Assembly (NCBI GenBank): GCA_019359615.1
Contig: JAHHHA010000020.1
Span: forward strand, 51,963 to 115,962
Direction: 5' to 3'
Source of the DNA: Cyanosarcina radialis HA8281-LM2
Lineage (GTDB): Bacteria > Cyanobacteriota > Cyanobacteriia > Cyanobacteriales > CCAP-1448
DNA: 64,000 bases
The translations under genes and the position numbers were made by a program. Below the pieces are notes generated by a model. That model was not told the origin of the DNA, did no database searches, and saw only the letters and a list, made by a program, of their open reading frames with translations. Shown here piece by piece: positions 1 to 64,000 of this stretch. The stretch's first letter is position 1. Each line of letters starts with the position of its first letter.

Positions 1-7
1 CGTTTTT

Positions 8-37
8 TTGACATTAAAAACTCCAAAATGATATAAT
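8..37 (+). promoter_or_regulatory. Consensus sigma-70 type promoter upstream of rpmJ
   Basis: A perfect -35 box TTGACA lies at 8-13 and a perfect -10 box TATAAT at 32-37, with an 18-nt spacer. The rpmJ start codon follows at 67, so a transcript would have a short leader. This suggests the rpmJ-rpsM-rpsK-rpoA-rplQ run has its own promoter besides any read-through from the ribosomal protein genes expected upstream. It is a motif match only; no transcript data are available. Confidence 0.7.
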
Positions 38-66
38 ATAAAACTTGCAGTGTTGCCCAAATAGGC

Positions 67-180
67 ATGAAAGTTCGAGCATCCGTCCGAAAAATTTGTG
101 AAAAGTGCCGCGTCATTCGTCGTCGCGGCAGAGTCATGGTCATTTGTTCCAATCCAAAACACAAACAGCGTCAGGGTTAA
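67..180 (+). CDS. rpmJ: 50S ribosomal protein L36
   Basis: This 37-residue reading frame begins [14 protein letters not shown] and ends KHKQRQG, the normal length and sequence of bacterial L36. L36 is a small zinc-ribbon protein of the large subunit. The zinc ligands are all present: C11, C14, C27 and H32 (CEKC then CSNPKH), so this is the zinc-binding (C+) form. It opens the ribosomal/alpha operon in this window, just downstream of a consensus promoter and 65 bp before rpsM. The gene upstream in many cyanobacteria is infA, which would lie outside the window. Confidence 0.97.
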
Positions 181-245
181 ATTAACTTCACCCCCTGACG
201 CTCAAGCATTTTAGATATTTCCACATAACTAGGGAGACAAAAAGC

Positions 246-629
246 GTGGCACGGATCGCTGGGGTAGACCTTCCTCGCGACAAGCGCGTCGAGATCGGTC
301 TGACATACATTTATGGAATTGGGCTATCTCGGTCGCAGAACATTCTGACATCTACAGGAGTTAATCCTGACAAGCGAGTCAGAGATCTGACTGATGCCGA
401 GGTAGCGGCCTTGAGAGAGGCAGTCGAAAGCGACTATCAAGTTGAAGGGGATTTAAGGCGCTGGGAGGGAATGAACGTCAAGCGCCTGATCGATATTGGG
501 ACGTATCGCGGTCGTCGGCATCGTCTGGGATTGCCAGTGAGAGGACAACGAACTCGAACCAATGCCAGAACCCGTCGCGGTCGTCGTGCGACTGTGGCAG
601 GGAAGAAAAAACCCGCAGCTAAGAAGTAA
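246..629 (+). CDS. rpsM: 30S ribosomal protein S13
   Basis: This 127-residue protein begins [22 protein letters not shown], diagnostic of S13. S13 sits in the head of the small subunit and contacts tRNA and the large subunit through a helix-two-turn-helix region and a basic tail. The start is GTG at 246, supported by AGGGAGAC a few bases upstream and by the family N-terminus. The C-terminus is strongly basic ([13 protein letters not shown] to KKKPAAKK), as expected for the rRNA-binding tail. It lies between rpmJ and rpsK in the order conserved across bacteria. The 182-bp gap to rpsK is longer than usual and holds no gene. Confidence 0.98.
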
Positions 630-811
630 TCTCTCCCGCTGGGAACCTAAATTCGATAGGAATTCCCAGCATATTCTTTTGCCCGCTCTTCTTTGGAGGG
701 TGCAAAGGCAAAGCGGTTCGGCAGAACCAAGCCAAAAGATCGCAGCGCTCGATTGTGCCTGACTGAGAGATCGCTTTGGCAAGATATCTACACATTTGCA
801 AATAGACCGAA

Positions 812-1207
812 ATGGCTCGACAACCTACTAAAAAAACTGGCCCCAAAAAACAAAAGCGGAACGTACCTAACGGCGTAGCCTACATCCAGTCCACCTTCAA
901 TAACACGATCGTGACCATTACTGATGCTAAAGGAGAAGCAATTTCCTGGGCATCAAGCGGTTCGAGTGGCTTTAAAGGGGCGAAAAAAGGAACTCCATTT
1001 GCGGCTCAAACTGCTGCTGAAAGTGCAGCGCGGCGAGCGACCGAGCAGGGAATGCGTCAAATTGAAGTCATGGTGAGCGGTCCGGGTGCAGGGCGAGAAA
1101 CTGCAATCAGGGCCCTTCAAGGTGCGGGACTGGAAATCACCCTGATTCGCGACGTTACTCCAATACCACATAATGGTTGCCGACCTCCCAAACGGCGTAG
1201 AGTCTAA
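812..1207 (+). CDS. rpsK: 30S ribosomal protein S11
   Basis: This is a 131-residue S11, a platform protein of the small subunit near the mRNA exit. Recognisable segments are [18 protein letters not shown] near residue 20, the central [19 protein letters not shown] and the C-terminal [15 protein letters not shown]. Length and termini match the family. It is followed by a 166-bp gap containing iterated GTCAAAA motifs (about 1254-1279) and then rpoA, so rpoA may be translated from its own Shine-Dalgarno site within the same transcript. Confidence 0.98.
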
Positions 1208-1373
1208 TATCGCTACGCTCCAAGTCAAAAGCTTGCAGTGAGCAAAGCGAATGTGTCAAAAGTCAAAAGTCAAAAAGTCGGTCATTAGCCATCTACATGG
1301 ATAGCGACAGGCGACGAAAGACAAAAGACAAAGAAGAAATGGCTATTGTGTACGAACAAGGGAGGTCACTTGA

Positions 1374-2333
1374 GTGGCACAGTTTCAGATTGAGTGTGTA
1401 GAGTCAAAAACGGAGAAAACCCAGAGTCAATATAGCAAATTTGTTCTAGAGCCTTTAGAACGCGGTCAAGGAACGACTGTTGGTAACGCCTTACGGAGAG
1501 TGCTGCTGTCAAATTTGGAAGGAACAGCAGTAACGGCCGTAAGGATTGCTGGTGTCAACCACGAATTTGCCACTATTCCTGGGGTGCGGGAAGACGTGCT
1601 AGAAATTATCCTCAACATGAAGGAAATCGTTCTCAAAAGCCATACTTCTCAACCCCAACTCGGCAGGCTAGCGGTTCAAGGTTCCCCCCAAGGAGCCATA
1701 ACTGTAACGGCGAGTAATTTCACTCTGCCCTCGGAAGTGGAGATGGTGAATCCCCATCAATACGTGGCGACTATAGCACCAGGAGCCACTTTAGAGATGG
1801 AGTTTCGCATCGAAAAAGGTAAAGGGTATCGGGCCGTAGAGCGAGCCAGGGAAGAATCTACAGCTTTAGACTTTCTCCAAATAGATGCGGTGTTCATGCC
1901 CGTCCAAAAGGTGAACTATACCGTGGAAGATACCCACGTCGATGGAGCCTTAGAAAGAGATCGATTGCTGTTAGAAATTTGGACTAATGGCAGCTTGAGT
2001 CCTCAAGAAGCTTTGGGAGAAGCATCTAGAATTCTGGTAGAGTTGTTCAGCCCGCTGAAGGAAGTTAGCTGGGAGCCGAGGCAAGACGAGCGGCCGGATG
2101 ACGGCAACACGATGAATCAAATCCCGATCGAAGAATTGCAGTTGTCAGTGAGAGCTTATAACTGTCTGAAACGGGCGCAGATTAATTCAGTGGCAGATTT
2201 GCTCGATTACACTCAAGAAGATCTTTTAGAGATCAAAAACTTCGGTCAAAAATCGGCAGAAGAGGTAATTGAAGCTTTGCAGCAACACTTGGGCATCACT
2301 CTGCCCCACGAAAAACCAGGAAAATCGGGGTAA
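1374..2333 (+). CDS. rpoA: DNA-directed RNA polymerase subunit alpha
   Basis: This 319-residue protein is RNA polymerase alpha, which dimerises to nucleate core enzyme assembly and contacts activators and UP elements through its C-terminal domain. The N-terminal domain shows the dimerisation segment LERGQGTTVGNALRRVLLSNLEG near residues 27-50. The C-terminal domain (about 245-310) includes LQLSVRAYNCLKRAQINSVADLL and NFGQKSAEEVIEAL. The start is GTG at 1374, with GGAGGT at 1361-1366 as ribosome binding site. It lies between rpsK and rplQ, the conserved alpha operon arrangement. Confidence 0.98.
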   Translation: MAQFQIECVESKTEKTQSQYSKFVLEPLERGQGTTVGNALRRVLLSNLEGTAVTAVRIAGVNHEFATIPGVREDVLEIILNMKEIVLKSHTSQPQLGRLAVQGSPQGAITVTASNFTLPSEVEMVNPHQYVATIAPGATLEMEFRIEKGKGYRAVERAREESTALDFLQIDAVFMPVQKVNYTVEDTHVDGALERDRLLLEIWTNGSLSPQEALGEASRILVELFSPLKEVSWEPRQDERPDDGNTMNQIPIEELQLSVRAYNCLKRAQINSVADLLDYTQEDLLEIKNFGQKSAEEVIEALQQHLGITLPHEKPGKSG

Positions 2334-2468
2334 AATAATTCGTGGTTCGTGGTTCATAGTTCATCGTTCATAAGTTAATGGCGAATTGCTAACGCAACGC
2401 TGCGCGAACGACAACGAACAATCGACAGCGAACGATCGATAACTAACTAATCAATGAATGAATGAATT

Positions 2469-2819
2469 ATGCGTCACAGGTGTCGGGTTCCCCAATTAGG
2501 CAAGCCAGCCGATCAGCGTAAAGCCTTGCTGCGATCGCTGGCTACCGAACTGATTCGCCACGGTCGAATCACTACTACTAAGGTTAGAGCTAAAGCCGTG
2601 CAGTCAGAAGTAGAAAAGATGATTACTCTGGCTAAAGACGGTTCTTTGTCGTCTCGGCGGCAGGCGCTCGGCTATATCTACGATAAAAACTTGGTACATT
2701 CCCTATTTGAGAATGCTGGTAGTCGTTATAGCGATCGCCAAGGAGGATACACCAGAATTGCCAGAACCATCAAGCGGCGCGGAGATAATGCCGAAATGGC
2801 AATTATCGAATTGGTCTAA
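2469..2819 (+). CDS. rplQ: 50S ribosomal protein L17
   Basis: This 116-residue L17 begins [43 protein letters not shown], the family signature, and ends MAIIELV. L17 binds near the exit tunnel of the large subunit. The 135-bp gap after rpoA holds iterated GGTTCGTGGTTCAT-type repeats (about 2341-2375) and no gene. A short GTCAAAAGTCAAAA tract (2827-2850) separates it from truA, with which it probably shares a transcript. Confidence 0.98.
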
Positions 2820-2871
2820 ACAAGGCAAAAGTCAAAAGTCAAAAGTCAAAAAAGGCTTTTGGTAGTTACCT

Positions 2872-3699
2872 ATGGCTGACCAACCCAAGAACGAGAACAA
2901 ACAACGAGTTGCCCTGGTAATCCAATACCTGGGCACTCATTTTCATGGTTGGCAGCGGCAACCCAACGGTCGCACCGTCCAAGCAGAAATCGAACGAGTG
3001 CTTTCAGAAGTGTTAGAAAGTCCAGTCACTATACACGGTGCTGGCAGAACCGATACAGGCGTTCATGCTGCCGCCCAAATCGCTCATTTCGACCACAGCA
3101 GTCGCATTCCCGCTCACCGCTGGAGTGCGATTCTGAACTCTAGATTGCCTGAAGATATATTAATTCGGGCCTCGGCACCAGTTTCCCCCACCTGGCACGC
3201 CCGATTCTCGGCTAGTTGGCGGCGCTATCGCTATACGATCTATACTGATTCTCGACCTAACTTGTTTGTGCGCCCCTTTAGTTGGCATTATTATAATGTC
3301 CCCCTAAATGAATTCCTCATTCAAAAAGCTTTAAATCCACTCCTGGGCTATCACCACCTAGCAGCTTTTCGTCGGGCTAATTCAGCGCGGAAGCATTCGT
3401 GGGTAGACGTGCAAGCGGTTGAGTGCCAGCGGCAAGGACCGTTAATTCAGATCGAGATTCAAGCTAACGGATTTCTTTACGGGATGGTGCGGCTGTTGGT
3501 GGGATTGCTCGTCCAAGTGGGCACCAAAGAGCGATCGCCTGAAAGCTTCACGCAATTGTGGATCGACCAACAGCGAGATCGAGTCAAATATGCCGCACCC
3601 GCTCAAGGGCTGTGTCTGTTGCGGGTTGGCTACCCAGAATCGCCATTTCCCAAAGAAGCTTGGTTCGATACCCAACCTCAGTTTTTGCTGAATTACTAG
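2872..3699 (+). CDS. truA: tRNA pseudouridine(38-40) synthase TruA
   Basis: This 275-residue enzyme converts uridines 38-40 in the tRNA anticodon arm to pseudouridine. The N-terminal IQYLGTHFHGWQRQP and the catalytic segment GAGRTDTGVHAAAQ are clear; the Asp of RTDTG is the catalytic residue. The second half carries FLYGMVRLLVGLLVQVG, typical of the family. The start at 2872 (MADQPKNENKQRVALVIQY) gives a short polar extension before the first strand. Its place between rplQ and rplM is the standard cyanobacterial order, so it is likely co-transcribed with ribosomal genes. Confidence 0.97.
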   Translation: MADQPKNENKQRVALVIQYLGTHFHGWQRQPNGRTVQAEIERVLSEVLESPVTIHGAGRTDTGVHAAAQIAHFDHSSRIPAHRWSAILNSRLPEDILIRASAPVSPTWHARFSASWRRYRYTIYTDSRPNLFVRPFSWHYYNVPLNEFLIQKALNPLLGYHHLAAFRRANSARKHSWVDVQAVECQRQGPLIQIEIQANGFLYGMVRLLVGLLVQVGTKERSPESFTQLWIDQQRDRVKYAAPAQGLCLLRVGYPESPFPKEAWFDTQPQFLLNY

Positions 3700-3751
3700 T
3701 TCTTAGGTAAAGAGCTAACAACCTATGCCCCATGCCCAATAACCAATAACT

Positions 3752-4207
3752 ATGAACAAAACCTTTCTCCCCTCTGACAAAACTCTAGAACACAACTGGT
3801 ATTTAGTTGATGCCGCCGACCAGCGTTTGGGGCGTTTAGCCAGCCAAGTGGCCAGCATCATTAGAGGTAAAAACAAACCTACCTTTACCCCTCATATGGA
3901 TACTGGCGACTTCGTGATCGTCATCAATGCCGAAAAAGTTGCTGTAACTGGTAAAAAACGCAGCCAGAAAGTATACAGACGGCACTCTGGAAGACCGGGG
4001 GGTATGAAAACCGAAACTTTCGCCAAGTTACAAGCCCGCTTGCCGGAACGGATTATCGAACACGCCGTTAAGGGTATGCTGCCAAAAAACTCTTTGGGAA
4101 AACGTCTGTTTACCAAATTGAAAGTCTATGCGGGCCCCGAACATCCCCATGCTGCCCAACAGCCCCAAGAACTCAAAATTAATACTATTCCAGGAGGAGA
4201 AGACTAA
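3752..4207 (+). CDS. rplM: 50S ribosomal protein L13
   Basis: This 151-residue L13, an early assembly protein of the large subunit, shows [48 protein letters not shown] and the characteristic [18 protein letters not shown]. Its stop codon overlaps the start of rpsI by one base (TAATG at 4205-4209), which points to translational coupling of L13 and S9, a pairing conserved in bacteria. Confidence 0.98.
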
Positions 4208-4620
4208 TGCAAGCAACCGAGCAAAGCGGCCGCGCTATGTACTGGGGAACTGGTCGGCGCAAATCGGCAGTAGCCAGAGTCAGATTAGTACCGGGTAGCG
4301 GTCAAATCACTGTGAACAAGCGCCCTGGAGATCTATATTTTCAGTTCAACGCTGCCTATCTGTCGCTAGTTAAAGCACCTTTAGAAACTCTAGGGTTAGA
4401 AAACGATTACGACGTTTTGGTTAATGCTCATGGCGGCGGATTGACCGGACAATCTGATGCGGTTCGTTTGGGAGTAGCTAGGGCGCTTTGTCAGTTAGAT
4501 CCTGAGAACCGCAAGCTGCTGAAGGTGGAAGGATACCTCACCCGCGATCCTAGAGCTAAAGAGCGCAAAAAATATGGCTTGCATAAAGCGCGGAAAGCAC
4601 CTCAATACTCGAAACGTTAA
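4207..4620 (+). CDS. rpsI: 30S ribosomal protein S9
   Basis: This 137-residue S9 shows [19 protein letters not shown] near the N-terminus and the C-terminal [27 protein letters not shown], whose final Lys-Arg tail reaches the P-site tRNA in the ribosome. The start at 4207 overlaps the rplM stop by one base. S9 ends this ribosomal run; 100 bp later the convergent hicBA remnant begins. GATCTCC and GGGAGATT segments near 4651-4679 could form a weak terminator stem. Confidence 0.98.
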
Positions 4621-4722
4621 TTGCTACACCAAATTAGCTTTGACTTCTTTAGATCTCCTGACTGCAAGTTGGGAGATTTATTAGATCTAGAGGAGATCGA
4701 GGCGCTCCTTGGGAAAAGTAAG

Positions 4723-4940
4723 TTACAGTTCTTCCCATTTTTCTTTACTAACCCTAGCTTGACGCAAGATTTCTCCCAATAAATTCTTACCAATATCGCC
4801 TTTATGTGGATTAGGGATGATTAACTTTAAATTTCCTTAAGCATAAACTGGTGCTTTTTGCCAGAATAGGGACCCTCAAAATCAAGTTTTCTCAAGTATC
4901 GAATCAGTTCCCGTCGCTTAATCGGCTCGAAAGGAGGCAC
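4723..4940 (-). pseudogene. hicA: HicA-type mRNA interferase toxin, disrupted by a one-base frameshift
   Basis: Reading the minus strand from GTG at 4940-4938 gives MPPFEPIKRRELIRYLRK, then LDFEGPYSGKKHQFMLK, a HicA N-terminus with the double-stranded-RNA-binding-like fold and its catalytic His in KHQF. The frame then hits EI-stop. One frame over, NLKLIIPNPHKGDIGKNL and then LRQARVSKEKWEEL continue to a stop at 4725-4723, the normal HicA C-terminus. The break is at 4835-4836, where the minus strand reads AAGGAAATTT; the family sequence KGNLKL would need AAGGGAAATTT, so one G of a GGG run appears lost. The GTG start overlaps the hicB stop by one base (TAGTG). HicA toxins cleave mRNA; this copy should be inactive unless the base is a sequencing error. 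Confidence 0.85.
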
Positions 4941-5188
4941 TAAGCCACCTCCACTTTAGTAAAGTCCAGGGTAACGCCTTCTATCTCTGGTAAAGAATGA
5001 CCTAACTTCAACCCTAAAATAATCCACTCTTCTAAGGCTTCCTCTAGTTCGGCTTGGCAAGCCTCTAAGGTGGGTGCGATCGCCCACAAGCCCTGAAATC
5101 CTATGATTTCACCAAAAACACCCTCGCGATCGTCCAGTAGTTTGTAGCTAGCGCGTTGCATAGCAGATTTGATATATTCAGCCAGCAT
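4940..5188 (-). CDS. hicB: HicB family antitoxin
   Basis: This 82-residue protein (MLAEYIKSAMQRASYKLL to LDFTKVEVA) has the partial RNase-H-like HicB fold: GVFGEIIGFQGLWAIAPTLEACQAELEEALEEWIILGLKLGHSLPEIEG is the usual HicB core. HicB antitoxins bind HicA and often repress the operon. It precedes hicA and overlaps it by one base, so the two were translationally coupled. The antitoxin frame is whole while its partner toxin is frameshifted. It lacks an obvious C-terminal DNA-binding domain, consistent with the short HicB class. Confidence 0.88.
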   Translation of the reverse strand: MLAEYIKSAMQRASYKLLDDREGVFGEIIGFQGLWAIAPTLEACQAELEEALEEWIILGLKLGHSLPEIEGVTLDFTKVEVA

Positions 5189-5259
5189 AAATCGCTCCTT
5201 TTATCGTTGCATTAGCGATACTTAAAATCTATCCTGCTGTAAGAAATCCAGCAATTAAC

Positions 5260-5289
5260 TTGACATATATTCTTTTTTATGAATATAAC
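5260..5289 (+). promoter_or_regulatory. Sigma-70 type promoter for rpmE-prfA
   Basis: TTGACA at 5260-5265 and TATAAC at 5284-5289 are separated by 18 nt, the same geometry as the promoter at 8-37. The rpmE start lies about 90 bp downstream. This would allow rpmE-prfA to be expressed independently of the ribosomal genes now separated from it by the inverted hicBA locus. It is inferred from motifs only. Confidence 0.6.
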
Positions 5290-5379
5290 CGAAAATATAT
5301 TATTCAATAACGCGATGCTATAGATTGAAGCACATCTATCGAGCTAAAATTGAAATAGTAGCGATCGCAAGGATTAAGT

Positions 5380-5634
5380 ATGTCTAAAGCTAATATTCAC
5401 CCGAAGTGGTATCCAGAAGCTAAAGTTTACTGTAATGGCGAAGTGGTCATGACAGTGGGTTCTACCCAACCAGAAATCCACGTCGATGTGTGGTCTGGCA
5501 ATCATCCCTTCTATACAGGAACGCAGAAAATTATCGATACCGAAGGTCGGGTCGAGCGGTTCTTGCGGAAATACGGGATGTTGGAAGGGGAACAACCTGC
5601 CGAGCAACCTTCTGGAGCGAAGAAGAAAAAGTAG
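5380..5634 (+). CDS. rpmE: 50S ribosomal protein L31, zinc-free type
   Basis: This 84-residue L31 starts MSKANIHPKWYPEAKVYCNGEVV and contains HVDVWSGNHPFYTGTQKIIDTEGRVERFLRKYG, the L31 core. The CxxC-type zinc ligands of C+ L31 are absent: the usual C-x-C is reduced to one Cys (VYCNG) and the second pair is replaced by VWSGNH. It is therefore a C- form that should not bind zinc. The C-terminal tail is rich in Lys (GAKKKK). It sits 96 bp upstream of prfA, the usual cyanobacterial arrangement. Confidence 0.96.
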   Translation: MSKANIHPKWYPEAKVYCNGEVVMTVGSTQPEIHVDVWSGNHPFYTGTQKIIDTEGRVERFLRKYGMLEGEQPAEQPSGAKKKK

Positions 5635-5730
5635 CGCTGCCTAAATTCAGCTTGAAAGATTCGCGGTCGATCGATCTGGCATCGGCCCCCGACAAATAAA
5701 CGAACAAAGCTGTTTTTAGGAGCAAATATC

Positions 5731-6840
5731 GTGGCGGAAGTATACCTGCTAGAAAAATTAAAATCAGTCGAACAAACCTTCAACGAATTAACTCGTCGTC
5801 TGGCCGATCCAGATATTGCCACCGATCCGCAAGAGATTCAACGGGTAGCAAAGGCGCGTTCTTCTCTGGAAGAAGTGGTTGATACCTATGACACCTGGAA
5901 GGCAACGGGGGATGAGTTGGTAGGCGCGAGGCAGGTATTAAAAGAAGCTGCTAGCGACCCCCAAATGCAAGAAATGGCCGCCTTAGAGGTGGAAGAACTA
6001 GAGGCCAAACTCCAAAGCCTGGAAACTCGGCTGAAGATCTTGCTCTTGCCCCGCGATCCTAACGATGACAAAAATATCATGTTAGAAATTCGCGCTGGTA
6101 CTGGTGGAGATGAAGCCAGTATTTGGGCGGGCGATTTGGTGCGAATGTACTCGCGCTATGCCGAAAGTCAACACTGGAAAGTCAAGCTGGTAAGCGAATC
6201 TCTCGCCGAGATGGGCGGCTTTAAAGAAGCTGTTCTGGAAATTCAAGGCGAGCGGGTTTACAGCCAACTGAAGTTTGAAGCTGGCGTACATCGGGTGCAG
6301 CGGGTTCCCGTTACCGAGGCTGGGGGCAGAGTTCATACCTCAACGGCTACGGTAGCCATCATGCCAGAGGTGGATGAGGTAGAAGTCCAAATCGATCCCA
6401 AGGATATCGAGATGAGTACGGCTCGTTCCGGCGGTGCTGGCGGGCAAAACGTCAACAAGGTGGAAACTGCTGCTGACTTATTTCACAAACCGACGGGCAT
6501 TCGGATTTTCTGTACGGAAGAGCGCAGTCAGCTACAAAACAAAGAGCGGGCGATGCAAATTTTGCGAGCCAAGTTGTACGAGATGAAGTTGAGGGAGCAG
6601 CAAGAAGCAGTGACTTCGATGAGGCGCTCTCAGGTAGGTACGGGATCGCGATCGGAAAAAATTCGGACTTACAATTACAAAGACAATCGGGCTACCGATC
6701 ACCGTCTGGGTCAAAATTATTCCCTGAACTCGATCTTAGAAGGCGATTTGGAAGATGTGATTCAGGCTTGTATTTCCCAAGATCAGCAAGAGCGTTTAGC
6801 GGAATTAGCAGCTTCGACTTCGGCAGCAACTTCAGTGTAA
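5731..6840 (+). CDS. prfA: Peptide chain release factor 1
   Basis: This 369-residue class I release factor carries the GGQ motif at residues 237-239 ([15 protein letters not shown]), which triggers peptidyl-tRNA hydrolysis, and the PxT stop-codon recognition tripeptide as PVT at 193-195 ([14 protein letters not shown]). PxT, not SPF, marks it as RF1 (UAA/UAG) and not RF2. It uses a GTG start at 5731 with AGGAG about ten bases upstream. It is probably the last gene of the rpmE-prfA unit. Downstream, at about 6883-6913, is a GTAGAGAC/GTCTCTAC inverted repeat of a type seen elsewhere in the window. Confidence 0.98.
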
Positions 6841-6967
6841 GACCGATGTTTTTAGAGGTAATAGGGAGAATTTTTCGCCAATAGTAGAGACTCGCGAGAT
6901 CGCGTCTCTACTTAAATCTAGGTCGGCCAAGCTAGAATAAAACTAATAAAAAGGAAACAGTAAGTCA

Positions 6968-7156
6968 TTGCCTACTGAAAAGCAAAAAGATACTACGCTC
7001 TTTGTGTGTCAACTGCTTTCTAATCTTTTGCAACCCATCTGGCTATTCAGATACGATTCTCTGAACCAATACATCTTTTTAATTGCTGGCAGAGAGGAAA
7101 GCTTAGAAATCACTATTTATGAAAACGGCAACTGGGAGTTCAATCGAGATGAATAA
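6968..7156 (+). CDS. Small conserved cyanobacterial protein, DUF6888-like
   Basis: This 62-residue protein (MPTEKQKDTTLFVCQLLSNL, then LQPIWLFRYDSLNQYIFLIAGREESLEITIYENGNWEFNRDE) resembles a small cyanobacterial family I associate with DUF6888; that name is from memory. It has a likely beta-rich core and no membrane segment. The start appears to be TTG at 6968. It overlaps the next gene by 8 nt, which suggests a coupled two-gene unit. Short overlapping pairs of this kind are typical of toxin-antitoxin or partner proteins, but no activity is known to me. Confidence 0.7.
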   Translation: MPTEKQKDTTLFVCQLLSNLLQPIWLFRYDSLNQYIFLIAGREESLEITIYENGNWEFNRDE

Positions 7157-7352
7157 ACCCGATCTTAAACAAATGAACCGACAGGAATTGAAAAAATATA
7201 TTCTCGCTCATCCAACTGATGATGAAGCCATTAGAGAACTATTCATCAACCGCCGTAACCCCAATGCTAAGGTTTATCCGTCTCCCTATGAAATGTCTTA
7301 TGAGGAAGTCGAAGCCATTTTTAAATCTAAGCTAGATCGAAGTGAGCCATGA
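7149..7352 (+). CDS. Small conserved cyanobacterial protein, DUF6887-like
   Basis: The preferred start is ATG 7149, giving MNKPDLKQMNRQELKKYILA and 67 residues in all. An upstream in-frame ATG at 7119 would add ten residues inside the previous gene. The motif MNRQELKKYILAHPTDDEAIRELF matches a small cyanobacterial family (DUF6887, from memory) that tends to accompany the preceding family. The later part (YPSPYEMSYEEVEAIFKSKL) is acidic and probably helical. The 8-nt overlap with 6968-7156 supports translational coupling. Function unknown. Confidence 0.7.
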   Translation: MNKPDLKQMNRQELKKYILAHPTDDEAIRELFINRRNPNAKVYPSPYEMSYEEVEAIFKSKLDRSEP

Positions 7353-7373
7353 AACTACAAAGTTACTATTTAA

Positions 7374-8027
7374 CTAAAATACCGATCGTTCAGTCGGAAA
7401 CCGAGATGTCGAAATTTCTCTGACAAGATCGACTCTTATAATTTTCGATCGCTCTTCTCCTGTAGCAATTACAGTCCGACTGCTGCTAAGCGAAAGTTTG
7501 ACTGTCTGAATTCCCAGAGAAAAAAACAAATTTTCATAACTTTCTACAATCGTACTCTCAGGAAATGGTGAAGTTTCGATATCCAATTCTAATTCTTTGA
7601 TATGTTCTGACATTTCTTCATATATTTCTTCCTGATATTCAGAATCATCTACTGTTAGAAAGTGCGTTACCTCTCCACCTGGAGCAAAAAGTTCGCAACT
7701 AACCACACCGGAAGTATCCTCTGCTGAAAACTCAAGAACCTTAGCTTGAAGATTTTTCGATAGATTCTCGGTGTCAAACATACTCCATGAACCGACTAAG
7801 TGGAAAATAATAGTCCAATCGCTATCGGCAACTCGAACAACTACTCCAGTGGGCGACCATTGTTCCGATAATTTTGTTGGTGTAGAGTCAACAGGAACAT
7901 TACGCTCGATTTCACTACCCAACATAGTAGAGTAAACATCTGAAACCAGATCGATCGAGGCTCGAGCAAAAAGTACAACCCACGAACAGTCGCCAAAATC
8001 TTCGACAAATTGTTGAAACGTTTCCAT
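7374..8027 (-). CDS. Uncharacterised protein, distant relative of the 43-45 kb paralogue family
   Basis: This 217-residue acidic protein has no signal peptide or membrane segment. I do not recognise a named family, but its layout follows the paralogues at 43330-45521: a segment CSWVVLFARASIDLVSDVYS (compare EGLLVRAPLDTVESLL), then DSDWTIIFHLVGSWSMFDTENLSKNL (compare DWTVITDAWYLHIDAF and NLSERL), then VLEFSAEDTSGVVSCELF (compare TILLGASDTGGTTDYSVW), and a final KIIRVDLV (compare FVRLDFV). The similarity was seen by eye and is weak but collinear. The gene stands alone, convergent with the small pair upstream and 36 bp from the aarF-like gene on the same strand. Function unknown. Confidence 0.75.
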   Translation of the reverse strand: METFQQFVEDFGDCSWVVLFARASIDLVSDVYSTMLGSEIERNVPVDSTPTKLSEQWSPTGVVVRVADSDWTIIFHLVGSWSMFDTENLSKNLQAKVLEFSAEDTSGVVSCELFAPGGEVTHFLTVDDSEYQEEIYEEMSEHIKELELDIETSPFPESTIVESYENLFFSLGIQTVKLSLSSSRTVIATGEERSKIIRVDLVREISTSRFPTERSVF

Positions 8028-8063
8028 AAACTGGCTTCTATAATTTTCAAAATATCCTCTTCT

Positions 8064-9758
8064 CTAGCCGCGCAAACGTCCCGATCGCAAAATACTAATT
8101 ACTAACCATAACCCTAGAAAGCTAGCAACTCCAAACAGGATGTTGCTCAAAAGAGATAGCTGAGCGGTTTGAGGATTAGAAGAAATAATCGCGGCTCCGA
8201 CAATTAGAGCGCCAACTACAATGCTAAATGAAAGACGGTTGGCTGAATCGTCTAAACTCCGTCGCATTAGATGCAACTCTGGTATAGTTATATTTAATTT
8301 TAAATTCTCGGAACTCAAACGTTCTAGTAAAAACTGAATGTAGCGAGGAGATTGTAAAGTTAAGCTTTTTAGATCGAGCGCGGTTCTGAGAGCTAATTCT
8401 AGAGGTTTGTCGCCTAACAATTGACGACGAAATAGATCGCCAATTAGTGGTTGTACTTCTTGAAAGAGATTTACATCTGGATTAAATGTTCGTCCTACTC
8501 CCTCCAAATTAGCTATAGCTTTGGCATACAAACCTAAATTGCTAGGAACGCGAATTTTATTATTTCTAGCAGTTTGTAATACCTCATATAATACCTCGCT
8601 AAAGTTGATTTGCGATAAGCTGACGTTAAAATACTTGCGCAACATTCGAGAGTAGTCGTTCTCTAATTGTGATAAATTTACTGCTTGAAATGAATCGGAT
8701 AGCTGCAAAGTTAGTTGAGTGCATCTTTGAGCGTCTAGATCGACAATAGCTAATAACATCTCTGTCAAAATTTGCTGCGATTTTGGATCTAAACGACCCA
8801 TCATGCCGCAATCGATTAAAGCCATGCGACCATCTGCTAAATAAAACAAATTGCCGGGATGCGGATCGGCATGAAAGAAGCCATCTATATACAGTTGTTG
8901 AAAAAAAGCTCGAAATAGTAAGGTAGTGATTTCTTGCCTTTTAACGCTAGGATCTTTCCCATTGTCTGGAGTGGAAAAATCTGCTGATAGCAGCGGTACG
9001 CCATTTAACCATTCCATTACTAATAGTTTTTCTGTAGTCAGCGGCCAATGAATTTCAGGAACTACCAATTGCTGCGGATCGAACCACTTACTTTTAGATA
9101 AATTCTGGCGCAGTTGGTCGGTATAATTAGCTTCGATCGTAAAGTCTAATTCGGCTTTTAAGGCATTAATAAATTCTTCGGCTAAAGAGATGACATCGTA
9201 AGTTTCTCCAAAGTCGGTTCTGGCTACCAACTCGGCCAAAGTTTTAATCAAGATAATATCTTGAGCGATAATGGCATCAATTCCAGGACGTTGAACTTTG
9301 AGAGCCACTTCTCGACCATCGACTAAGATTGCTTTATGAGTTTGAGCGATCGATCCTGCGGCTACGGGTTTGGCATTAATGCTGCTAAAAGTTTCTTCAA
9401 GGGGTTGTTTTAGTTGTTGGCGGATAACTGGTTCTATATGTTCCCAAGGTACCGCTGGTACTTCTGCTTGCAAGGTAGATAGGGCATTAATGTAAGCAGG
9501 TGGTAGTAAATCTGGGCGCGTACTCAAAAGCTGACCGAGTTTGATATAGACGGGGCCTAAATCTACCAGAATATTGCGCAATACGGCTGGCGTTGGTAGC
9601 TTGGGTTCGTCGGCTTTGCCGCCTGTCAGCAGCACTCGCATATAGTCCCAGCCGTTGCGGAAGACTACCTCAACAATTTCTCGCTGCCGAGAAGTAATTT
9701 TTCTAAGAGAAAACATATAGGAGACGGGAAAGTTTACCAAAATAGCCGATGATATCAA
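8064..9758 (-). CDS. AarF/ABC1/UbiB family atypical kinase
   Basis: This protein of 564 residues (or 550 from Met15, MFSLRKITSRQREIV, which is the likelier start) belongs to the UbiB/ABC1 protein-kinase-like family, linked to quinone and plastoquinone biology in bacteria and chloroplasts. The family KxGQ signature is VYIKLGQLLSTRPDLLPPAY near residue 90, and the alanine-rich nucleotide loop is PVAAGSIAQTHKA. The kinase core continues with VALKVQRPG (ATP-binding Lys), MEWLNG, DGFFHADPHPGNLFYL (catalytic loop) and ALIDCGMMG (metal-binding Asp). Two C-terminal hydrophobic helices (about 500-560) suggest membrane anchoring. Cyanobacteria carry several paralogues, so no symbol is given. Confidence 0.93.
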   Translation of the reverse strand: MISSAILVNFPVSYMFSLRKITSRQREIVEVVFRNGWDYMRVLLTGGKADEPKLPTPAVLRNILVDLGPVYIKLGQLLSTRPDLLPPAYINALSTLQAEVPAVPWEHIEPVIRQQLKQPLEETFSSINAKPVAAGSIAQTHKAILVDGREVALKVQRPGIDAIIAQDIILIKTLAELVARTDFGETYDVISLAEEFINALKAELDFTIEANYTDQLRQNLSKSKWFDPQQLVVPEIHWPLTTEKLLVMEWLNGVPLLSADFSTPDNGKDPSVKRQEITTLLFRAFFQQLYIDGFFHADPHPGNLFYLADGRMALIDCGMMGRLDPKSQQILTEMLLAIVDLDAQRCTQLTLQLSDSFQAVNLSQLENDYSRMLRKYFNVSLSQINFSEVLYEVLQTARNNKIRVPSNLGLYAKAIANLEGVGRTFNPDVNLFQEVQPLIGDLFRRQLLGDKPLELALRTALDLKSLTLQSPRYIQFLLERLSSENLKLNITIPELHLMRRSLDDSANRLSFSIVVGALIVGAAIISSNPQTAQLSLLSNILFGVASFLGLWLVISILRSGRLRG

Positions 9759-9780
9759 ATCCGCTTAGGAAAAGTTGGTT

Positions 9781-9838
9781 TCCCTCACCCCGACTCCGGC
9801 ACCCCTCTCCCGCGGGAGAGGGGTTGGGGGTGAGGGCT
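9781..9838. repeat. CCCTCACCCC...GGGGTGAGGG interspersed inverted repeat
   Basis: The segment reads CCCTCACCCC, CCCCTCTCCCGCGGGAGAGGGG, GGGGGTGAGGG, a nested inverted repeat able to form a long hairpin. Related copies occur at about 39487-39535 and 63773-63930. It sits just upstream of the aarF-like gene. The rest of this 322-bp intergenic stretch (9839-10080) shows no gene, terminator or recognisable element. Confidence 0.75.
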
Positions 9839-10080
9839 AGATTTATGCTTTTAACAACCGGATTTAGTATGAATTAGCGGTAAGAGCTAAATCTTAGCAA
9901 ATCAAATGGCGACGAACCTCTATCGAGAGTCGTTTCAACTCGCCGTACTAATTCAAAAATGGCGATAGCGGCCCGATCGTTACCCAGTATGCAGCAACTT
10001 GAGACTAGACAATGACAATAGTTGCGGCAGTCGAGATGTCGAGCGAATTTCTGGCTGGCAATTCCCCGATGATGTGAGAC

Positions 10081-10422
10081 TTACAGTTCGATGGTAGCGA
10101 TTTTCTTCTTACTGCTTTTGCTGCGAAGCACGACAGTATTATAAGGAATTGTATCGGTACCTTCGGGCAAGGGTAAGCGGAAGCTGCCGCTTTTTTCTTT
10201 AAGTTCGCCTAATTCAATGCTTTTATTTAAATTTCCATCTTCTGCTAAATAAGCAACGGTGTCTTTAGGCGAGCCTTCGATGGAAAAATCTTCAAAGAAA
10301 ACCACTTTACCCCCCTCCGGATCGATACCGAGGATTACCGTCCCTTGTACCTTGCCGCTTTCCTCTTCGTCTACCGTACCCATTTTAATTTCATCTGGAT
10401 CTTGACCGCCCGTATTGCTCAT
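10081..10422 (-). CDS. DM13-domain-like protein
   Basis: This is a 113-residue protein. From about residue 25 to the end it follows the DM13 pattern: GTVILGIDPEGGKVVFFEDFSIEG, then DTVAYLAEDG, then IELGELKEKSGSFRLPLPEGTDTIPYNTVVLRSKSSKKKIATIEL. DM13 domains are thought to bind a redox partner or ligand and usually occur in secreted or membrane proteins with a conserved Cys after the IVWCK-like strand. Here that strand reads VVLRSK, without Cys, and there is no signal peptide. It may be a divergent, perhaps cytosolic, member. The assignment was made from the motif pattern by eye. Confidence 0.72.
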   Translation of the reverse strand: MSNTGGQDPDEIKMGTVDEEESGKVQGTVILGIDPEGGKVVFFEDFSIEGSPKDTVAYLAEDGNLNKSIELGELKEKSGSFRLPLPEGTDTIPYNTVVLRSKSSKKKIATIEL

Positions 10423-10594
10423 GATGCAACCTCTTCACGTTTACTTGCATCCAGAATCGTCGCTTAAAAAAATCACTAATGCAAAACCCCTAAGATAGAA
10501 ATTAACAGGCGATGTTACCCCATCTTAGGTTGTGAATCTTAGCGATCGCTCTTATGCTAAGCCTTCAAATGTAGTGGCCTGTTTCACCTCAAGC

Positions 10595-10656
10595 GGTGCG
10601 TTACGACGGATTGCTGAACTTAACTTATAGCAAGGGTTATTGCCGTCTAACGCACC
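10595..10656. repeat. GGTGCGTTA...TAACGCACC inverted-repeat element
   Basis: GGTGCGTTACGACGG (10595-10609) and CCGTCTAACGCACC (10643-10656) form an imperfect terminal inverted repeat around a non-coding centre. This is the look of the small GGTGCGTTA palindromic elements common between cyanobacterial genes. It lies between the DM13-like gene and the M3 peptidase gene. The remainder of this 256-bp gap shows no gene. Confidence 0.65.
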
Positions 10657-10678
10657 CTACAATTCGCTTCGATCGAAA

Positions 10679-12370
10679 TTACAAACCCAAAAATTGCCGC
10701 GCTTCAGCTAATACCTGGGTTAAAGCTCCAGACTCAAAAGGTGAAGTCAAACGAGCGGATCGCACCAGTTCTTGAAAGGGCGCTTCGCCACCCCGCTGGC
10801 AGAGAGCGACATAATCTTTTAAGGTCGTGCCGTAGTCGGTTTTCGCTTTTACCCAAAACTGCAAAGCACAACACAGCGCTAGGGTGTAGTCGATGTAGTA
10901 AAAGGGATAGCAATAAATGTGGAGCTTTTCTTGCCACAGACCGCCCTCGGCCGGATGGGTGAGATCGCCATACTCCCTCCAGGGAAGATAGATCGATTCG
11001 ACTTCTTGCCACATTTGATGGCGTTCTTGGGGAGTGGCAGCGGGATTGGCATAAACCAAATGTTGAAAGCGATCGACTGCTACCCCATAAGGCAAAAACA
11101 ACAGCGATTCGGTTAAGTGCTGGAGGCAATAGCGTCGAGCATCTTCACCAAAAAACTTCTCCATTTGGGGAAAAGTGAGATACTCCAAACTCATAGAATG
11201 GATTTCGGCAGATTCCGAGGTCGCCCACACGTAGTCGGAGACTGAAGTGTCGCGGCTTTGCCACATTTGGAAAGCATGACCCATCTCGTGAGTGAACACA
11301 TCAACATCGCCTTTGGTTCCGTTGAAATTGGCAAAGATAAAAGGCAATCCGTAGGTGAGAAAGGCCGTACAAAATCCCCCTCCAGCCTTGCCAGAGCGAC
11401 TGTCGAGGTCGAGAAGATGAGATTTGACCATCATCCCAAAGAAATCGCTTAATTCTGGGTTCATCGCCCCGAACATTTCTTGGGCGCGTTCTAGCATCCA
11501 GTCGCGATCGCCCAAGGGGGTAGGGTTTCCTTGCAGGTCGAACAGCGATTCATCCCAGTAAAACAACTTGTCGAGGTTGAGTTTCTCTCTCTGTCTTTCT
11601 AAGATTTGACGCGCCAACGGTACTACTTCTTCAGCCACTTGCTGGCAATAGCGTTCGACTTCCGGCTGGCCGTAGTCCACCCGTTGCATTTTTTTGTAGC
11701 CCAGCCCGATGTAGTTGTCGTAGCCTAGTTTTGTAGCCATTTGGTGTCGCAGTTGCACCAGGTCGTCAAAGATTCGATCGAGCCGATCGCGATTTTCTGA
11801 GAAAAAGCCCCAGCGAACTCTCTGGGCATGATGGCGGCGATCGCGGTTGGGATCTTGGGTGTATTTGCCAATTTGAGATAAATTGAGGCGATCGCCTGCA
11901 AATTCGAGGTCAGCACTGGCGATTAACTCGGTATATTCAGCTACCAGCTTGGCTTCTCGTACCAAATCGTCCTCAATTACCGGATCGAAAGTGGTAATAT
12001 CTGCTTCCCAAAGCAGAAAAGCTTGTTTGCCTAATACTCGTTCCAATTCCGATCTATAGGGGCTATCGAGCAATCGGCGCTTCATTTCTACTTCTAAAGC
12101 CGTCAGTTTAGGGGAGATTTCATCGCAATAATCTCGCGCCTGTTTGTAAGCCTCGTTTTGGGTATCTTGATGAAAGTGAAGTTGGGTCAAGGAACTCCAA
12201 CTACCCAATCGGCGGCGCAGGCTATCCCATTCCTCACAAGCTGATACTCGGCCTGCGGTATCTGTCGCTGCCTCTAATTGCTGGGCGATCGCTCGATATT
12301 CGGTGGTGATGCTCTCTATGCTAGGAGTTTCTACCGTAATTTCGGAAAAATCTACTACATTTGTGGGCAT
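10679..12370 (-). CDS. M3 family oligoendopeptidase
   Basis: This 563-residue zinc metallopeptidase is of the thimet/oligoendopeptidase F clan, which degrades short peptides in the cytosol. The zinc site is VFTHEMGHAFQMWQSRD (HExxH, near residue 360), and the downstream Glu ligand lies in ATSESAEIHSMSLEYL. The C-terminal part has HIYCYPFYYIDYTLALCCALQFW, a typical M3 substrate-binding segment with Tyr and His. No signal peptide. It stands alone on the minus strand between repeat-filled spacers. The exact substrate range cannot be told from sequence. Confidence 0.95.
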   Translation of the reverse strand: MPTNVVDFSEITVETPSIESITTEYRAIAQQLEAATDTAGRVSACEEWDSLRRRLGSWSSLTQLHFHQDTQNEAYKQARDYCDEISPKLTALEVEMKRRLLDSPYRSELERVLGKQAFLLWEADITTFDPVIEDDLVREAKLVAEYTELIASADLEFAGDRLNLSQIGKYTQDPNRDRRHHAQRVRWGFFSENRDRLDRIFDDLVQLRHQMATKLGYDNYIGLGYKKMQRVDYGQPEVERYCQQVAEEVVPLARQILERQREKLNLDKLFYWDESLFDLQGNPTPLGDRDWMLERAQEMFGAMNPELSDFFGMMVKSHLLDLDSRSGKAGGGFCTAFLTYGLPFIFANFNGTKGDVDVFTHEMGHAFQMWQSRDTSVSDYVWATSESAEIHSMSLEYLTFPQMEKFFGEDARRYCLQHLTESLLFLPYGVAVDRFQHLVYANPAATPQERHQMWQEVESIYLPWREYGDLTHPAEGGLWQEKLHIYCYPFYYIDYTLALCCALQFWVKAKTDYGTTLKDYVALCQRGGEAPFQELVRSARLTSPFESGALTQVLAEARQFLGL

Positions 12371-12443
12371 AGTTCTTTTTGCTGGTAAAACGGGGTCTTG
12401 ATGGTCGATCGCAATCGGAGATCGATACTGACCTCCTACAGTC

Positions 12444-12495
12444 AGGACTTACGCTACGCTAGCACGCCCTACATTTAGAAGTGGGGCGTAAGTCT
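12444..12495. repeat. Short AGGACTTACGC inverted-repeat element
   Basis: AGGACTTACGC (12444-12454) and GCGTAAGTCT (12486-12495) are inverted ends about 50 bp apart. The same terminal motif bounds the 106-bp element at 45591-45696, and a lone copy is at about 41085-41095. The rest of the 344-bp gap 12371-12714 holds a GTTATAACTT-type inverted repeat near 12590-12610 and CACTTAACACTTAACACT repeats just before the next gene, with no coding signal. Confidence 0.6.
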
Positions 12496-12714
12496 GAAGA
12501 TAGCGTTGGGTTTATGGGCGATCGATATTAGCCGATACCAGTTCAACAGCAGATCTGAGAGACTTAGTTGAACAGTAATGAAAGTAAAGTTATAAACAAG
12601 TTATAACTTTATGCTTGGGGTTGGTTTTGCTCTATTAGGTAACTCTTAGTCTCCTGGGAGATTTTGCTAAGTCTGCCTCTACACCACTTAACACTTAACA
12701 CTCCACACTTTTGT

Positions 12715-13152
12715 ATGACTCCTACTCTTTTGGGACGCTGGCAAACTCGAATATTACTACTGCTGACAGTAGGCGTTTTAGTAACATTACCTTTTGCCTT
12801 TGGGCTTATCGGTCCTCCTGATGCCAAGTCAGCGAGGATCTATTTCTCGATTTTAGGCTACGTAGCTGGCTTTGGATTGATTTGGGATATTCTTTATCAC
12901 CAACTGCAAAAATTCCGCTGGGATGCCGACTGGCCGGGGATATTTCAACTTTTCGCTGGAATTTGGGAAGCTGTATTCATCGCTGTGGTAGTCAAAATAT
13001 TTGGTTTGCCAGGTGTTTCATCCGACGAACTGCTGCTGGAATGGTTCGCCGTTCATTACAGTTTGGTGTGGCTGGCAGTCTATACCGCCTCCCAAACCAT
13101 CATGCGAATTTTGTTTATTCGGTGGCGTTTCCGTGGCGGTCAATGGTTGTAA
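12715..13152 (+). CDS. Conserved integral membrane protein of unknown function
   Basis: The start is placed at ATG 12715 (MTPTLLGRWQTRILLLLTVG), 145 residues. A longer frame from 12664 only translates an intergenic CACTTAACACT repeat. Four hydrophobic helices are visible: ILLLLTVGVLVTLPFAFGL, IYFSILGYVAGFGLIWDIL, IFQLFAGIWEAVFIAVVV and YSLVWLAVYTASQTIMRIL. The C-terminus is basic (RWRFRGGQW), suggesting a cytosolic end. It is followed after 40 bp by the antiporter gene on the same strand, so the two may form an operon. I do not recognise the family. Confidence 0.8.
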   Translation: MTPTLLGRWQTRILLLLTVGVLVTLPFAFGLIGPPDAKSARIYFSILGYVAGFGLIWDILYHQLQKFRWDADWPGIFQLFAGIWEAVFIAVVVKIFGLPGVSSDELLLEWFAVHYSLVWLAVYTASQTIMRILFIRWRFRGGQWL

Positions 13153-13192
13153 TGTATCTCTATCTATAATCTTGAACCTTTGCGAGTAAAGA

Positions 13193-14503
13193 ATGCTAAC
13201 TTTAGCAGCAACACCTTTGCCTACCTTAACCGACCCAGTTTATATCTTGTGCGTTTTGCTAATCGTAATGGCGATCGCACCTCTAATTGCTAAAACTCTG
13301 AAGATTCCCAATCTGGTAGTGCTGATTATTTTAGGAACGATTATCGGCACCAATGTTTTAGGACTTTTAGATCGAAATGTGTTTGGCACTGCCGATCTAG
13401 CTAAAAATTTAATAGATGCTGGTTTGTTGAAGCCAGAAAAAAAAGCAGAACTGTTAAAAGGACTCAATCAACAATCGCTGCTTCAGGGATTAGAAAAGAT
13501 CGGTCTGCTCTACATTATGTTGATAGCAGGCTTGCAAATGAACTTGCAAGATTTGCGAAAGTTAGGAGTGCGATCGCTCGTTTTCGGTTTGCTGACTTTT
13601 GGCGTTCCCTTTACTATTGGCATTATTTCGGGTCAATTTCTGATCGCTGGTGGCGTTCTGCTAGCTAGCGTCCTATTAGGAATTTTGTATTCCCCCCATA
13701 CTTTAGTGTCGTATCCGATTATGGCCCGCTGGGGAATCGTCCAGCAAGAATCTGTGGGCGTAGCGGTGGGTGGTTCGGTCGTTACCTCGGTTCTCACTCT
13801 AGTTGGTTTATCTCTCGTACAGGCATTTCAAAGTGGCAAAGTAGACGTACAGCTATTTTTTAAACTCGGACTTCTCTTTCCCCTACTAGTAGTTTTGATT
13901 TTTTGGGGAATGCCGAAACTAGCCAGTTTAATTCTTCAGCCAGAATCCGATAATCTCAAGGAGCAATTTATCTTCGTTCTCAGTTGCCTATTCGTTGTTG
14001 CCACTGGCACTTTGGTTCTGGGAATCGATTCGATCGTGGGTGCATTTATTGCCGGACTAGCCTTAAATCAATGTATTCCCATAACTAGTAAATTAATGAA
14101 ACAGATCGATTTTGTCGGTAATAGCTTTTTTATTCCGGCTTTTCTGATTTCGGTTGGCGTACTTTGCAATCCCAGTATTTTCTTTACCAAGCCAGAAAAC
14201 TTAGGAGTCGCCGCCGTAGTAATTGTCGGGGCTGTGGGAGGCAAATTCCTAGCAGCTTGGATCGCAGGATTATTGTTTAAATACTCCTTTGCCGAAGTGA
14301 TGGTGATTTTTAGTCTTACCATGTCTAGAGCGGCTTTAGTATTAGTAATTGCTCTCTATGGGATGAATGTTAATTTAATTAACGAGGGCATTTTTAACGC
14401 CATCATTGTCTACATTGTCGTAACTTGTTTAGTCGGTCCGTTCATTGCTGATGCTTTTGGCAGACAAGTTGCCAAAAAAACCGAAACTCCTAAGTTGGCC
14501 TGA
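13193..14503 (+). CDS. CPA2-type cation:proton antiporter
   Basis: This 436-residue membrane protein has about 11-12 hydrophobic segments and belongs to the Na+/H+ exchanger (CPA2, Kef-like) superfamily. Features include PLIAKTLKIPNLVVLIILGTIIGTNVLGLL near the N-terminus, IGLLYIMLIAGLQMNL, and VLGIDSIVGAFIAGLALNQ, which holds the Asp of the ion-binding region. There is no C-terminal TrkA-N domain, unlike full KefB/KefC. It is preceded by a small membrane protein and followed by a strong terminator. Whether it moves Na+, K+ or Ca2+ cannot be told from sequence. Confidence 0.92.
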   Translation: MLTLAATPLPTLTDPVYILCVLLIVMAIAPLIAKTLKIPNLVVLIILGTIIGTNVLGLLDRNVFGTADLAKNLIDAGLLKPEKKAELLKGLNQQSLLQGLEKIGLLYIMLIAGLQMNLQDLRKLGVRSLVFGLLTFGVPFTIGIISGQFLIAGGVLLASVLLGILYSPHTLVSYPIMARWGIVQQESVGVAVGGSVVTSVLTLVGLSLVQAFQSGKVDVQLFFKLGLLFPLLVVLIFWGMPKLASLILQPESDNLKEQFIFVLSCLFVVATGTLVLGIDSIVGAFIAGLALNQCIPITSKLMKQIDFVGNSFFIPAFLISVGVLCNPSIFFTKPENLGVAAVVIVGAVGGKFLAAWIAGLLFKYSFAEVMVIFSLTMSRAALVLVIALYGMNVNLINEGIFNAIIVYIVVTCLVGPFIADAFGRQVAKKTETPKLA

Positions 14504-14535
14504 GCCTTAAGATCGGACAAAACTACGAAAATAAT

Positions 14536-14573
14536 AAAGATGAGAAAGATTTACATCTTTCTCATCTTTTTTT
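14536..14573 (+). terminator. Strong rho-independent terminator
   Basis: A 15-bp perfect stem, AAAGATGAGAAAGAT (14536-14550) pairing with ATCTTTCTCATCTTT (14555-14569) across a TTAC loop, is followed by a T run. It lies 33 bp after the antiporter stop codon and most likely ends its transcript. Confidence 0.88.
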
Positions 14574-14660
14574 ATGAATAATGCGACTTTAGCGCGATCG
14601 AACCATCGATCTCATATTCAATTTGGTAGACTGAAAGGATCGATCGGGCTAAATTGACCT

Positions 14661-15290
14661 ATGACCGTTGCCATCGACCAACTAATACAACAGCAGCCGC
14701 TCGACTTCGACGAGTTTCTCGCCTGCTATGGTGACGATAACCGCTACGAACTTATCGACGGAGAGGTATTCGACTTGGAACCAACAGGCCCGCATGAGGA
14801 AGTTGCAGCCTTCATTACCGCCAAGATCTGCGTCCAAATCGACACTATAGGCTTACCTTGGTTTGTTCTTCAACGGGGTATATTACGTCCTTCTAACATT
14901 ATTGGCATGACAGCATTTCGACCTGATGTGGCAGTTGTCGATCGAGATGAACTTACCAACGAACCGCTTTGGTCTGACCGATCGATCCTGACGTTAGGCA
15001 GTTCGATTAAATTTGTAGCAGAAGTTGTTAGTAGCAACTGGCAAAATGATTACGCCCGCAAAGTTGAAGACTACGCGGTTTTAGGTATTCCTGAATATTG
15101 GATTGCCGACTACGCAGGGCTAGGTGGTTCTCGGCACATTGGGAAGCCCAAACAACCCACTCTCTCTATCTGTATGCTAGTGAATGGGGAGTATGAAATT
15201 CAGCAGTTTCGAGGCGATCGTCCCATTATCTCTCCCACCTTCCCAGATTTGAAACTGACGGCCGAGGAGGTGTTGAAAGCTGGTAGGTAA
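14661..15290 (+). CDS. Uma2 family (PD-(D/E)XK-like) protein
   Basis: This 209-residue protein is of the Uma2 (DUF820) family, greatly expanded in cyanobacteria and related to restriction-type nucleases. The N-terminus has FDEFLACYGDDNRYELIDGEVFDLEPTG, the family signature. The putative catalytic core is FRPDVAVVDRDE followed by KFVAEVVSSNWQNDYARKVEDYAVLGIPEYWIAD. Biochemical function and targets are not established. It opens the accessory patch at 14.6-17.9 kb. A second Uma2 member of a different subgroup lies at 57410-57985. Confidence 0.93.
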   Translation: MTVAIDQLIQQQPLDFDEFLACYGDDNRYELIDGEVFDLEPTGPHEEVAAFITAKICVQIDTIGLPWFVLQRGILRPSNIIGMTAFRPDVAVVDRDELTNEPLWSDRSILTLGSSIKFVAEVVSSNWQNDYARKVEDYAVLGIPEYWIADYAGLGGSRHIGKPKQPTLSICMLVNGEYEIQQFRGDRPIISPTFPDLKLTAEEVLKAGR

Positions 15291-15379
15291 CATCTCCATC
15301 GTTCGACAATCCCCGCTGGGCGATCGCTTCTAGAATCAGGATATATCTAGAGGCAAATTTGATAAATGAGGAAATTCAA

Positions 15380-15595
15380 ATGGCAACCAACACTTCTTTA
15401 GAAGAACGGGTGACAGAATTAGAGGCAGCGATCGCCCAATTACAGAAGCAAGTTGCAACTCCTCAACCGATGGACTGGTTGCAACAAATTACAGGGTCTT
15501 TTAAAGATGAACCCGCCTTTGAAGAAGTGCTTGCTTATGGTCGAGCAATTCGTCAAGGCAATGAATCTCTCCTCGAAACCTCAGACGAGTCATGA
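15380..15595 (+). CDS. Antitoxin-like small protein upstream of a vapC remnant
   Basis: The frame is MATNTSLEERVTELEAAIAQ LQKQVATPQPMDWL to RQGNESLLETSDES, 71 residues from ATG 15380. It begins with a short coiled coil (leucine/glutamate heptads) and ends in an acidic tail of the kind used by antitoxins to cover a PIN toxin. Its stop overlaps the ATG of the truncated vapC (ATGA at 15592-15595), as in intact vapBC operons. I infer it is the antitoxin of that pair. An alternative TTG start at 15359 adds seven residues. Confidence 0.75.
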   Translation: MATNTSLEERVTELEAAIAQLQKQVATPQPMDWLQQITGSFKDEPAFEEVLAYGRAIRQGNESLLETSDES

Positions 15596-15684
15596 AATAT
15601 TTGTTGGATACAGACCATTTGAGCATTCTTCAGCGACAAGTAGGGCAGGATTACACCAACTTTTCGACGTTCCATGCCAACTAA
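15592..15684 (+). pseudogene. Truncated VapC-type PIN toxin remnant
   Basis: Thirty codons beginning MKYLLDTDHLSILQRQVG are the N-terminus of a PIN-domain ribonuclease of the VapC type; the first metal-binding Asp is in LLDTDH. The frame ends after FSTFHAN at 15684 and no further PIN sequence follows. The start of a GIY-YIG gene (15674) overlaps its end, which suggests that most of vapC was deleted or replaced when that gene arrived. It overlaps the upstream antitoxin-like gene by ATGA. It should be non-functional: the later acidic residues of the PIN active site are gone. Confidence 0.8.
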
Positions 15685-16051
15685 TGATTCTGAACTGCAA
15701 GCCCAAGCTCGAAGAATTCTAGATGCGATCGCCTTCATTCCCTTTGAGCAATGCCAACCCTTAACTCGTGGGTTTGAGAGCATTCCTGCTCGTCCTGGCA
15801 TTTATGCAGTCAGACACAGGACTGAGGGATTGCTCTATATCGGTAAAACAAAGAGCTTGCGGGGTCGCTTCAGCGGCGGGCATAAAGCTTTTTTGTGGGC
15901 GTGGCTCGATAAATATAACGATGAGGATGTGCGGATTGCAGTGCAACTGATTTCACACTGGGAAAACCCTGCGTTACTATTGGAGCTAGAATCCATCATT
16001 CTAAGAGCCGCCGAACCGCCTTATAACGTTCAAATTCCCACCGAAATGTAA
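15674..16051 (+). CDS. GIY-YIG nuclease family protein
   Basis: This 125-residue protein contains PARPGIYAVRHRTEGLLYIGKTKSLRGRF, with the paired GIY and YIG motifs and the downstream Arg of the GIY-YIG catalytic core, then the family Glu in LLLELESIILRAAEPPYNV. It is a stand-alone single-domain member with no obvious DNA-binding domain. Members act in repair, restriction and mobile-element homing; which applies here is unknown. It directly abuts the truncated vapC, making it a candidate for the incoming sequence that broke that gene. Confidence 0.85.
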   Translation: MPTNDSELQAQARRILDAIAFIPFEQCQPLTRGFESIPARPGIYAVRHRTEGLLYIGKTKSLRGRFSGGHKAFLWAWLDKYNDEDVRIAVQLISHWENPALLLELESIILRAAEPPYNVQIPTEM

Positions 16052-16055
16052 AGCT

Positions 16056-16262
16056 ATGCAAGCTAAACTTCAAGAGCAACTTTCCCCCGCTGATGCCACA
16101 GCGATCTTAGAACGCTTGCCCGAACGAATTCGCACTGCCCTCATCGATCGCGCTGCTGAAATTGAGTACCCAGTTGCAGCAGTGGTTGAGATGGCGATCG
16201 CTAGTTTTCTCGACACAGAAGCATTGGGTTTCGCAGATTGCAAACCAGGTAGGGGACAATAA
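16056..16262 (+). CDS. Small protein of unknown function
   Basis: This 68-residue frame (MQAKLQEQLSPADATAILERL, then PERIRTALIDRAAEIEYPVAAVVEMAIASFLDTEALGFADCKPGRGQ) starts 5 bp after the GIY-YIG gene and is likely co-translated with it. The central part is compatible with a ribbon-helix-helix-like or helical DNA-binding fold (AAEIEYPVAAVVEMAIASFLD), which would suit a regulator or antitoxin. I do not recognise the family. Confidence 0.6.
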   Translation: MQAKLQEQLSPADATAILERLPERIRTALIDRAAEIEYPVAAVVEMAIASFLDTEALGFADCKPGRGQ

Positions 16263-16369
16263 AACGGTGAAAAAGCTTTAAGAACAGCCTTTGGTGAGGG
16301 TAGCGTTCCTCGCTTGCCTTCATCGCTCCGAGTAAAATATAGGAGCAACCTTGAAACGGAGTCAAGCCT

Positions 16370-16645
16370 GTGACCGTTCGCCAACCCCGCTACAGCAAAG
16401 AGGAATTTCAAGGACGCGGACACGAACTCTACGAAACTCAGATCCGTTCTCAAGTCGAGGAAGGCAATCGTGGGAGAATTGTGGCGATCGACATTGAAAC
16501 TGGAGCCTTTGAGGTGGCTGACGATAGCCTGACTGCTGCCAAACAATTACTAATGCGTTATCCTAATGCCCAAATCTTTGGGATTCGGATCGGACACCGT
16601 GCTGTCCATCGTTTTGGCTTTCGTTCTCCTGGCGTGTCGGCATGA
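16370..16645 (+). CDS. Conserved small cyanobacterial protein paired with a retropepsin-like gene
   Basis: This 91-residue frame uses a GTG start at 16370 (MTVRQPRYSKEEFQGRGHEL, YETQIRSQVEEGNRGRIVAIDIETGAFEVADDSL). The sequence RIVAIDIETGAFEVADDSLTAAKQLL followed by IFGIRIGHRAVHRFG is a pattern I have met in short cyanobacterial proteins without known function. Its stop overlaps the next start (ATGA at 16642-16645), so it forms a coupled pair with the aspartic-protease-like protein. Confidence 0.75.
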   Translation: MTVRQPRYSKEEFQGRGHELYETQIRSQVEEGNRGRIVAIDIETGAFEVADDSLTAAKQLLMRYPNAQIFGIRIGHRAVHRFGFRSPGVSA

Positions 16646-17013
16646 TTATTGGTAATGTAAACTCACGTCGAGAAGCAATTATTCAGTTCCCAGTGCTGGG
16701 TGAAAATAATCGGCGACAAGAGATCGAGGCGATCGTTGACACCGGATATACTGGATTTTTAACTTTGCCTTCTGCCATCATTACAACTCTAGGATTGATG
16801 TGGTATATGCAAGAAGAGGGTCTTTTGGGCGATGGCAGTATTTGTTTGTTCGACGTGTACGAGGTATCTGTAATTTGGGATGGTCAGGTCAAACTTATTG
16901 AAGTCTATGAGTCAGAAACAGACCCATTAGTTGGTATGGGGTTGCTTGAGGGCTACGAATTGAACATTCAGGGTTTTGCAGGTGGGTTAGTGACGATTAA
17001 AGCTTTGCCTTAG
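16642..17013 (+). CDS. Clan AA retropepsin-like aspartic protease
   Basis: This 123-residue protein has the clan AA motif IVDTGYTGFLTLP near residue 30, which matches D-T-G-x-T/S of single-domain retroviral-type aspartic proteases that act as dimers. The later hydrophobic-Gly segment DPLVGMGLLEGYELNI matches the second conserved part of the fold. It is translationally coupled to the small protein before it. Small stand-alone members are common in cyanobacteria, often beside such a partner. Its substrate is unknown. Confidence 0.82.
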   Translation: MIIGNVNSRREAIIQFPVLGENNRRQEIEAIVDTGYTGFLTLPSAIITTLGLMWYMQEEGLLGDGSICLFDVYEVSVIWDGQVKLIEVYESETDPLVGMGLLEGYELNIQGFAGGLVTIKALP

Positions 17014-17026
17014 TTTTCAGGTCTAA

Positions 17027-17104
17027 AACAGCAAAGCCCACTGGTGTAGGTTTGAGTTTAGTCCGCACCAGCGGTTTTTATCTGTATTACGCTAGACTTT
17101 AGTT
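17027..17104 (+). repeat. 78-bp repeat, upstream copy flanking vapBC
   Basis: This segment starts AACAGCAAAGCCCACTGGTG and ends ACGCTAGACTTTAGTT. A second 78-bp copy lies at 17769-17846. The ends are well conserved, while the centre differs but can form a hairpin in both copies; here CTGGTG pairs with CACCAG. It lies between the retropepsin-like gene and the antitoxin gene and may act as a terminator or be a small mobile repeat. Confidence 0.8.
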
Positions 17105-17124
17105 TGCTCCATAGCTTTTAGAGA

Positions 17125-17364
17125 ATGATGCTCCAAGAACTCGAAGCTGTATTTGATGGGACAGCACTTCAACCAGAAGTACCCTTAAACCTAGCCGCAG
17201 GTACGAGGGTGCGGATTATCGTTGAAAGTGTTTTACCTAATCAAGAAAAACCACCTAAATCATTTCTTCAAACTGCTCGATCTTTAAAATTACAGGGTGT
17301 TCCCGATTGGTCAGAAAAAATTGACCAACATTTGTATGGGCAAACTCTTTCTGACAATGAGTGA
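17125..17364 (+). CDS. VapB-like antitoxin (DUF104/AF2212-like)
   Basis: This 79-residue protein begins MMLQELEAVFDGTALQPEVP, LNLAAGTRVRIIVES, the beta-rich DNA-binding start typical of AF2212/DUF104-type antitoxins (a variant of the AbrB swapped-hairpin theme). The C-terminal part (FLQTARSLKLQGVPDWSEKIDQHLYG) is predicted to bind and block the partner toxin. It overlaps the vapC start by 8 nt (17357-17364), the usual coupled arrangement. The subfamily assignment is from sequence pattern. Confidence 0.82.
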   Translation: MMLQELEAVFDGTALQPEVPLNLAAGTRVRIIVESVLPNQEKPPKSFLQTARSLKLQGVPDWSEKIDQHLYGQTLSDNE

Positions 17365-17767
17365 AGTTTTTCTAGATACTTCTTTTGCGATCGCCCTATC
17401 TTCCATCACCGATGAAAATCATCTCCGGGCTGTTGAGCTTGCGGATCGAATTGAGACTAACAAAATCCGTTTGGTAACAACTCAGGCGATCTTGCTAGAA
17501 ATCGGTAATGCCCTTTCTAAACAAAGATATAGAGCGGCGGCAACCCAACTTTTGGAATCCCTCGAAACCGATCCTATTGTGGAGATCGTTTTATTAACAA
17601 ATAGCTTATACAAATTAGCGTTTAACTTGTTTAAGCAACGATCGGACAAAGAATGGGGCTTGGTAGATTGTATATCGTTTATTGTGATGCAGGATCGAGG
17701 GATCGCCGACGCACTAACTGCCGATACCCATTTTCAGCAGGCAGGATTTCAAGCATTATTAAGATAA
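17357..17767 (+). CDS. VapC-type PIN-domain ribonuclease toxin
   Basis: Starting at ATG 17357 (MSEVFLDTSFAIALSSITDE), this is a 136-residue PIN protein. Acidic active-site residues are visible: D in VFLDTSF, E in AILLEIGNALS, D in WGLVDCISFIVM and D in ADALTADTHFQQAGF. PIN toxins of VapBC modules cleave tRNA, rRNA or mRNA. An upstream extension of the frame (from 17297) lies inside the antitoxin and is rejected. This is the only PIN toxin gene in the window with a complete frame, and it lies between two 78-bp repeats. Confidence 0.9.
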   Translation: MSEVFLDTSFAIALSSITDENHLRAVELADRIETNKIRLVTTQAILLEIGNALSKQRYRAAATQLLESLETDPIVEIVLLTNSLYKLAFNLFKQRSDKEWGLVDCISFIVMQDRGIADALTADTHFQQAGFQALLR

Positions 17768-17768
17768 T

Positions 17769-17846
17769 AACAGCAAAGCCCGCTGGTAAGGGCTAAAAGC
17801 GAGCTTACGCAGGCGGGCTTTATCTATATAACGCTAGACTTTAGTT
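17769..17846 (+). repeat. 78-bp repeat, downstream copy flanking vapBC
   Basis: This copy starts AACAGCAAAGCCCGCTGGTA and ends ACGCTAGACTTTAGTT. In it, GCCCGC and GTAAG pair with CTTAC and GCGGGC, giving a GC-rich hairpin closed by AAAG/CTTT, a good bidirectional terminator shape between the convergent vapC and ftsH genes. It has exactly the length of the 17027-17104 copy. Confidence 0.8.
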
Positions 17847-17869
17847 CGATCGCCGATTCTTCAGCAGGA

Positions 17870-19798
17870 CTATACCAAAACTGTTTGCATCAGTTTTTGT
17901 TCTTCGGGTAATTTGCCGCTGCGCAACCATTCGTTCAACTCGTCGGGTGCTTGAGCTTGGTTGAGTTGGGCGTGCAATTTTTCCCCTTCAAGAATTTCTG
18001 TTTGCAACAGCATTCGGGCTGTATCTTCTAGTAAATCGCGGTTGCGATCGAGGATTGCCAAGGCGATGTGGTGGGCGTTATCGACGATGCCTTTGACTTC
18101 TAAGTCGATTTCTTCAGCCACTCTCGGACTGACCTGACGGCGAGGGTTGCTATAGCCTTCCAAGAACTGTTGTTGGCTCTTTTCAAAGGCAACCGGTCCG
18201 AGTTGGTCGCTCATCCCGTAAAGGGTAACGGTGCGTTCGGCTAAATCGGTGGCTTTTTGAATGTCGTCGCTGGCCCCAGTAGATACTTTACCGAAGATTA
18301 ATTCTTCTGCCGATCGCCCGCCTAAGAGGGTGGCAATCCGACCGCGAATTTCGTCTTCAATCATCAAGAAGCGGTCTTCTTCAGGCATTTGGATGGTGTA
18401 ACCCAAAGCGCCGACTCCGCGCGGGACGACCGAGATTTTTTGCACTTTACCCGCACCGGGCATCAAAGCACCGACGATCGCGTGACCGACTTCGTGATAA
18501 GCTACGGTCTTCTTCTCGACTTCGTTCAATACCCGCGATCGCTTTTCTAACCCAGCTACTACCCGTTCGATCGCTTCGTTGAAATCGGCCATGACCACCG
18601 CATCGCGGTTTTGGCGGGCAGCTAGCAAGGCGGCTTCATTCACCAAGTTAGCTAAATCGGCACCAGCAAACCCAGGAGTCCGGGTCGCTATAGTTCCTAG
18701 ATCGACATCTTCAGATAGCTTGACGGTGCGGGCGTGAACGTTAAGAATCGCTTCGCGACCGATCTTGTCAGGACGATCTACTACCACTTGCCTGTCGAAT
18801 CGACCCGGACGACGCAAGGCTGGATCTAAGACTTCTGGGCGGTTAGTGGCGGCGATGATAATTACGCCCGTATTGCCATCAAACCCATCCATTTCTGTCA
18901 GCAATTGGTTTAGAGTTTGTTCCCGTTCGTCATTGCCACCGACAAACCCGTTAGCGCCACCGCGAGACTTACCGAGGGCATCTAACTCATCGATGAAGAC
19001 GATACAGGGGGCTTGTTTCTTCGCTTGCTCGAATAAATCTCGAACTCTAGCCGCACCGACACCGACAAAGAGTTCGATAAACTCCGAACCAGAAATACTA
19101 AAGAAAGGAACGCTCGCTTCTCCAGCTACAGCTTTAGCTATCAGGGTTTTTCCCGTTCCTGGAGCGCCTACTAACAGCACGCCTTTGGGAATTTTAGCCC
19201 CCAAACGAGTGTACTTACCAGCGTTTTTGAGAAAATCGACTACTTCTTGCAGTTCAGCCTTGGCTTCATCTACCCCAGCCACATCGGTAAACTTTACCCC
19301 AGTGGTGCCTTCAGAGTAGATACGGGCTTTACTTTTACCTACAGTTAACGCCGCTGCACCGCCACCTTGAGAGCGGTTCATCAACCACGCCCAAATTCCC
19401 AAGAAAATCAATGGTGGGACTACCCAACTCAAAATGGTACCGATCCAGCCATTGCCGTTGGGGGCAGGGGCAGCAAATTCTACTTTATTTTCTCGTAAAA
19501 TTTTAGGCAGATCTAGATCGATCGCTACTGGAGTAGTCAGAAATACTTGTTCGGTGCCGTCGGTTTCAGATTTAACCGCATATTGGATGCGATCGTTGCC
19601 GACAATGGCTTTGGTGACTTTACCCGTCTGTACCTGACTGATAAAGTCGCTATAGGGAACTTGAGGCGGCCGGGGACCCAAACTGGGCACGATAAAATTT
19701 AGCAGCAGCAAGATGGTAAACAAAATCAGCAAACCACCGCCAAACTGCCGAGGTCTGGGCGCTTTAAAAGACCCTTTATTATTGGTTTCGACAGGCAT
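17870..19798 (-). CDS. ftsH: ATP-dependent zinc metalloprotease FtsH
   Basis: This 642-residue membrane-anchored AAA+ protease removes damaged or misassembled membrane proteins, including photosystem subunits in cyanobacteria. There is an N-terminal transmembrane helix ([21 protein letters not shown]), a periplasmic or lumenal segment, and a second helix ([19 protein letters not shown]). The AAA module has Walker A GAPGTGKT near residue 210, Walker [13 protein letters not shown] and the second region of homology [15 protein letters not shown]. The protease zinc site is [12 protein letters not shown]. Cyanobacteria have several FtsH homologues; I do not assign the paralogue number. It is monocistronic and convergent with vapBC. 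Confidence 0.97.
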
Positions 19799-20002
19799 AA
19801 TGTAATTTCCTTAGAACCAAGTTAAGATTTGTAACTCTGACGTTATTCTATGAAATTAGGCGCGGTAAGGTCGGTTCGGTATTCACCCCGATCGCATTGG
19901 GATTACTGTACCTGTTAGTTAATAGGGCATAGGGCATGGGGCATGGGGTATAGCCCTAGAGCGTTTATTCTGCATTCAGATGTATTGTTCAAATTTGGCA
20001 AG

Positions 20003-20200
20003 ATGTTGAAACAAGCTGGTTTTGTTTTTAAGGTGTTAATAATTTCTACGGTGCTCTCTTGGCTGATTAAGTCTGCTGGTTCTAGTGTAGCGATTCCCGC
20101 GACTGCAACTAACGCCCTTATACTTGTGTTTGTACCTACTTTAATAGTAGCGATCGCCCTTGGGTGGCGAAATTATTTTTATTCTCGATCGCAAACTTAA
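20003..20200 (+). CDS. Small two-helix membrane protein
   Basis: The start is placed at ATG 20003 (MLKQAGFVFKVLIISTVLSW), 65 residues. The frame from 19943 includes repeat sequence (GGGCATGGGGCATGGGG) and is less likely. Two hydrophobic segments are seen, FVFKVLIISTVLSWLI and ALILVFVPTLIVAIALGW, separated by a polar PATATNA turn, and the tail is basic (RNYFYSRSQT). It resembles short conserved cyanobacterial membrane proteins of unknown role. It precedes the AI-2E family gene on the same strand. Confidence 0.75.
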   Translation: MLKQAGFVFKVLIISTVLSWLIKSAGSSVAIPATATNALILVFVPTLIVAIALGWRNYFYSRSQT

Positions 20201-20335
20201 AAACCAGGGAAGAACTCAGAAGTTCAGAAGTTCAGGAGTTCAGGAGTCAGTTGTCAGTTGTTAAGTTCCCCTCTGCTACCCATCTCTTCTGCTCCTCTGC
20301 TCCCCATCACCCCATCGCCCCATCCCCCTCTCGCA

Positions 20336-21481
20336 ATGAATCTAGGTCAGTGGATTGGTTTAATTACCCTAGTTGTGGCTGTATATATCCTGTGGGAAAT
20401 CAGACAGGTGCTACTGCTGGTGTTTGTGGCTATTGTCTTGGCTACAGTTTTAAATCACCTGGCTCGGTGGTTGCAGAGGTGGGTAAAGCTGCGAGCGATC
20501 GCAGTCATCTTAGCGATTAGTATCCTCATCGCCTTGACGGTGAGTTTTTTCGCGCTGATCGTGCCAGGGTTTGCCAAAGAGTTGAGGCAATTGCCAGACG
20601 TACTGCCCAAAGGATTCAATTTAGTCAATTCATGGCTCGACCAGATTCGGGCTAGTTTGCTGCCAGAAGTGGCTCAATACATCCCAGATCTTGACAGCTT
20701 GATCGAACAATTACAAGAACAGCTAGAACAAAAACAAATCCAACTGCAACTGCAACCGTTATTAAACCAATCTTTTCTCTTTTTTACCAGTTCTCTGGGA
20801 GCATTTCTAAATGTCTTGTTAGTGTTAGTGCTAACGCTGATGCTGCTAGCTAATCCTGAATCTTATCGGCGGGCATTTATCAAGCTCTTTCCTTCATTTT
20901 ATCGCCGACGGGCGGATGGAATTTTAGCTAAATGCGAGGACTCATTACAAAAGTGGATTATCGGCGCTCTCATCGGCATGGCCGTAATCGCTCTGTTGAG
21001 TTGGATCGGGCTTTCAATCCTGGGAGTACGGCTAGCAGTAGCTAATGGTATTTTGGCGGGATTGCTAAACTTTATCCCCAATGTCGGCCCGACTTTGAGC
21101 GTCATTTTGCCGATGACGATCGCGCTAATAGATGCCCCGTGGAAAGCGTTAGGAGTGTTAATTCTCTACATTGGCATTCAGCAGTTTGAGAGCAACTTGC
21201 TTACTCCTTTCATCATGGCGCAACAAGTATCGTTGCTGCCAGCGGTGACTTTATCGGCTCAAATCTTTTTTACGATCGCTTTTGGCCCTTTAGGATTAGT
21301 CATGTCTATTCCTTTAACTGTAGTAGCTCAGATCTGGATTAAAGAAGTCTTGATTAGAGATGTTCTCGATCGCTGGTATATGCACCCCAAAAGAGAAGTC
21401 GAGTTAGCGATCGTTTCTGAATCTCCTCAAATTGAGGAAGTTACTGAACAACAAACCGACGAGAAATTAACTTCAGATTAA
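20336..21481 (+). CDS. AI-2E family (PerM/YdiK-like) transporter
   Basis: The start is ATG 20336 (MNLGQWIGLITLVVAVYILW), 381 residues. The longer frame from 20258 only reads a CCCCATC/CTCTGCT-type repeat as SPLLPISSAPLLPITPSP. The fold is typical: N-terminal helices, a central amphipathic region with long coiled segments (LIEQLQEQLEQKQIQLQLQPLL), then the conserved NFIPNVGPTLSVILPMTIAL and a helix pair before a C-terminal tail. The family includes putative exporters and Na+/H+ antiporters; the substrate is unknown. The tail ends in an acidic TEQQTDEKL stretch. Confidence 0.9.
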   Translation: MNLGQWIGLITLVVAVYILWEIRQVLLLVFVAIVLATVLNHLARWLQRWVKLRAIAVILAISILIALTVSFFALIVPGFAKELRQLPDVLPKGFNLVNSWLDQIRASLLPEVAQYIPDLDSLIEQLQEQLEQKQIQLQLQPLLNQSFLFFTSSLGAFLNVLLVLVLTLMLLANPESYRRAFIKLFPSFYRRRADGILAKCEDSLQKWIIGALIGMAVIALLSWIGLSILGVRLAVANGILAGLLNFIPNVGPTLSVILPMTIALIDAPWKALGVLILYIGIQQFESNLLTPFIMAQQVSLLPAVTLSAQIFFTIAFGPLGLVMSIPLTVVAQIWIKEVLIRDVLDRWYMHPKREVELAIVSESPQIEEVTEQQTDEKLTSD

Positions 21482-21511
21482 CTTTAACGAGCGTCCCGAT
21501 CGCCTGAAGGC

Positions 21512-21890
21512 TCAGCGGATAGATTCGATCGCCACTCCAGCAGGAAATGTCAGCCATATTCGATCGGCAGTCAACGCGATCGCTCCACTGGCAACAGCTA
21601 GCAACAGACAAGCTCTATCCCCTAATGAAAGCGGTGGGGCTGGGATGCGGGCCGCTGCCACTGCCAAAATTGTAGTCAAAATTTTTAAATTCCACTCCCA
21701 CTGCTAACAAGCTCTGAGCTACTGGCTCTACTACCAGTCCGCGCTCGACCAATTTTCGGGCCACCTCCGACCAATTGACGACCGACATCAAACACGTTGC
21801 TGACGACAAAACTTCCTGAACCCGATCGGCTCCAGTTTCGTTGTTGAGCAGTGCCAGGATCGCTGAGGCATCAAGGACGTAACTACTCAT
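21512..21890 (-). pseudogene. VapC-type PIN toxin with a one-base insertion frameshift
   Basis: From ATG 21890, MSSYVLDASAILALLNNETG and VNWSEVARKLVERGLVV to EFKNFDYN are a good PIN N-terminal half. The frame then shifts to FGSGSGPHPSPTAFIRG-stop (21615). Removing one T from the TTTT run (plus-strand AAAA, 21666-21669) restores LAVAAARIPAPPLSLGDRAC, then LLLAVASGAIALTADRIWL and GVAIESIR to a stop at 21514-21512, exactly the VapC C-terminal half with its LGDRAC and LTADR acidic sites. The start overlaps the vapB stop by 8 nt. The toxin is thus probably inactive, unless the fourth T is an assembly error or the run slips during expression. Confidence 0.88.
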
Positions 21891-22119
21891 TGTCAAACTC
21901 TGTCCGGCGATCGGCTATCAACTCATCTACCAGAGAATCTGGAGAGTTAAAGGTGGAGCGAAGTTGCTTCAATACTTCTGCTGGCCGCTCTAAAATGATT
22001 CGGTTTCCATCTAAGCGAGCTACTAACTTCGCTCCAGGTTCCAGCCCTAGCTGCTCGCGTAACCGCGCCGGAATCACTATCCGTCCCTGTTCGTTGACAC
22101 TGACAATCGTATCTGTCAT
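21883..22119 (-). CDS. AbrB/MazE-type antitoxin of vapBC
   Basis: This 78-residue protein (MTDTIVSVNEQGRIVIPARL, REQLGLEPGAKLVARLDGNRIILE) has the complete swapped-hairpin AbrB DNA-binding fold at residues 1-45. Its C-terminal tail (SLVDELIADRRTEFDNE) is suited to toxin binding. It overlaps vapC by 8 nt. It would normally repress the operon and neutralise VapC. Its frame is intact although the toxin is frameshifted. Confidence 0.92.
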   Translation of the reverse strand: MTDTIVSVNEQGRIVIPARLREQLGLEPGAKLVARLDGNRIILERPAEVLKQLRSTFNSPDSLVDELIADRRTEFDNE

Positions 22120-22282
22120 TTGAGTAATTTATTGTCATCATATTTATAATTTGACACAAAATATCAGAGATTGACAGACGAATCGATCGACGGCGATAAT
22201 CTTTGCCTTGGCTTGAAGGCAACTATCCGTCGTAACACATTATTTTAGGCGTGTAGAGCACTACGCTAAGGCGCTAAAATCC

Positions 22283-23881
22283 TTAATTACTCCTACCTTG
22301 GGGCGTGCTGGAATTAGGTCTGTTAGTAGGAGGATTTTGCCCGCGATTTATTTCCCGATTCAACCAATAAACCTCATCGGCAGCTTTTTCGTAAAAAGTC
22401 GTTCGTCCTTGCTTTTGAAACAGATCTGCTGCTTGCTGTAAATCTGCTAAAGCTGCTGGCAACTGTTTGATATTCCGCCGAACCATCCCGCGATTGTATA
22501 GCGCTACCGCGTGGTTAATAGAAGTGTTGGGTGTTAGTTCGATCGCTTTAGTGAAATCGTCAATCGCTCCTTTGCGATCTCCCAAGCTGTTGCGAAACCG
22601 TCCCCGCTCGATGTAGGCGCTGATGTAATTAGGTTCGGCCCGAATCGCCTGGGTAAAATCTGCCACCGTCCCTTCTCGATCTTTAAGTTTCGATCGTGCC
22701 GCCGCCCGGTTATAGTAGACCTCAGCGTTATTGGGATCTATCCGCAGGACTTGAGTAAAATCTTCTACTGCTGCCTGATACTCCTTCATCGTATAGCGAA
22801 CCCAACCCCGATTGTAGTAAGCATCGCTGTAGTTGGGTTTGAGTTTAATGGCTTGGGTGTAATCTTCTATGGCTCCTCGATCGTCCCCCTTGCTGTGACG
22901 GGCATTTCCCCTGTAGTAGTAAGCCTCTGGAGAATTGGGATCGCGGTTAATCGACTCGTTCAAACTGTTAATTGCCGCCAAGCGCTCGCCTCTGTCTGTC
23001 TGTACTATCGCCGTGACAAAATAGTCCCTAGCAGATTCTGGACGGGAAAGTCTTTGGTCGGGATTATCGGTACTAGGAGCCGTGTTGACGGTGACGTTGG
23101 CCACTGCTTCTCGAACTTGCGATCGCTTGGCTAAAAACGTACTGATGGGAATGGCAGAATTGAATCCAGTCTTAATTCTGATCGAAACTCCTTCTCCACT
23201 TTCTGTCTGGATGGCGCTTCGATCTTGCTCGCCTAAGCCGTGAAGTCCAACTAATCGGCCGTCAACATCAAAGACGGGAGCGCCGCTCATTCCTGCCAAA
23301 GTCACGGCATTGTAGCGCAAAGTATAGCCGTAGGGGGCATTCTTTCGATAGCTGGTCACATACCCAGGAGAAAATTCTGCATTTCGCTCTGCGGCTGCTT
23401 GCGGGCTGTTTTTCCCACCTTGTACGGGATAACCAAACACAAAAATCTGAGCGCCGATGGCTACTTGACCCGAATCTCCCAGGGTGGCGGTTTGATAATC
23501 TGAGTCAGAGGTAAACGTCAGAATGGCCAAATCTGGATCTTTTTCGTTGTCTAACGAACCTAAACTTTGAAAACCCGTTATCGGATGACTTTTGCCATCG
23601 TGGGTACGAATTCTTGGGTTTTCGCCCACATCTCGCTTGACGTGGTTGGCGGTGAGAACGGTATAGGTTTTTCCTTCTTTGGCAATAATCACCCCAGAAC
23701 CATAGCCATTACCTGGAATAGAAGCATTAACTTGGACTGTCACTAAGTTGGCAGCTTCAGCAATTTCTTGGGGAGATTTAGCCGCCAGCGATGCCGACGG
23801 ATAGATGCTTATTGCTACAACTGCGGCAGTTCCTACTAGACAAGGGGGGATTAGATAAGAGCGACTTCGATCGAACAGCAT
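22283..23881 (-). CDS. Secreted trypsin-like serine protease with C-terminal TPR repeats
   Basis: This is a 532-residue protein. An N-terminal signal-like segment (CLVGTAAVVAISIYPSASLAAKS) is followed by a trypsin-like domain with His in VLTANHVKRDVG, Asp in KDPDLAIL and Ser in LAGMSGAPVFDVDG. From about residue 300 there are tandem TPRs, e.g. PEAYYYRGNARHSKGDDRGAIEDYTQAI and SDAYYNRGWVRYTMKEYQAAVEDFTQVL, at least five by eye. The combination implies a periplasmic or exported protease with a protein-interaction scaffold. It ends in a low-complexity NPPTNRPNSSTPQ tail. The target is unknown. Confidence 0.9.
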   Translation of the reverse strand: MLFDRSRSYLIPPCLVGTAAVVAISIYPSASLAAKSPQEIAEAANLVTVQVNASIPGNGYGSGVIIAKEGKTYTVLTANHVKRDVGENPRIRTHDGKSHPITGFQSLGSLDNEKDPDLAILTFTSDSDYQTATLGDSGQVAIGAQIFVFGYPVQGGKNSPQAAAERNAEFSPGYVTSYRKNAPYGYTLRYNAVTLAGMSGAPVFDVDGRLVGLHGLGEQDRSAIQTESGEGVSIRIKTGFNSAIPISTFLAKRSQVREAVANVTVNTAPSTDNPDQRLSRPESARDYFVTAIVQTDRGERLAAINSLNESINRDPNSPEAYYYRGNARHSKGDDRGAIEDYTQAIKLKPNYSDAYYNRGWVRYTMKEYQAAVEDFTQVLRIDPNNAEVYYNRAAARSKLKDREGTVADFTQAIRAEPNYISAYIERGRFRNSLGDRKGAIDDFTKAIELTPNTSINHAVALYNRGMVRRNIKQLPAALADLQQAADLFQKQGRTTFYEKAADEVYWLNREINRGQNPPTNRPNSSTPQGRSN

Positions 23882-24103
23882 AAACTAACCTGAGTTCGGA
23901 ATTCGGAGTTAGGTTCTAACGCACGGGGTTGCGCCAAAGCTACTTTTGTCTGACGGCTTGCTTTTGATTATAGTTCCGATCGCAAGTCGGATCTCAACTA
24001 CCGAATTTTTCAGCTATAGCAGTTCTAAATCGTCGATCGAAGTTTCTTGTGGAACAGCCGGGACGGCTATCCCACAAATGATGAATGGATTGCTATCACA
24101 GCT

Positions 24104-25471
24104 TTAACTAGCAGGCAAAGACCAATCAAGTTCTGTTTGTTGGGCTTGGTTCAAAGCATCATTAATCTTAGAAAAGGGACGGCTGCCAAAAAAGCCATTG
24201 CTGGCAGATAAAGGAGAAGGGTGGGCACTTTTAATGATGGTATGTTTTTGGTCGTCAATTAACTTAGCTTTTTGTTGGGCATAGCGTCCCCAGAGGACAA
24301 AAACTACATGAGGTTGTTGTTGGCTGACTGCCTGGATAATTGCATCGGTGAAACGTTCCCAGCCTTTGTCTTTGTGAGAGTTGGGCTGGTGAGCGCGAAC
24401 CGTTAACACGGCATTGAGCAACAGCACGCCTTGACGCGCCCAGTGGGTAAGATCTCCATGTTTGGCAGGAACAATGTTAAGTTCTTGGGCTAACTCGGTA
24501 AAAATATTTCGCAGCGAAGGGGGCAGTTTGACTCCTCGTTTGACAGAAAAGCTCAAACCGTGGGCTTGCCCTTCATCGTGGTAAGGATCTTGACCGAGAA
24601 TGACTACTTTAACCCGATCGATTGGCGTTAATTCCAAAGCTGTAAACATCTCTGCTGGCGGCGGGAAGACTGCCTGAGTTTGACGTTCTAAATTCACAAA
24701 CTCCAGCAGTTCTCGAAAGTAAGGCTTTTGGATCTCGTCTTTCAAAGCAGTTTTCCAGCTTTGGCTGTGGAAGAGATCTATTGCAGAAGAACTTGATGAG
24801 ACTGAATCTGCTACTTTATGTTGGATTTTTCCCCCCTGAGAAATGGAGGTAGAGGGGATCTGATTTTCGATCGATCTAGTCAGGGAGCTAATTTCTTCTG
24901 GAGGGGTCATAGCTTTTGGTTTGGTACTCGATGTCTCGACTCCATTTTGCGGGCAAAAGTCGAGGAAGATACAGCGATCGCATTCTGGTAATTTGGCTTT
25001 GCAAGTATAGCGGCCGTGCATTACCACCGCTGGACCCCAGAACGTCCAAGCGTCTGATGGTACTAAATCCATTAAATCGCGCTCGATGCGATCGGGGTTT
25101 CGAGCTTCCGATAGCCCCAAACGCTGACTCACTCTAGCAACGTGAGTATCGACGATAATCCCAGAAGGGATATTAAAACAGCAGTTGAGGACGACATTGG
25201 CAGTTTTGCGGGCAATTCCAGGAATCGAGGTTAACTCTTCCATGGTGTGGGGAACTTTACCGCCAAAACGCTCGACCAAAGTTTGGCAAACCATCTGCAC
25301 TGTTTGAGTTTTTTGCTGATAAAATCCAGTCGGCTTGAGTTCTGCTGCTAAAGTTGCCGTGTCAGCCTTGGCAAAATCTTGAGGCGTTTGATATTTCTGG
25401 AATAAAGTAGCAGTTACTTCATTGACCCGCTCGTCGGTACATTGAGCGGCGAGAATCGTCGCTACTAGCAT
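24104..25471 (-). CDS. Endonuclease III - uracil-DNA glycosylase fusion
   Basis: The 455-residue frame joins two base-excision repair enzymes. Residues 1-178 are endonuclease III (Nth): the helix-hairpin-helix with catalytic Lys is IPGIARKTANVV (K89), the catalytic Asp is in VDTHVARV (D108), and the 4Fe-4S cluster ligands are C157, C164, C167 and C173 (C-x6-C-x2-C-x5-C). Residues 179-245 are a Ser-rich linker. Residues 246-450 are family 1 uracil-DNA glycosylase (Ung) with VVILGQDPYHDEGQAHGLSFS (catalytic D295) and HPSPLSA (417-423). Nth removes oxidised pyrimidines; Ung removes uracil. The first ATG (25471) falls inside the Nth fold, and the homologous PHATYELNWQTPEQM segment lies upstream in frame without any ATG, GTG or TTG. 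The open frame reaches 25726, so the true start is uncertain. Confidence 0.92.
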   Translation of the reverse strand: MLVATILAAQCTDERVNEVTATLFQKYQTPQDFAKADTATLAAELKPTGFYQQKTQTVQMVCQTLVERFGGKVPHTMEELTSIPGIARKTANVVLNCCFNIPSGIIVDTHVARVSQRLGLSEARNPDRIERDLMDLVPSDAWTFWGPAVVMHGRYTCKAKLPECDRCIFLDFCPQNGVETSSTKPKAMTPPEEISSLTRSIENQIPSTSISQGGKIQHKVADSVSSSSSAIDLFHSQSWKTALKDEIQKPYFRELLEFVNLERQTQAVFPPPAEMFTALELTPIDRVKVVILGQDPYHDEGQAHGLSFSVKRGVKLPPSLRNIFTELAQELNIVPAKHGDLTHWARQGVLLLNAVLTVRAHQPNSHKDKGWERFTDAIIQAVSQQQPHVVFVLWGRYAQQKAKLIDDQKHTIIKSAHPSPLSASNGFFGSRPFSKINDALNQAQQTELDWSLPAS

Positions 25472-25747
25472 TTGTTCTGGAGTTTGCCAGTTCAGTTCGT
25501 AAGTGGCATGAGGATATACAGCTTGCAGTCGCTCTAAAATCGTACTAATTTGAGAGAAAAGATTTGAAACTCGATCTTTGGCGCTATCGGTTTGAGGATC
25601 GGATATCGGCTCGATCGCCTCTATTTGCCCTGCCCTCGTCCAGATTTCGATCGCCGATTCCCAGCCTCGATCGCCGCTAACAATTTGGCGACAGTGTAAC
25701 GCACCACTAAAGCTGTGTAATTTTAATTATGTATTTCGTATTTTCGT

Positions 25748-26182
25748 TCAATTATTCTTCTCAGCTTGCTGCTTTGATGGGTCAATTTTCTCCACATTGG
25801 TTGCTCTAGTCCAACCTTTAAGATCGGCATCTGGAACTTGCACCTGCAACCACTCTTTATCGTCGCTGGTTGCAAGAACGATTACTTCTTGTTCGTGGCC
25901 CACGCTGCCAACTCTCTCTGCATCTTGTTCGGGTTTTTCGCGCAATCTCACGCCTTTAGACCAAGTAACTTTGGCTTTGTAAGTTCCAGGTTTTAAACCG
26001 TCTTTTTGAGAGGCAGCAGATTTTTTGTTACCTGGTTTAGGCTTTTCTTCAGCAAATATAGGCTTTGAGGGGGAAACCGTCAGCCGATTTAAGAAGTAAT
26101 AGGCCACACCAGCACTAGCACCTAATAGCAGACTAATACCTAAAATAATCCCAAGTAGAAATTTGACTAAGTTTAAGAACAT
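25748..26182 (-). CDS. Membrane-anchored SH3-like (SH3b) domain protein
   Basis: This is a 144-residue protein. Residues 5-33 are one hydrophobic helix (VKFLLGIILGISLLLGASAGVAYYF), probably a membrane anchor. A basic/proline linker (PSKPIFAEEKPKPGNKKS) follows, then a bacterial SH3 domain at about 70-130 (YKAKVTWSKGVRLREKPEQDAERVGSVGHEQEVIVLATSDDKEWLQVQV). Such domains often bind cell wall peptides. It lies between the ycf46-like gene and the Nth-Ung gene on the same strand. The exact role is unknown. Confidence 0.85.
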   Translation of the reverse strand: MFLNLVKFLLGIILGISLLLGASAGVAYYFLNRLTVSPSKPIFAEEKPKPGNKKSAASQKDGLKPGTYKAKVTWSKGVRLREKPEQDAERVGSVGHEQEVIVLATSDDKEWLQVQVPDADLKGWTRATNVEKIDPSKQQAEKNN

Positions 26183-26185
26183 AAG

Positions 26186-26230
26186 TAAGGAGTTTAGAAG
26201 TCAGAAGTCAGAAGTCAGAAGTCAGAAGTA
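26186..26230. repeat. Iterated AGAAGTC/AAGTCAG intergenic repeat
   Basis: The sequence is TAGAAGTCAGAAGTC iterated four to five times in 7-bp units between the SH3 gene and the ycf46-like gene. It belongs to the same class of short tandem motifs found at about 20215-20260, 35480-35510 and 54330-54370. The copies are uninterrupted and have no spacers, so this is not a CRISPR array. Confidence 0.8.
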
Positions 26231-26259
26231 TAGAGTTCAAACTTCTCTCGCCCTCTCTC

Positions 26260-27771
26260 TCAGAGTTGCCGCCCAATGCGATCGCTCAAACTGCTATGTC
26301 TGGAAGCTAAACGCGCTTTCCCCGCTGCTGCCCAATTTTGCAGAAATTCGATTTGCTCTTGGGCAGTTCTAGCCAAGGGGACGATCTGACTAGCAGATTC
26401 TAGAATATCATCTGTAGTAAAGTCGCGGTTTTGGCTGAAACCGATGTGCATCGCTTCAATCAAAGTTTGTTCGATTTCGGCTCCCGAAAAATCGGGGGTT
26501 TCGTATGCTAGTCGGTCTAGGTCGTAACTTTTGATGTTGTGAGGTCGCAGTTTGGATAAGTGTACCGCAAAAATTGCCCGTCGTTCTTCTTGACTGGGCA
26601 AGCCGACGAAGAAAATTTCATCAAATCGTCCTTTGCGAAGCATTTCTGGGGGCAAAGCTTGGATATTATTGGCCGTAGCTACCACAAATACAGGCGATCG
26701 CTTTTCGGCTAACCAGGTGACAAAAGTACCAAATACCCGACTGGTAGTACCAGAGTCTCCTTTACCATCGGCACCGGAAAAGGCTTTGTCAATTTCATCG
26801 ATCCACAGCACGCAGGGGGCTAAAGCTTCTGCTAGCTGCACCATTTGCCGAGTGCGAGATTCCGATTCTCCTACTAAACCAGCAAACAAGCGTCCCACAT
26901 CTAAGCGCAATAAGGGTAAGTGCCAGTGATGAGAAATCGCTTTGGCGGTAAGAGATTTGCCAGTTCCTTGAATTCCCACTAAGAGCAAGCCGCGCGGATA
27001 GGGCAAGCCGTATTGTCTGGCTTTTTCGGAAAAAGCACCTCCCCGCCGCAGCAGCCAGTCTTTGAGGTTATCTAACCCGCCGATGTCAGAAATTCTCTCG
27101 GTAGTGGGGTAAAAATCTAAAATTTGCGTCTGCCGAATTGTCTGGCGTTTCTCTTCCAATACCAGTTCGACATCTTCTGGTTGAATTTCCCCGTGAGTGG
27201 CAATCGCTCGCGCCAACACCCGCCGAATGCGCTCTAAAGATAGTCCCTGACAAGAACGCACCAGTTCGTCTAAGACTTTGCTATCTAAAAAGCGATCGCT
27301 CGTTGCTAATAGGCGTTCGATCTCGGCTTGAATTTCCGCCGCTGTCGGGAGGGGAAACTCCAATACCGTCAACACTTCGCTCAAATCTGAAGGAATGTCG
27401 ATTTCTGGGGAGAGAATGACGATATTTTTAGGTTGAGATTTGAGCGATCGCGATAAGTTCCGCAATTTCCGAGATACCGAGACATCGCTTAAAAATCGGT
27501 GAAAATCTCGTAAAATAAACACTCCAGGTGAATCTGGGGCGATTTTTTCGATTTTTTCTAACGCTTGCAACGGGTTGCGGCGGGCAGAGCCTTCATCGTT
27601 AGGATTGCCTTGGTAGCCATCGACAAAATCCCAAATATAGACGGGGCGGTTGCCTTGGCGTTTGGCCGATTGCGCGATCGCCTGCTCTAGCCGTTCTTCT
27701 TCTAAGGTGGGAATATAGATTGACGGATAGCGGGCACAAAGTAGGAGTTCAAATTCGTCGCTGAAAGTCAT
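26260..27771 (-). CDS. ycf46: Ycf46-like AAA+ ATPase
   Basis: This 503-residue protein has an N-terminal ATPase-like half (residues 1-220, with [13 protein letters not shown], a degenerate Walker B) and a C-terminal AAA domain. In the latter are Walker [18 protein letters not shown] near residue 260, Walker [15 protein letters not shown], sensor FVVATANNI and the arginine-finger region [15 protein letters not shown]. This layout matches Ycf46, encoded in red-algal plastids and in cyanobacteria; a Synechocystis homologue has been linked to inorganic carbon uptake regulation. It follows yceD on the same strand. Confidence 0.87.
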
Positions 27772-27779
27772 TTACTAAA

Positions 27780-27862
27780 GTGTGGAGTGTGGAGTGTTGA
27801 GTGTGGAGTTAAGAATTTTTTCTTCCCTCCCTTGTCTTCCCCCTTTCCCCCCTCCTTTTTGG
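27780..27862. repeat. GTGTGGAGTGTTGAGTGTGGAGTT...CCCTCCCTTG repeat block
   Basis: Iterated GTGTGGAGT/GTTGAGT units followed by AGAATTTTTTCTTCCCTCCCTTGTCTTCCCCC. On the minus strand this reads as a G-rich GGGGGAAGACAAGGGAG, AAGAATT, then AACTCAACACTCCACACT, the same compound unit as at 36384-36480 and inside rnpA and uvrC. It lies between yceD and the ycf46-like gene. Confidence 0.8.
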
Positions 27863-27868
27863 TTTCGA

Positions 27869-28375
27869 TTAATTAGAAAGTTGTTTTTTCAGTGCTTCCA
27901 AAGCTTGCCAGCGTCGATCGACTGTAGATTCGATCGCGTCCATACCAGCAGGAATAACTCCTAGACAATCTCGATCGCATAATTGTCGCAGCGGCATCGC
28001 CAGACATAGCTGTTCGTACAACCATTCATCTGGGTGAAAATAGCCGTCTGGTGGCAGGGTTTCCATTAAATCTTCTAAAGGAGTTTCTCGCTCTAGCGGC
28101 CCCGTATCCGGTCCCTCGGCAGATTCATCTAACCAGATGATTTCTGAAGTATCGATCGCTAAGCGATAGTTGTACTGTTGCAAGCACCGATGGCAAGTTA
28201 AAGTCACGATCGTTTCGGCTTTTCCCAAAACTTCCAGGTAATTCCCCCGATGCTTAACTATCATCCTGCCTTTGACTGGTGTTAAAGTTTGGAGATCGAG
28301 GATCGACTCGTGAATTTGAATTACCTCTTTTTGCTCTGGCGCTTTTGCTATCCGGGGAATGTGAATCGCTTCCAT
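27869..28375 (-). CDS. yceD: YceD family (DUF177) protein
   Basis: This 168-residue YceD/DUF177 protein belongs to a family tied to 23S rRNA accumulation and, in many bacteria, adjacent to rpmF. It shows the four-Cys arrangement in two pairs, VTLTCHRCLQQY and LCDRDCLGV, with the conserved acidic middle LEDLMETLPPDGYFHPDEWLYEQLCLAMPLRQLC. It is located downstream of jag on the same strand, the usual cyanobacterial cluster. The C-terminus WQALEALKKQL is conserved in the family. Confidence 0.92.
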   Translation of the reverse strand: MEAIHIPRIAKAPEQKEVIQIHESILDLQTLTPVKGRMIVKHRGNYLEVLGKAETIVTLTCHRCLQQYNYRLAIDTSEIIWLDESAEGPDTGPLERETPLEDLMETLPPDGYFHPDEWLYEQLCLAMPLRQLCDRDCLGVIPAGMDAIESTVDRRWQALEALKKQLSN

Positions 28376-28428
28376 AATCCTAAATTACGCTCTGTGGCTC
28401 TTCCTATGCCCTATGCCCTATGCCCCAT

Positions 28429-28932
28429 CTACGTTAACGCTTTGCGAACAACTAAGCGCCGATCTGGTTCCTGCCCTCGACTGAAGGTTTCTAAATCTTC
28501 GCAATCTTGCAGAATCGTGTGTACTTGTCGCCGTTCGGCGGCTGAGAGGGGAGTCATGACAAATTCCTCGCCCGTCTCGCGAACGGTGTTGGCGGCATAG
28601 GCCGCCATCGCTTGTAGCTCTTCTTGACGGCGGAGGCGATAGCCGTTTAACTCGACAGTGTATGCCGCTTGCAAATCTGATTCTTGATTCAAATTGAGAA
28701 TGGAATTAGCCAGATACTGAATAGCATCAATGGTTGCGCCTTCTGCCCCGATCAAGATATCGATTTGTTCGGCTGTTAGCGTTTGCCCGTCAATTGTTAA
28801 CCAGTGGTTGGGATCTGATTCCACTGCTGAGGCACTAGCTGGCTGCTCCAGGGTGACTGTGGCAGCAAATCCAGCTAAGTGCAAAAGTTTTTCTAACCAC
28901 TGCTGACCCCGCTCTAGTATGCGATCGCTCAT
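28429..28932 (-). CDS. jag: Jag/KhpB family RNA-binding protein (KH and R3H domains)
   Basis: This 167-residue protein carries a KH-like domain with LIGAEGATIDAIQYLANSILN (GxxG as GAEG) and a C-terminal R3H domain, MAAYAANTVRETGEEFVMTPLSAAERRQVHTILQD. KhpB/Jag proteins bind many RNAs and affect cell elongation and division. The N-terminal Jag-N domain is replaced by a short helical segment, as in other cyanobacterial members. It sits immediately downstream of yidC (5-bp gap) and is probably translated from the same mRNA. Confidence 0.93.
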   Translation of the reverse strand: MSDRILERGQQWLEKLLHLAGFAATVTLEQPASASAVESDPNHWLTIDGQTLTAEQIDILIGAEGATIDAIQYLANSILNLNQESDLQAAYTVELNGYRLRRQEELQAMAAYAANTVRETGEEFVMTPLSAAERRQVHTILQDCEDLETFSRGQEPDRRLVVRKALT

Positions 28933-28937
28933 AGCAA

Positions 28938-30257
28938 TTACCCCGATGACTTTTTCTTAGAACTGCTCGGATCGAAACCTAGAGATTTTCCATCGTTGGG
29001 GCCTTTTGGTTGTGCTTTCTGCTGTGATTTTGGGGCTGGGGCTGGCTTGCCTTTTTTATCTTCTGGCTTCTTGGCAGGGGTTGCCGATTTTGTCGCTGCG
29101 GGTTTAGGCGGTACTTGTTCTATTTTCTTGGCGTTACTCGCTTCAAACGGCAATGCTTCGCGTCCTTTCTCTTCTTTTTCTTGCTGGTCTACTAGTTTTT
29201 GCAGGTTTTCCGGTAGAGGTTCTTTAGAGAGAACGTATGTTTGGGCTGTCTGAAAAATGTTGCCGATTACCATGTACATCAGCACTCCCGCTGGCAGGGG
29301 AAAGAATAAAAACATCCCAGAAATCATCAGCGGCATGATTTTGTTGATGCTCTCTTGCTGCGGATTGCCAGTACCACCACCTTGCCCGGAAAGTTTTTGA
29401 CTCAGGTAGATGCTCACGCCATAAAACAGCACCATCCCCAAGATGTCCCAATTTATCGAGCTATCTTCTGGGTTGACAACTCCGACTTGTCCTAAAGCCT
29501 TAATGAAGAGAAATCCTTTATTGGCTGCCAGTCCGGGAATTGTACCCTGAAGGGTGACATCTCCAGGTTGCAAGGCTTGTAAAGTGCCATCGGGGTTAAT
29601 TTTGACTCGTTCTTCGCCTTTGCCTTTGAGGACTTGCCAGCGAGGGGTGAGATTGCTATCTGGATATTCTTTGGCGATCGCTTCTAATGGTTTGCCAGCG
29701 GTGGTTTGAAATTCAACCTTGGCTTTTTCCCCCACCGTTAAGCTATTGCCACCTGGGAGCAAGGCGACTACTGGTGCGTGTACGCTATCGGCAAAGTAAA
29801 TGTTTTGTGGCTTGGTAGTAAAAGCTTGAGGTTGAATCTTCTCGATTTGTTCTTGCGGGTAAATTTGCAAGTTGACGGTGTAGTTGATATCGGCAAACGG
29901 CGACCCCCGCAAAGTAGCGAATAAGGCAAACAGCACTGGCATTTGCACTAACAAGGGCAAACAACCAGCTAAGGGGTTGCCAAATTCTTTGTATAGCTTG
30001 CCCATCTCTTCCTGCTGCTTGGCAGGATTATCTTTATAGAGGGCCTGTATTTCTTTGATTCGCTTTTGCATCAGCGGCTGCGTGACGCGCGATCGCTTCA
30101 TTTTCCGCAGCGAGTCGGCTACCAGCGGGTAAAGAGCAAAGCGAATTACTAAGGTTAAAGCGACGATCGCTAACCCATAGCTCGGCACGATCCCGTAGAA
30201 AAAATCCAGGATCGGCAACATGACGTTATTGGAGAGAAAACCTACACCAAAGTCCAT
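28938..30257 (-). CDS. yidC: Membrane protein insertase YidC/Oxa1/Alb3
   Basis: This 439-residue YidC inserts proteins into the plasma and thylakoid membranes. The transmembrane core includes [24 protein letters not shown] with the conserved Arg of the hydrophilic groove, the coiled cytosolic hairpin [31 protein letters not shown], then [23 protein letters not shown] and late helices ([45 protein letters not shown]). A periplasmic domain of about 130 residues with a beta-rich stretch sits between TM2 and TM3. The tail is long, Lys/Pro-rich and basic, suited to ribosome contact. Confidence 0.96.
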
Positions 30258-30436
30258 TCGTTTTCAGTCAACCTAAGAGATTGTAAATTTTTCTAAATAT
30301 CTAAATATACTCTATCGAATTTCGTTTATTACCGATTTAACTTCTTGCTAGAGCATATAATATTGAACCAAAATTTAACTTTGGTTGAGGCAGCCATTGG
30401 CATCGAACTACTGTTTTAGGTAGACATCTAGCCTTT

Positions 30437-30465
30437 TGTGGGACGGGCATCTTGCCCGTCCCACA
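30437..30465. repeat. Perfect 13-bp-arm inverted repeat (GGGACGGGCA...TGCCCGTCCC)
   Basis: TGTGGGACGGGCA (30437-30449), a TCT loop, and TGCCCGTCCCACA (30453-30465). It lies downstream of the PH-domain gene within the 228-bp gap before yidC. A related copy (GACGGGCAAGATGCCCGTCCCAC) is at about 32478-32500, and looser relatives with GGACGGCTATCCCAC are at 24060-24075 and 33300-33322. It is an interspersed palindromic element; in this position it could also attenuate read-through from rnpA to yidC. Confidence 0.8.
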
Positions 30466-30485
30466 GTAAATCGAGTTTTCCGGCT

Positions 30486-30875
30486 TTACCGATTTTCAGC
30501 TATAGATTGGCCGGTTCTAGCCATCACTTTCTCGTTAATGTAGTCGTAGACTTCCCGAAATCGAGGTACGGCTTTTAATTCCAAGCGAGTGCCGTTTTTG
30601 GTTGTCAGCACCATATCGCCCCATAAACCCAGCCCTCTGGGGACTTTGACTGCTTTGACGACATCCGTATAAATAATATCGGTGCGATCGCGCCCCAACC
30701 ATCCTCCCGTGACGGAAACCCGACGATTGGTGATCCGGTAGCGCAGCCACAAGGCCCTGACTATTGCCCCCACAGTTAAGGGCAAACAAATCACCGTAAA
30801 TCCTAACAGGATGTTAATAATCAAATCGCCAATGTGGGGACCACCCTCAAAGTAGACTTCCTCACGAATGCCCAT
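30486..30875 (-). CDS. Bacterial PH-domain membrane protein
   Basis: This 129-residue protein has one or two hydrophobic segments near residues 15-45 (IGDLIINILLGFTVICLPLTVGAIVRALWL) and then a bacterial pleckstrin-homology domain (bPH2/DUF304): YRITNRRVSVTGGWLGRDRTDIIYTDVVKAVKVPRGLGLWGDMVLTTKNGTRLELKAVPRFREVYDYI. It overlaps the rnpA end by 14 nt and precedes yidC, a cluster order conserved in cyanobacteria. Its role is not known; the context suggests membrane protein biogenesis. Confidence 0.9.
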   Translation of the reverse strand: MGIREEVYFEGGPHIGDLIINILLGFTVICLPLTVGAIVRALWLRYRITNRRVSVTGGWLGRDRTDIIYTDVVKAVKVPRGLGLWGDMVLTTKNGTRLELKAVPRFREVYDYINEKVMARTGQSIAENR

Positions 30876-31329
30876 GTAGCACCTCAGCTTCTGCCAACAA
30901 CTGCTCTAATTCTCGCAAAAAATCGTCATAATTGCACCCAGTAGCAGTCGATCGAACTGTGACGACTACTAACCATCCAGGGGCTATCTGGGGCAAAATC
31001 TGCCGCAAAGCCGCCCTAATTTGCCGTTTGATGCGATTGCGAACCACAGCTTTTTTGCTAACTTTCAGCCCGATGGAAATGCCAATTCGAGTCGGCATTG
31101 ATGAAAGTGTTGACTGTGAAGTGTTGAGTGTTGAGTGTTGAGTGTTGAGTGTTGAGTTCAAGAACTTAGAATTGCTCCCTTGTCTCCCCATCTCCCCATC
31201 TCCCCGTCTCCCTTTCCCTCCTAACTGCAAACACCTTACGGTCAAATATGCTCCGTTACGGTTGCGGCCGCTTTGGTAGACTTTTTTAAAATCTTGTCTG
31301 CTTCGGAGTCGATTAGCTTTAGGCAGCAC
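30862..31329 (-). CDS. rnpA: Ribonuclease P protein component with an in-frame repeat insertion
   Basis: This is the RNase P protein, which helps RNase P RNA trim tRNA 5' leaders. The termini are normal: MLPKANRLRSRQDFKKVYQS at the start and the RNR motif region VSKKAVVRNRIKRQIRAALR later. At 155 residues it is about 40 longer than usual. The excess, residues about 37-76, lies between CLQ and PTRIGISIGLKVS and reads [18 protein letters not shown] followed by [18 protein letters not shown]. It is encoded by an interspersed repeat (about 31104-31220) that also occurs between genes and inside uvrC. The insert falls in a loop before a core strand, so the protein may tolerate it. It starts 9 bp after rpmH. 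Confidence 0.95.
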   Translation of the reverse strand: MLPKANRLRSRQDFKKVYQSGRNRNGAYLTVRCLQLGGKGRRGDGEMGRQGSNSKFLNSTLNTQHSTLNTSQSTLSSMPTRIGISIGLKVSKKAVVRNRIKRQIRAALRQILPQIAPGWLVVVTVRSTATGCNYDDFLRELEQLLAEAEVLHGHS

Positions 31330-31338
31330 GATGAGCCA

Positions 31339-31476
31339 CTAAACTGTCAGCCGATAGCGCCCTCTAGCGCGTCTGGCTTTAACTACCCGACGACCGTTTT
31401 TGGTTCGCATCCGAGCGCGAAAGCCCAATTTTCTTTTTTGTTTGCGGTTAGTCCCTTCTAAAGTTCTGCGAGTCAT
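31339..31476 (-). CDS. rpmH: 50S ribosomal protein L34
   Basis: This is a 45-residue frame, [20 protein letters not shown] to [10 protein letters not shown], the complete and highly basic L34. The motif [15 protein letters not shown] and the C-terminal [13 protein letters not shown] match the family. It is first in the rpmH-rnpA-PH-yidC-jag-yceD cluster and is separated from rnpA by 9 bp. In many bacteria rpmH lies near dnaA/oriC; no DnaA boxes or dnaA were recognised here. Confidence 0.97.
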
Positions 31477-31648
31477 AAGCGATAGCTCCTGCTGAAATTA
31501 TCGATCGCTGAGAAAAAGCGGCGATCTATAATCGTACCATTGCTGAGATTGTAATGGTACGATCGAGTTTCTTGAGTCTGGGAGAGGAGTTAAGAACTCG
31601 CTTTGACTGCGATCGATTACAACGCTTTTTATATGCAACACACCTGGG

Positions 31649-31676
31649 GTAGGGGCGCAATGCATTGCGCCCCTAC
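31649..31676. repeat. Perfect 28-bp palindrome (GTAGGGGCGCAATG + reverse complement)
   Basis: The 14-base arm GTAGGGGCGCAATG is followed directly by its reverse complement. A nearly identical copy in inverted orientation lies at 57320-57347, and about 20 bp of flank (CCAGG...TGTTG...AAAAA) is shared too, so the element is longer than the palindrome. It sits in the 299-bp gap between DUF2808 and rpmH, which holds no other recognisable feature except a likely terminator region near 31727-31745 (GGCGATCGCTC). Confidence 0.85.
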
Positions 31677-31775
31677 AAGTAATTTATATCTAGCAGATAT
31701 GCAACGAAAAACGATCGCCCTCTGAAAAGAATGAGGCGATCGCTCTTAGGTGTTATTCGATCGCGGAGATAGCGA

Positions 31776-32312
31776 TTAACTGCGATCGATGCCGATGATC
31801 CAAGTGCCTATATACTTAGGCAGCGGTACGTCTTGCAAGCTCAAAACCCGCAAGTTGAAGTAAAAAGTACCAGGCCAGTCAGGATTTTTGACGTTATCTA
31901 ATACTATTTCTACCTTGCTACCAGGCTCGATCGGCTGTTTGAGGTTAATTTGCAGAAAGTGATTTTCTTTATCCCAGTTAACTTGTTCTAACTCTACAGC
32001 TTTGCCTTTAACTCGCACCTCAACTTTGTTAGGATCGAACTTGCCCTTATAGTAATCTGGGTATGAGATCGTAAACTGCGATACGGCCAAATCGATTTTC
32101 TTGCTAGGAACGCGAAGGAAGTAAGTATCGTACAAATTAGTCGTTCCCCAACTCAAGCGGTAATTGAGTTCGTTTCTGCGCTCGATACCGCTAAAGATGG
32201 TCAATCCTGGTAATCCTTGTGCCGAGACGATCGCTGGCATTCCGGCGACGAAGCAGCCAGCCGCAACCATGGCAGAACATACGAGCCGCGTCGAGGATTT
32301 TGGTAAAAGCAT
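31776..32312 (-). CDS. DUF2808 domain secreted protein
   Basis: This 178-residue protein has a signal peptide (RLVCSAMVAAGCFVAGMPAIVSAQG). The mature part follows the cyanobacterial DUF2808 pattern: YYKGKFDPNKVEVRVKGKAVELEQVNWDKENHFLQINLKQPIEPGSKVEIVLDNVKNPDWPGTFYFNLRVL, ending in IGTWIIGIDRS. It is probably periplasmic and beta-rich. Function unknown; the family is largely restricted to cyanobacteria. It stands alone between the rpmH cluster and the methyltransferase. Confidence 0.88.
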   Translation of the reverse strand: MLLPKSSTRLVCSAMVAAGCFVAGMPAIVSAQGLPGLTIFSGIERRNELNYRLSWGTTNLYDTYFLRVPSKKIDLAVSQFTISYPDYYKGKFDPNKVEVRVKGKAVELEQVNWDKENHFLQINLKQPIEPGSKVEIVLDNVKNPDWPGTFYFNLRVLSLQDVPLPKYIGTWIIGIDRS

Positions 32313-32515
32313 ATACTCCCCACAACAGAAATTAGTATTCGATCTTGATGACGTACCCTAACAGAAAAAGTGCCTTTTAGTACAAAGGAGCGACATTTAC
32401 TACCAGCATACCGAAAAACTTTACAATTGAGTAATCTTTCTTATTTATTTCTGGGAGACATTCCCGATCGCAGATCGACGGGCAAGATGCCCGTCCCACC
32501 AGAAAAACAGGTAAA

Positions 32516-33253
32516 TTAGCGATAAAAGCACCATAATTCTGTAGTTTCCAGCGGATCGGCATAGAGACATTCAGACTTGATAAAGCCGTGTTTTTGAGCC
32601 ATCGATCGCCAAGTTTCCTGGGTTTCAGGAAAATCGTAGTTCGACATATGGCGATCGACCTCCGAAATATCTTCCGGTGTAAGCTCTAACCAATCTTGGC
32701 GGACGTTATTTAGATAGCGTTGGATGTATGCTTCTCGACTCTCATCGGCGCGATGCACGGCATCAATTAGCAGAAAAACCCCACCAGGTTCGAGGAGATG
32801 GAAAATCTGACCGATTGTATAGTCTTTTTGCTCTAAGGATAAATGATGCAGGACAAAGGAAGCAAAAACCAGATCGAAGTGCTGGCCTGCCAATTGAGGG
32901 ACTAATTCAAACAGATCGCCTTGAATTAATACCTGTTGACCGGGAATTCGGGCCAAATTGGTTTTAGCAATCTCTAACGCAGCGGCGGACAGATCGATCC
33001 CTTGGTATAACGCAATATTGCTATCTCTCAAAAACTGACTGGTAAAACAGGCATCCCCGCAACCGAGATCTAGCAACTTAAAGGGCTGTTGATAAAAGCG
33101 ATCGATAAACTCCCGCCAGATCTGGTAAATCTCCTGATGCCCCATGTAATTGTGCTTCAGGACTTTTTGATAGATCTGCCACTGATGGTTGAATAACTCA
33201 TTGGCAGGTGTAGCGGACTCGGCAGAATTAGTTACTCGATTCATATCCACCAT
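32516..33253 (-). CDS. Class I SAM-dependent methyltransferase
   Basis: This is a 245-residue methyltransferase. Motif I is LLDLGCGDACFTSQFL near residue 60, motif II has YQGIDLSAAALEIAKTNL, and motif III-like LVFASFVLHHLSLEQK and VFLLIDAVHRADES follow. The first 40 residues (NSAESATPANELFNHQWQIYQKVLKHNYMGHQEIYQIW) form a helical lid. The substrate cannot be inferred from sequence. It is divergent from uvrC. A GGGAATGGGACAGCC...GGCTATCCCAC inverted repeat lies just upstream. Confidence 0.9.
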   Translation of the reverse strand: MVDMNRVTNSAESATPANELFNHQWQIYQKVLKHNYMGHQEIYQIWREFIDRFYQQPFKLLDLGCGDACFTSQFLRDSNIALYQGIDLSAAALEIAKTNLARIPGQQVLIQGDLFELVPQLAGQHFDLVFASFVLHHLSLEQKDYTIGQIFHLLEPGGVFLLIDAVHRADESREAYIQRYLNNVRQDWLELTPEDISEVDRHMSNYDFPETQETWRSMAQKHGFIKSECLYADPLETTELWCFYR

Positions 33254-33500
33254 CGCGATCTCGTAGCAGTTTGCATAGACTTGTAGCTGTCGGGAATGGG
33301 ACAGCCTAGAGGGCTATCCCACAAGAATGTATTTTACTCAATTGAGAATTGCTATTCGAGAAAAGCTTGTTGTCCTTCCACCATAACTCGATGTAGCCCA
33401 GGTGAGGATATTTGGAGATTTTCGAGTGCGGAATTCTTCCTCTTGCCGCTGACCATAACAGCTATTGTGGAAAGTGAAGGGCGAACGCTACTACCATCCC

Positions 33501-35459
33501 ATGCCGCTAGTCAAATCTCGATCGGATCTAGAAAACCGCTTGCAGGAAATTCCTTCGGAACCAGGAATTTACCTCATGCGGGATGAAAACGGTGACATCC
33601 TCTATATTGGCAAATCGAAGAATCTGCGATCGCGAGTTCGTTCGTATTTTCGGAATTCTCAACCCCTCAGCCCTCGCATTGCCTTGATGGTAAGGCAAGT
33701 AGCAGAGATCGAGTTTATCGTCACCGATACCGAGCCGGAAGCTTTGGCTCTAGAAGCAAATTTAGTCAAGCAACATCAACCTCATTTCAACGTTCTGCTC
33801 AAAGATGATAAGAAATATCCCTACATTCTCATCACTTGGTCGGAACCATATCCCCGAATTTTCCTAACTCGCAATCGTCGTTTGGGAAACAAAAAAGATA
33901 AATATTACGGCCCTTATGTTGACGCTCGTGCCTTGCGCGATACTCTGCGATTAGTCAAGCAAATATTTCCTTTACGCCAGCGGCCGCAAGCTCTATTTAA
34001 AGATCGTCCCTGCCTCAACTACGATCTCGGCCGTTGCGTGGGGGTGTGTCAAGAATTAATTTCCTCTCAAGAGTATCATCAACTAGTTCAAAAAGTGGCG
34101 ATGGTCTTTCAAGGACGCACCGACGAACTGGTTGAAATTCTAAGCAATCAAATGGCCAAAGCGGCGGCGGAATTAAAGTTTGAAGAAGCTGCTAAACTTC
34201 GCGATCGCATTGCGAGTTTAAAATCTTTATTTGCCGGACAAAAAGTATCTTTACCCGACGATACCATCTCTAGAGATGCGATCGCTTTGGCAGCCGATCG
34301 CCAACACGCCTGCATTCAATTATTTCAAATTCGGGCGGGCAAGTTAGTCGGACGTTTGGGATTTGTAGCAGAAGTTCCCCAGATGGGGGAGAGGGCGAGA
34401 TGGGGAGATGGGGAGATGGGGAGACAAGGGAGCAATTCTAAATTCTTGAACTCAACACTCAACACTTCCCAAACTCCGAACTCCATTGACTTTGGGGCAA
34501 TTTTGCAGCGAGTTTTGGAAGAACATTATCAAAATGCCGATCCTGTAGAAATACCCGCAGAGATTTTAGTTCAACACGAATTACCCGATGGCGAAATTTT
34601 GTCAGAGTTTTTAACTGCCAAAAAGCAAAGTAAAGTTCGCATTATTGCCCCTCAACGGCAAACCAAGGCAGAACTCATTGAAATGGTAGAACGCAACGCC
34701 AATTATGAATTATTGAAGTTGCAAAAACTAGATGAAAGTAACGCTCGATCCCTTGAAGATTTAGCCAACATTCTCGATCTGCCAGAACCCCCGCGACGGA
34801 TTGAATGTTACGATATCTCTCACATTCAAGGCTCGAATGCCGTTGGCTCTCAGGTGGTATTTATCGATGGCTTGCCTGCCAAACAATATTATCGCCATTA
34901 TAAAATCAAAAATCCGGCAGTTAATCCCGGTCATTCTGATGATTTTGCTAGTCTGTCAGAAGTGATTCATCGCCGCTTTCGCTCGTATATAGAAAATCCT
35001 CAATTGCCCAGATTTGGCAATCCTGACTGGCCGGATTTATTGACGATCGATGGTGGCAAAGGACAATTATCAGCCGTAGTTAAAGTTTTGCAAGATGCGA
35101 ACTTATTAGAAGATTTAAAAGTAGTAAGTTTAGCCAAACAGCGAGAAGAAGTATTTTTACCAGGTGAATCTTTCCCGTTGAATACTAACTCCGAACAACC
35201 GGGTATCCAATTGTTACGCCGACTGCGAGATGAAGCCCATCGATTTGCTGTCAGCTTTCATCGGCAACAAAGAAGCGATAAATTAAGGCGATCGCGTTTA
35301 GATGAAATTCCCGGATTAGGGTTCAAGCGCCAAAAACAATTACTAGCGCATTTTCGCTCGATCGATTATATTCGCGAAGCTAATGTCGAACAACTGGCCC
35401 AAGCCCCTGGAATCGGACCGCATTTAGCGCAAGACATCTACAACTATTTTCATCCCTAG
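33501..35459 (+). CDS. uvrC: Excinuclease ABC subunit C with an in-frame repeat insertion
   Basis: The start is placed at ATG 33501 ([20 protein letters not shown]), 652 residues; an upstream extension is not conserved. UvrC makes both incisions in nucleotide excision repair. It has the GIY-YIG domain ([27 protein letters not shown]), the Cys-containing C-x(6)-C region ([15 protein letters not shown]), a UVR domain ([17 protein letters not shown]), the RNase H-like domain ([25 protein letters not shown]) and C-terminal HhH. Between UVR and the RNase H-like domain, residues about 294-329 read [19 protein letters not shown], then [10 protein letters not shown], encoded by 34381-34487, the same repeat as in rnpA. 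It lies at a domain boundary. Confidence 0.95.
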
Positions 35460-35663
35460 TCCTAACAGGCATGGAGTAAATTGCGAATTGCGAACTGTTA
35501 ATTGTGAATTGGTAGAGCGATCGCACGGGTTAGCACTAACTAGTTCTATGTGTGCTAAGGTATGGACTGAGAATAAAATTCGGCCTTGCAGTTGGCGATC
35601 GGTTTCGACAGGCGTGTCTCCGAATTCAAGTCTCTACAACATTCCGCTCTCTGGAGATACTCC

Positions 35664-35978
35664 ATGTCAATTTATGTAGGTAACATATCCTACCAGGTTA
35701 ACCAAGAAGATTTAAGCCAAGTTTTTGCTGAGTATGGAACTGTAAAGCAAGTTCAAATCCCTACCGATCGAGAAACCGGCCGCCCTCGTGGGTTTGGTTT
35801 TGTCGAAATGTCAACAGATGCTGAAGAAGTAGCGGCGATCGAAGCCCTCGATGGCGCTGAATGGATGGGGCGCGAACTCAAAGTTAACAAGGCTAAGCCT
35901 CGCGAAGATAGAAGACCCGATAATCGCGATCGCAGCGGTTGGTCGAATAGCGGTAGATCTTCTTCAAGAAGCTATTAA
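35664..35978 (+). CDS. RRM-type RNA-binding protein (Rbp family)
   Basis: The start is ATG 35664 (MSIYVGNISYQVNQEDLSQV), 104 residues. It has a single RNA recognition motif with RNP2 IYVGNI and RNP1 RGFGFVEM, and a short tail rich in Arg, Asp, Ser and Gly (NRDRSGWSNSGRSSSRSY). This is the cyanobacterial cold-shock Rbp type. A 200-bp leader without another gene precedes it, in line with the long 5' UTRs known for cold-regulated rbp genes. A terminator and then rpsU follow, the arrangement described for rbpA1-rpsU in Anabaena. Confidence 0.93.
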   Translation: MSIYVGNISYQVNQEDLSQVFAEYGTVKQVQIPTDRETGRPRGFGFVEMSTDAEEVAAIEALDGAEWMGRELKVNKAKPREDRRPDNRDRSGWSNSGRSSSRSY

Positions 35979-36012
35979 TCCTTGGGATTTAACGATTTCA
36001 CTGTCAGGTTTT

Positions 36013-36040
36013 AAGGGCAGACGAACGATCTGCCCTTTTT
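36013..36040 (+). terminator. Rho-independent terminator between rbp and rpsU
   Basis: AAGGGCAGA (36013-36021) pairs with TCTGCCCTT (36029-36037) across a 7-nt loop and is followed by TTT. It lies 35 bp after the rbp stop and 150 bp before rpsU. It probably ends most rbp transcripts, with partial read-through to rpsU possible. Confidence 0.8.
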
Positions 36041-36189
36041 GGCACTCTAATTAAATAGACGATCGCTCGATAGAACTTACAAGCAACTATTCTAGAGAAA
36101 TTAGAGATTATAGAGTTGAAAAAGTGAAACTGGTGTCAGTCGAGATCGTCACCAAACTAAGACCATCAAAAGTTAATTAAGGAGGTAGA

Positions 36190-36381
36190 ATGGCTCAAGT
36201 AGTTCTCGGAGAACGCGAAGGGATCGATTCAGCTTTACGTCGTTTTAAGCGCAAAGTTTCTCAAGCCGGAATTTTTCCAGATCTGAGGAAGCATCGACAC
36301 TTTGAAACCCCGATCGAAAAACGCAAGCGCAAAGCCATAGCCAAGCGCAAGCAACGTCGGAGACGCACGCCTCAAGGTTAG
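36190..36381 (+). CDS. rpsU: 30S ribosomal protein S21
   Basis: This 63-residue S21 ([20 protein letters not shown] to [12 protein letters not shown]) has the conserved start [24 protein letters not shown] and a very basic C-terminal helix. S21 sits at the platform near the anti-Shine-Dalgarno helix and aids initiation. A strong ribosome binding site (AAGGAGGT) ends a few bases before the ATG. In cyanobacteria rpsU often follows an rbp gene and shares its cold response. Confidence 0.97.
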
Positions 36382-36383
36382 AG

Positions 36384-36480
36384 AGAGGGAGATGGGGAGA
36401 TGGGGAGATGGGGAGATGGGGAGAATTTTTAACTCAACACTCCACACTCCACACTTAAAACTTCCATAGCTTCTAAACTC
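36384..36480. repeat. Compound intergenic repeat (GGGGAGAT)n - CAACACTCCACACT - CTAAACTC
   Basis: Units run GGAGATGGGGAGATGGGG, AGAATTTTTAACTCAACACTCC, then CTAAACTCCTAAACTCCT. It is an intergenic member of the repeat family that also occurs inside rnpA (about 31104-31220) and uvrC (34381-34487). It fills the gap between rpsU and the deacetylase-like gene and holds no other signal. Confidence 0.85.
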
Positions 36481-36502
36481 CTAAACTCCTAAACTCCTAT
36501 TT

Positions 36503-37423
36503 ATGCTCCCCGTAATCTACTCAGATGAGTTTTTAGACCATAAGACGGGTCGATTTCATCCAGAAAGACCAGAACGACTCAGTGCGATCGTCGATGCGTT
36601 AAAAGCAGCACCTTGGGCAGATAGAATCGAGTGGCATCTGCCGACACCAGCAGACGCTCGAAATCTAATGCCTATACTGCGACAGGTTCACTCCCGCAGC
36701 TACATTGAGACAGTGGAGAGGATAGCGCAAACAGGGGGCGGTGCTTTAGATCCCGACACCCCCGTTTCTCCACGCAGTTATGATGTGGCCTTGCTAGCGG
36801 CGAGTGCTTGGTTGGATGGGGTCGATCGCGTCTTGACTACTCGCAACCCCGCTTTTGTGCTGGCACGTCCTCCGGGACACCACGCTGAAAGCGATGTGGG
36901 AATGGGATTTTGTCTGTTTTCTAATGCCGCGATCGCTGCCCGTTACGCTCTCAACCAACCGGGTGTCGATCGCGTTGCTATCCTCGATTGGGACGTACAT
37001 CACGGCAACGGCACTCAGGCGATCGTGGAAAATAATCCTCAAATCGCTTACTGTTCTTTGCATCAGTTCCCTTGTTACCCAGGTACGGGGAAAGCTGACG
37101 AACGTGGGGCACATAATAACGTTCTCAATTTGCCACTGCCTCCTAGTAGCACGATCGGTACTTATCAACCGCTGTTGGAAACCAAAGTCATCCCGTTTTT
37201 GAGCGATTTTCACCCCGATTTGCTCATCGTTAGTGCTGGTTACGATGCTAATGCTGCCGATCCCCTAGCGGGAATGGCATTGCAACCCCAAGACTATGGA
37301 CTCTTGACTCAATATTGCTTGCAAGTAACTAGAGCGATCGTCTTTGGGCTAGAAGGAGGTTACGATCTCGATGCTTTGGCTCGATCGGTTGTAGAGACGA
37401 TTCAGCCCTGCTTGCGTGCCTAA
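36503..37423 (+). CDS. Histone deacetylase family (acetylpolyamine/acetoin-type) amidohydrolase
   Basis: This 306-residue zinc hydrolase is of the HDAC superfamily. The active-site motifs are complete: RPPGHHAE near residue 125, DWDVHHGNGTQ near 170, the Asp in SAGYDANAADPLAG, and the Gly-Gly-Tyr in FGLEGGYDL. Bacterial members deacetylate polyamines, acetylated proteins or small amides; the substrate here is unknown. The N-terminal YSDEFLDHKTGRFHPERPERLSAI is a family signature. It is convergent with the two-component sensor gene downstream (12-bp gap). Confidence 0.94.
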   Translation: MLPVIYSDEFLDHKTGRFHPERPERLSAIVDALKAAPWADRIEWHLPTPADARNLMPILRQVHSRSYIETVERIAQTGGGALDPDTPVSPRSYDVALLAASAWLDGVDRVLTTRNPAFVLARPPGHHAESDVGMGFCLFSNAAIAARYALNQPGVDRVAILDWDVHHGNGTQAIVENNPQIAYCSLHQFPCYPGTGKADERGAHNNVLNLPLPPSSTIGTYQPLLETKVIPFLSDFHPDLLIVSAGYDANAADPLAGMALQPQDYGLLTQYCLQVTRAIVFGLEGGYDLDALARSVVETIQPCLRA

Positions 37424-37435
37424 TGCGACTTAACT

Positions 37436-38773
37436 CTAACTGCTTGGTGCTAAAGGTAGTCGGATAGTGAAACAACTACCCGCACCTAATTCGCTGGTAA
37501 CAGCGATCGCACCTCCATGATTTTGGGCGATATTTTGGGCAATAGCCAATCCCAACCCAAACCCCGAACCGTAAGAGCGAGAGCGATCTGCCCTCCAAAA
37601 ACGCTCGAAGATCTGCTCTAGGCAATCGGGAGCGATCCCAACTCCCGTATCGCGAACTTTAACCAAGATTTGGCTTTCCTGGCGATTGGTTTCGATCTCG
37701 ACGGTGCCTGTATCTGGAGTGTAACGCAAGGCATTATCGATCGAGTTGGCAAACAGACGGGTGAGTTGCACCCCATCTCCAAATACCTCCAGACGATCTA
37801 GGATCTTTGCCTGGAAATGAATGCCTTTGATGTCGGCTTGAGGGCCATACAGTCGAACTAGCTCCTGCAACACTTCGGTCAGATTTACTCGCTCTCGTTT
37901 TGGAGATGGTGCTTTGTCGGTTCGAGCCAACAGCAATAAATCTTCCGTCAACGCCGTCATTTGAGTCGTGGCGCTGGCGATCGCTTGGAATTTTTCGGCA
38001 TCTGACGATCTCATCCCTTCTGGATATTTGAGGGCGACAGCGGCATTACTTTTAATTGCCATCAAGGGGTTGCGAAGCTCGTGAGAGGCATCAGCGGTAA
38101 ACCGCTGGAGTCTTTGAAAGCTTTTTTCGATCGGCTGCATCGCCTGGCGAGTCAGCCAAATTCCCCCCACCCCACTCAGTGCTAATGCCAAAACAATTCC
38201 AGTACCTAATTGCCAATCTAATTGGTTCAGAGTTGTATTTAGCTCTTCAAGGGATTCACTAACTCGAACGTAGCCAATTAACTCCCCATTGCTTTCTTCT
38301 GTTCTCACGGGTAAGGTGATACTTTGGGCTGGATAAGGTAATGTGTGAGTTTGAAAAGTTTGCTTCGGATTAAAGGGCCAAACTATCGGTTTATTTCCTC
38401 GCTGCTCGATTAAATGTCCCTGAAGATCGAACCACTGTACTGTTTGATTAGAGTTAATCGATAAATCTTTACCGTCAACTGTCAATTTTTGTTTCTTGTT
38501 ATTATTTGTCAATTTTTTGTCTTCTTTCTCATCTTCATCTTTCTCATCCTCAGTCGGCTGGTTATTTTCTTTGTCGCCATCGACAATTAAGTTATCTTCT
38601 CCTTTGTCAAGTTCTCCAACTGAGATTCTAGCTAGAACTTCTAGCCGTCGATCGAACTCTATTTTTAAGCTGCTGGCAAATGTAATGCGAACGGCGATGG
38701 CAAATATTCCCAAAATCGTAGCTAGCACTATTAAATAAGAAAATAGTAATCGATAGCGAATCGCTTGAAACAT
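37436..38773 (-). CDS. Sensor histidine kinase, RppB-like
   Basis: This 445-residue membrane sensor has a TM1 YRLLFSYLIVLATILGIFAIAVRI, an extracytoplasmic region of about 150 residues with a strongly acidic, low-complexity stretch (NNQPTEDEKDEDEKEDKKL), and a TM2 LGTGIVLALALSGVGGIWL. The kinase core follows: the H-box FTADASHELRNPLMAI (phospho-acceptor His), N-box FANSIDNALRYTPD, and G-boxes DTGVGIAPDCLEQIFERFWR and GSGFGLGLAIAQNI. The gene follows an OmpR-type regulator by 8 bp in one operon. The pair resembles RppA/RppB (linked in Synechocystis to redox and nickel responses). The acidic loop could bind a metal, but this is inference. Confidence 0.88.
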   Translation of the reverse strand: MFQAIRYRLLFSYLIVLATILGIFAIAVRITFASSLKIEFDRRLEVLARISVGELDKGEDNLIVDGDKENNQPTEDEKDEDEKEDKKLTNNNKKQKLTVDGKDLSINSNQTVQWFDLQGHLIEQRGNKPIVWPFNPKQTFQTHTLPYPAQSITLPVRTEESNGELIGYVRVSESLEELNTTLNQLDWQLGTGIVLALALSGVGGIWLTRQAMQPIEKSFQRLQRFTADASHELRNPLMAIKSNAAVALKYPEGMRSSDAEKFQAIASATTQMTALTEDLLLLARTDKAPSPKRERVNLTEVLQELVRLYGPQADIKGIHFQAKILDRLEVFGDGVQLTRLFANSIDNALRYTPDTGTVEIETNRQESQILVKVRDTGVGIAPDCLEQIFERFWRADRSRSYGSGFGLGLAIAQNIAQNHGGAIAVTSELGAGSCFTIRLPLAPSS

Positions 38774-38781
38774 TCCACTTA

Positions 38782-39462
38782 TTACTTATTACTTCTCAAA
38801 AGACGATAACCAACACCATAAACTGTTTCGATCGCGATCTCTTGACTGCCAACAGATTTTAGTTTATGGCGCAAGTTCGTGATGTGGGTTTTAATCGTAT
38901 TTTCTCCCGCAACTTTATCTACTTCCCAGAGTCGATCGAGCAACATCGATCGAGTGAAAACCTGAGTTGGATTATAGAGAAAGCATTCTAAAATTAAATA
39001 TTCCTTGGGGGTGAGATTTAACGCAGCTTCACCATAAGTGACTGTATGGGATGCTAAGTTAATTTCTAGTTTACCGTAGCGCCGAATATGCGGTTGTAAC
39101 TGAGGCGGACGACGTGATAAGGCGCGAATGCGGGCAGATAGTTCTTCCAATTCAAAAGGCTTTACTAAATAATCATCCGCCCCAGCATCTAAGCCAATGA
39201 CTTTATCAGTAGTAGTGTCTTTTGCCGTCAACATGAGGACGAAACCAGTGTATCCTAGCGATCGCAACTGCTGACACAGGTTAATACCATCGAGCTTGGG
39301 CAGCATCAAGTCTAATAAAATTAGATCGTAGGTAATAGATAAAGCATAATTTTGTCCTTGAATTCCATCAAATGCCATATCTACGACGTGGTGTTGGTGT
39401 CGCAAATCTTCAGCCAAAGGTTTAGCGATGCGATCGTCATCTTCAACTAATAATATTCTCAA
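38782..39462 (-). CDS. OmpR-family response regulator, RppA-like
   Basis: This 226-residue regulator has an N-terminal receiver domain with the acidic pocket VEDDDR, phospho-acceptor Asp in YDLILLDLMLPKLDG (near residue 51), Thr/Lys switch residues in LTAKD and DDYLVKPF, and a C-terminal winged helix (YGEAALNLTPKEYLILECFLYNPTQVFTRSMLLDRLW). It is encoded just upstream of the sensor kinase on the same strand. The combination resembles the RppA/RppB pair of cyanobacteria. Its target genes are not evident; the porin gene 84 bp upstream on the same strand is a candidate. Confidence 0.9.
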   Translation of the reverse strand: MRILLVEDDDRIAKPLAEDLRHQHHVVDMAFDGIQGQNYALSITYDLILLDLMLPKLDGINLCQQLRSLGYTGFVLMLTAKDTTTDKVIGLDAGADDYLVKPFELEELSARIRALSRRPPQLQPHIRRYGKLEINLASHTVTYGEAALNLTPKEYLILECFLYNPTQVFTRSMLLDRLWEVDKVAGENTIKTHITNLRHKLKSVGSQEIAIETVYGVGYRLLRSNK

Positions 39463-39545
39463 TAATCTTCACCTCCTACTTCTATCGTGCCCTCATCCCC
39501 CAGCCCCTTCTCCCTCTTCTTGGGAGAAGGGGAAAAGGTGAAACG

Positions 39546-40880
39546 TTAAAACTCGAATGTCGTTCTGACTGTAAACACGAAGATATCGGGATTGCTATTG
39601 TCGTGGTTTGGTGCGGTAATCCAAATTAAACCTGGTGCGATTGTAATTCGATCGCCTATCCGAGCGCTATAGAATGTTTCTAAGTGTAAAGATAGATCTC
39701 GATCGCGGCTTTGACCATCGATTAGAAAACCGCTGGTTCTAGTTAATCGAGGCTCTTGGCCGATAACGATACCTAACAGATTGCCTTTTTTCCCTAGATT
39801 GGGAAATGCTAGTGTCAGGGCATAATTCCAAATATCGGCGCTGCCTAAATCGATAACATTGGCTTTAGTTAATCCTACCCAACCGCCGATCGCCAGTTTG
39901 TCACTAAAGGCAAAAGAGGCAGAAATTCCATAAGAATTGCCGATAACGGGACTTTCTAAATTTATCTGCGATCGCCCAGATCCAGTTTCAGTTTCCAAGC
40001 TGGAATTGTTATATGTATAAATGTAAGTGAAGCCCACCAAGAAGCGCTCGCTTGGTTCAAATTTTAGTTGCGCAAATGCACTTTTATTGCCGTTGAATAA
40101 GCCGCCCGATCGAGGCTCGTTGCCCTCGTCGCTGAAATATCCCAAACTGATACTAAGTTCGTCTGTGAAGTCGTAATCGAATTGTAATCCGACATCGCCC
40201 ACCAACCTATGAATCGGGTTTTCCTCTCCAAATTCAGAAATAGATGCAGCAGTTCCTTCATTACCACCACCTAAAAACGGATTGAGATCGTCTAGGTCAT
40301 TACCAGCGGTAGAAATATAAACGCTAGCTCGATCGCCAATCGGGAACTGGTAAGATAGTTCGCTTAGCTCGAAGCGATCGGTACTACCAGGAAAACTCAG
40401 CCGTCCTTCAAACGTGCGTTCCCCAACAAACGAAAATTCCCGTCTATTTCCACTTTCCAGCCCGATTTCTAAAGTATCTTTCCCCGTAAAGCTGGCGTTG
40501 ACTTTGAGTTCGACGCTCGATTGAAACACCAGTGGTTCGTCAACTTCTTTGCCAGCTACATCGCTAAGTCCAAAAACAGCTTCCCCTTCTAAAACAACTG
40601 TTGGAGAAAATTGCGGCGATTCTAAGTCAGAAGCCCCATTTTTTGGAGTTTCATTCAGATTTTGTGGCTCATCTGGTACGGGATCGGAACCTTCGGCGAT
40701 CGGCTGTACGTCTAACTCATCAACGGGAGTAACCTGTCCCAAGCGATCGTCTGTCAGTGGCAAGACTTGTTGGGCAATATTTCGATCGTTGTCAAATCGG
40801 TTGATAACTTGGGGATCTGTGGCGAAGCAACACGATTCTTTGGTGACAACCGTGGCTGCTATCAGTCCTAGAACATCCAT
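39546..40880 (-). CDS. Outer-membrane porin-like protein without SLH domain
   Basis: This 444-residue protein looks like the C-terminal barrel of cyanobacterial iron-uptake/Som-type porins: regular alternating strands such as FEGRLSFPGSTDRFELSELSYQFPIGDRASVYIS, LNPFLGGGNEGTAASISEFGEENPIHR, ELSISLGYFSDEG and a terminal Phe (FTVRTTFEF). Those porins normally start with a signal peptide and an SLH domain; here neither is clear (MDVLGLIAATVVTKESCCFA is short, then an acidic linker). The N-terminus may be truncated or degenerate. It lies upstream of the two-component genes on the same strand. Confidence 0.72.
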   Translation of the reverse strand: MDVLGLIAATVVTKESCCFATDPQVINRFDNDRNIAQQVLPLTDDRLGQVTPVDELDVQPIAEGSDPVPDEPQNLNETPKNGASDLESPQFSPTVVLEGEAVFGLSDVAGKEVDEPLVFQSSVELKVNASFTGKDTLEIGLESGNRREFSFVGERTFEGRLSFPGSTDRFELSELSYQFPIGDRASVYISTAGNDLDDLNPFLGGGNEGTAASISEFGEENPIHRLVGDVGLQFDYDFTDELSISLGYFSDEGNEPRSGGLFNGNKSAFAQLKFEPSERFLVGFTYIYTYNNSSLETETGSGRSQINLESPVIGNSYGISASFAFSDKLAIGGWVGLTKANVIDLGSADIWNYALTLAFPNLGKKGNLLGIVIGQEPRLTRTSGFLIDGQSRDRDLSLHLETFYSARIGDRITIAPGLIWITAPNHDNSNPDIFVFTVRTTFEF

Positions 40881-40930
40881 TTATTTTCCTGGGATTCTAG
40901 GTAAACTTCTCTTTGATATCGATCGTACCA

Positions 40931-40958
40931 GTAGAGACGTAGCAGTGTACGTCTCTAC
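40931..40958. repeat. GTAGAGACGTA...TACGTCTCTAC inverted repeat
   Basis: An 11-bp perfect-arm hairpin (40931-40941 and 40948-40958) with loop GCAGTG. A related GTAGAGAC...GTCTCTAC copy follows prfA at about 6883-6913. It lies in the 304-bp gap 40881-41184, which also holds GC-rich GCGGTTCCGTCGTTGCACGG-like and GCCTGCGGCATGGC-like segments and a lone AGGACTTACGC end (about 41085), but no gene. Confidence 0.75.
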
Positions 40959-41184
40959 ATTCAGATAGGTTTAGAAAGAGGTTTGACAGGTTATAGGCGA
41001 TACGTGCTACGCACAGGAGGACGCGGTTCCGTCGTTGCACGGCGGAACTCCAGCGTCCGTCGCTACGCCAACGCTAGTTTTAACAGGACTTACGCAAAAC
41101 CTCTAAATGTAGGGTGTGTATAGCCTGCGGCATGGCTACGCTAAAGCGCTGCCGTTAGCACCGCGACCACTATCAATGGTGTGG

Positions 41185-41925
41185 CTAATCATCATCGTCG
41201 TCATCATCGTCAACCGTAGAAACGGAAACCAGTTTCACGACATTATCTTGGATTAGCCCGATCCCTGGTGCATAGAACTTGAATCCGACATTACCAGGTT
41301 CTAAAGGTGTCATTTCTTTGATTTTCAAACAGTTTTTAAACTTTTTCCTGGGTGTCTGTACCACTTCGCTGAGGCTGATGATTTCTGACCGATCTAGAGC
41401 AACTCCAGGAGCGACTTCATTAAAAAATCTGGCTCCTAGTAATACAGTTCCTGGCATGATAATCCCAGGTTTAGCTCCTCTGACTCCGGCTCGCCAAGCT
41501 CCATCATGACTGACTATCTGCCCGTTTTCATAAATATCTACATCCTCTCCAAAATAAACAACGCTATTATCTCGGTTACAGATGGCAAAATAGTTTCTGG
41601 AAATCTCAACTAACTGACCGCCTTTAGTTTCTGCCTCTTGAACTACTCGCGTTTGGATACCGTTTATCGTCTGAGTTTGGTGCAGCACGGTGATGGTCAA
41701 ACGAACCTCCTTCCCGTCTTCTTTGCCTACTAAAAGCTTTTGAAAACCTGGCTTCAGGATAAAAAAAGGATTGCGTCCGGCTGATGAAAACCCCCTGCAC
41801 TTTTTAAACATAAAGGAACTGGTAAACTCTGGCCCTTGGGCAACAGCAATTCTCGCTCCAACTAGGATAGTCGGCAACATCAGGGCAACCACAAAAATCG
41901 ATTCGATCGCTTTTCTATTCTTCAT
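41185..41925 (-). CDS. Secreted protein of unknown function with a poly-aspartate tail
   Basis: The start is preferred at ATG 41925 (MKNRKAIESIFVVALMLPTI), 246 residues; an upstream frame from 41973 adds a polar stretch. The first 30 residues form a signal peptide (SIFVVALMLPTILVGARIAVAQG). The mature part has a repeating beta pattern (NPFFILKPGFQKLLVGKEDGKEVRLTITVLHQTQ, YFGEDVDIYENGQIVSHDGAWRAGVRGAKPGIIMPGTVLLGARFF) seen in secreted bacterial proteins of unknown role. It ends in eight consecutive Asp residues encoded by GAC/GAT triplets, possibly a slippage product or a calcium-binding tail. Confidence 0.8.
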   Translation of the reverse strand: MKNRKAIESIFVVALMLPTILVGARIAVAQGPEFTSSFMFKKCRGFSSAGRNPFFILKPGFQKLLVGKEDGKEVRLTITVLHQTQTINGIQTRVVQEAETKGGQLVEISRNYFAICNRDNSVVYFGEDVDIYENGQIVSHDGAWRAGVRGAKPGIIMPGTVLLGARFFNEVAPGVALDRSEIISLSEVVQTPRKKFKNCLKIKEMTPLEPGNVGFKFYAPGIGLIQDNVVKLVSVSTVDDDDDDDD

Positions 41926-42145
41926 CTTCTTGTCCTCCCCAGAAGTATGAGACTTCTGGCTATTCACCGACAACAGAATAGAAAATAAATGTCAAGAACT
42001 CGACAAGATTATCTGTGGTTTTAGTAAAAAGCTAGCACTGACGTAATTGTACTGTGTTGCATCTAATCGAAAAATGCTATATGACATTCAACCCCCGAAC
42101 TGGTATATCTAGTAACTGGTGACTGACTGAGAAAAAAGCAAAACA

Positions 42146-43252
42146 GTGATTGGTGTAGCATTAGTAGGTACTGGATTTGGCGAGAAAGTTCAAATCCCTG
42201 CGTTTCGAGATTGCCCGCAGACTCAGGTAGTGGCGGTTTATCATCGAGATTTAGAGCGAGCCAAAGCGATCGCTTCTGCCCATAATATCCCTCATGCGGG
42301 CGATCGCTTAGAAGATATCGTTTCCCTGCCAGATGTTGTCGGGGTGAGTATTGCCACGCCGCCGTTTCTCCACTACGAAATGGCAAAAACCGTGCTGCAA
42401 GCTGGCAAACATCTTTTGTTAGAAAAACCCATAACTCTCGACGCGAGCGAGGCGCGAGAACTTTACCATTTAGCTACCGCCAAGAATTTAATCGCCGCTG
42501 TCGATTTTGAATTTCGGTTCGTTCCAGCTTGGCGGCGGTTTGCCGAACTGCTATCGGAAGGATATGTCGGCCATAAGCGTTTGATTAAAATCGATTGGCT
42601 AGTCTCAAGTCGTGCCGATCCATCGCGTCCTTGGAATTGGTACGCGCAGAAAGAACGAGGGGGAGGAGTTTTAGGCGCTATCGGTTCCCACGCTTTCGAT
42701 TACATTAAGTGGCTGTTTGGCGATATTAAACGTTTGAGCGCCAGGTTGAGTACCTCGATACCTGCGAGGGTGTTTCCAGAGACGGGGGAAATGCGACCTG
42801 TAGATGCCGACGATACTTGCATGATGATGTTAGAGTTAGCCGATCGAGTTCCCTGTCAAGTCGCACTCAGTTCGGTAACTTATCAAGGGCGAGGGCATTG
42901 GGTAGAAGTATACGGCGATCGCGGCACTTTAATTTTAGGTAGCGACAATCAAAAAGATTATATCCACGGTTTTCGCCTCTGGGGAGCTACGGCGGGCAAA
43001 CCGCTAGTCGAACTAGAAATTCCCAACCGACTGATCTTTGCTAGAGATTATGCCGATGGCAGAATTGCCCCTTTTATTGAAGTAGTCGATCGATGGGTGC
43101 AAGGAATCGAGCGTGGAGAAAGAATCGCGCCTTCACTTTTAGAAGGGGTTTATTCTCAGTTGTTAATGGATTTAACCCATCAATCTCATGAATCGAACTG
43201 TTGGGTAGACGTGCCAGATTTAGAAGCATTTCTGGCAAATACTCGATCGTGA
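42146..43252 (+). CDS. Gfo/Idh/MocA family oxidoreductase
   Basis: This 368-residue NAD(P)-dependent oxidoreductase begins at GTG 42146 with the Rossmann motif VALVGTGFGEKVQIPAF. The family signature EKPITLDASEARELYHLA (dinucleotide-binding Lys in EKP) is near residue 95, and the middle domain has DWLVSSRADPSRPWNWYAQKERGGGVLGAIGSHAFDYIKWLFG with the catalytic His in GSHAFD. Substrates in this family are sugars, inositols or amino sugars; which one is unclear. It stands alone on the plus strand. Confidence 0.92.
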   Translation: MIGVALVGTGFGEKVQIPAFRDCPQTQVVAVYHRDLERAKAIASAHNIPHAGDRLEDIVSLPDVVGVSIATPPFLHYEMAKTVLQAGKHLLLEKPITLDASEARELYHLATAKNLIAAVDFEFRFVPAWRRFAELLSEGYVGHKRLIKIDWLVSSRADPSRPWNWYAQKERGGGVLGAIGSHAFDYIKWLFGDIKRLSARLSTSIPARVFPETGEMRPVDADDTCMMMLELADRVPCQVALSSVTYQGRGHWVEVYGDRGTLILGSDNQKDYIHGFRLWGATAGKPLVELEIPNRLIFARDYADGRIAPFIEVVDRWVQGIERGERIAPSLLEGVYSQLLMDLTHQSHESNCWVDVPDLEAFLANTRS

Positions 43253-43329
43253 AATAATTAGCTGACAGTGATAAATTCTCGTCAGATCGAACTCTTGCTA
43301 AGCTACTAGTTAATTTAAAAACATTGGTA

Positions 43330-44721
43330 TCATCGCCGATCGTGCCAAGTTATAAAATCTAAACTGACAAAATCTTCTCGTCGAACTCCATAGAAGCGGG
43401 TCAAGGTGTAAAGCGTCAGCCAAGACATTTGCTGGCTTTCCAAAAAGTCGAAGGTAAACTTATAGACCTTTTGAATGCTTTGCGCTTTTACTTGACGAAG
43501 TTGAGAGTTAAATACTAGACGGAGATGGCTAGCTTCATCTTCTTTATATTTCAATTCTTCAACGAGGATGCCATTATCCCAAACAGAATAATAGATGTCG
43601 TATTCATCTTCGCTGACTCCAAACAAAATGATGCGAGTTTGCAGTTGCTCCGACAGATGTTGTCCTTGAATTTCCCAATTCCAATTAGGTGGGCTGTGGC
43701 TCTCAAAGGTGTCAATGTTGAGAAACCAGGCATCTGTAATTACACTCCACTCTTGCTGTTGTAACTGAAAAGCCAACAAACCTTCTCCCGCTGTCTTACC
43801 GCCGTAAACATCTCGTTGTAATTGCCCGCCATTTTGCACTAATACAGCTTCAACTGCATCTAACGGTGCTTTTACTAGCAGACCTTCAGCCTTATCTGTA
43901 TAGAGGAAAGATTGATAATCGTGATGATGATAATCTTTATCAAAGTTGAGGGCATCGGTCAGACTCATGTGGGGTGGTGGCAGATTGGCAATAGGCGATG
44001 GAAAAATTTTCACTCTTACCAAGTCCAACCTGACAAAATCTGCCCGTGGGATTCCATCCAACCGTGCGAGGGCATAAAGACTCAGCCAAGACACTTGCTG
44101 CTTTTCTAAAAAGTCTAAAAAAAGCAGACCGAAATCCTTAATCTCTTGGGCTGCTGGGTCGCGAAGTTGCGAGTTAAATACTTGAGGACGACGAGGTATA
44201 GGAGGAGAGTCCATATCGCACTCTTCCTCTAGATCTGGATCTTCTCCTTCGTCGTATTTCAACTCTTCAACGAGGATGCCATTATCCCAAACTGAGTAAT
44301 CGGTTGTACCCCCTGTATCGCTGGTTCCAAATAGAATAGTACGAGTTGGCAGTCGCTCTGACAATTTTCGGGCTTGCCTTTCCCAATTCCAACTCCTTGG
44401 GGCATAGCTCTTAAATCCTTTCATATGCAGATACCAAGCATCAGTAATGACAGTCCACTCTTGATCCTGTAACTGCAAAACCAACAAACCTGCTTCCTCA
44501 GTCGTTCCATCGTAAACCTCTCGTTCCACCTGTCCGCCGCCTTCAATCAAGATCGATTCAACCGCATCTAATGATGCCTTGACTAGAAGACCTTCTACAT
44601 TGGTATCGGCGTAACATCCCCAATCTGCGGCCATCAATTCCTGGTCAAAATTGTTTCTCACCTCGCTCATACTTGCATCAGGTGGCGGGAAAATACAATT
44701 AGATTCAGGAAAAGAGTTCAT
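43330..44721 (-). CDS. Two-domain member of an unnamed paralogue family (fused tandem duplicate)
   Basis: Starting at ATG 44721 (MNSFPESNCIFPPPDASMSE), this is 463 residues and two copies of one domain. Copy 1 (about 20-235) has EGLLVKASLDAVESILI, EWTVITDAWYLHMKGF, KLSERLPTRTILFGTSDTGG, YSVWDNGILVEELKYDEGE, FNSQLRD and FVRLDLV. Copy 2 (about 265-463) has EGLLVKAPLDAVEAVLV, EWSVITDAWFLNIDTF, HLSEQLQTRIILFGVSE, YSVWDNGILVEELKYKEDE, FNSQLRQ and FVSLDFITWHD. Between them, IANLPPPHMSLTDALNFDKD (around residue 252) echoes the N-terminal leader of the neighbouring single-domain gene, so two former genes appear fused in frame. No signal peptide or membrane segment; acidic overall. Function unknown. 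Confidence 0.85.
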   Translation of the reverse strand: MNSFPESNCIFPPPDASMSEVRNNFDQELMAADWGCYADTNVEGLLVKASLDAVESILIEGGGQVEREVYDGTTEEAGLLVLQLQDQEWTVITDAWYLHMKGFKSYAPRSWNWERQARKLSERLPTRTILFGTSDTGGTTDYSVWDNGILVEELKYDEGEDPDLEEECDMDSPPIPRRPQVFNSQLRDPAAQEIKDFGLLFLDFLEKQQVSWLSLYALARLDGIPRADFVRLDLVRVKIFPSPIANLPPPHMSLTDALNFDKDYHHHDYQSFLYTDKAEGLLVKAPLDAVEAVLVQNGGQLQRDVYGGKTAGEGLLAFQLQQQEWSVITDAWFLNIDTFESHSPPNWNWEIQGQHLSEQLQTRIILFGVSEDEYDIYYSVWDNGILVEELKYKEDEASHLRLVFNSQLRQVKAQSIQKVYKFTFDFLESQQMSWLTLYTLTRFYGVRREDFVSLDFITWHDRR

Positions 44722-44801
44722 CGATCTATCCTCAAGGTAAAGCGAGAAATCGAAACCTGAGCATCTGACCCTATTCATGCTCTTATTTGTTCGTTCTACA
44801 C

Positions 44802-45521
44802 TTAGTCGTGCCAACTCACAAAGTCTAACCTAACAAAATCTTTTCGCCGGATTCCACGTAAGCGCGTCAGGGCATAAAGACTTAACCAAGATACTTGCTG
44901 GCTTTCTAAAAAGTCGAAAATAAGCAGATCGATATCCTCAATAACTTGGGCTGCTGGGTTGCGAAGTTGCGAGTTAAAAACTTGAGGACGACAAGGTATA
45001 GGAGGAGAGTCTATATTGATGTCTTCCTTTTGATTAGGATCTTCGGCCTCGTCGTATTTCAACTCTTCAACGAGGATGCCATTGTCCCAAACTGAGTAAT
45101 CGGTTGTGCCTCCTGTATCGCTAGCTCCAAGTAAGATAGTGCGGGTTTGCAGTCGCTCTGACAGATTTTGAGCTTGAAATTCTATACTCCAACTCCTTGA
45201 AGCATAGCTCTTAAATGCGTCAATATGCAGATACCAGGCATCAGTAATGACAGTCCAGTCTTGATGCTGCAACTGCAAAACCAACAAACCTGGTTCCTCA
45301 GCCGTTCCATCATAAACATCTCGTTCTACCTGCCCGCCATCTTCAATTAAGAGGGACTCAACTGTGTCTAAGGGGGCCCTGACTAGAAGACCTTCAACGT
45401 TGGTATCGGCGTAACATACCCAATTTCCTGGCATCAATTCCTGGTCAATATTGTTTTTGACCTCGCTCATACTCATATTGGGTGGAGGTAAATTCCAATT
45501 AGATTCAGGAAAATAGTTCAT
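44802..45521 (-). CDS. Single-domain member of the same unnamed paralogue family
   Basis: This 239-residue protein (MNYFPESNWNLPPPNMSMSE, VKNNIDQELMPGNW) is nearly collinear with the first half of the downstream two-domain protein. Shared blocks are EGLLVRAPLDTVESLLIEDGGQVERDVYDG, DWTVITDAWYLHIDAF, NLSERLQTRTILLGASDTGGTTDYSVWDNGILVEELKYDE and FNSQLRNPAAQVIED, ending FVRLDFVSWHD. Tandem placement on the same strand with an 80-bp gap indicates a recent duplication. A more distant relative lies at 7374-8027. The family seems cytosolic, with a lone W/D-rich core and no catalytic motif I can name. Confidence 0.85.
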   Translation of the reverse strand: MNYFPESNWNLPPPNMSMSEVKNNIDQELMPGNWVCYADTNVEGLLVRAPLDTVESLLIEDGGQVERDVYDGTAEEPGLLVLQLQHQDWTVITDAWYLHIDAFKSYASRSWSIEFQAQNLSERLQTRTILLGASDTGGTTDYSVWDNGILVEELKYDEAEDPNQKEDINIDSPPIPCRPQVFNSQLRNPAAQVIEDIDLLIFDFLESQQVSWLSLYALTRLRGIRRKDFVRLDFVSWHD

Positions 45522-45590
45522 TAATCTATCCTCATTAGCACAAAACTTTTTCCGGCAACACCATAACCTAGTAGCGCATCTAGATTAATC

Positions 45591-45696
45591 AGGACTTATG
45601 CAGTCCCCTTAAAAAGGGGGAGTCTAGAAGATTTTAGGCGATTAAGTTCGGGGGTTAGGGGGGATCTGGGTTTGAAACTTCAAGTGCGTAAGTCCT
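45591..45696. mobile_element. 106-bp MITE-like element with AGGACTTA(T/C)GCA ends
   Basis: The ends are AGGACTTATGCA (45591-45602) and TGCGTAAGTCCT (45685-45696), a 12-bp terminal inverted repeat with one mismatch. ATTAAT occurs just outside both ends (45583-45588 area and 45697-45702), a possible target duplication. The inside has CCCCTT...AAGGGGG and GTTCGGGGGTTAGGGGGG stretches and no frame. The same terminal motif occurs at 12444-12495 and about 41085. It lies in the 266-bp gap before the secreted-protein gene. Confidence 0.75.
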
Positions 45697-45787
45697 ATTA
45701 ATTGGTGGTATTGAGGTAACGATCTTCCAAGGATTCAACCAGTTTTTACCCAAGATTCTAGACTAGATGCACTACTGGAACTGCGAT

Positions 45788-47305
45788 CTACTGCCTTCGC
45801 TCCGGTATGGTTAAGACTAGGGGACGACTGACGGGGTAAGGACTGGTAGCTCCAGGAATATATTCTAGAAAATCTGGTCTAGTGAGATTGAGGGGAATAG
45901 CGTTTCCCATCTGCAAGGTTTTGTAGGCATCATCTCCTTGTACGTTACTAGGTTTACAAGCTACAGCTTGCCAAACTTCAACAGGGGTAAAAGGCACACC
46001 AGGAGTCATCCCTGAGTAATTGAGCACGGGTTGAGCAATTTTTGAATCAGCAGTTGTCAGAAGGAGAAGTGTAGGTGTAATACGTTCGCTCTTTGGTAAA
46101 GGGCTTTTAGCTGTCGAAGAATAATGACTTAGGTAATCGAGGAAACCAAGTACTTGCCATTTGGATGTGTTAAGTTGAATGACGTTACTTTCTGAATAAG
46201 CTTTGGCATCCACAAAGATGGTGTTTGGGAAAAATTTGAACTTAACAGGTATTAGCTCGCCTAGTACGAGAGTTAAAACCACTCCAAATCCAACTGAATC
46301 TGGCTCCAATTCTATCAATCCTTGCATGCTCTTCTTTCTTCGTTCTGGCGATTTAAAGGGATTAGGGCTGGGTGGTTTAAACTTTCCCATATAAGTACTT
46401 TGAAGGGCAAAGATCTCGAACCCGTCAGCAATTTGTCTCCGGGTAGCATTCTTGTCGATCTTCTTTGCTATGACGTTAAGAGTTGGTTTCGTTACTGGCG
46501 TGCCAATACCCAGACAAGATAGTTGAGCAACTGAAGGAAGCGCTGGAACTGGCTCAGTAACACTGGGGTTTAACGAGCCGTCGTCTGGTGGTGGGTAAAG
46601 CGGTATGACCTTAACGTCGAAATCAGGCTGATTAGTTGCTGTAGCACTATTAGTAGGACTAGCAGGTGGTCTGCCCAGCCGATATTGTTTAATGTTATAC
46701 GCTCGCGTGAAACAAACATTATCAATCGCAAAACCAGCCGGATCGCTTCCAATCGCCTCGATCCGCCACTTAGCAATCTGCTTAATCCTGTTGCCAACCG
46801 GAGCCACAACAAACCTTTGAATGCCTAAACCCGTGTTGGTTTGCCGTCCTAAAAGCTTACCATCTGCGTCATACCAACTTAAGCGGGTACTTCCTGCTTT
46901 GTCGAAGTAACCAGCATCAAGCTCAAAACCAATTACAAAAGGGGGCCCTTTTTTATCTTCTGGGTTGTCCCGCAGGGCAAAGTTGCCTTCAATAGCACCT
47001 TGGAATTGAGGCGTTCCCGAAAGCACGGGGCTAGTGGGGTTAGAACCATCCGTGGTAATAAAGGGAGCATTACCGCCAAAAATTATGCCACGCCTTTTGT
47101 ACTGAGTAGAGACGCTAGTGCCAACAGGTAATTCGCTAAACGTAATTGGTTGGCTACAAGATGGCGCTTGTGGTACAACCAGATTTTGTCGTGGAACTAT
47201 CCGAGGTGAAGTGCTGGGATTCCCGGATACCTGGGCATGAGCTAGTGGAGTTAACGCGCCAACTACGATCTCGACTACTAGAACTAAAGGTGCAAATCTC
47301 GTTAT
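45788..47305 (-). CDS. Secreted protein with PEP-like lectin fold, start codon missing (ATA)
   Basis: The longest frame with a usual start codon begins at GTG 47026 (412 residues), but the same frame continues upstream without stop for 93 codons and encodes a signal peptide (ATA-TRFAPLVLVVEIVVGALTPLAHAQ) and the start of a known secreted fold: ITFSELPVGTSVSTQYKRRG, IIFGGNAPFITTDGSNPTSP, then GFELDAGYFDKAGSTRLSWYDADGKLLG and GFAIDNVCF. An AGGAG lies 10 bases before the ATA codon at 47305-47303, where the ATG would be expected. The C-terminal 300 residues (from PASPTNSATATNQPDFDVKV) are of unknown type. Either the ATG mutated to ATA and the gene is a recent pseudogene, or a non-standard start is used. 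Coordinates include the ATA. Confidence 0.72.
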   Translation of the reverse strand: MTRFAPLVLVVEIVVGALTPLAHAQVSGNPSTSPRIVPRQNLVVPQAPSCSQPITFSELPVGTSVSTQYKRRGIIFGGNAPFITTDGSNPTSPVLSGTPQFQGAIEGNFALRDNPEDKKGPPFVIGFELDAGYFDKAGSTRLSWYDADGKLLGRQTNTGLGIQRFVVAPVGNRIKQIAKWRIEAIGSDPAGFAIDNVCFTRAYNIKQYRLGRPPASPTNSATATNQPDFDVKVIPLYPPPDDGSLNPSVTEPVPALPSVAQLSCLGIGTPVTKPTLNVIAKKIDKNATRRQIADGFEIFALQSTYMGKFKPPSPNPFKSPERRKKSMQGLIELEPDSVGFGVVLTLVLGELIPVKFKFFPNTIFVDAKAYSESNVIQLNTSKWQVLGFLDYLSHYSSTAKSPLPKSERITPTLLLLTTADSKIAQPVLNYSGMTPGVPFTPVEVWQAVACKPSNVQGDDAYKTLQMGNAIPLNLTRPDFLEYIPGATSPYPVSRPLVLTIPERRQ

Positions 47306-47343
47306 GGAGATTAAACTCCTATCAGATTTATTTTTATTTGAGC

Positions 47344-47374
47344 AAGTCGATTTTGGCTACGCCAAAATCGACTT
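47344..47374. repeat. 14-bp-arm hairpin upstream of the secreted-protein gene
   Basis: AAGTCGATTTTGGC (47344-47357), loop TAC, GCCAAAATCGACTT (47361-47374). It is a perfect stem in the 307-bp gap between the secreted-protein gene and the radical SAM gene (47306-47612), about 40 bp upstream of the ATA codon. It may be a regulatory hairpin or an interspersed palindrome. The rest of the gap shows AGCTTTTTTTCGCTTTTTC-like T-rich sequence and no gene. Confidence 0.7.
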
Positions 47375-47612
47375 CTGAAGCCAGTTGAACTTAGAATGCA
47401 GCATAAACTTTCACCATTTTCTGATGCTTGCAACCTTGACCCTTGCGATCGCAGTTGTAGAATAGCAAATTAATACTCTTACAGTAGTTAATTATTTTCT
47501 AAGTTTTGGCTAACATTCGTTTATTTAAGCTTTTTTTCGCTTTTTCAAGCATAATAGCCCAAGTCCATTGAAATGGACTAAGCTCACCAGAGGCGATCGA
47601 GTCTTCTTTACT

Positions 47613-50402
47613 TTATGAAATAATTAGCTGACAGCGATGAGTGCTTACCAAATCAAACTCTCGATCGGCTACTCGTTCTAACATAAATACGACTTGCTCT
47701 GGTCGCAACATATTGCCGTCATTATGACAGCTACCGATGTAACGTAAAACTACCTCTTCTGATTCTAGGTATTTCTGCGGTTCGACGATTTCTAATTCAA
47801 ACAAGCGATCGCGTAAATTGACCTGTTTTTTCTTGCCAGATTTAGTTGTATGCTCTTGCCAGATCTCCTCGCTAGCTTTAACTGCCTCAATCCAACTTTG
47901 CCAGTCGAGAAGTGTTAAGTGTTGAGTGTTGAGTGTTGAGTTTTCAGCAAGAGCAGCCGATCGATCGCTTTCAGTAGAACCGAGTGCAGGTTCCTGAATC
48001 GCTACTGTAATTAAATACTCTGCTTTCTCTAACGCCTGGGTAGCTGAGGGCGCTTTCAGATCGATTTCTTCTCCCCGATATATCGGCAGATCTGAGGGTA
48101 GTTGAGCCGCCAACTGATGTTGGAAGGATTCTAGATCGATCGATTGAGTTAATTCAAAGTCTACAATCTCCCCGCTGCTGGTAGCGCCCAAAGGCAAAGC
48201 ATTAGCGATCGCAATTCGGGGCATGGGGTGATAGCCGCCAGTAAAACTCACTGGCAAGGAGGCCCGACGGACGGCGCGATCGAACAAGCGGATTAAATCT
48301 AAATGGCTCACTAGCGCCATATCTCCTTGCTTGCCAAACCAAACTCGCAGCCGCTGAACTTTTTCTGTATTGGGCGTGAAGTGTCCGGTAAATTCTGGGA
48401 TGGGCAAAGGTGGAACGACCACATTATGACCGAAATCAGTACCGCAAACCCCGCAGTGCGAACAACCCTCAAACGAACAATCGGGAACTGTCGCCGCCGC
48501 CAAGGCCCTCTGCAAGTCAGCTTTCAACCACTGCTTGTCGATCCCTGTATCGATATGATCCCAAGGTAAGGGAACATCTAACGAGTTCGGAGTTCGGAGT
48601 TCGGAGTTCGGAGTTTTAAATTCTCCACCCTCTCCCTCAAACAAGTTCCACTCGCCATTTTCGACTTGGCGATACTTCCAACTCAGATCGGCTCGATCGA
48701 TCGCTTGCTCCCAAGCCGCAAATGCCCGATCTAAACTGTCGTACCAAGAATCCATGCCCGCGCCTAGTTCCCAAGCGCTATGAATTACAGGGGCTAAAGA
48801 TCGATCGCCTCTGCCGATGAAATCTTCCATCGCTGAAATGCGAACGTCGGTGAAGTTAGCTTTAACTCCCTTTATCCGGCGAAATTCTTGCTTGAGTAAC
48901 TCTTGCTTGCGTTCAAACTCAGCCTTAGCTACCGAATGCCATTGAAAGGGCGTATGAGGTTTGGGCGTGAAGTTAGAGATAGTCAGGGTAAATCCTAAAG
49001 GCCTCCGTCCGGGAGTCCGGCATTCTTGCTGCAACCAGCGCACGGTTTCCGCAATGCCCACAACATCGACATCGGTTTCACCTGGCAAACCGATCATGAA
49101 GTAGAGTTTGACCTTATCCCAGCCTCGATCGTAAGCGGTTTTCACTCCTCTGAGGAGTTCTTCATTGGTTAACCCCTTGTTGATAATATCCCGCATTCGT
49201 TGGGTTCCGGCTTCAGGAGCGAAAGTCAAACCGCTTTGTCGCATCCCACCGATGATGTTGGCAATATTATCGTCAAATCGATCGACCCGCTGGCTGGGTA
49301 GAGATAGGGAAATATTTTCGTTTTTGAGGCGGTTTTTAATTTCCATGCCCACCGCTGGCAGGGAGAGGTAATCGGAACAACTCAAAGACAGCAGGGAAAA
49401 TTCGTTATAACCAGTTGCCCGCATTCCCCGTTCGATCGCGTTTACTACTTCCTCTGGTTCTACGTCCCTGGCTGGGCGAGTCAGCATTCCTGGCTGGCAA
49501 AAACGACAGCCGCGAGTGCAACCCCGTCGAATTTCAATCGTGAGGCGATCGTGAACGGTTTCGACGTAGGGCACTAAGCCGATAGAATAAGCTGGCATCG
49601 GCGCTGCCACCCGTCTGAGAATGCTTTCTGGCACGTCTGGCCGGTTGGGACGAACCGAGCCATCAGCAGCCATATCGTAGAACTGCGGGACGTAAACTCC
49701 TGGAATGAGAGATAAATCCAGCAGTAATTCTTCTCGGCTCAATCCTGCGGCTTTACCTTCTTCTATAACTAAACCAATCTCTGGTAGCAGTTCTTCCCCA
49801 TCCCCCAAGGCAAAAAAGTCAAAAAAGTCGGCATAAGGTTCGGGGTTCGACGTTGCCGTTTGCCCGCCAGCGAAGATTAGGGGGTAGGAAGAGGGCGAGA
49901 CAGGAGAGGCAGGGGCAGCAGGGGAGGCAGAGGAAGATAACAAACTATCCTGTGTTTCCTCTTTTTGACTTTTGACTTTTGACTTTTGACTTTTAGACCT
50001 TTCTCTCCATGTCAAAGGAATGCCCGCTAAATCGAGCATTTCCAAGATATTGGTGGCTCCCAACTCATAGCTGAGGCTGAAGCCTAAAATATCGAAATCG
50101 GTTACAGGACGGCGAGACTCAACCGCAAATAAGGGGGTTTGCGTCTGTCTCAGTTTCGCCGCCAAGTCGGGGGCAGGCAAGTAGGCGCGATCGCATAATT
50201 GCCTGGGCTGGGCATTCAAAATGTTGTAAAGAATGATGTGTCCCAGATTAGAAGCACCGACTTCATAAATTTCTGGATAAGTCAGTACCCAACGGACATT
50301 AGCTGCTTCCCAAGGCTTATGGACAGCACCTAACTCATTTCCCAGATAACGGGCTGGTTTGAGGATATCTGGCGTGAGTAATTGTTCAACTGCGACTGTC
50401 AC
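47613..50402 (-). CDS. Radical SAM protein (TIGR03960-like) with DUF2344 domain and three repeat insertions
   Basis: The start is preferred at GTG 50402 (MTVAVEQLLTPDILKPARYL), 929 residues; the frame from 50504 adds 34 repeat-derived residues. A B12-binding-like N-terminal region (FDILGFSLSYELGATNILEMLDLAGIPL) precedes the radical SAM cluster RRGCTRGCRFCQPG (C-x3-C-x2-C) and PEAGTQRMRDIINKGLTNEEL. The C-terminal DUF2344 domain has VSHLDLIRLFDRAVRRASLPVSFTGGYHPMPRI. Three spots are repeat-encoded: KSQKSKVKSQKEETQD then SSASPAAPASPVSPSS (49890-49998), FKTPNSELRTPNS (48581-48640) and NSTLNTQHLT (47909-47946). The family is linked to tRNA-type modification; the substrate is unproven. Confidence 0.92.
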   Translation of the reverse strand: MTVAVEQLLTPDILKPARYLGNELGAVHKPWEAANVRWVLTYPEIYEVGASNLGHIILYNILNAQPRQLCDRAYLPAPDLAAKLRQTQTPLFAVESRRPVTDFDILGFSLSYELGATNILEMLDLAGIPLTWRERSKSQKSKVKSQKEETQDSLLSSSASPAAPASPVSPSSYPLIFAGGQTATSNPEPYADFFDFFALGDGEELLPEIGLVIEEGKAAGLSREELLLDLSLIPGVYVPQFYDMAADGSVRPNRPDVPESILRRVAAPMPAYSIGLVPYVETVHDRLTIEIRRGCTRGCRFCQPGMLTRPARDVEPEEVVNAIERGMRATGYNEFSLLSLSCSDYLSLPAVGMEIKNRLKNENISLSLPSQRVDRFDDNIANIIGGMRQSGLTFAPEAGTQRMRDIINKGLTNEELLRGVKTAYDRGWDKVKLYFMIGLPGETDVDVVGIAETVRWLQQECRTPGRRPLGFTLTISNFTPKPHTPFQWHSVAKAEFERKQELLKQEFRRIKGVKANFTDVRISAMEDFIGRGDRSLAPVIHSAWELGAGMDSWYDSLDRAFAAWEQAIDRADLSWKYRQVENGEWNLFEGEGGEFKTPNSELRTPNSLDVPLPWDHIDTGIDKQWLKADLQRALAAATVPDCSFEGCSHCGVCGTDFGHNVVVPPLPIPEFTGHFTPNTEKVQRLRVWFGKQGDMALVSHLDLIRLFDRAVRRASLPVSFTGGYHPMPRIAIANALPLGATSSGEIVDFELTQSIDLESFQHQLAAQLPSDLPIYRGEEIDLKAPSATQALEKAEYLITVAIQEPALGSTESDRSAALAENSTLNTQHLTLLDWQSWIEAVKASEEIWQEHTTKSGKKKQVNLRDRLFELEIVEPQKYLESEEVVLRYIGSCHNDGNMLRPEQVVFMLERVADREFDLVSTHRCQLIIS

Positions 50403-50541
50403 TATAGATCTCGCCTCTCGTTTGCCACTAGGATAGACATCCTCCACTATAGCGAAGCCGAGGGGGAGAGGTAAGAGCGAAGAAGGGGGAGAGGGGGAAG
50501 ACAAGGGGGATTTTCCACTCCTGACCTCCTAAACTTCTTCT

Positions 50542-50859
50542 TTAAGCCATTGCCGTGGCAAAGGCTCGATCGTTCTCAAAGATCTCAAAGGCTAGATCGA
50601 GTTGGGTTAGCTCGAACACCATTCTTACTGCTGGGGCCACCGAGCAGATGCTCAAGTGCCGATCCAAACTTTTGGCTAGATTTAAAGCCGATACAAAGGC
50701 CATCAACCCAGCACTATCGATATATTCCACCTCGCTCAAATCGACCAATAAGATCGATACCTCTGGAGATGAAACGGCCGCGAGCAACTGGCGTTGAAAC
50801 TCATCAGCATTAGCGGCATTTACATGACTATTTTGCGGTCGGAAGATTAGAATTTGCAC
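50542..50859 (-). CDS. STAS-domain anti-sigma factor antagonist-like protein
   Basis: This 105-residue single STAS domain (MQILIFRPQNSHVNAANADE, then FQRQLLAAVSSPEVSILLVDLSEVEYIDSAGLMAFVSALNLAKSLDRHLSICSVAPAVRMVFELTQLDLAFEIFE) has the SpoIIAA-type phosphorylation segment YIDSAGLMAF (Ser near residue 51). Such proteins act in partner-switching regulation with an anti-sigma kinase. No partner kinase gene is adjacent. It is divergent from susA across an 873-bp gap. Confidence 0.92.
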   Translation of the reverse strand: MQILIFRPQNSHVNAANADEFQRQLLAAVSSPEVSILLVDLSEVEYIDSAGLMAFVSALNLAKSLDRHLSICSVAPAVRMVFELTQLDLAFEIFENDRAFATAMA

Positions 50860-51058
50860 ACTTCACTCCTGTTTCAGAATTAATTCAACACCCGTCTGCT
50901 AACTGCTAATTACTAGAAGATAACGCGCGATTTTAAAATCGGCTAGTCCTAAATAAACATTTTGGTAAAGATTTTTGTCATTTTTGGGCAAAAAGTATCA
51001 TAAGCTACTAAAGTTTTGTCGCCTTGGGGATGTTGTCCCCAATACTCAATGTCCATAA

Positions 51059-51212
51059 CTTTAGTTTTCCCCCCTTTGGGGGCAGACTAACAATCCAACG
51101 TCAAATGCCAACGAAGAGATGAGGCAACACAATTGGTGTCACTAATTTTAGTTTGCCCTCGTTTGCCGCTAAACTAACAGCCAAGGTCAAAAACTGACGA
51201 AGAGATGGGGCA
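51059..51212. repeat. Tandem 67-bp repeat in the susA upstream region
   Basis: Two related units lie 86-87 bp apart: 51059-51126 (CTTTAGTTTTCCCCCC...GACTAACAATCC...CGAAGAGATGAGGCAA) and 51146-51212 (TTTTAGTTTGCCCTC...AACTAACAGCC...CGAAGAGATGGGGCAA). Each has a hairpin-capable CCCC/GGGG or GCC/GGC core and a conserved AACGAAGAGATG(A/G)GGCAA end. It lies in the 873-bp gap 50860-51732 between the STAS gene and susA, where no gene was recognised. It could be a mobile repeat, two copies of a small RNA, or a regulatory array. Confidence 0.65.
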
Positions 51213-51732
51213 AGCCAGGCAAAATTCCGCAGTCATCGCCCAAAGCTAGATCGGGCAGTACGATCTCAGTCTGGTAAAAGCCGATCGACTAGATCTGCCC
51301 TTGAAAGAAGTTTAAGAGGGCAGATAAATCATATAGTGATGATATAATTCAAACCGCCATAAAGTTTTCAAATTGAGAGCGTAAGGAAAACTAACTACAT
51401 TATCGATCGACTATTTCGATCGGCATTGTATATGAAAAAATTAACTCTCTATATCGAAATTAAGGAAATAATTCGATCTGTATTTCCGATATAGATTGCA
51501 AAATTGTGGAGCTACTAAGGTTAAAAATAGATGGTAACAAAACGCCAATATTACTAAGGTTTTAAAATTTCGGCTTTCGAGCAATTCTGTACGATGTGCC
51601 AAGATTACCCATTATAGAACCGTTGAGTTCGATCTGCGCTAACGTAAGGGGTATGCACTTTTTGAGTAGCCGGGCCGGAGGTAACTAATAACCAATTGTT
51701 ATTATCTGCTAGCAATAATTTAGGTATTTGCC

Positions 51733-54144
51733 ATGTATGAACTGCTGCAAGCTGTTTTAAACAGCGACGAGCAAACCGCTCTAAGTCAGTTAGTCGATCG
51801 ATTGAGGGCTTCAGGCAAGCGGTATTTCTTGAGAAATGAAATTCTCCAAGCTTTTGCCGACTACTGCCATCAATCGGAAAAGCCAGCTTATTTTTACCAC
51901 TCTTCCTCTTTAGGAAAGTTGGTGCATTACACCCACGAAATAATTCTAGAAGACGAAAGTATCTGGTTAGTAGTGCGAACCCGGATCGCCAGCCAGGAAG
52001 TCTGGCGATTGACAGCAGATTTAAAAAGTTTAGAGGCGATGATACCGCAGGCACTACTCGACGTGCGCGATCGCCTAGTGAACCGCTACCAACCCCAAAT
52101 CCTGGAAATCGATTTCCGCCCCTTTGAAGTTAACATTGCTGACATCGACGATCCTAGAAATATCGGTCAAGGGTTGGCATTTCTCAATCGGTTTTTGTGC
52201 GATCGACTGTTTACCGACTCAGAAAATTGGGTAGAAGCATTATTTAAAGTTTTGTACCAACACCAGCACGATGGCATTCCGTTGCTGATCGGCGATCGCA
52301 TCCATTCGGGCAGCGAGTTTTACCAACAAGTCAAGCAAGCGATCGTCTCGATCGGTCAGCGTCCGGCTGACGAACCTTACGAAAAATTCCACGCTGAACT
52401 GCAAGAACTCGGATTAGAACCAGGTTGGGGCAACACCGCCGGACGAGTGCGCGAAACTTTAGAACTTTTAGATCGCTTAATTGAAACTCCATCGCCTGCG
52501 ATCTTAGAGGCGTTTGTGGCTCGCATCCCCGCCATCTTTCGGGTAGTGTCGATCTCGATTCACGGTTGGGTAGGACAAGAAGGCGAAGTCGGGAGAATGG
52601 AAACCACCGGACAGGTCGTCTACGTCCTCGATCAAGCCCGATATTTAGAAAACCAACTGCGCTCGGAGATCGAACTGGCAGGACTTGACTTTTTAGGCAT
52701 CGAACCTCAAATAACCATTCTCACTCGCCTGATTCCTAACTGCGAAGGAACGCAATGCGACCTGCCGCTAGAAAAAATAGAAGGAACAAAAAACGGTTGG
52801 ATATTGCGGGTTCCTTTTGAAGAATTCAATCCTCAAGTTACCCGAAACTGGATCTCTAAATATGAAATTTGGCCTTATTTAGAAGGCTTTGCTTTAGAAT
52901 CAGAAAAACAACTGCGAGCGCATTTTAAAGGACGACCTAATTTAATTATCGGTCACTACACCGACGGTAACTTGGTAGCATTTCTCCTCGCCCGTCGGTT
53001 GAAAGTCAACCACTGTCACATCGCCCATTCTTTAGAAAAACCCAAAAACTTATTCAGCGATATCCATTGGCAAGATTTAGAAGATAAGTATCATTTTTCG
53101 GCTCAATTTACTGCCGATCTAATCGGCATGAATGCTGCCGACTTTATCATCACCTCTTCCTATCAAGAAATCGTCGGTACGCCAGACACAGTAGGACAGT
53201 ACGAATCTTACAAATGCTTTACCATGCCGCAGTTGTATCACGTCCTGGAAGGCATCGATCTGTTCAGTCCCAAGTTCAATCGGGTACCTCCAGGAGTAAA
53301 TGAAGCGATCTTCTTCCCCTACACCCAAACCGCAGATCGAGACGATCGATCGCGCCAAGAAGTTTACGATTTGCTCTTTACTAGAGAAGATCCGCAAATT
53401 TTAGGACAGATCGACAATGCCAGCAAGCGGCCGATGTTAGCAATCGCGCCCATTAACTCGATCAAAAATCTGGCTGGATTAGTAGAATGTTTCGGCAAAA
53501 GTCAAAAATTGCAAGAACACTGCAACTTAATTTTAATTACCAGAAGGTTACATCCATCCGAAGCCGCTAATCCCGAACAAGCAGAGGAAATCCAAAGACT
53601 TCACGACTTAATTAACGAATATCAACTTCACGGCCGCATCCGCTGGATCGGGATGCACCTGACTCATGCCAATCTCGGCGAGGCCTATCGCGTCGTTGCC
53701 GATCGCCGAGGATGTTTCGTCCACTTTGCCCTATTTGAAGCGTTTGGACTGATAATTTTAGAAGCAATGATCTCCGGCTTGCCCACTTTTGCCACCCAAT
53801 TTGGCGGTTCTTTAGAAATCATTCAAGATGGGGACAATGGCTTTCATATCAATCCGACAGATTTACCAGGGACGGCAGAGAGAATTTGGCATTTTATCGA
53901 GCAATGCGATAATAATCCCCAATACTGGCACGAAAAATCGGAGCAGGCGATCGCCAGAGTGCGAGAGCATTATAGTTGGCACTTCCACGTCAAACAACTG
54001 CTGTCGATCGCTAAAACTTACGGTTTCTGGAATTACGTGTATCGACACAACCGCGAAGCCCTGCTACGCTATCTGGAAACCCTTTTTCATTTGATATATA
54101 AGCCCAGAGCGGAAAAAATTTTAGAGCAGCATTGGCAGCGGTAG
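51733..54144 (+). CDS. susA: Sucrose synthase (divergent)
   Basis: This 803-residue GT4-type sucrose synthase has normal length and N-terminal targeting domains. Sucrose synthase reversibly converts sucrose and NDP to NDP-glucose and fructose. Family segments are TTGQVVYVLDQARYLENQL, IAHSLEKPKNLFSDIHWQDLEDKYHFSAQFTADLIGMNAADFIITSSYQEIVGTPDTVGQYESYKCFTMPQLYHVLEGIDLFSPKFNRVPPGVNEAIFFPYT, and the E-x7-E motif ALFEAFGLIILEAM (E669, E677). One nucleotide-binding residue differs: the usual M-A-R-x-D-R-x-K reads I-A-P-I-N-S-I-K, so the Arg is Pro573 while the Lys (K578) remains. The GGP after the glucose loop reads FGGSLEI. The start at 51733 matches the family. Confidence 0.9.
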   Translation: MYELLQAVLNSDEQTALSQLVDRLRASGKRYFLRNEILQAFADYCHQSEKPAYFYHSSSLGKLVHYTHEIILEDESIWLVVRTRIASQEVWRLTADLKSLEAMIPQALLDVRDRLVNRYQPQILEIDFRPFEVNIADIDDPRNIGQGLAFLNRFLCDRLFTDSENWVEALFKVLYQHQHDGIPLLIGDRIHSGSEFYQQVKQAIVSIGQRPADEPYEKFHAELQELGLEPGWGNTAGRVRETLELLDRLIETPSPAILEAFVARIPAIFRVVSISIHGWVGQEGEVGRMETTGQVVYVLDQARYLENQLRSEIELAGLDFLGIEPQITILTRLIPNCEGTQCDLPLEKIEGTKNGWILRVPFEEFNPQVTRNWISKYEIWPYLEGFALESEKQLRAHFKGRPNLIIGHYTDGNLVAFLLARRLKVNHCHIAHSLEKPKNLFSDIHWQDLEDKYHFSAQFTADLIGMNAADFIITSSYQEIVGTPDTVGQYESYKCFTMPQLYHVLEGIDLFSPKFNRVPPGVNEAIFFPYTQTADRDDRSRQEVYDLLFTREDPQILGQIDNASKRPMLAIAPINSIKNLAGLVECFGKSQKLQEHCNLILITRRLHPSEAANPEQAEEIQRLHDLINEYQLHGRIRWIGMHLTHANLGEAYRVVADRRGCFVHFALFEAFGLIILEAMISGLPTFATQFGGSLEIIQDGDNGFHINPTDLPGTAERIWHFIEQCDNNPQYWHEKSEQAIARVREHYSWHFHVKQLLSIAKTYGFWNYVYRHNREALLRYLETLFHLIYKPRAEKILEQHWQR

Positions 54145-54149
54145 TAGGA

Positions 54150-54365
54150 GAGGAGAGACGCGGAGAGGGGAGAGGGGAGAATTCTTAACTCAACACTTCT
54201 GACTTCTTCGCCTCCTACCTTCTGAACTCCAGTGATGTTAATGGTGTGGCAGGGCAGGTTTGATTTTAGATCGACTGCGTGCAACCGACATAGCTGACAA
54301 AACCCGCCCCTACAAACGAACTCCTGCCTTCTGAACTCCTGAACTCCTGAACTTCTGAACTTCTA
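54150..54365. repeat. Repeat-rich spacer between susA and the GH65 gene
   Basis: GAGGGGAGAGGGGAG, CTTAACTCAACACTTCTGACTTC, a GGCAGGGCAGGTTTGA...AAAACCCGCCCCTACA imperfect inverted repeat (about 54250-54310), then iterated TCTGAACTCCTGAACTCC (54330-54370). It holds no gene and no clear terminator. It resembles the compound repeats at 36384-36480 and 27780-27862. Confidence 0.8.
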
Positions 54366-54373
54366 AATACCTG

Positions 54374-57289
54374 ATGGATAAACCAGACAGTCGCCACCAT
54401 TTGAACTATACGGATTGGACTTTAACCGAAACTCAGTTCGATCCAGATCGACTGCACGCTAGAGAAACTGCATTTGCAATTGGCAATGGTTATTTGGGGA
54501 CGCGAGGTAGCTTTGAAGAAGGGTATCCCAGAGACTTAGGCGCTACCTTTATCCACGGAGTCTACGACGAAGTACCGATCGTCTATACCGAGCTAGCTAA
54601 CTGCCCTAACTGGTTGCCGCTCACGGCGATCGTCAGCGGCGATCGCTTTCGCTTAGATCGGGGCGAGATTTTGAGCTACGAACGCCAGCTTGACTTGAAA
54701 ACAGGCATCCTCAGCCGTCAAGTACGCTGGCGCAGTCCTAACGGTAAGACAGTAGACCTGAAGTTTGAACGCTTTGCTTCCTTGGCAGACGAACACCTAC
54801 TGGTAGTACGTTTTCAGATTACTCCAGTAGATTTTGACGGGCCGATCGAGGTGGAAGCCAGTATCAACGGCTATCCCGAAAATCAGGGGTTTAACCATTG
54901 GGAAAGGATAGATCAAGGCAAAGGCGATTGCGGCACCTGGTTGCACGTTCGTACCCGCAGTTCTCGCATCGAATTGGGAATAGCGGCTGGGATAACGATA
55001 TTGGGTGCTGAAGCCCCCTTGCAGGTTAGTAACGCTCCCGGCTTCCCGACCTTAAGTGCCACGTTTTTAGGTACGGCCGGTCAAACCGTTACAGTGGAAA
55101 AGTTAGTAACAGTTTTTACCTCGAAGGATGGGGTGGAGTCACCCCTAGCAGCAGCGCAAGCCAAACTGTTGGAGTTACCCGACTACTCGACTCTACTAAA
55201 CGCTCACGTGCAAGCTTGGGATGAGGTTTGGGAGCAAAACGATATCGCGATCGAAGGCGATACCAGAGCACAACTGGCCATCCGCTACAACCTGTTTCAG
55301 TTGCTTATTTGCGCCTCTAGGCATAACGATCGAGTCAGCGTTCCTGCCAAAACCCTTTCGGGATTTGGCTATCGCGGCCATGTCTTTTGGGATACAGAGA
55401 TTTTCATCCTGCCCTTCTTTATCTACACCCAACCTGAAATCGCCCGCAATCTTCTGACTTACCGCTACCACACCCTCCCTGGGGCCAGGCGCAAGGCGGC
55501 TAACTATGGCTATAAGGGGGCGATGTTTGCTTGGGAAAGCGCCGACAGCGGCGATGAAGTTACGCCTCGATGGGCGCTACCCAACCAGCCTTATGGAGAA
55601 GACATCAGGATTTGGTGTCGCGATCGCGAAATTCACATCAGCGCCGATATTGCCTATGCCAGTTGGAACTACTGGCAAGCTACTCAAGATGACGAATGGA
55701 TGCGAGACTATGGGGCAGAAATTATCCTCGATACGGCTGTCTTCTGGATGAGCCGCGTGGAGTGGAACCCGCAGGCAGAACAGTTTGAAATTCGAGAAGT
55801 AATCGGCGCGGACGAGTACCACGAACACGTCAACAATAATGCCTTTACTAACCGGATGGCGCAATGGAATTTAGAAAAAGCCATCTTTATTTACGACTGG
55901 ATTTTTAGTAAATTTCCCGATCGCGCTACCGAACTCAAGCAGAAATTGCAACTAACAGAAAAGCGGCGATCGCGCTGGCAAGAAATTAAAGAGAGTTTGT
56001 GGATTCCCCACGCTTCATCGAGTCATTTAATCGAGCAGTCTGAAGGATTTTTCCAGTTAGAAGATATCAACCTGGATGAATACGAACCTCGTACCAAATC
56101 GATGCAAGCACTCTTGGGAATCGACGGAGCCAACAAGCGGCAGGTACTCAAGCAGCCAGACGTATTAATGCTGATCTATCTGATGCGGCAATCGCCGAGC
56201 GATCGCTACAGTCAAGAAATATTGCAGGAAAACTGGGACTACTATGCTCCTCGTACCGACATTACTTATGGTTCTTCGTTAGGACCTGCAATCCATGCCA
56301 TCCTCGCTTCCGACTTGGGCAAATCGGCTGAGGCTTATGAACGATTTATGCAGGCAGCATTAGTCGATTTAGAGGATGTCCGAGGCAACGCCGCTGACGG
56401 CATCCACGGGGCCAGTGCTGGGGGCATTTGGCAAGCTGCGATCTTTGGTTTTGGCGGCATTCAGCTAGAAGAAGAAGGTCCTGTAGCTCGCCCTCACCTT
56501 CCGGCTGGCTGGACGCGGATGAAATTTAAATTGCACTGGCGAGGTCAATGGCACGAATTCGACCTCCAACCTGCCTCCCCTGCTGCCCCTGCTCTCCCCT
56601 CTCCCTTCCTCTCCCCTTCCTCTCCCATCCAAGGGGCAATTTTCGATCTCGATGGCGTGCTGACAGATACGGCGGAATACCACTATCGAGCTTGGCAGCG
56701 GCTAGCTGACGAAGAAGGTTTACCCTTCAGTCGGGAGGCTAACGAAGCATTGCGCGGCGTATCTCGACGGGAATCGTTGATGTTTATTATCGGCGATCGC
56801 TATTTTTCGGCAGAAAAAATTCAAGAAATGATGGATCGCAAAAATCGCTACTACGTCGAATCGATCGAACACATTTCGCCCCAGGATTTGTTGCCAGGAG
56901 TGCTGCCGTTGTTAGATGACTTGCAACAATCTGGCATCGAAATCGCCCTCGGATCTGCCAGCAAAAATGCTCGCAGCGTCATTGAGAAACTGGGAATTGC
57001 CGATCGAATTAAAGCTATAGCTGACGGTTATAGCGTTCAAAATCCCAAGCCAGCGCCAGATTTATTTTTGTACGCCGCTATGGAGTTAGGAGTAGAACCA
57101 CAGCATTGTGTGGTCTTTGAAGATGCTGCTGTCGGGATTGAAGCGGCTTTAGCTGCTCGGATGTGGACGGTGGGACTCGGTTCGCCAGCACTATTGGCAG
57201 ACGCTCATGTCGTCTTGCCGAATTTAGCAGGCATTCACTGGGGAGATCTGCAAGCTAAGCTCAATTCTGCTGCTTCGCGATCGCAGTGA
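54374..57289 (+). CDS. GH65 disaccharide phosphorylase - beta-phosphoglucomutase fusion
   Basis: This 971-residue protein has two enzymes. Residues 1-730 are a GH65 phosphorylase (maltose, trehalose, kojibiose or nigerose type): ETAFAIGNGYLGTRGSFEEGYP, VFWDTEIFILPFFIYTQPEIARNLLTYRYHTLPGARRKAA, and the catalytic Glu in VIGADEYHEHVNNNAFTN (about E481), then GIHGASAGGIWQAAIFGFGG. It cleaves a disaccharide with phosphate to give beta-glucose 1-phosphate. Residues 755-971 are HAD-type beta-phosphoglucomutase, FDLDGVLTDTAEYH (D758, D760) to VFEDAAVGIEAALAARM, yielding glucose 6-phosphate. The linker, residues about 734-754 (ASPAAPALPSPFLSPSSP), is encoded by CCTCTCCC-type repeat. It is adjacent to susA on the same strand. 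Confidence 0.93.
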   Translation: MDKPDSRHHLNYTDWTLTETQFDPDRLHARETAFAIGNGYLGTRGSFEEGYPRDLGATFIHGVYDEVPIVYTELANCPNWLPLTAIVSGDRFRLDRGEILSYERQLDLKTGILSRQVRWRSPNGKTVDLKFERFASLADEHLLVVRFQITPVDFDGPIEVEASINGYPENQGFNHWERIDQGKGDCGTWLHVRTRSSRIELGIAAGITILGAEAPLQVSNAPGFPTLSATFLGTAGQTVTVEKLVTVFTSKDGVESPLAAAQAKLLELPDYSTLLNAHVQAWDEVWEQNDIAIEGDTRAQLAIRYNLFQLLICASRHNDRVSVPAKTLSGFGYRGHVFWDTEIFILPFFIYTQPEIARNLLTYRYHTLPGARRKAANYGYKGAMFAWESADSGDEVTPRWALPNQPYGEDIRIWCRDREIHISADIAYASWNYWQATQDDEWMRDYGAEIILDTAVFWMSRVEWNPQAEQFEIREVIGADEYHEHVNNNAFTNRMAQWNLEKAIFIYDWIFSKFPDRATELKQKLQLTEKRRSRWQEIKESLWIPHASSSHLIEQSEGFFQLEDINLDEYEPRTKSMQALLGIDGANKRQVLKQPDVLMLIYLMRQSPSDRYSQEILQENWDYYAPRTDITYGSSLGPAIHAILASDLGKSAEAYERFMQAALVDLEDVRGNAADGIHGASAGGIWQAAIFGFGGIQLEEEGPVARPHLPAGWTRMKFKLHWRGQWHEFDLQPASPAAPALPSPFLSPSSPIQGAIFDLDGVLTDTAEYHYRAWQRLADEEGLPFSREANEALRGVSRRESLMFIIGDRYFSAEKIQEMMDRKNRYYVESIEHISPQDLLPGVLPLLDDLQQSGIEIALGSASKNARSVIEKLGIADRIKAIADGYSVQNPKPAPDLFLYAAMELGVEPQHCVVFEDAAVGIEAALAARMWTVGLGSPALLADAHVVLPNLAGIHWGDLQAKLNSAASRSQ

Positions 57290-57319
57290 GGATATTATAG
57301 CTGTTTGGGTAAAGACGAT

Positions 57320-57347
57320 GTAGGGGCGCAATGCTTTGCGCCCCTAC
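57320..57347. repeat. 28-bp palindrome, second copy (GTAGGGGCGCAATGC...)
   Basis: This is almost identical to the palindrome at 31649-31676, with a central T instead of A, and it lies in the opposite orientation as judged by its flank (CCAGG, TGTTG, AAAAA). It follows the GH65 fusion gene and may double as a terminator or be an interspersed palindromic element. Confidence 0.85.
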
Positions 57348-57409
57348 CCAGGATATGTTGTACCTAAAAAGCTTTCATGGTATGACTTGTTAATGACCTA
57401 TCCTTACCA

Positions 57410-57985
57410 TCACCAAACATTTGTTAAATCCAAAACAAATCCAGGTAGCACATCTTCTCCTGACAACGTAGCAGGACTATCTAAAATTTCCACATCTCGA
57501 CCTTGCCTGTAAATCTCGACTTTTCGGTTTTTTCTGTCAATCAGCCATCCCAAGCGAGCCTGATTTTCCAGGTATTCCCTCATTTTTTCTCGTAGGGACT
57601 TGAGATCGTCGGAAGTAGAACGTAATTCGACTACCAAATCCGGACAAATTGGAGCAAAACCTTCTCGTTCTTCTGGGGTGAGTGCTTCCCATCGTTCTAG
57701 CCTAATCCAAGCAGCGTCAGGAGAACGATCGCTACCATTGGGCAAATGAAATCCCGTAGAAGAGTTAAAAGCTACTCCCAACTTAGTCTGACGGTTCCAA
57801 AGCCAGATTTGCCCTTCAATATCTAGGTTGCGATTTCCAGTGACGCTTCCAGTGGGAGGCATGACAATTAACTCTCCAGTGGCAGTTCTCTCTAGCCTTA
57901 AGTCGCGGTTAACCCCAGCCAGTTGTTCAAACTGTTCGCGAGTGACTTTAAAAGTTTTGGGAATGGCGATAGTGAGGTTAATCAT
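57410..57985 (-). CDS. Uma2 family (PD-(D/E)XK-like) protein, second copy
   Basis: This 191-residue Uma2/DUF820 protein differs in subgroup from 14661-15290. It has FKVTREQFEQLAGVNRDLRLERTATGELIVMPPTGSVTG at the N-terminus, and the putative catalytic segment is SDRSPDAAWIRLERW followed by ICPDLVVELRSTSDDLKSLREKMREYLENQARLGWLID. The family is common in cyanobacteria and its substrate is unsettled. It is encoded on the minus strand downstream of lepA (29-bp gap), so it may be read from the same transcript. Confidence 0.93.
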   Translation of the reverse strand: MINLTIAIPKTFKVTREQFEQLAGVNRDLRLERTATGELIVMPPTGSVTGNRNLDIEGQIWLWNRQTKLGVAFNSSTGFHLPNGSDRSPDAAWIRLERWEALTPEEREGFAPICPDLVVELRSTSDDLKSLREKMREYLENQARLGWLIDRKNRKVEIYRQGRDVEILDSPATLSGEDVLPGFVLDLTNVW

Positions 57986-58014
57986 ACAGTCAAATAGTTC
58001 AAAAAGCTTTCAAT

Positions 58015-59826
58015 TTACTCCTGATTTAAGCGCAAAACTGCCATAAAAGCGGCTTGCGGCACTTCCACCGTACCGATCGCTTTCATCCGTTTTTTCCCTT
58101 TAGCTTGCTTTTGCAGCAATTTTTTCTTCCGAGAAATGTCGCCGCCGTAACACTTAGCTAACACGTCTTTTCTCATCGCTGGGATATGTTCGCTAGCGAT
58201 TACCCGACTGCCTATTGATGCTTGAATTGGGATCTTAAACTGATGTCGGGGAATCAATTCTTTCAGTTTTTCGACTAAAACCCTGCCGACACCATAGGCT
58301 TTATCCCGGTGAGCGATCGTAGCTAAAGCATCAACTGGATCGTTGTTGATCAAAATGTCTAACTTAACTAAGGCGTTTTCGCGGTAGCCGATTAAGTGAT
58401 ATTCCATGCTGGCGTAACCGCGAGATCTAGACTTCATCTGGTCGAAAAAGTCGGTGACGACTTCTGCCAAAGGCAACTCGTAAGTCAGCGTCGTGCGCCC
58501 TTGGGTGAGGTATTTCATGTCTTTGAATACACCGCGCCGATTTTGACACAACTCCATCAACGTCCCCACATACGCCTCTGGGGTAATCATTTCGACTTGC
58601 ACGTAAGGTTCGGCGATTTTCTCGCGGTATTGAGGTGCTGGTAGCTTGCTGGGATTGTCGATATAGATTTCTTCCCCTTCATTAGTAGTTACCAGATAAA
58701 CCACCGAAGGAGCCGTGACAATTAGATCGAGATCGTATTCTCGCTCTAATCGTTCTTGAACGATTTCCATGTGCAGCAAACCCAAAAAGCCGCAGCGGAA
58801 GCCAAATCCCATGGCGCTAGAGGTTTCTGGCTCGTAGTGCAGGGCAGCATCGTTCAATTTCAGCTTTTCTAGGGCCTCTCGCAAGTCGGGGTATTGATCG
58901 GCATCGGTGGGGAATAAGCCGCAAAATACCATCGGTTTGGCTTGGGCGTAACCTGGTAATGGACTGGCGGCTTGGGCGTTAGCTAGGGTAATAGTGTCGC
59001 CGACGCGGGCATCTTCCACCGTTTTAATCGCTGCGGCTAAATATCCCACTTCCCCAGCATGGAGTTCCTTTACCTGCACCTGAGTCGGAGATAGGACACC
59101 TAATTCGTCAATTTCGTATTCCTTGCCGCTGGCCATCAACCGAATGCGATCGCCTTTTTTCAGTTTTCCATCCACCACCCGGAAGTAGACGATAACTCCT
59201 CGATAGCTGTCGTAGTAACTATCAAAAATCAACGCCCGCAGCGGTTCGGAAACAGTATCTTTGGGTGGCGGGACTAAATGGACGATCGATTCCAAAATAT
59301 CGTCGATCCCGATCCCTTCTTTGGCGGAAGCTAGGATCGCTTGAGAGCAATCTAAGCCGATGATTTCTTCGATCTCGCTTTTTACTCGATCTGGTTCGGC
59401 TCCCGGCAAATCAATTTTATTCAAAACTGGGATAATTTCTAGATTATGCTCCAAGGCTAGATAGACGTTAGCTAGAGTTTGCGCCTCTACTCCTTGAGAA
59501 GCATCTACCACCAACAGCGCCCCTTCGCAGGCTACCAAAGAGCGCGACACTTCATAGGAAAAATCGACGTGTCCGGGAGTATCGATTAAATTGAGAACGT
59601 ACTCTTGCCCGTCGCTAGCTTTGTAGTTCATCCTGGCAGCTTGCAGCTTAATCGTAATTCCCCGTTCCCTCTCTAGATCCATATTGTCGAGGAATTGTTC
59701 TTTCATCTCGCGAGCGCTTACCGTACCTGTAGTTTGCAGCAAGCGATCGGCTAAGGTCGATTTGCCATGATCGATGTGGGCGATGATGGAAAAATTGCGA
59801 ATTTGAGCGACGGGAACATCTGTCAT
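58015..59826 (-). CDS. lepA: Elongation factor 4 (back-translocating GTPase LepA)
   Basis: This is a 603-residue translational GTPase. The G-domain motifs are complete: [15 protein letters not shown] (G1), RGITIK (G2), [12 protein letters not shown] (G3), NKIDLPGA (G4) and SAKEG (G5). The LepA-specific C-terminal domain is present, including [26 protein letters not shown]. LepA remodels stalled or mistranslocated ribosomes. Length and ends are normal, and the start [21 protein letters not shown] is typical. No operon partner beyond the short genes around it. Confidence 0.98.
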
Positions 59827-59866
59827 AGCTGGTAAATCGGGTTCTGAGAGGAGCGGCTATAGAAAT

Positions 59867-60040
59867 TCAATAATACTTCATGTATTTTAATCTTCCTCCA
59901 ACTTTCTGCACGTAGAGTGCGAGAAAAATCTTTCCTTGTCCTCTGACAACTCGATCGCTCGGCAAACTTTCCAGAATTTCTTCAGGAATTTCTAGAGTTC
60001 CTGTCGATCCGATCTCGGTCGTAAATTCGTATGCTTTCAT
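59867..60040 (-). CDS. Antitoxin-like small protein with divergent C-terminus
   Basis: Starting at ATG 60040 (MKAYEFTTEIGSTGTLEIPE, EILESLPSDRVVR), 57 residues; the upstream ATG at 60055 adds five. The first 33 residues match short cyanobacterial antitoxins (MKAYEF...G.LEIPD..LE.LP.DRVVR), an AbrB-like hairpin. After VVR the sequence (GQGKIFLALYVQKVGGRLKYMKYY) no longer resembles the family tail and could reflect an old frameshift. No toxin gene is adjacent, only a hypothetical gene on the same strand. It may be an orphan or decaying antitoxin. Confidence 0.65.
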   Translation of the reverse strand: MKAYEFTTEIGSTGTLEIPEEILESLPSDRVVRGQGKIFLALYVQKVGGRLKYMKYY

Positions 60041-60056
60041 AAGCGTAATGGGCATC

Positions 60057-60563
60057 TCAACCTCGATCGAGCAAGTAATCTAATAACTCTACTGCACTCG
60101 TGCCAGTAGCCATATCTTTATAGTCATAGCCAACACCCCCATATATAATTTCCCACTTAGCGATCGCCAAATCCTCTGCCTGCAAAAGCTTGACAATCAG
60201 GTCAGTTTCTACGTCTCCTCCGAGAGAACCGCCACCATAACCCCGCTGGATTTTGAGATCGGCACCGCAGACTGTAATCAGATCGTAAATCCAAACATTT
60301 CCCACCTTCTTACCTTCAATTTGTGCCACTATCGACTCATAGCAATATTCATCGATATACAAATCGTAGGTAGCTTTATGGTGATGTAACTCACAGAGGC
60401 GATCGATCGCTCTGTAATATTTAAATCCGGGTAGTGGATGTTGCCGGACTAATTCAGCTAGCCGTTGCGCTTGGTTAGGGTTGAAGTCAGCAAAAAATAA
60501 GTAATCTGGTCCGGTTTGATTCGCTTCAATTTCCCAAAACCAATTCCGAACCATAACGAACAT
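60057..60563 (-). CDS. Hypothetical protein
   Basis: This 168-residue protein (MFVMVRNWFWEIEANQTGPD) may start at Met4 (60554). It has no signal peptide or membrane segment and an even composition. Notable segments are QAQRLAELVRQHPLPGFKYYRAIDRLCELHHHK and YGGGSLGGDVETDLIVKLLQAEDLAIAKWEIIYGG. I do not recognise a family. It lies directly upstream of the short antitoxin-like gene and downstream of the WD40 gene, all on the minus strand, so a common transcript is possible. Confidence 0.6.
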   Translation of the reverse strand: MFVMVRNWFWEIEANQTGPDYLFFADFNPNQAQRLAELVRQHPLPGFKYYRAIDRLCELHHHKATYDLYIDEYCYESIVAQIEGKKVGNVWIYDLITVCGADLKIQRGYGGGSLGGDVETDLIVKLLQAEDLAIAKWEIIYGGVGYDYKDMATGTSAVELLDYLLDRG

Positions 60564-60595
60564 CCTTTTCTATCTGTACTTAGAACTCTAATACT

Positions 60596-62257
60596 TTAAA
60601 GATCGAGTCTCCATATCCGCATGGTTTTGTCCCAACTTCCACTAATCACCAAGGGCTGAATAGGCGAAATGTCTAGACTGTAGACACCATTTGTGTGTCC
60701 TTGTAATTTTAATTGGACATCTTGTTTCTCTAAATTCCAAACCGCTATTGAACTATCGTCGGCACTACTAATGAGAAAGTTGCTATCTGATGTATAGCGA
60801 ACTTGCCAGACCGCTGCCTCATGCCCTTTTAACTCGGCCAGACACTCGCCATCCTCAACGCGCCAAAGACGGATAGATTTATCCCAACTTCCAGTTGCAA
60901 GCGTTCTTCTATCTGGGCTAAATTTAACAGAAAATACCCCACCTTTATGTCCGCTTAAAACTCTTAAAACTCTGCCAGTTTCCAAATCCCAGAGTCGAAC
61001 AGTGCCATCGTCAGAACTGCTCGCTAAAATTTTAGTATCCGGTTGGAAATCCATCGACCAAATTGAACCTTCATGTCCTGTTAATGTCCGCTTTAGAGCG
61101 CCTTGAGAGGTATTCCAAACCATGATACTTCGATCCCAACTGCCGCAGGCTAAAGTTTCCTCATTTATAAACGCTAAGCTAAAGATGCCATACTTTTGGA
61201 TGCGAGGGAGCGCTCGAATCGATTCTCCAGTCTGCGCATTCCATAATTCGATCGATTTATCTTCTCCAGCGCTAGCCAGAATGTATCCTTTGGGACTAAA
61301 GGCAATTGCACGCACCTCAGCTTCATGGCCTAGCTTGAAGCGTCGAGTGTAACTTTTACCTTCATTGTAAGTTTTCCATACGTGCAGGTACTTATCATCG
61401 CTACCTGCTGCTAGAAATTTCCCATCGCTGCTAAATTGTATTGCTCGTACAGTGGCGGCAAATCCGCGTTCAAATATCCATTGATTATCCTGGCTGGAGT
61501 CGGGTGTAAGTTGACGGACTAATATATTTATAATTGAGGAATTGCGATCGCTTTCTACAAGATATTCATTAGCTAAAGTTTCATACTCTTCCAGTAGTTC
61601 TTGAACTAGCTTTGGCTCTAATCTTCTAACAAAGTTTTCTAAGTCGATGGTTTTGTCTGCTTTCGTGAGTCGATCGCCATCAACTCCCATGCGCGAAAGC
61701 AGAGCTTGTTTTTTCAATCTAGATAAGTGACTGCGATCGATGAAATGCCAAAGAAAAATGTCGCGCTCTCTTAAATTAGATTTTTTCTCTGTCTCGATCG
61801 ACAAAAATTTCTTGATGTCACCCTTTGAGTAAGCTTGGTAAAAATGATTAAATTCGTCAACATCTAAAACTACTTCACCTGGCATTTTTTCGAGAACTTC
61901 TAGTAAGCTGAGTTTGCCATCATCTGCCAAAGAACTCTCAACTCCATCGCAAATAAGTTGATGAATTGAAATATTTGCATCTTTACTTTTAACTATAATC
62001 TCTAACAAACTCGTGATTTTTGCTCCGATTTCCGATCGCAAAACTTGATTAGCTATATTGGGTTGCGGGCTAATGGTAATACTTAAAAAGTCTGCTAGCT
62101 CGTTAATGTTAATATTGCTCTGCTTGGCGAAGATACCAATTAACCAATTACTTGGCTGTCGAGTATCAACCAACTTTCTCAACTCATTCAAAGAAACGGG
62201 AACTGGTAATGGAATAAAACCTATTTTGATGAATAGTTTTTTTGATGTCATGGCCAA
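60596..62257 (-). CDS. WD40-repeat protein with helical N-terminal domain
   Basis: This is a 553-residue protein. The C-terminal 290 residues are seven WD40 repeats, e.g. ATVRAIQFSSDGKFLAAGSDDKYLHVWKT, EGSIWSMDFQPDTKILASSSDDGTVRLWDL and GGVFSVKFSPDRRTLATGSWDKSIRLWRV, closing with SGSWDKTMRIWRL. They should form a complete beta-propeller for protein binding. The first 250 residues are mostly helical (LNELRKLVDTRQPSNWLIGIFAKQ, then LEVLEKMPGEVVLDVDEFNHFY). The order SLNELRKLV...ELADFLSITIS...LLEVLEKMPGEVVLDVDEF recalls the DUF1400 domain found before cyanobacterial hydrolases, but this is a weak match. Its last 122 bp are duplicated at 63435-63556. Confidence 0.82.
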   Translation of the reverse strand: MAMTSKKLFIKIGFIPLPVPVSLNELRKLVDTRQPSNWLIGIFAKQSNININELADFLSITISPQPNIANQVLRSEIGAKITSLLEIIVKSKDANISIHQLICDGVESSLADDGKLSLLEVLEKMPGEVVLDVDEFNHFYQAYSKGDIKKFLSIETEKKSNLRERDIFLWHFIDRSHLSRLKKQALLSRMGVDGDRLTKADKTIDLENFVRRLEPKLVQELLEEYETLANEYLVESDRNSSIINILVRQLTPDSSQDNQWIFERGFAATVRAIQFSSDGKFLAAGSDDKYLHVWKTYNEGKSYTRRFKLGHEAEVRAIAFSPKGYILASAGEDKSIELWNAQTGESIRALPRIQKYGIFSLAFINEETLACGSWDRSIMVWNTSQGALKRTLTGHEGSIWSMDFQPDTKILASSSDDGTVRLWDLETGRVLRVLSGHKGGVFSVKFSPDRRTLATGSWDKSIRLWRVEDGECLAELKGHEAAVWQVRYTSDSNFLISSADDSSIAVWNLEKQDVQLKLQGHTNGVYSLDISPIQPLVISGSWDKTMRIWRLDL

Positions 62258-62270
62258 CTGACTGAGAGGT

Positions 62271-62579
62271 TTATTCTATTCGATCGCCAAGCAAGTTGTA
62301 AGCTTGTAAGGGATAGACATGACGCAACCTGCGCCAATCCTGAAACGGTTGGTCGTCTATTATTACGTCTGGTTTGGGTAGATAACCAGCGAAACAATCA
62401 CTAAGTCCCAATTCTTCAGCAGCAACACGAGCGTAATCGCTACCCCCACTACTCCAGCAGTACAGTATTGCTCCTTGTAATTTTAACTTTCGCACCGCCT
62501 CGATCGCTCTTGGTATGGGAATTCGTTTCGTCCCCAGCGATCGCACGAGAGTATCGTCTACATCAACAAAAATCACCAC
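62271..62579 (-). CDS. Short HAD-superfamily hydrolase-like protein
   Basis: This 102-residue protein carries HAD motif I (VIFVDVDDTLVRSLG, with D-x-D-x-T as DVDDT), a motif II-like YCWSSGGSDYARVAAEELG, a Lys in the right place (LPKPDVIID) and the acidic motif IV (IDDQ). It is shorter than typical HAD phosphatases and lacks a cap domain. It may be a small phosphatase. It is located 13 bp upstream of the WD40 gene on the same strand. Confidence 0.78.
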   Translation of the reverse strand: MVIFVDVDDTLVRSLGTKRIPIPRAIEAVRKLKLQGAILYCWSSGGSDYARVAAEELGLSDCFAGYLPKPDVIIDDQPFQDWRRLRHVYPLQAYNLLGDRIE

Positions 62580-62707
62580 GATATTTTAATAGCAAAATAA
62601 CGACAGCATAGCGTCTAATTGGCTGTATCGTTCCACCTTCTGGCTTGGGCGGCCCGTGTTAGGATGATGGAATCTTCTTGATAAACTAAGGATATAAGAA
62701 ATTCTTT

Positions 62708-62965
62708 ATGTCTTCAGTCAGCGATCGAATTAATATCCCATTTGGGTTGCTGGTTGACACGGTAGCTTCCTTAGATTTGGAACACAAAATTAAACTTTGG
62801 CGGTTACTGGGGCAAGAAATCGCGCAACAGCAGCAGCTAAACCATCAAAAATCAAATGCTAGTCAACCAGAAGTGATGGTGGAACTCTCCACCGCAGTAG
62901 GACGAGTGCTGGTAGAGAGCGGTATGAGTGAAGATGAATTAGTCGAGTCCCTCGATCCGAGCTAG
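62708..62965 (+). CDS. Antitoxin-like protein upstream of a PIN gene
   Basis: This 85-residue protein (MSSVSDRINIPFGLLVDTVA, SLDLEHKIKLWRLLGQEIAQQ) is helical with an acidic C-terminus (VLVESGMSEDELVESLDPS), a form common in antitoxins that fold on PIN toxins. It lies 11 bp before the ATG of the broken PIN gene, the usual spacing of an antitoxin-toxin pair. The family is not named with confidence. Confidence 0.72.
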   Translation: MSSVSDRINIPFGLLVDTVASLDLEHKIKLWRLLGQEIAQQQQLNHQKSNASQPEVMVELSTAVGRVLVESGMSEDELVESLDPS

Positions 62966-62976
62966 CCTTGTTAGTG

Positions 62977-63413
62977 ATGCACTTAGTCATCGATGCCAAC
63001 GTTTTGATTGCCGAACTATTGCGTCAGCGTGGCAGGGAATTAATTTCTAGTCCTAGCCTTTCGCTTCATGCCTCAGACAAGATTTTGAATGAAGCTAGCT
63101 ACGAACTGAAGCAACGATTAGAGCGCTTAGTTGCGAAGGACGATTTACTTCCGAAGCTGGAACGATTTTGCTAGAAACCGCCTTGCAAGCGATCGCTACC
63201 TATGTCACTCCTTACTCAGAAGCTAGTTACGTCTACTTGGAGGATGAAGCGAAGGAACGCATCCCTAGAGATCCAGACGACTGGTATACAGTGGCACTGG
63301 CAATTCATCTCGATTTAGCTATCTGGACGCAGGATAGCGATTTTTTCGGCTGTGGCTGTCCTACTTGGACAACTGATACCATAATGGCAAAACTCAAGCG
63401 CAATCTTGGATAA
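62977..63413 (+). pseudogene. PIN-domain toxin split by a frameshift
   Basis: From ATG 62977 the frame gives MHLVIDANVLIAELLRQRGR, then ELISSPSLSLHASDKILNEASYELKQRLERLVAKDDLLPKLE, the PIN N-terminal half with the Asp of IDAN. It stops after LERFC at 63172-63174. The +2 frame continues GTILLETALQAIATYVTPYS, EASYVYLEDEAKERIPRDPDDW and IWTQDSDFFGCGCPTWTTDTIM to a stop at 63411-63413; this is the normal C-terminal half with the PDDWYTVALAI and TQDSDF acidic sites. A single-base loss (or two-base gain) between about 63140 and 63170 explains it. The second half alone could start at TTG 63168, but it would lack the first catalytic Asp. Confidence 0.85.
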
Positions 63414-63434
63414 TCTCAGTTCTTGTAAATCCAT

Positions 63435-63556
63435 AGAACTCTAATACTTTAAAGATCCAGTTTCCCTATCCGCATGGTTTGGTCCCAACTTCCAATAACC
63501 ACCAAGGGCTGAATAGGGGAAATATCTAGACTATAGACACCATTTGTGTGTCCTTT
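63435..63556 (-). pseudogene. 3'-terminal fragment of the WD40 gene (122-bp duplication)
   Basis: This plus-strand interval matches 60581-60702 without gaps over 122 bp, with about ten differences. It includes the end of the WD40 gene and a few bases after its stop. On the minus strand it encodes a remnant ending in the GSWDQTMRIGKL-like last blade. It is cut off sharply at 63556, where a transposase-like remnant begins. It records a past duplication or a lost tandem copy of the WD40 gene. Confidence 0.85.
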
Positions 63557-63557
63557 G

Positions 63558-63668
63558 GTCTGGGAAGGTTCGTTCTTTGGCTTGGATGCCCGTCATCTCA
63601 TCAATGGCAACCGTCCGTTCTCTGGTGGCAGCCCGCTCCATCGCACTCAAGTAAACCTCACAGCTTTA
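63558..63668 (-). pseudogene. IS630-family transposase fragment
   Basis: The minus strand encodes SCEVYLSAMERAATRERTVA, then IDEMTGIQAKERTFPDQ between a TAA and the WD40 fragment. The segment VAIDEMTGIQAKER matches the conserved DE(K/M)TGIQALER stretch of IS630-type DDE transposases, including a catalytic Asp. Only about 37 residues remain. The fragment abuts the WD40 duplicate, so transposition was likely involved in breaking that copy. Confidence 0.7.
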
Positions 63669-63738
63669 CTTCCGCCTAAGTCTACTAGGGATATAGCGGT
63701 TCTCGATTTGATGCGATACACTTCGACCTCTCCCCAAA

Positions 63739-63988
63739 CCCCTCCCCTACGAGGGGCTACGGTGTATACACATCTCGCCCTCTCCCTAAATCCCTCTCCC
63801 ACGGGAGAGGGACGAAAGACTCTAACCGCCTCAATTGGTCATGGAGAATTGCTGGCGACTGAACTGGAAACTGGCTTGACTCTGGCTCCCCTTCTCCCTG
63901 GGGAGAAGGGGTTGGGGGATGAGGGCAAGCCGCGTCTAGCAAAGCTCTGGGGGACTTATGTATACACGGTAGCCTACAAGGGGAGGGG
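63739..63988. mobile_element. Inverted-repeat-bounded non-coding element at the window edge
   Basis: Left end: CCCCTCCCCT (63739-63748), GGGGCTAC, GTGTATACA (63762-63770). Right end: TGTATACAC (63959-63967), GGTAGCC, AGGGGAGGGG (63979-63988). Together these are inverted ends of about 30 bp around a 190-bp centre made of CCCTCTCCC...GGGAGAGGG and CCCTTCTCCC...GGGAGAAGGG palindromes (relatives of 9781-9838 and 39487-39535). No transposase is inside. It looks like a MITE or nested repeats. The outer boundary may lie beyond base 64000. Confidence 0.6.
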
Positions 63989-64000
63989 CTTACCCCCCTT

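What the first reader, a model, noticed from the sequence alone, without database searches (positions are those of the whole stretch)
24104..25570. Endonuclease III fused to uracil-DNA glycosylase
One frame carries complete catalytic sets of both Nth (K89, D108, 4Fe-4S cysteines) and Ung (D295, HPSP). They act on different pyrimidine lesions, oxidised bases and uracil, so one polypeptide could scan for both. I do not recall this as a standard architecture.
Basis: partly seen in the sequence, partly recalled or inferred. Interest (0 to 1): 0.7.

Follow-up and report, generated by a model that had tools for sequence, protein, structure and literature searches.

The report
Fused uracil-excising and DNA-nicking enzyme
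In this cyanobacterium one open reading frame joins two DNA-repair enzymes, endonuclease III and uracil-DNA glycosylase, which would likely let one protein cut out uracil and then nick the strand at the same spot; the same join occurs in other bacteria, and no paper on it was found in the library searched.

Summary
The fusion is real. On the minus strand (stop 24104-24106, frame open to 25726) one frame carries an endonuclease III (TIGR01083) and then a family-1 Ung (TIGR00628), both above cut-off and with complete catalytic residues, joined by a variable, predicted-disordered linker. It is not unique: of the 120 best-ranked database relatives, 119 have both Pfam domains, and 52 add a second, degenerate Ung. 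All 121 sequences checked (window included) keep the Nth K and D and the first Ung's D, N and H. Sorangium and Iningainema tapete carry the same kind of nth directly before ung as two genes. Full-length fusions: 2 of 60 relatives (own genome included), 1 of 292 in a cyanobacterial sample. Ung data reject one clade of fused Ungs; Nth data do not. The genome has a separate housekeeping-type nth but no other family-1 ung. Best reading: Ung makes an abasic site and the tethered Nth lyase nicks it (inferred). Caveats: no ATG/GTG/TTG start precedes the full Nth domain; the public gene call here is a 268-aa Ung alone; two other fusion genomes have extra Ungs; no activity was tested.

The parts
24107..25726 (-). 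open frame with both enzymes (540 codons, stop 24104-24106)
24926..25558 (-). endonuclease III domain (residues 12-222 of the 495-residue reading)
   Evidence: TIGR01083 251 bits, cut-off 211.7; 1orn/2abk alignments; folded in the model
25205..25207 (-). Nth lysine K129, aligned with K120 of E. coli Nth
   Evidence: kept in 121 of 121
25148..25150 (-). Nth aspartate D148
   Evidence: kept in 121 of 121
24953..25003 (-). 4Fe-4S cysteine motif C-x6-C-x2-C-x5-C (C197-C213)
   Evidence: four Cys in 121 of 121
24770..24952 (-). linker between Nth and Ung
   Evidence: 39% identity to G018 against 71% and 67% for the domains; pLDDT under 50 at residues 235-267; length 20-89 in 69 two-domain members
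24110..24769 (-). family-1 uracil-DNA glycosylase domain (residues 275-494)
   Evidence: TIGR00628 282 bits, cut-off 185.75; PDB relatives; folded in the model
24578..24595 (-). GQDPYH motif with D335
   Evidence: Asp kept in the first Ung of 121 of 121
24212..24223 (-). HPSP motif with H457
   Evidence: His kept in the first Ung of 121 of 121
25472..25726 (-). 5' part of the frame without any ATG, GTG or TTG
24908..24910 (-). internal ATG at which the public 268-aa Ung-only gene call (P0241) begins

Best explanation
One open reading frame encodes an endonuclease III joined to a family-1 uracil-DNA glycosylase, and the two halves likely work in sequence: Ung would remove uracil and hand the abasic site to the Nth lyase, which would nick the strand. 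Shown: single frame, both catalytic sets, variable linker, full-length relatives, and tandem nth-ung gene pairs of the same Nth type in other genomes. Inferred: translation as one chain, both activities, hand-over of the abasic site. The Nth half may also act alone on oxidised pyrimidines, a job that a second nth in this genome can also do, whereas the fused Ung is the only family-1 Ung found here. The fusion probably arose by joining neighbouring nth and ung genes, perhaps more than once, and reached cyanobacteria sporadically.
For: Both families above curated cut-offs in one frame. Full-length one-frame relatives in G018, G580 and G585 and in the database list. Nth K and D, first-Ung D, N and H in 121 of 121, while the second Ung of the three-domain class lost the Asp in 52 of 52, so loss is possible when function is not needed. 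Codon-position differences to G018 are 0.25/0.11/0.60 in Nth and 0.31/0.12/0.59 in Ung but 0.49/0.49/0.53 in the linker. The same Nth type stands directly before ung as a separate gene in four Sorangium strains and in Iningainema tapete (trees). In G000, G018 and four paired genomes (G323-G326) the fused or paired Ung is the only family-1 Ung matched, while another Nth is present. Own genome: Xth but no Nfo match.
Against: No activity, product or domain contact was shown; pTM is 0.56. No ATG/GTG/TTG start precedes the full Nth domain and the public gene call is Ung only. G580 and G585, two other genomes with the fusion, have two and one further Ung matches, so 'the only Ung' does not hold in all. 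Xth is present and could process abasic sites. Nannocystis (G329) has a related Nth and an Ung about 60 kb apart, so linkage is not needed.
Confidence: 0.5

Rival explanations
1. Two independent repair enzymes share a chain: one protein searches DNA for both uracil and oxidised pyrimidines, and the gain is co-expression or shared scanning, not hand-over of the abasic site.
For: Both catalytic sets kept in 121 of 121; variable, probably flexible linker.
Against: A separate housekeeping-type nth is present in this genome and in five others with fusion or pair, so the oxidised-base task is already covered; that argument is indirect.
Confidence: 0.27
2. In this genome the Nth half is no longer made: translation starts at the internal ATG 24910 and gives a stand-alone Ung of 268 aa, and the Nth half is a relic that lost its start.
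For: No ATG/GTG/TTG start for the full Nth domain; public gene call P0241 is Ung only; no Nth product of this locus in the listed hits.
Against: No stop in the Nth half, complete motifs, 71% identity to G018 and a coding-type pattern of codon-position differences; end branches in the trees are 0.24-0.27 for Nth and 0.25 for Ung. A very recent loss would leave the same picture.
Confidence: 0.15
3. The Nth half serves mainly as a DNA-binding anchor for Ung, its own catalysis being unimportant.
For: Another Nth is present in the genome.
Against: Catalytic K and D kept in 121 of 121, unlike the second Ung of the three-domain class.
Confidence: 0.05
4. Assembly or sequencing error that joined two neighbouring genes.
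For: Unfused tandem pairs exist; one assembly, reads not available.
Against: Independent full-length fusions in G018, G580, G585 and in the database list, among them Minicystis rosea on a 16-Mb contig.
Confidence: 0.03

Closest known systems
Endonuclease III (Nth; TIGR01083; PDB 1orn, 2abk)
   Same: Whole domain, catalytic K and D, 4Fe-4S cysteines
   Different: C-terminal family-1 Ung after a linker; belongs to another Nth branch than the cyanobacterial housekeeping Nth
Family-1 uracil-DNA glycosylase (Ung; TIGR00628; PDB 2boo, 1akz)
   Same: Whole domain, GQDPYH, HPSP
   Different: Carries an N-terminal Nth; in the three-domain relatives a second, degenerate Ung follows
Tandem nth-ung gene pairs of Sorangium cellulosum and Iningainema tapete
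   Same: Same gene order and same Nth branch
   Different: Two separate genes a few bases apart; the Iningainema Ung groups with solo Nostocales Ungs, not with the window's
Database proteins named 'uracil-DNA glycosylase/endonuclease III' (JGI) and Minicystis rosea 'Uracil-DNA glycosylase, family 1'
   Same: Same Nth-Ung order over 96-99% of the query
   Different: 54-63% identical in the two-domain rows seen; 52 of the 120 listed have a further Ung domain
Ada-AlkA fusions (PMC1839093, passages seen)
   Same: A base-repair domain fused to a partner that is a separate gene elsewhere
   Different: There a regulator with a glycosylase; here two enzymes of base excision

Membership tests
Endonuclease III (Nth) | Match to the curated family model above cut-off | tested here: met
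   TIGR01083 251.1 bits, cut-off 211.7
Endonuclease III (Nth) | Catalytic Lys and Asp and four Fe-S cysteines | tested here: met
   K129, D148, C197-C213
Endonuclease III (Nth) | Complete N-terminus from a standard start codon | tested here: not met
   No in-frame ATG/GTG/TTG before ATG 25471; the domain sequence itself is complete in the frame
Endonuclease III (Nth) | Excision of oxidised pyrimidines and abasic-site lyase activity | not testable with these tools
   Needs purified protein
Family-1 Ung | Match to the curated family model above cut-off | tested here: met
   TIGR00628 282.4 bits, cut-off 185.75
Family-1 Ung | GQDPYH and HPSP motifs | tested here: met
   Residues 333-338 and 457-460
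Family-1 Ung | Uracil excision | not testable with these tools
   Needs purified protein
Nth-Ung fusion architecture | Both domains in one frame in independent genomes | tested here: met
   G000, G018, G580, G585; 119 of 120 listed proteins with both Pfam domains
Nth-Ung fusion architecture | Translated as one chain in this organism | not testable with these tools
   Start codon unclear; public call is Ung only
Nth-Ung fusion architecture | All fused members form one clade (one origin) | tested here: inconclusive
   Ung data reject one clade, p-AU 0.0002; Nth data do not, p-AU 0.21; fusion and later exchange or fission cannot be told apart

The most novel reading that the evidence does not exclude
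A modular one-protein uracil-repair enzyme, built repeatedly by joining one particular Nth lineage to different Ungs, that carries out uracil excision and strand incision in one pass; its three-domain form has added a degenerate second Ung as a dedicated DNA- or lesion-holding module.
Probability: 0.35. Interest if true: 0.65.

Novelty: new variant of a known kind. Interest (0 to 1): 0.5.

Why it matters
Base-excision repair is usually drawn as separate enzymes that pass a fragile abasic site along. A natural fusion of its first two steps, possibly assembled more than once, makes the hand-over question directly testable with one protein and its split halves, and the three-domain form asks why cells keep a second Ung without the usual catalytic Asp. 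It also shows an annotation gap: the locus here is called as a plain Ung, and several relatives are filed under one half's name.

Tried and rejected
Assembly artefact: set aside because of independent full-length fusions. Mobile carriage: of 278 plasmid records and 121 phage records with any match, 0 have one place covering 80% of the query. Host of the three-domain class: none in 317 genomes of the class of Sorangium (limit 1e-110; the one match is Sorangium's pair read through its stops) and none in 392 genomes of the phylum of a Planctomycetota MAG (limit 1e-90; the one match is an Ung only), so its organism stays unknown. Conserved position: the AAA-SH3 gene pair beside the fusion is present in the stretches of 7 of 7 relatives taken, with neither the fusion nor the protease-TPR gene beside it (stretches of 3.7 to 8 kb, so a more distant copy would be missed). 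dN/dS: dS is saturated for both domains, so codon-position differences are given instead. Trees are 'quick' ones with SH-aLRT support only and hold a subset of the fusions (every second two-domain protein and about every sixth three-domain one, plus named picks). Ten rows were dropped from the second Nth tree for size, 6 rows (possible fragments, long branches) before the Nth test, and 10 rows (long branches and a few others) plus the 6 second-Ung rows before the Ung test. 'Solo' rows from the protein database are solo by protein length; their gene neighbourhoods were not seen, and one (P0154) is the Sorangium paired Nth itself. The tested group, all fused rows, is set by architecture, but the test was run after the trees had been seen. 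Literature: six searches (listings and starts of abstracts seen) and term passages of PMC8307549, PMC1839093 and PMC11164402 showed no Nth-Ung fusion; subscription papers and preprints are not held.

Full report
What is in the sequence. The finding lies on the minus strand. The frame that stops at 24104-24106 is open upstream to 25726 (540 codons). It matches endonuclease III (PF00730; TIGR01083, 251 bits against a cut-off of 211.7) and then family-1 uracil-DNA glycosylase (PF03167; TIGR00628, 282 bits against 185.75). Counting from 25591 (495 residues), the Nth lysine is K129 (aligned with K120 of E. coli Nth, 2abk), the aspartate D148, the Fe-S cysteines lie at 197-213, the Ung GQDPYH at 333-338 and HPSP at 457-460. 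That these are the catalytic residues is recalled knowledge of both families.

Organism. 

The start codon. Between the upstream stop and ATG 25471 there is no in-frame ATG, GTG or TTG. In P0052, P0050 and P0002 27 to 35 residues precede the place of that ATG, so starting there would cut off the first part of the Nth domain. In-frame ATT, ATC and ATA codons exist upstream; which, if any, is used is unknown. The G018 homologue runs to its contig edge and also shows no ATG or GTG start, only a TTG inside the first helix. The public gene call for the window's contig is a 268-aa Ung that begins at the internal ATG 24910 (P0241), and no product of the Nth half is among the 120 listed hits of the Nth search, whose best is 71% identical. 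This is the main doubt about the fusion as a protein here. Against decay of the Nth half: no stop, complete motifs, 71% identity to G018 (Ung 67%, linker 39%), and codon-position differences of 0.25/0.11/0.60 in Nth and 0.31/0.12/0.59 in Ung against 0.49/0.49/0.53 in the linker.

Other repair genes of the genome. There is a separate nth on C41 (47% identical; it groups with cyanobacterial housekeeping Nth), further HhH-GPD matches on C37 and C5 and one below cut-off on C33, one Xth (control rings in 9 of 14 genomes) and no Nfo match (control rings in 10 of 14). The only family-1 Ung match is the fusion; the other PF03167 protein, on C54, is of another UDG family and carries an intein-like insert (its family-4-like nature is my reading).

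How common it is. Among 60 relatives, own genome included, a full-length one-frame match occurs in 2 (G000, G018). In 292 genomes drawn from the phylum it occurs in 1, G000 itself (limit 1e-60, at most five candidates scored per genome). In 282 genomes of the phylum of Sorangium, 2 have both halves in one open frame (G580, G585, limit 1e-70). In the protein database 3,524 proteins match among 7,994 scored candidates and the best 120 are listed: 119 have both Pfam domains precomputed, and P0116 only Ung, though its Nth K, D and cysteines are present. The list is ranked by likeness to the query, so it says nothing about the share of fusions among all Ungs. Of 133 loci with an Ung held at that point, 12 have an Nth in the same stretch: 6 fused (three of these are the window itself) and 6 tandem (two of these are the same Sorangium strain); 121 have none, though several stretches are short.

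Tandem pairs. In Sorangium cellulosum (So ce26, So0157-2, So0008-312, So ceGT47) and in the cyanobacterium Iningainema tapete the nth stop lies a few bases before the ung start. The Nths of the pairs put into the trees fall in the same clade as the fused ones.

Three-domain class. Of the 120 proteins, 52 exceed 600 aa and have a second Ung domain (80 to 255 bits). In 121 sequences (69 two-domain, window included, and 52 three-domain) the Nth K and D and the first Ung's D, N and H are all kept. The second Ung has Asp in 0 of 52 (Glu 44, Ser 4, Ala 3, Gly 1), His in 18 of 52 and Asn in 48 of 52. It is degenerate at the active site, but Glu is still an acid, so altered rather than absent chemistry cannot be excluded. 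The model of P0045 shows three folded parts and two linkers with pLDDT under 50.

Origin. The Nth halves of fusions and pairs lie in one clade with Nths named Myxococcus, Archangium and Scytonema, apart from the cyanobacterial housekeeping Nth (SH-aLRT 98). The Nth data do not reject a single clade of the fused rows (p-AU 0.21); the Ung data do (p-AU 0.0002). Either fusions arose more than once, or the Ung part was exchanged or split off afterwards; the trees cannot tell gain from loss. Support is SH-aLRT from quick searches only. The fusion sits beside an AAA-SH3 gene pair that the 7 relatives examined also have, without the fusion beside it, and in G018 the fusion is on another contig than that gene pair.

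Mechanism. Ung leaves an abasic site and Nth is a lyase on abasic sites (established, recalled). In G000, G018 and the four paired genomes G323-G326 the fused or paired Ung is the only family-1 Ung matched while another Nth is present, which points to a gain from linking the two steps. Against it, G580 and G585 have further Ungs, Xth could also process the abasic site, and Nannocystis keeps a related Nth and an Ung about 60 kb apart. No activity, product or domain contact was shown; the two-domain model has pTM 0.56 and a linker of pLDDT under 50.

Verdict. A real and recurrent fusion of two well-known enzymes, rare in the cyanobacteria sampled, often named in databases by one half, and without a paper in the library searched (passages). 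New variant of a known kind.

Noticed in passing
L181 (G000:C54:143900-147500), 811-2259, minus strand: A second uracil-DNA-glycosylase-superfamily gene of the same genome (PF03167, 120 bits) is interrupted by an intein-like insert of about 247 residues (PF14890 27.8 bits, below its cut-off of 35.8) inside the conserved stretch ending NVVKC / CRPPGNR.
   Followed up: partly
P0001-P0048, P0051, P0064, P0067, P0116: Three-domain relatives, Nth-Ung-Ung: the second Ung has Glu (44), Ser, Ala or Gly in place of the catalytic Asp in 52 of 52 but keeps the Asn in 48 of 52. Their organism was not found.
   Followed up: partly
L012:1177-2202 (+) and L013:1501-2484 (-): Ungs of two related cyanobacteria (G024, G049) have an N-terminal extension of about 90 residues in frame that matches no Pfam family.
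   Followed up: no
window 24104-24910, minus strand: The public gene call at this locus is a 268-aa Ung starting at an internal ATG, so the Nth half seems to have no listed product.
   Followed up: partly
L006 (G000:C5:61298-64717), 1426-1920: A further HhH-GPD glycosylase match in the own genome has one in-frame TAA inside the match, perhaps a broken gene.
   Followed up: no
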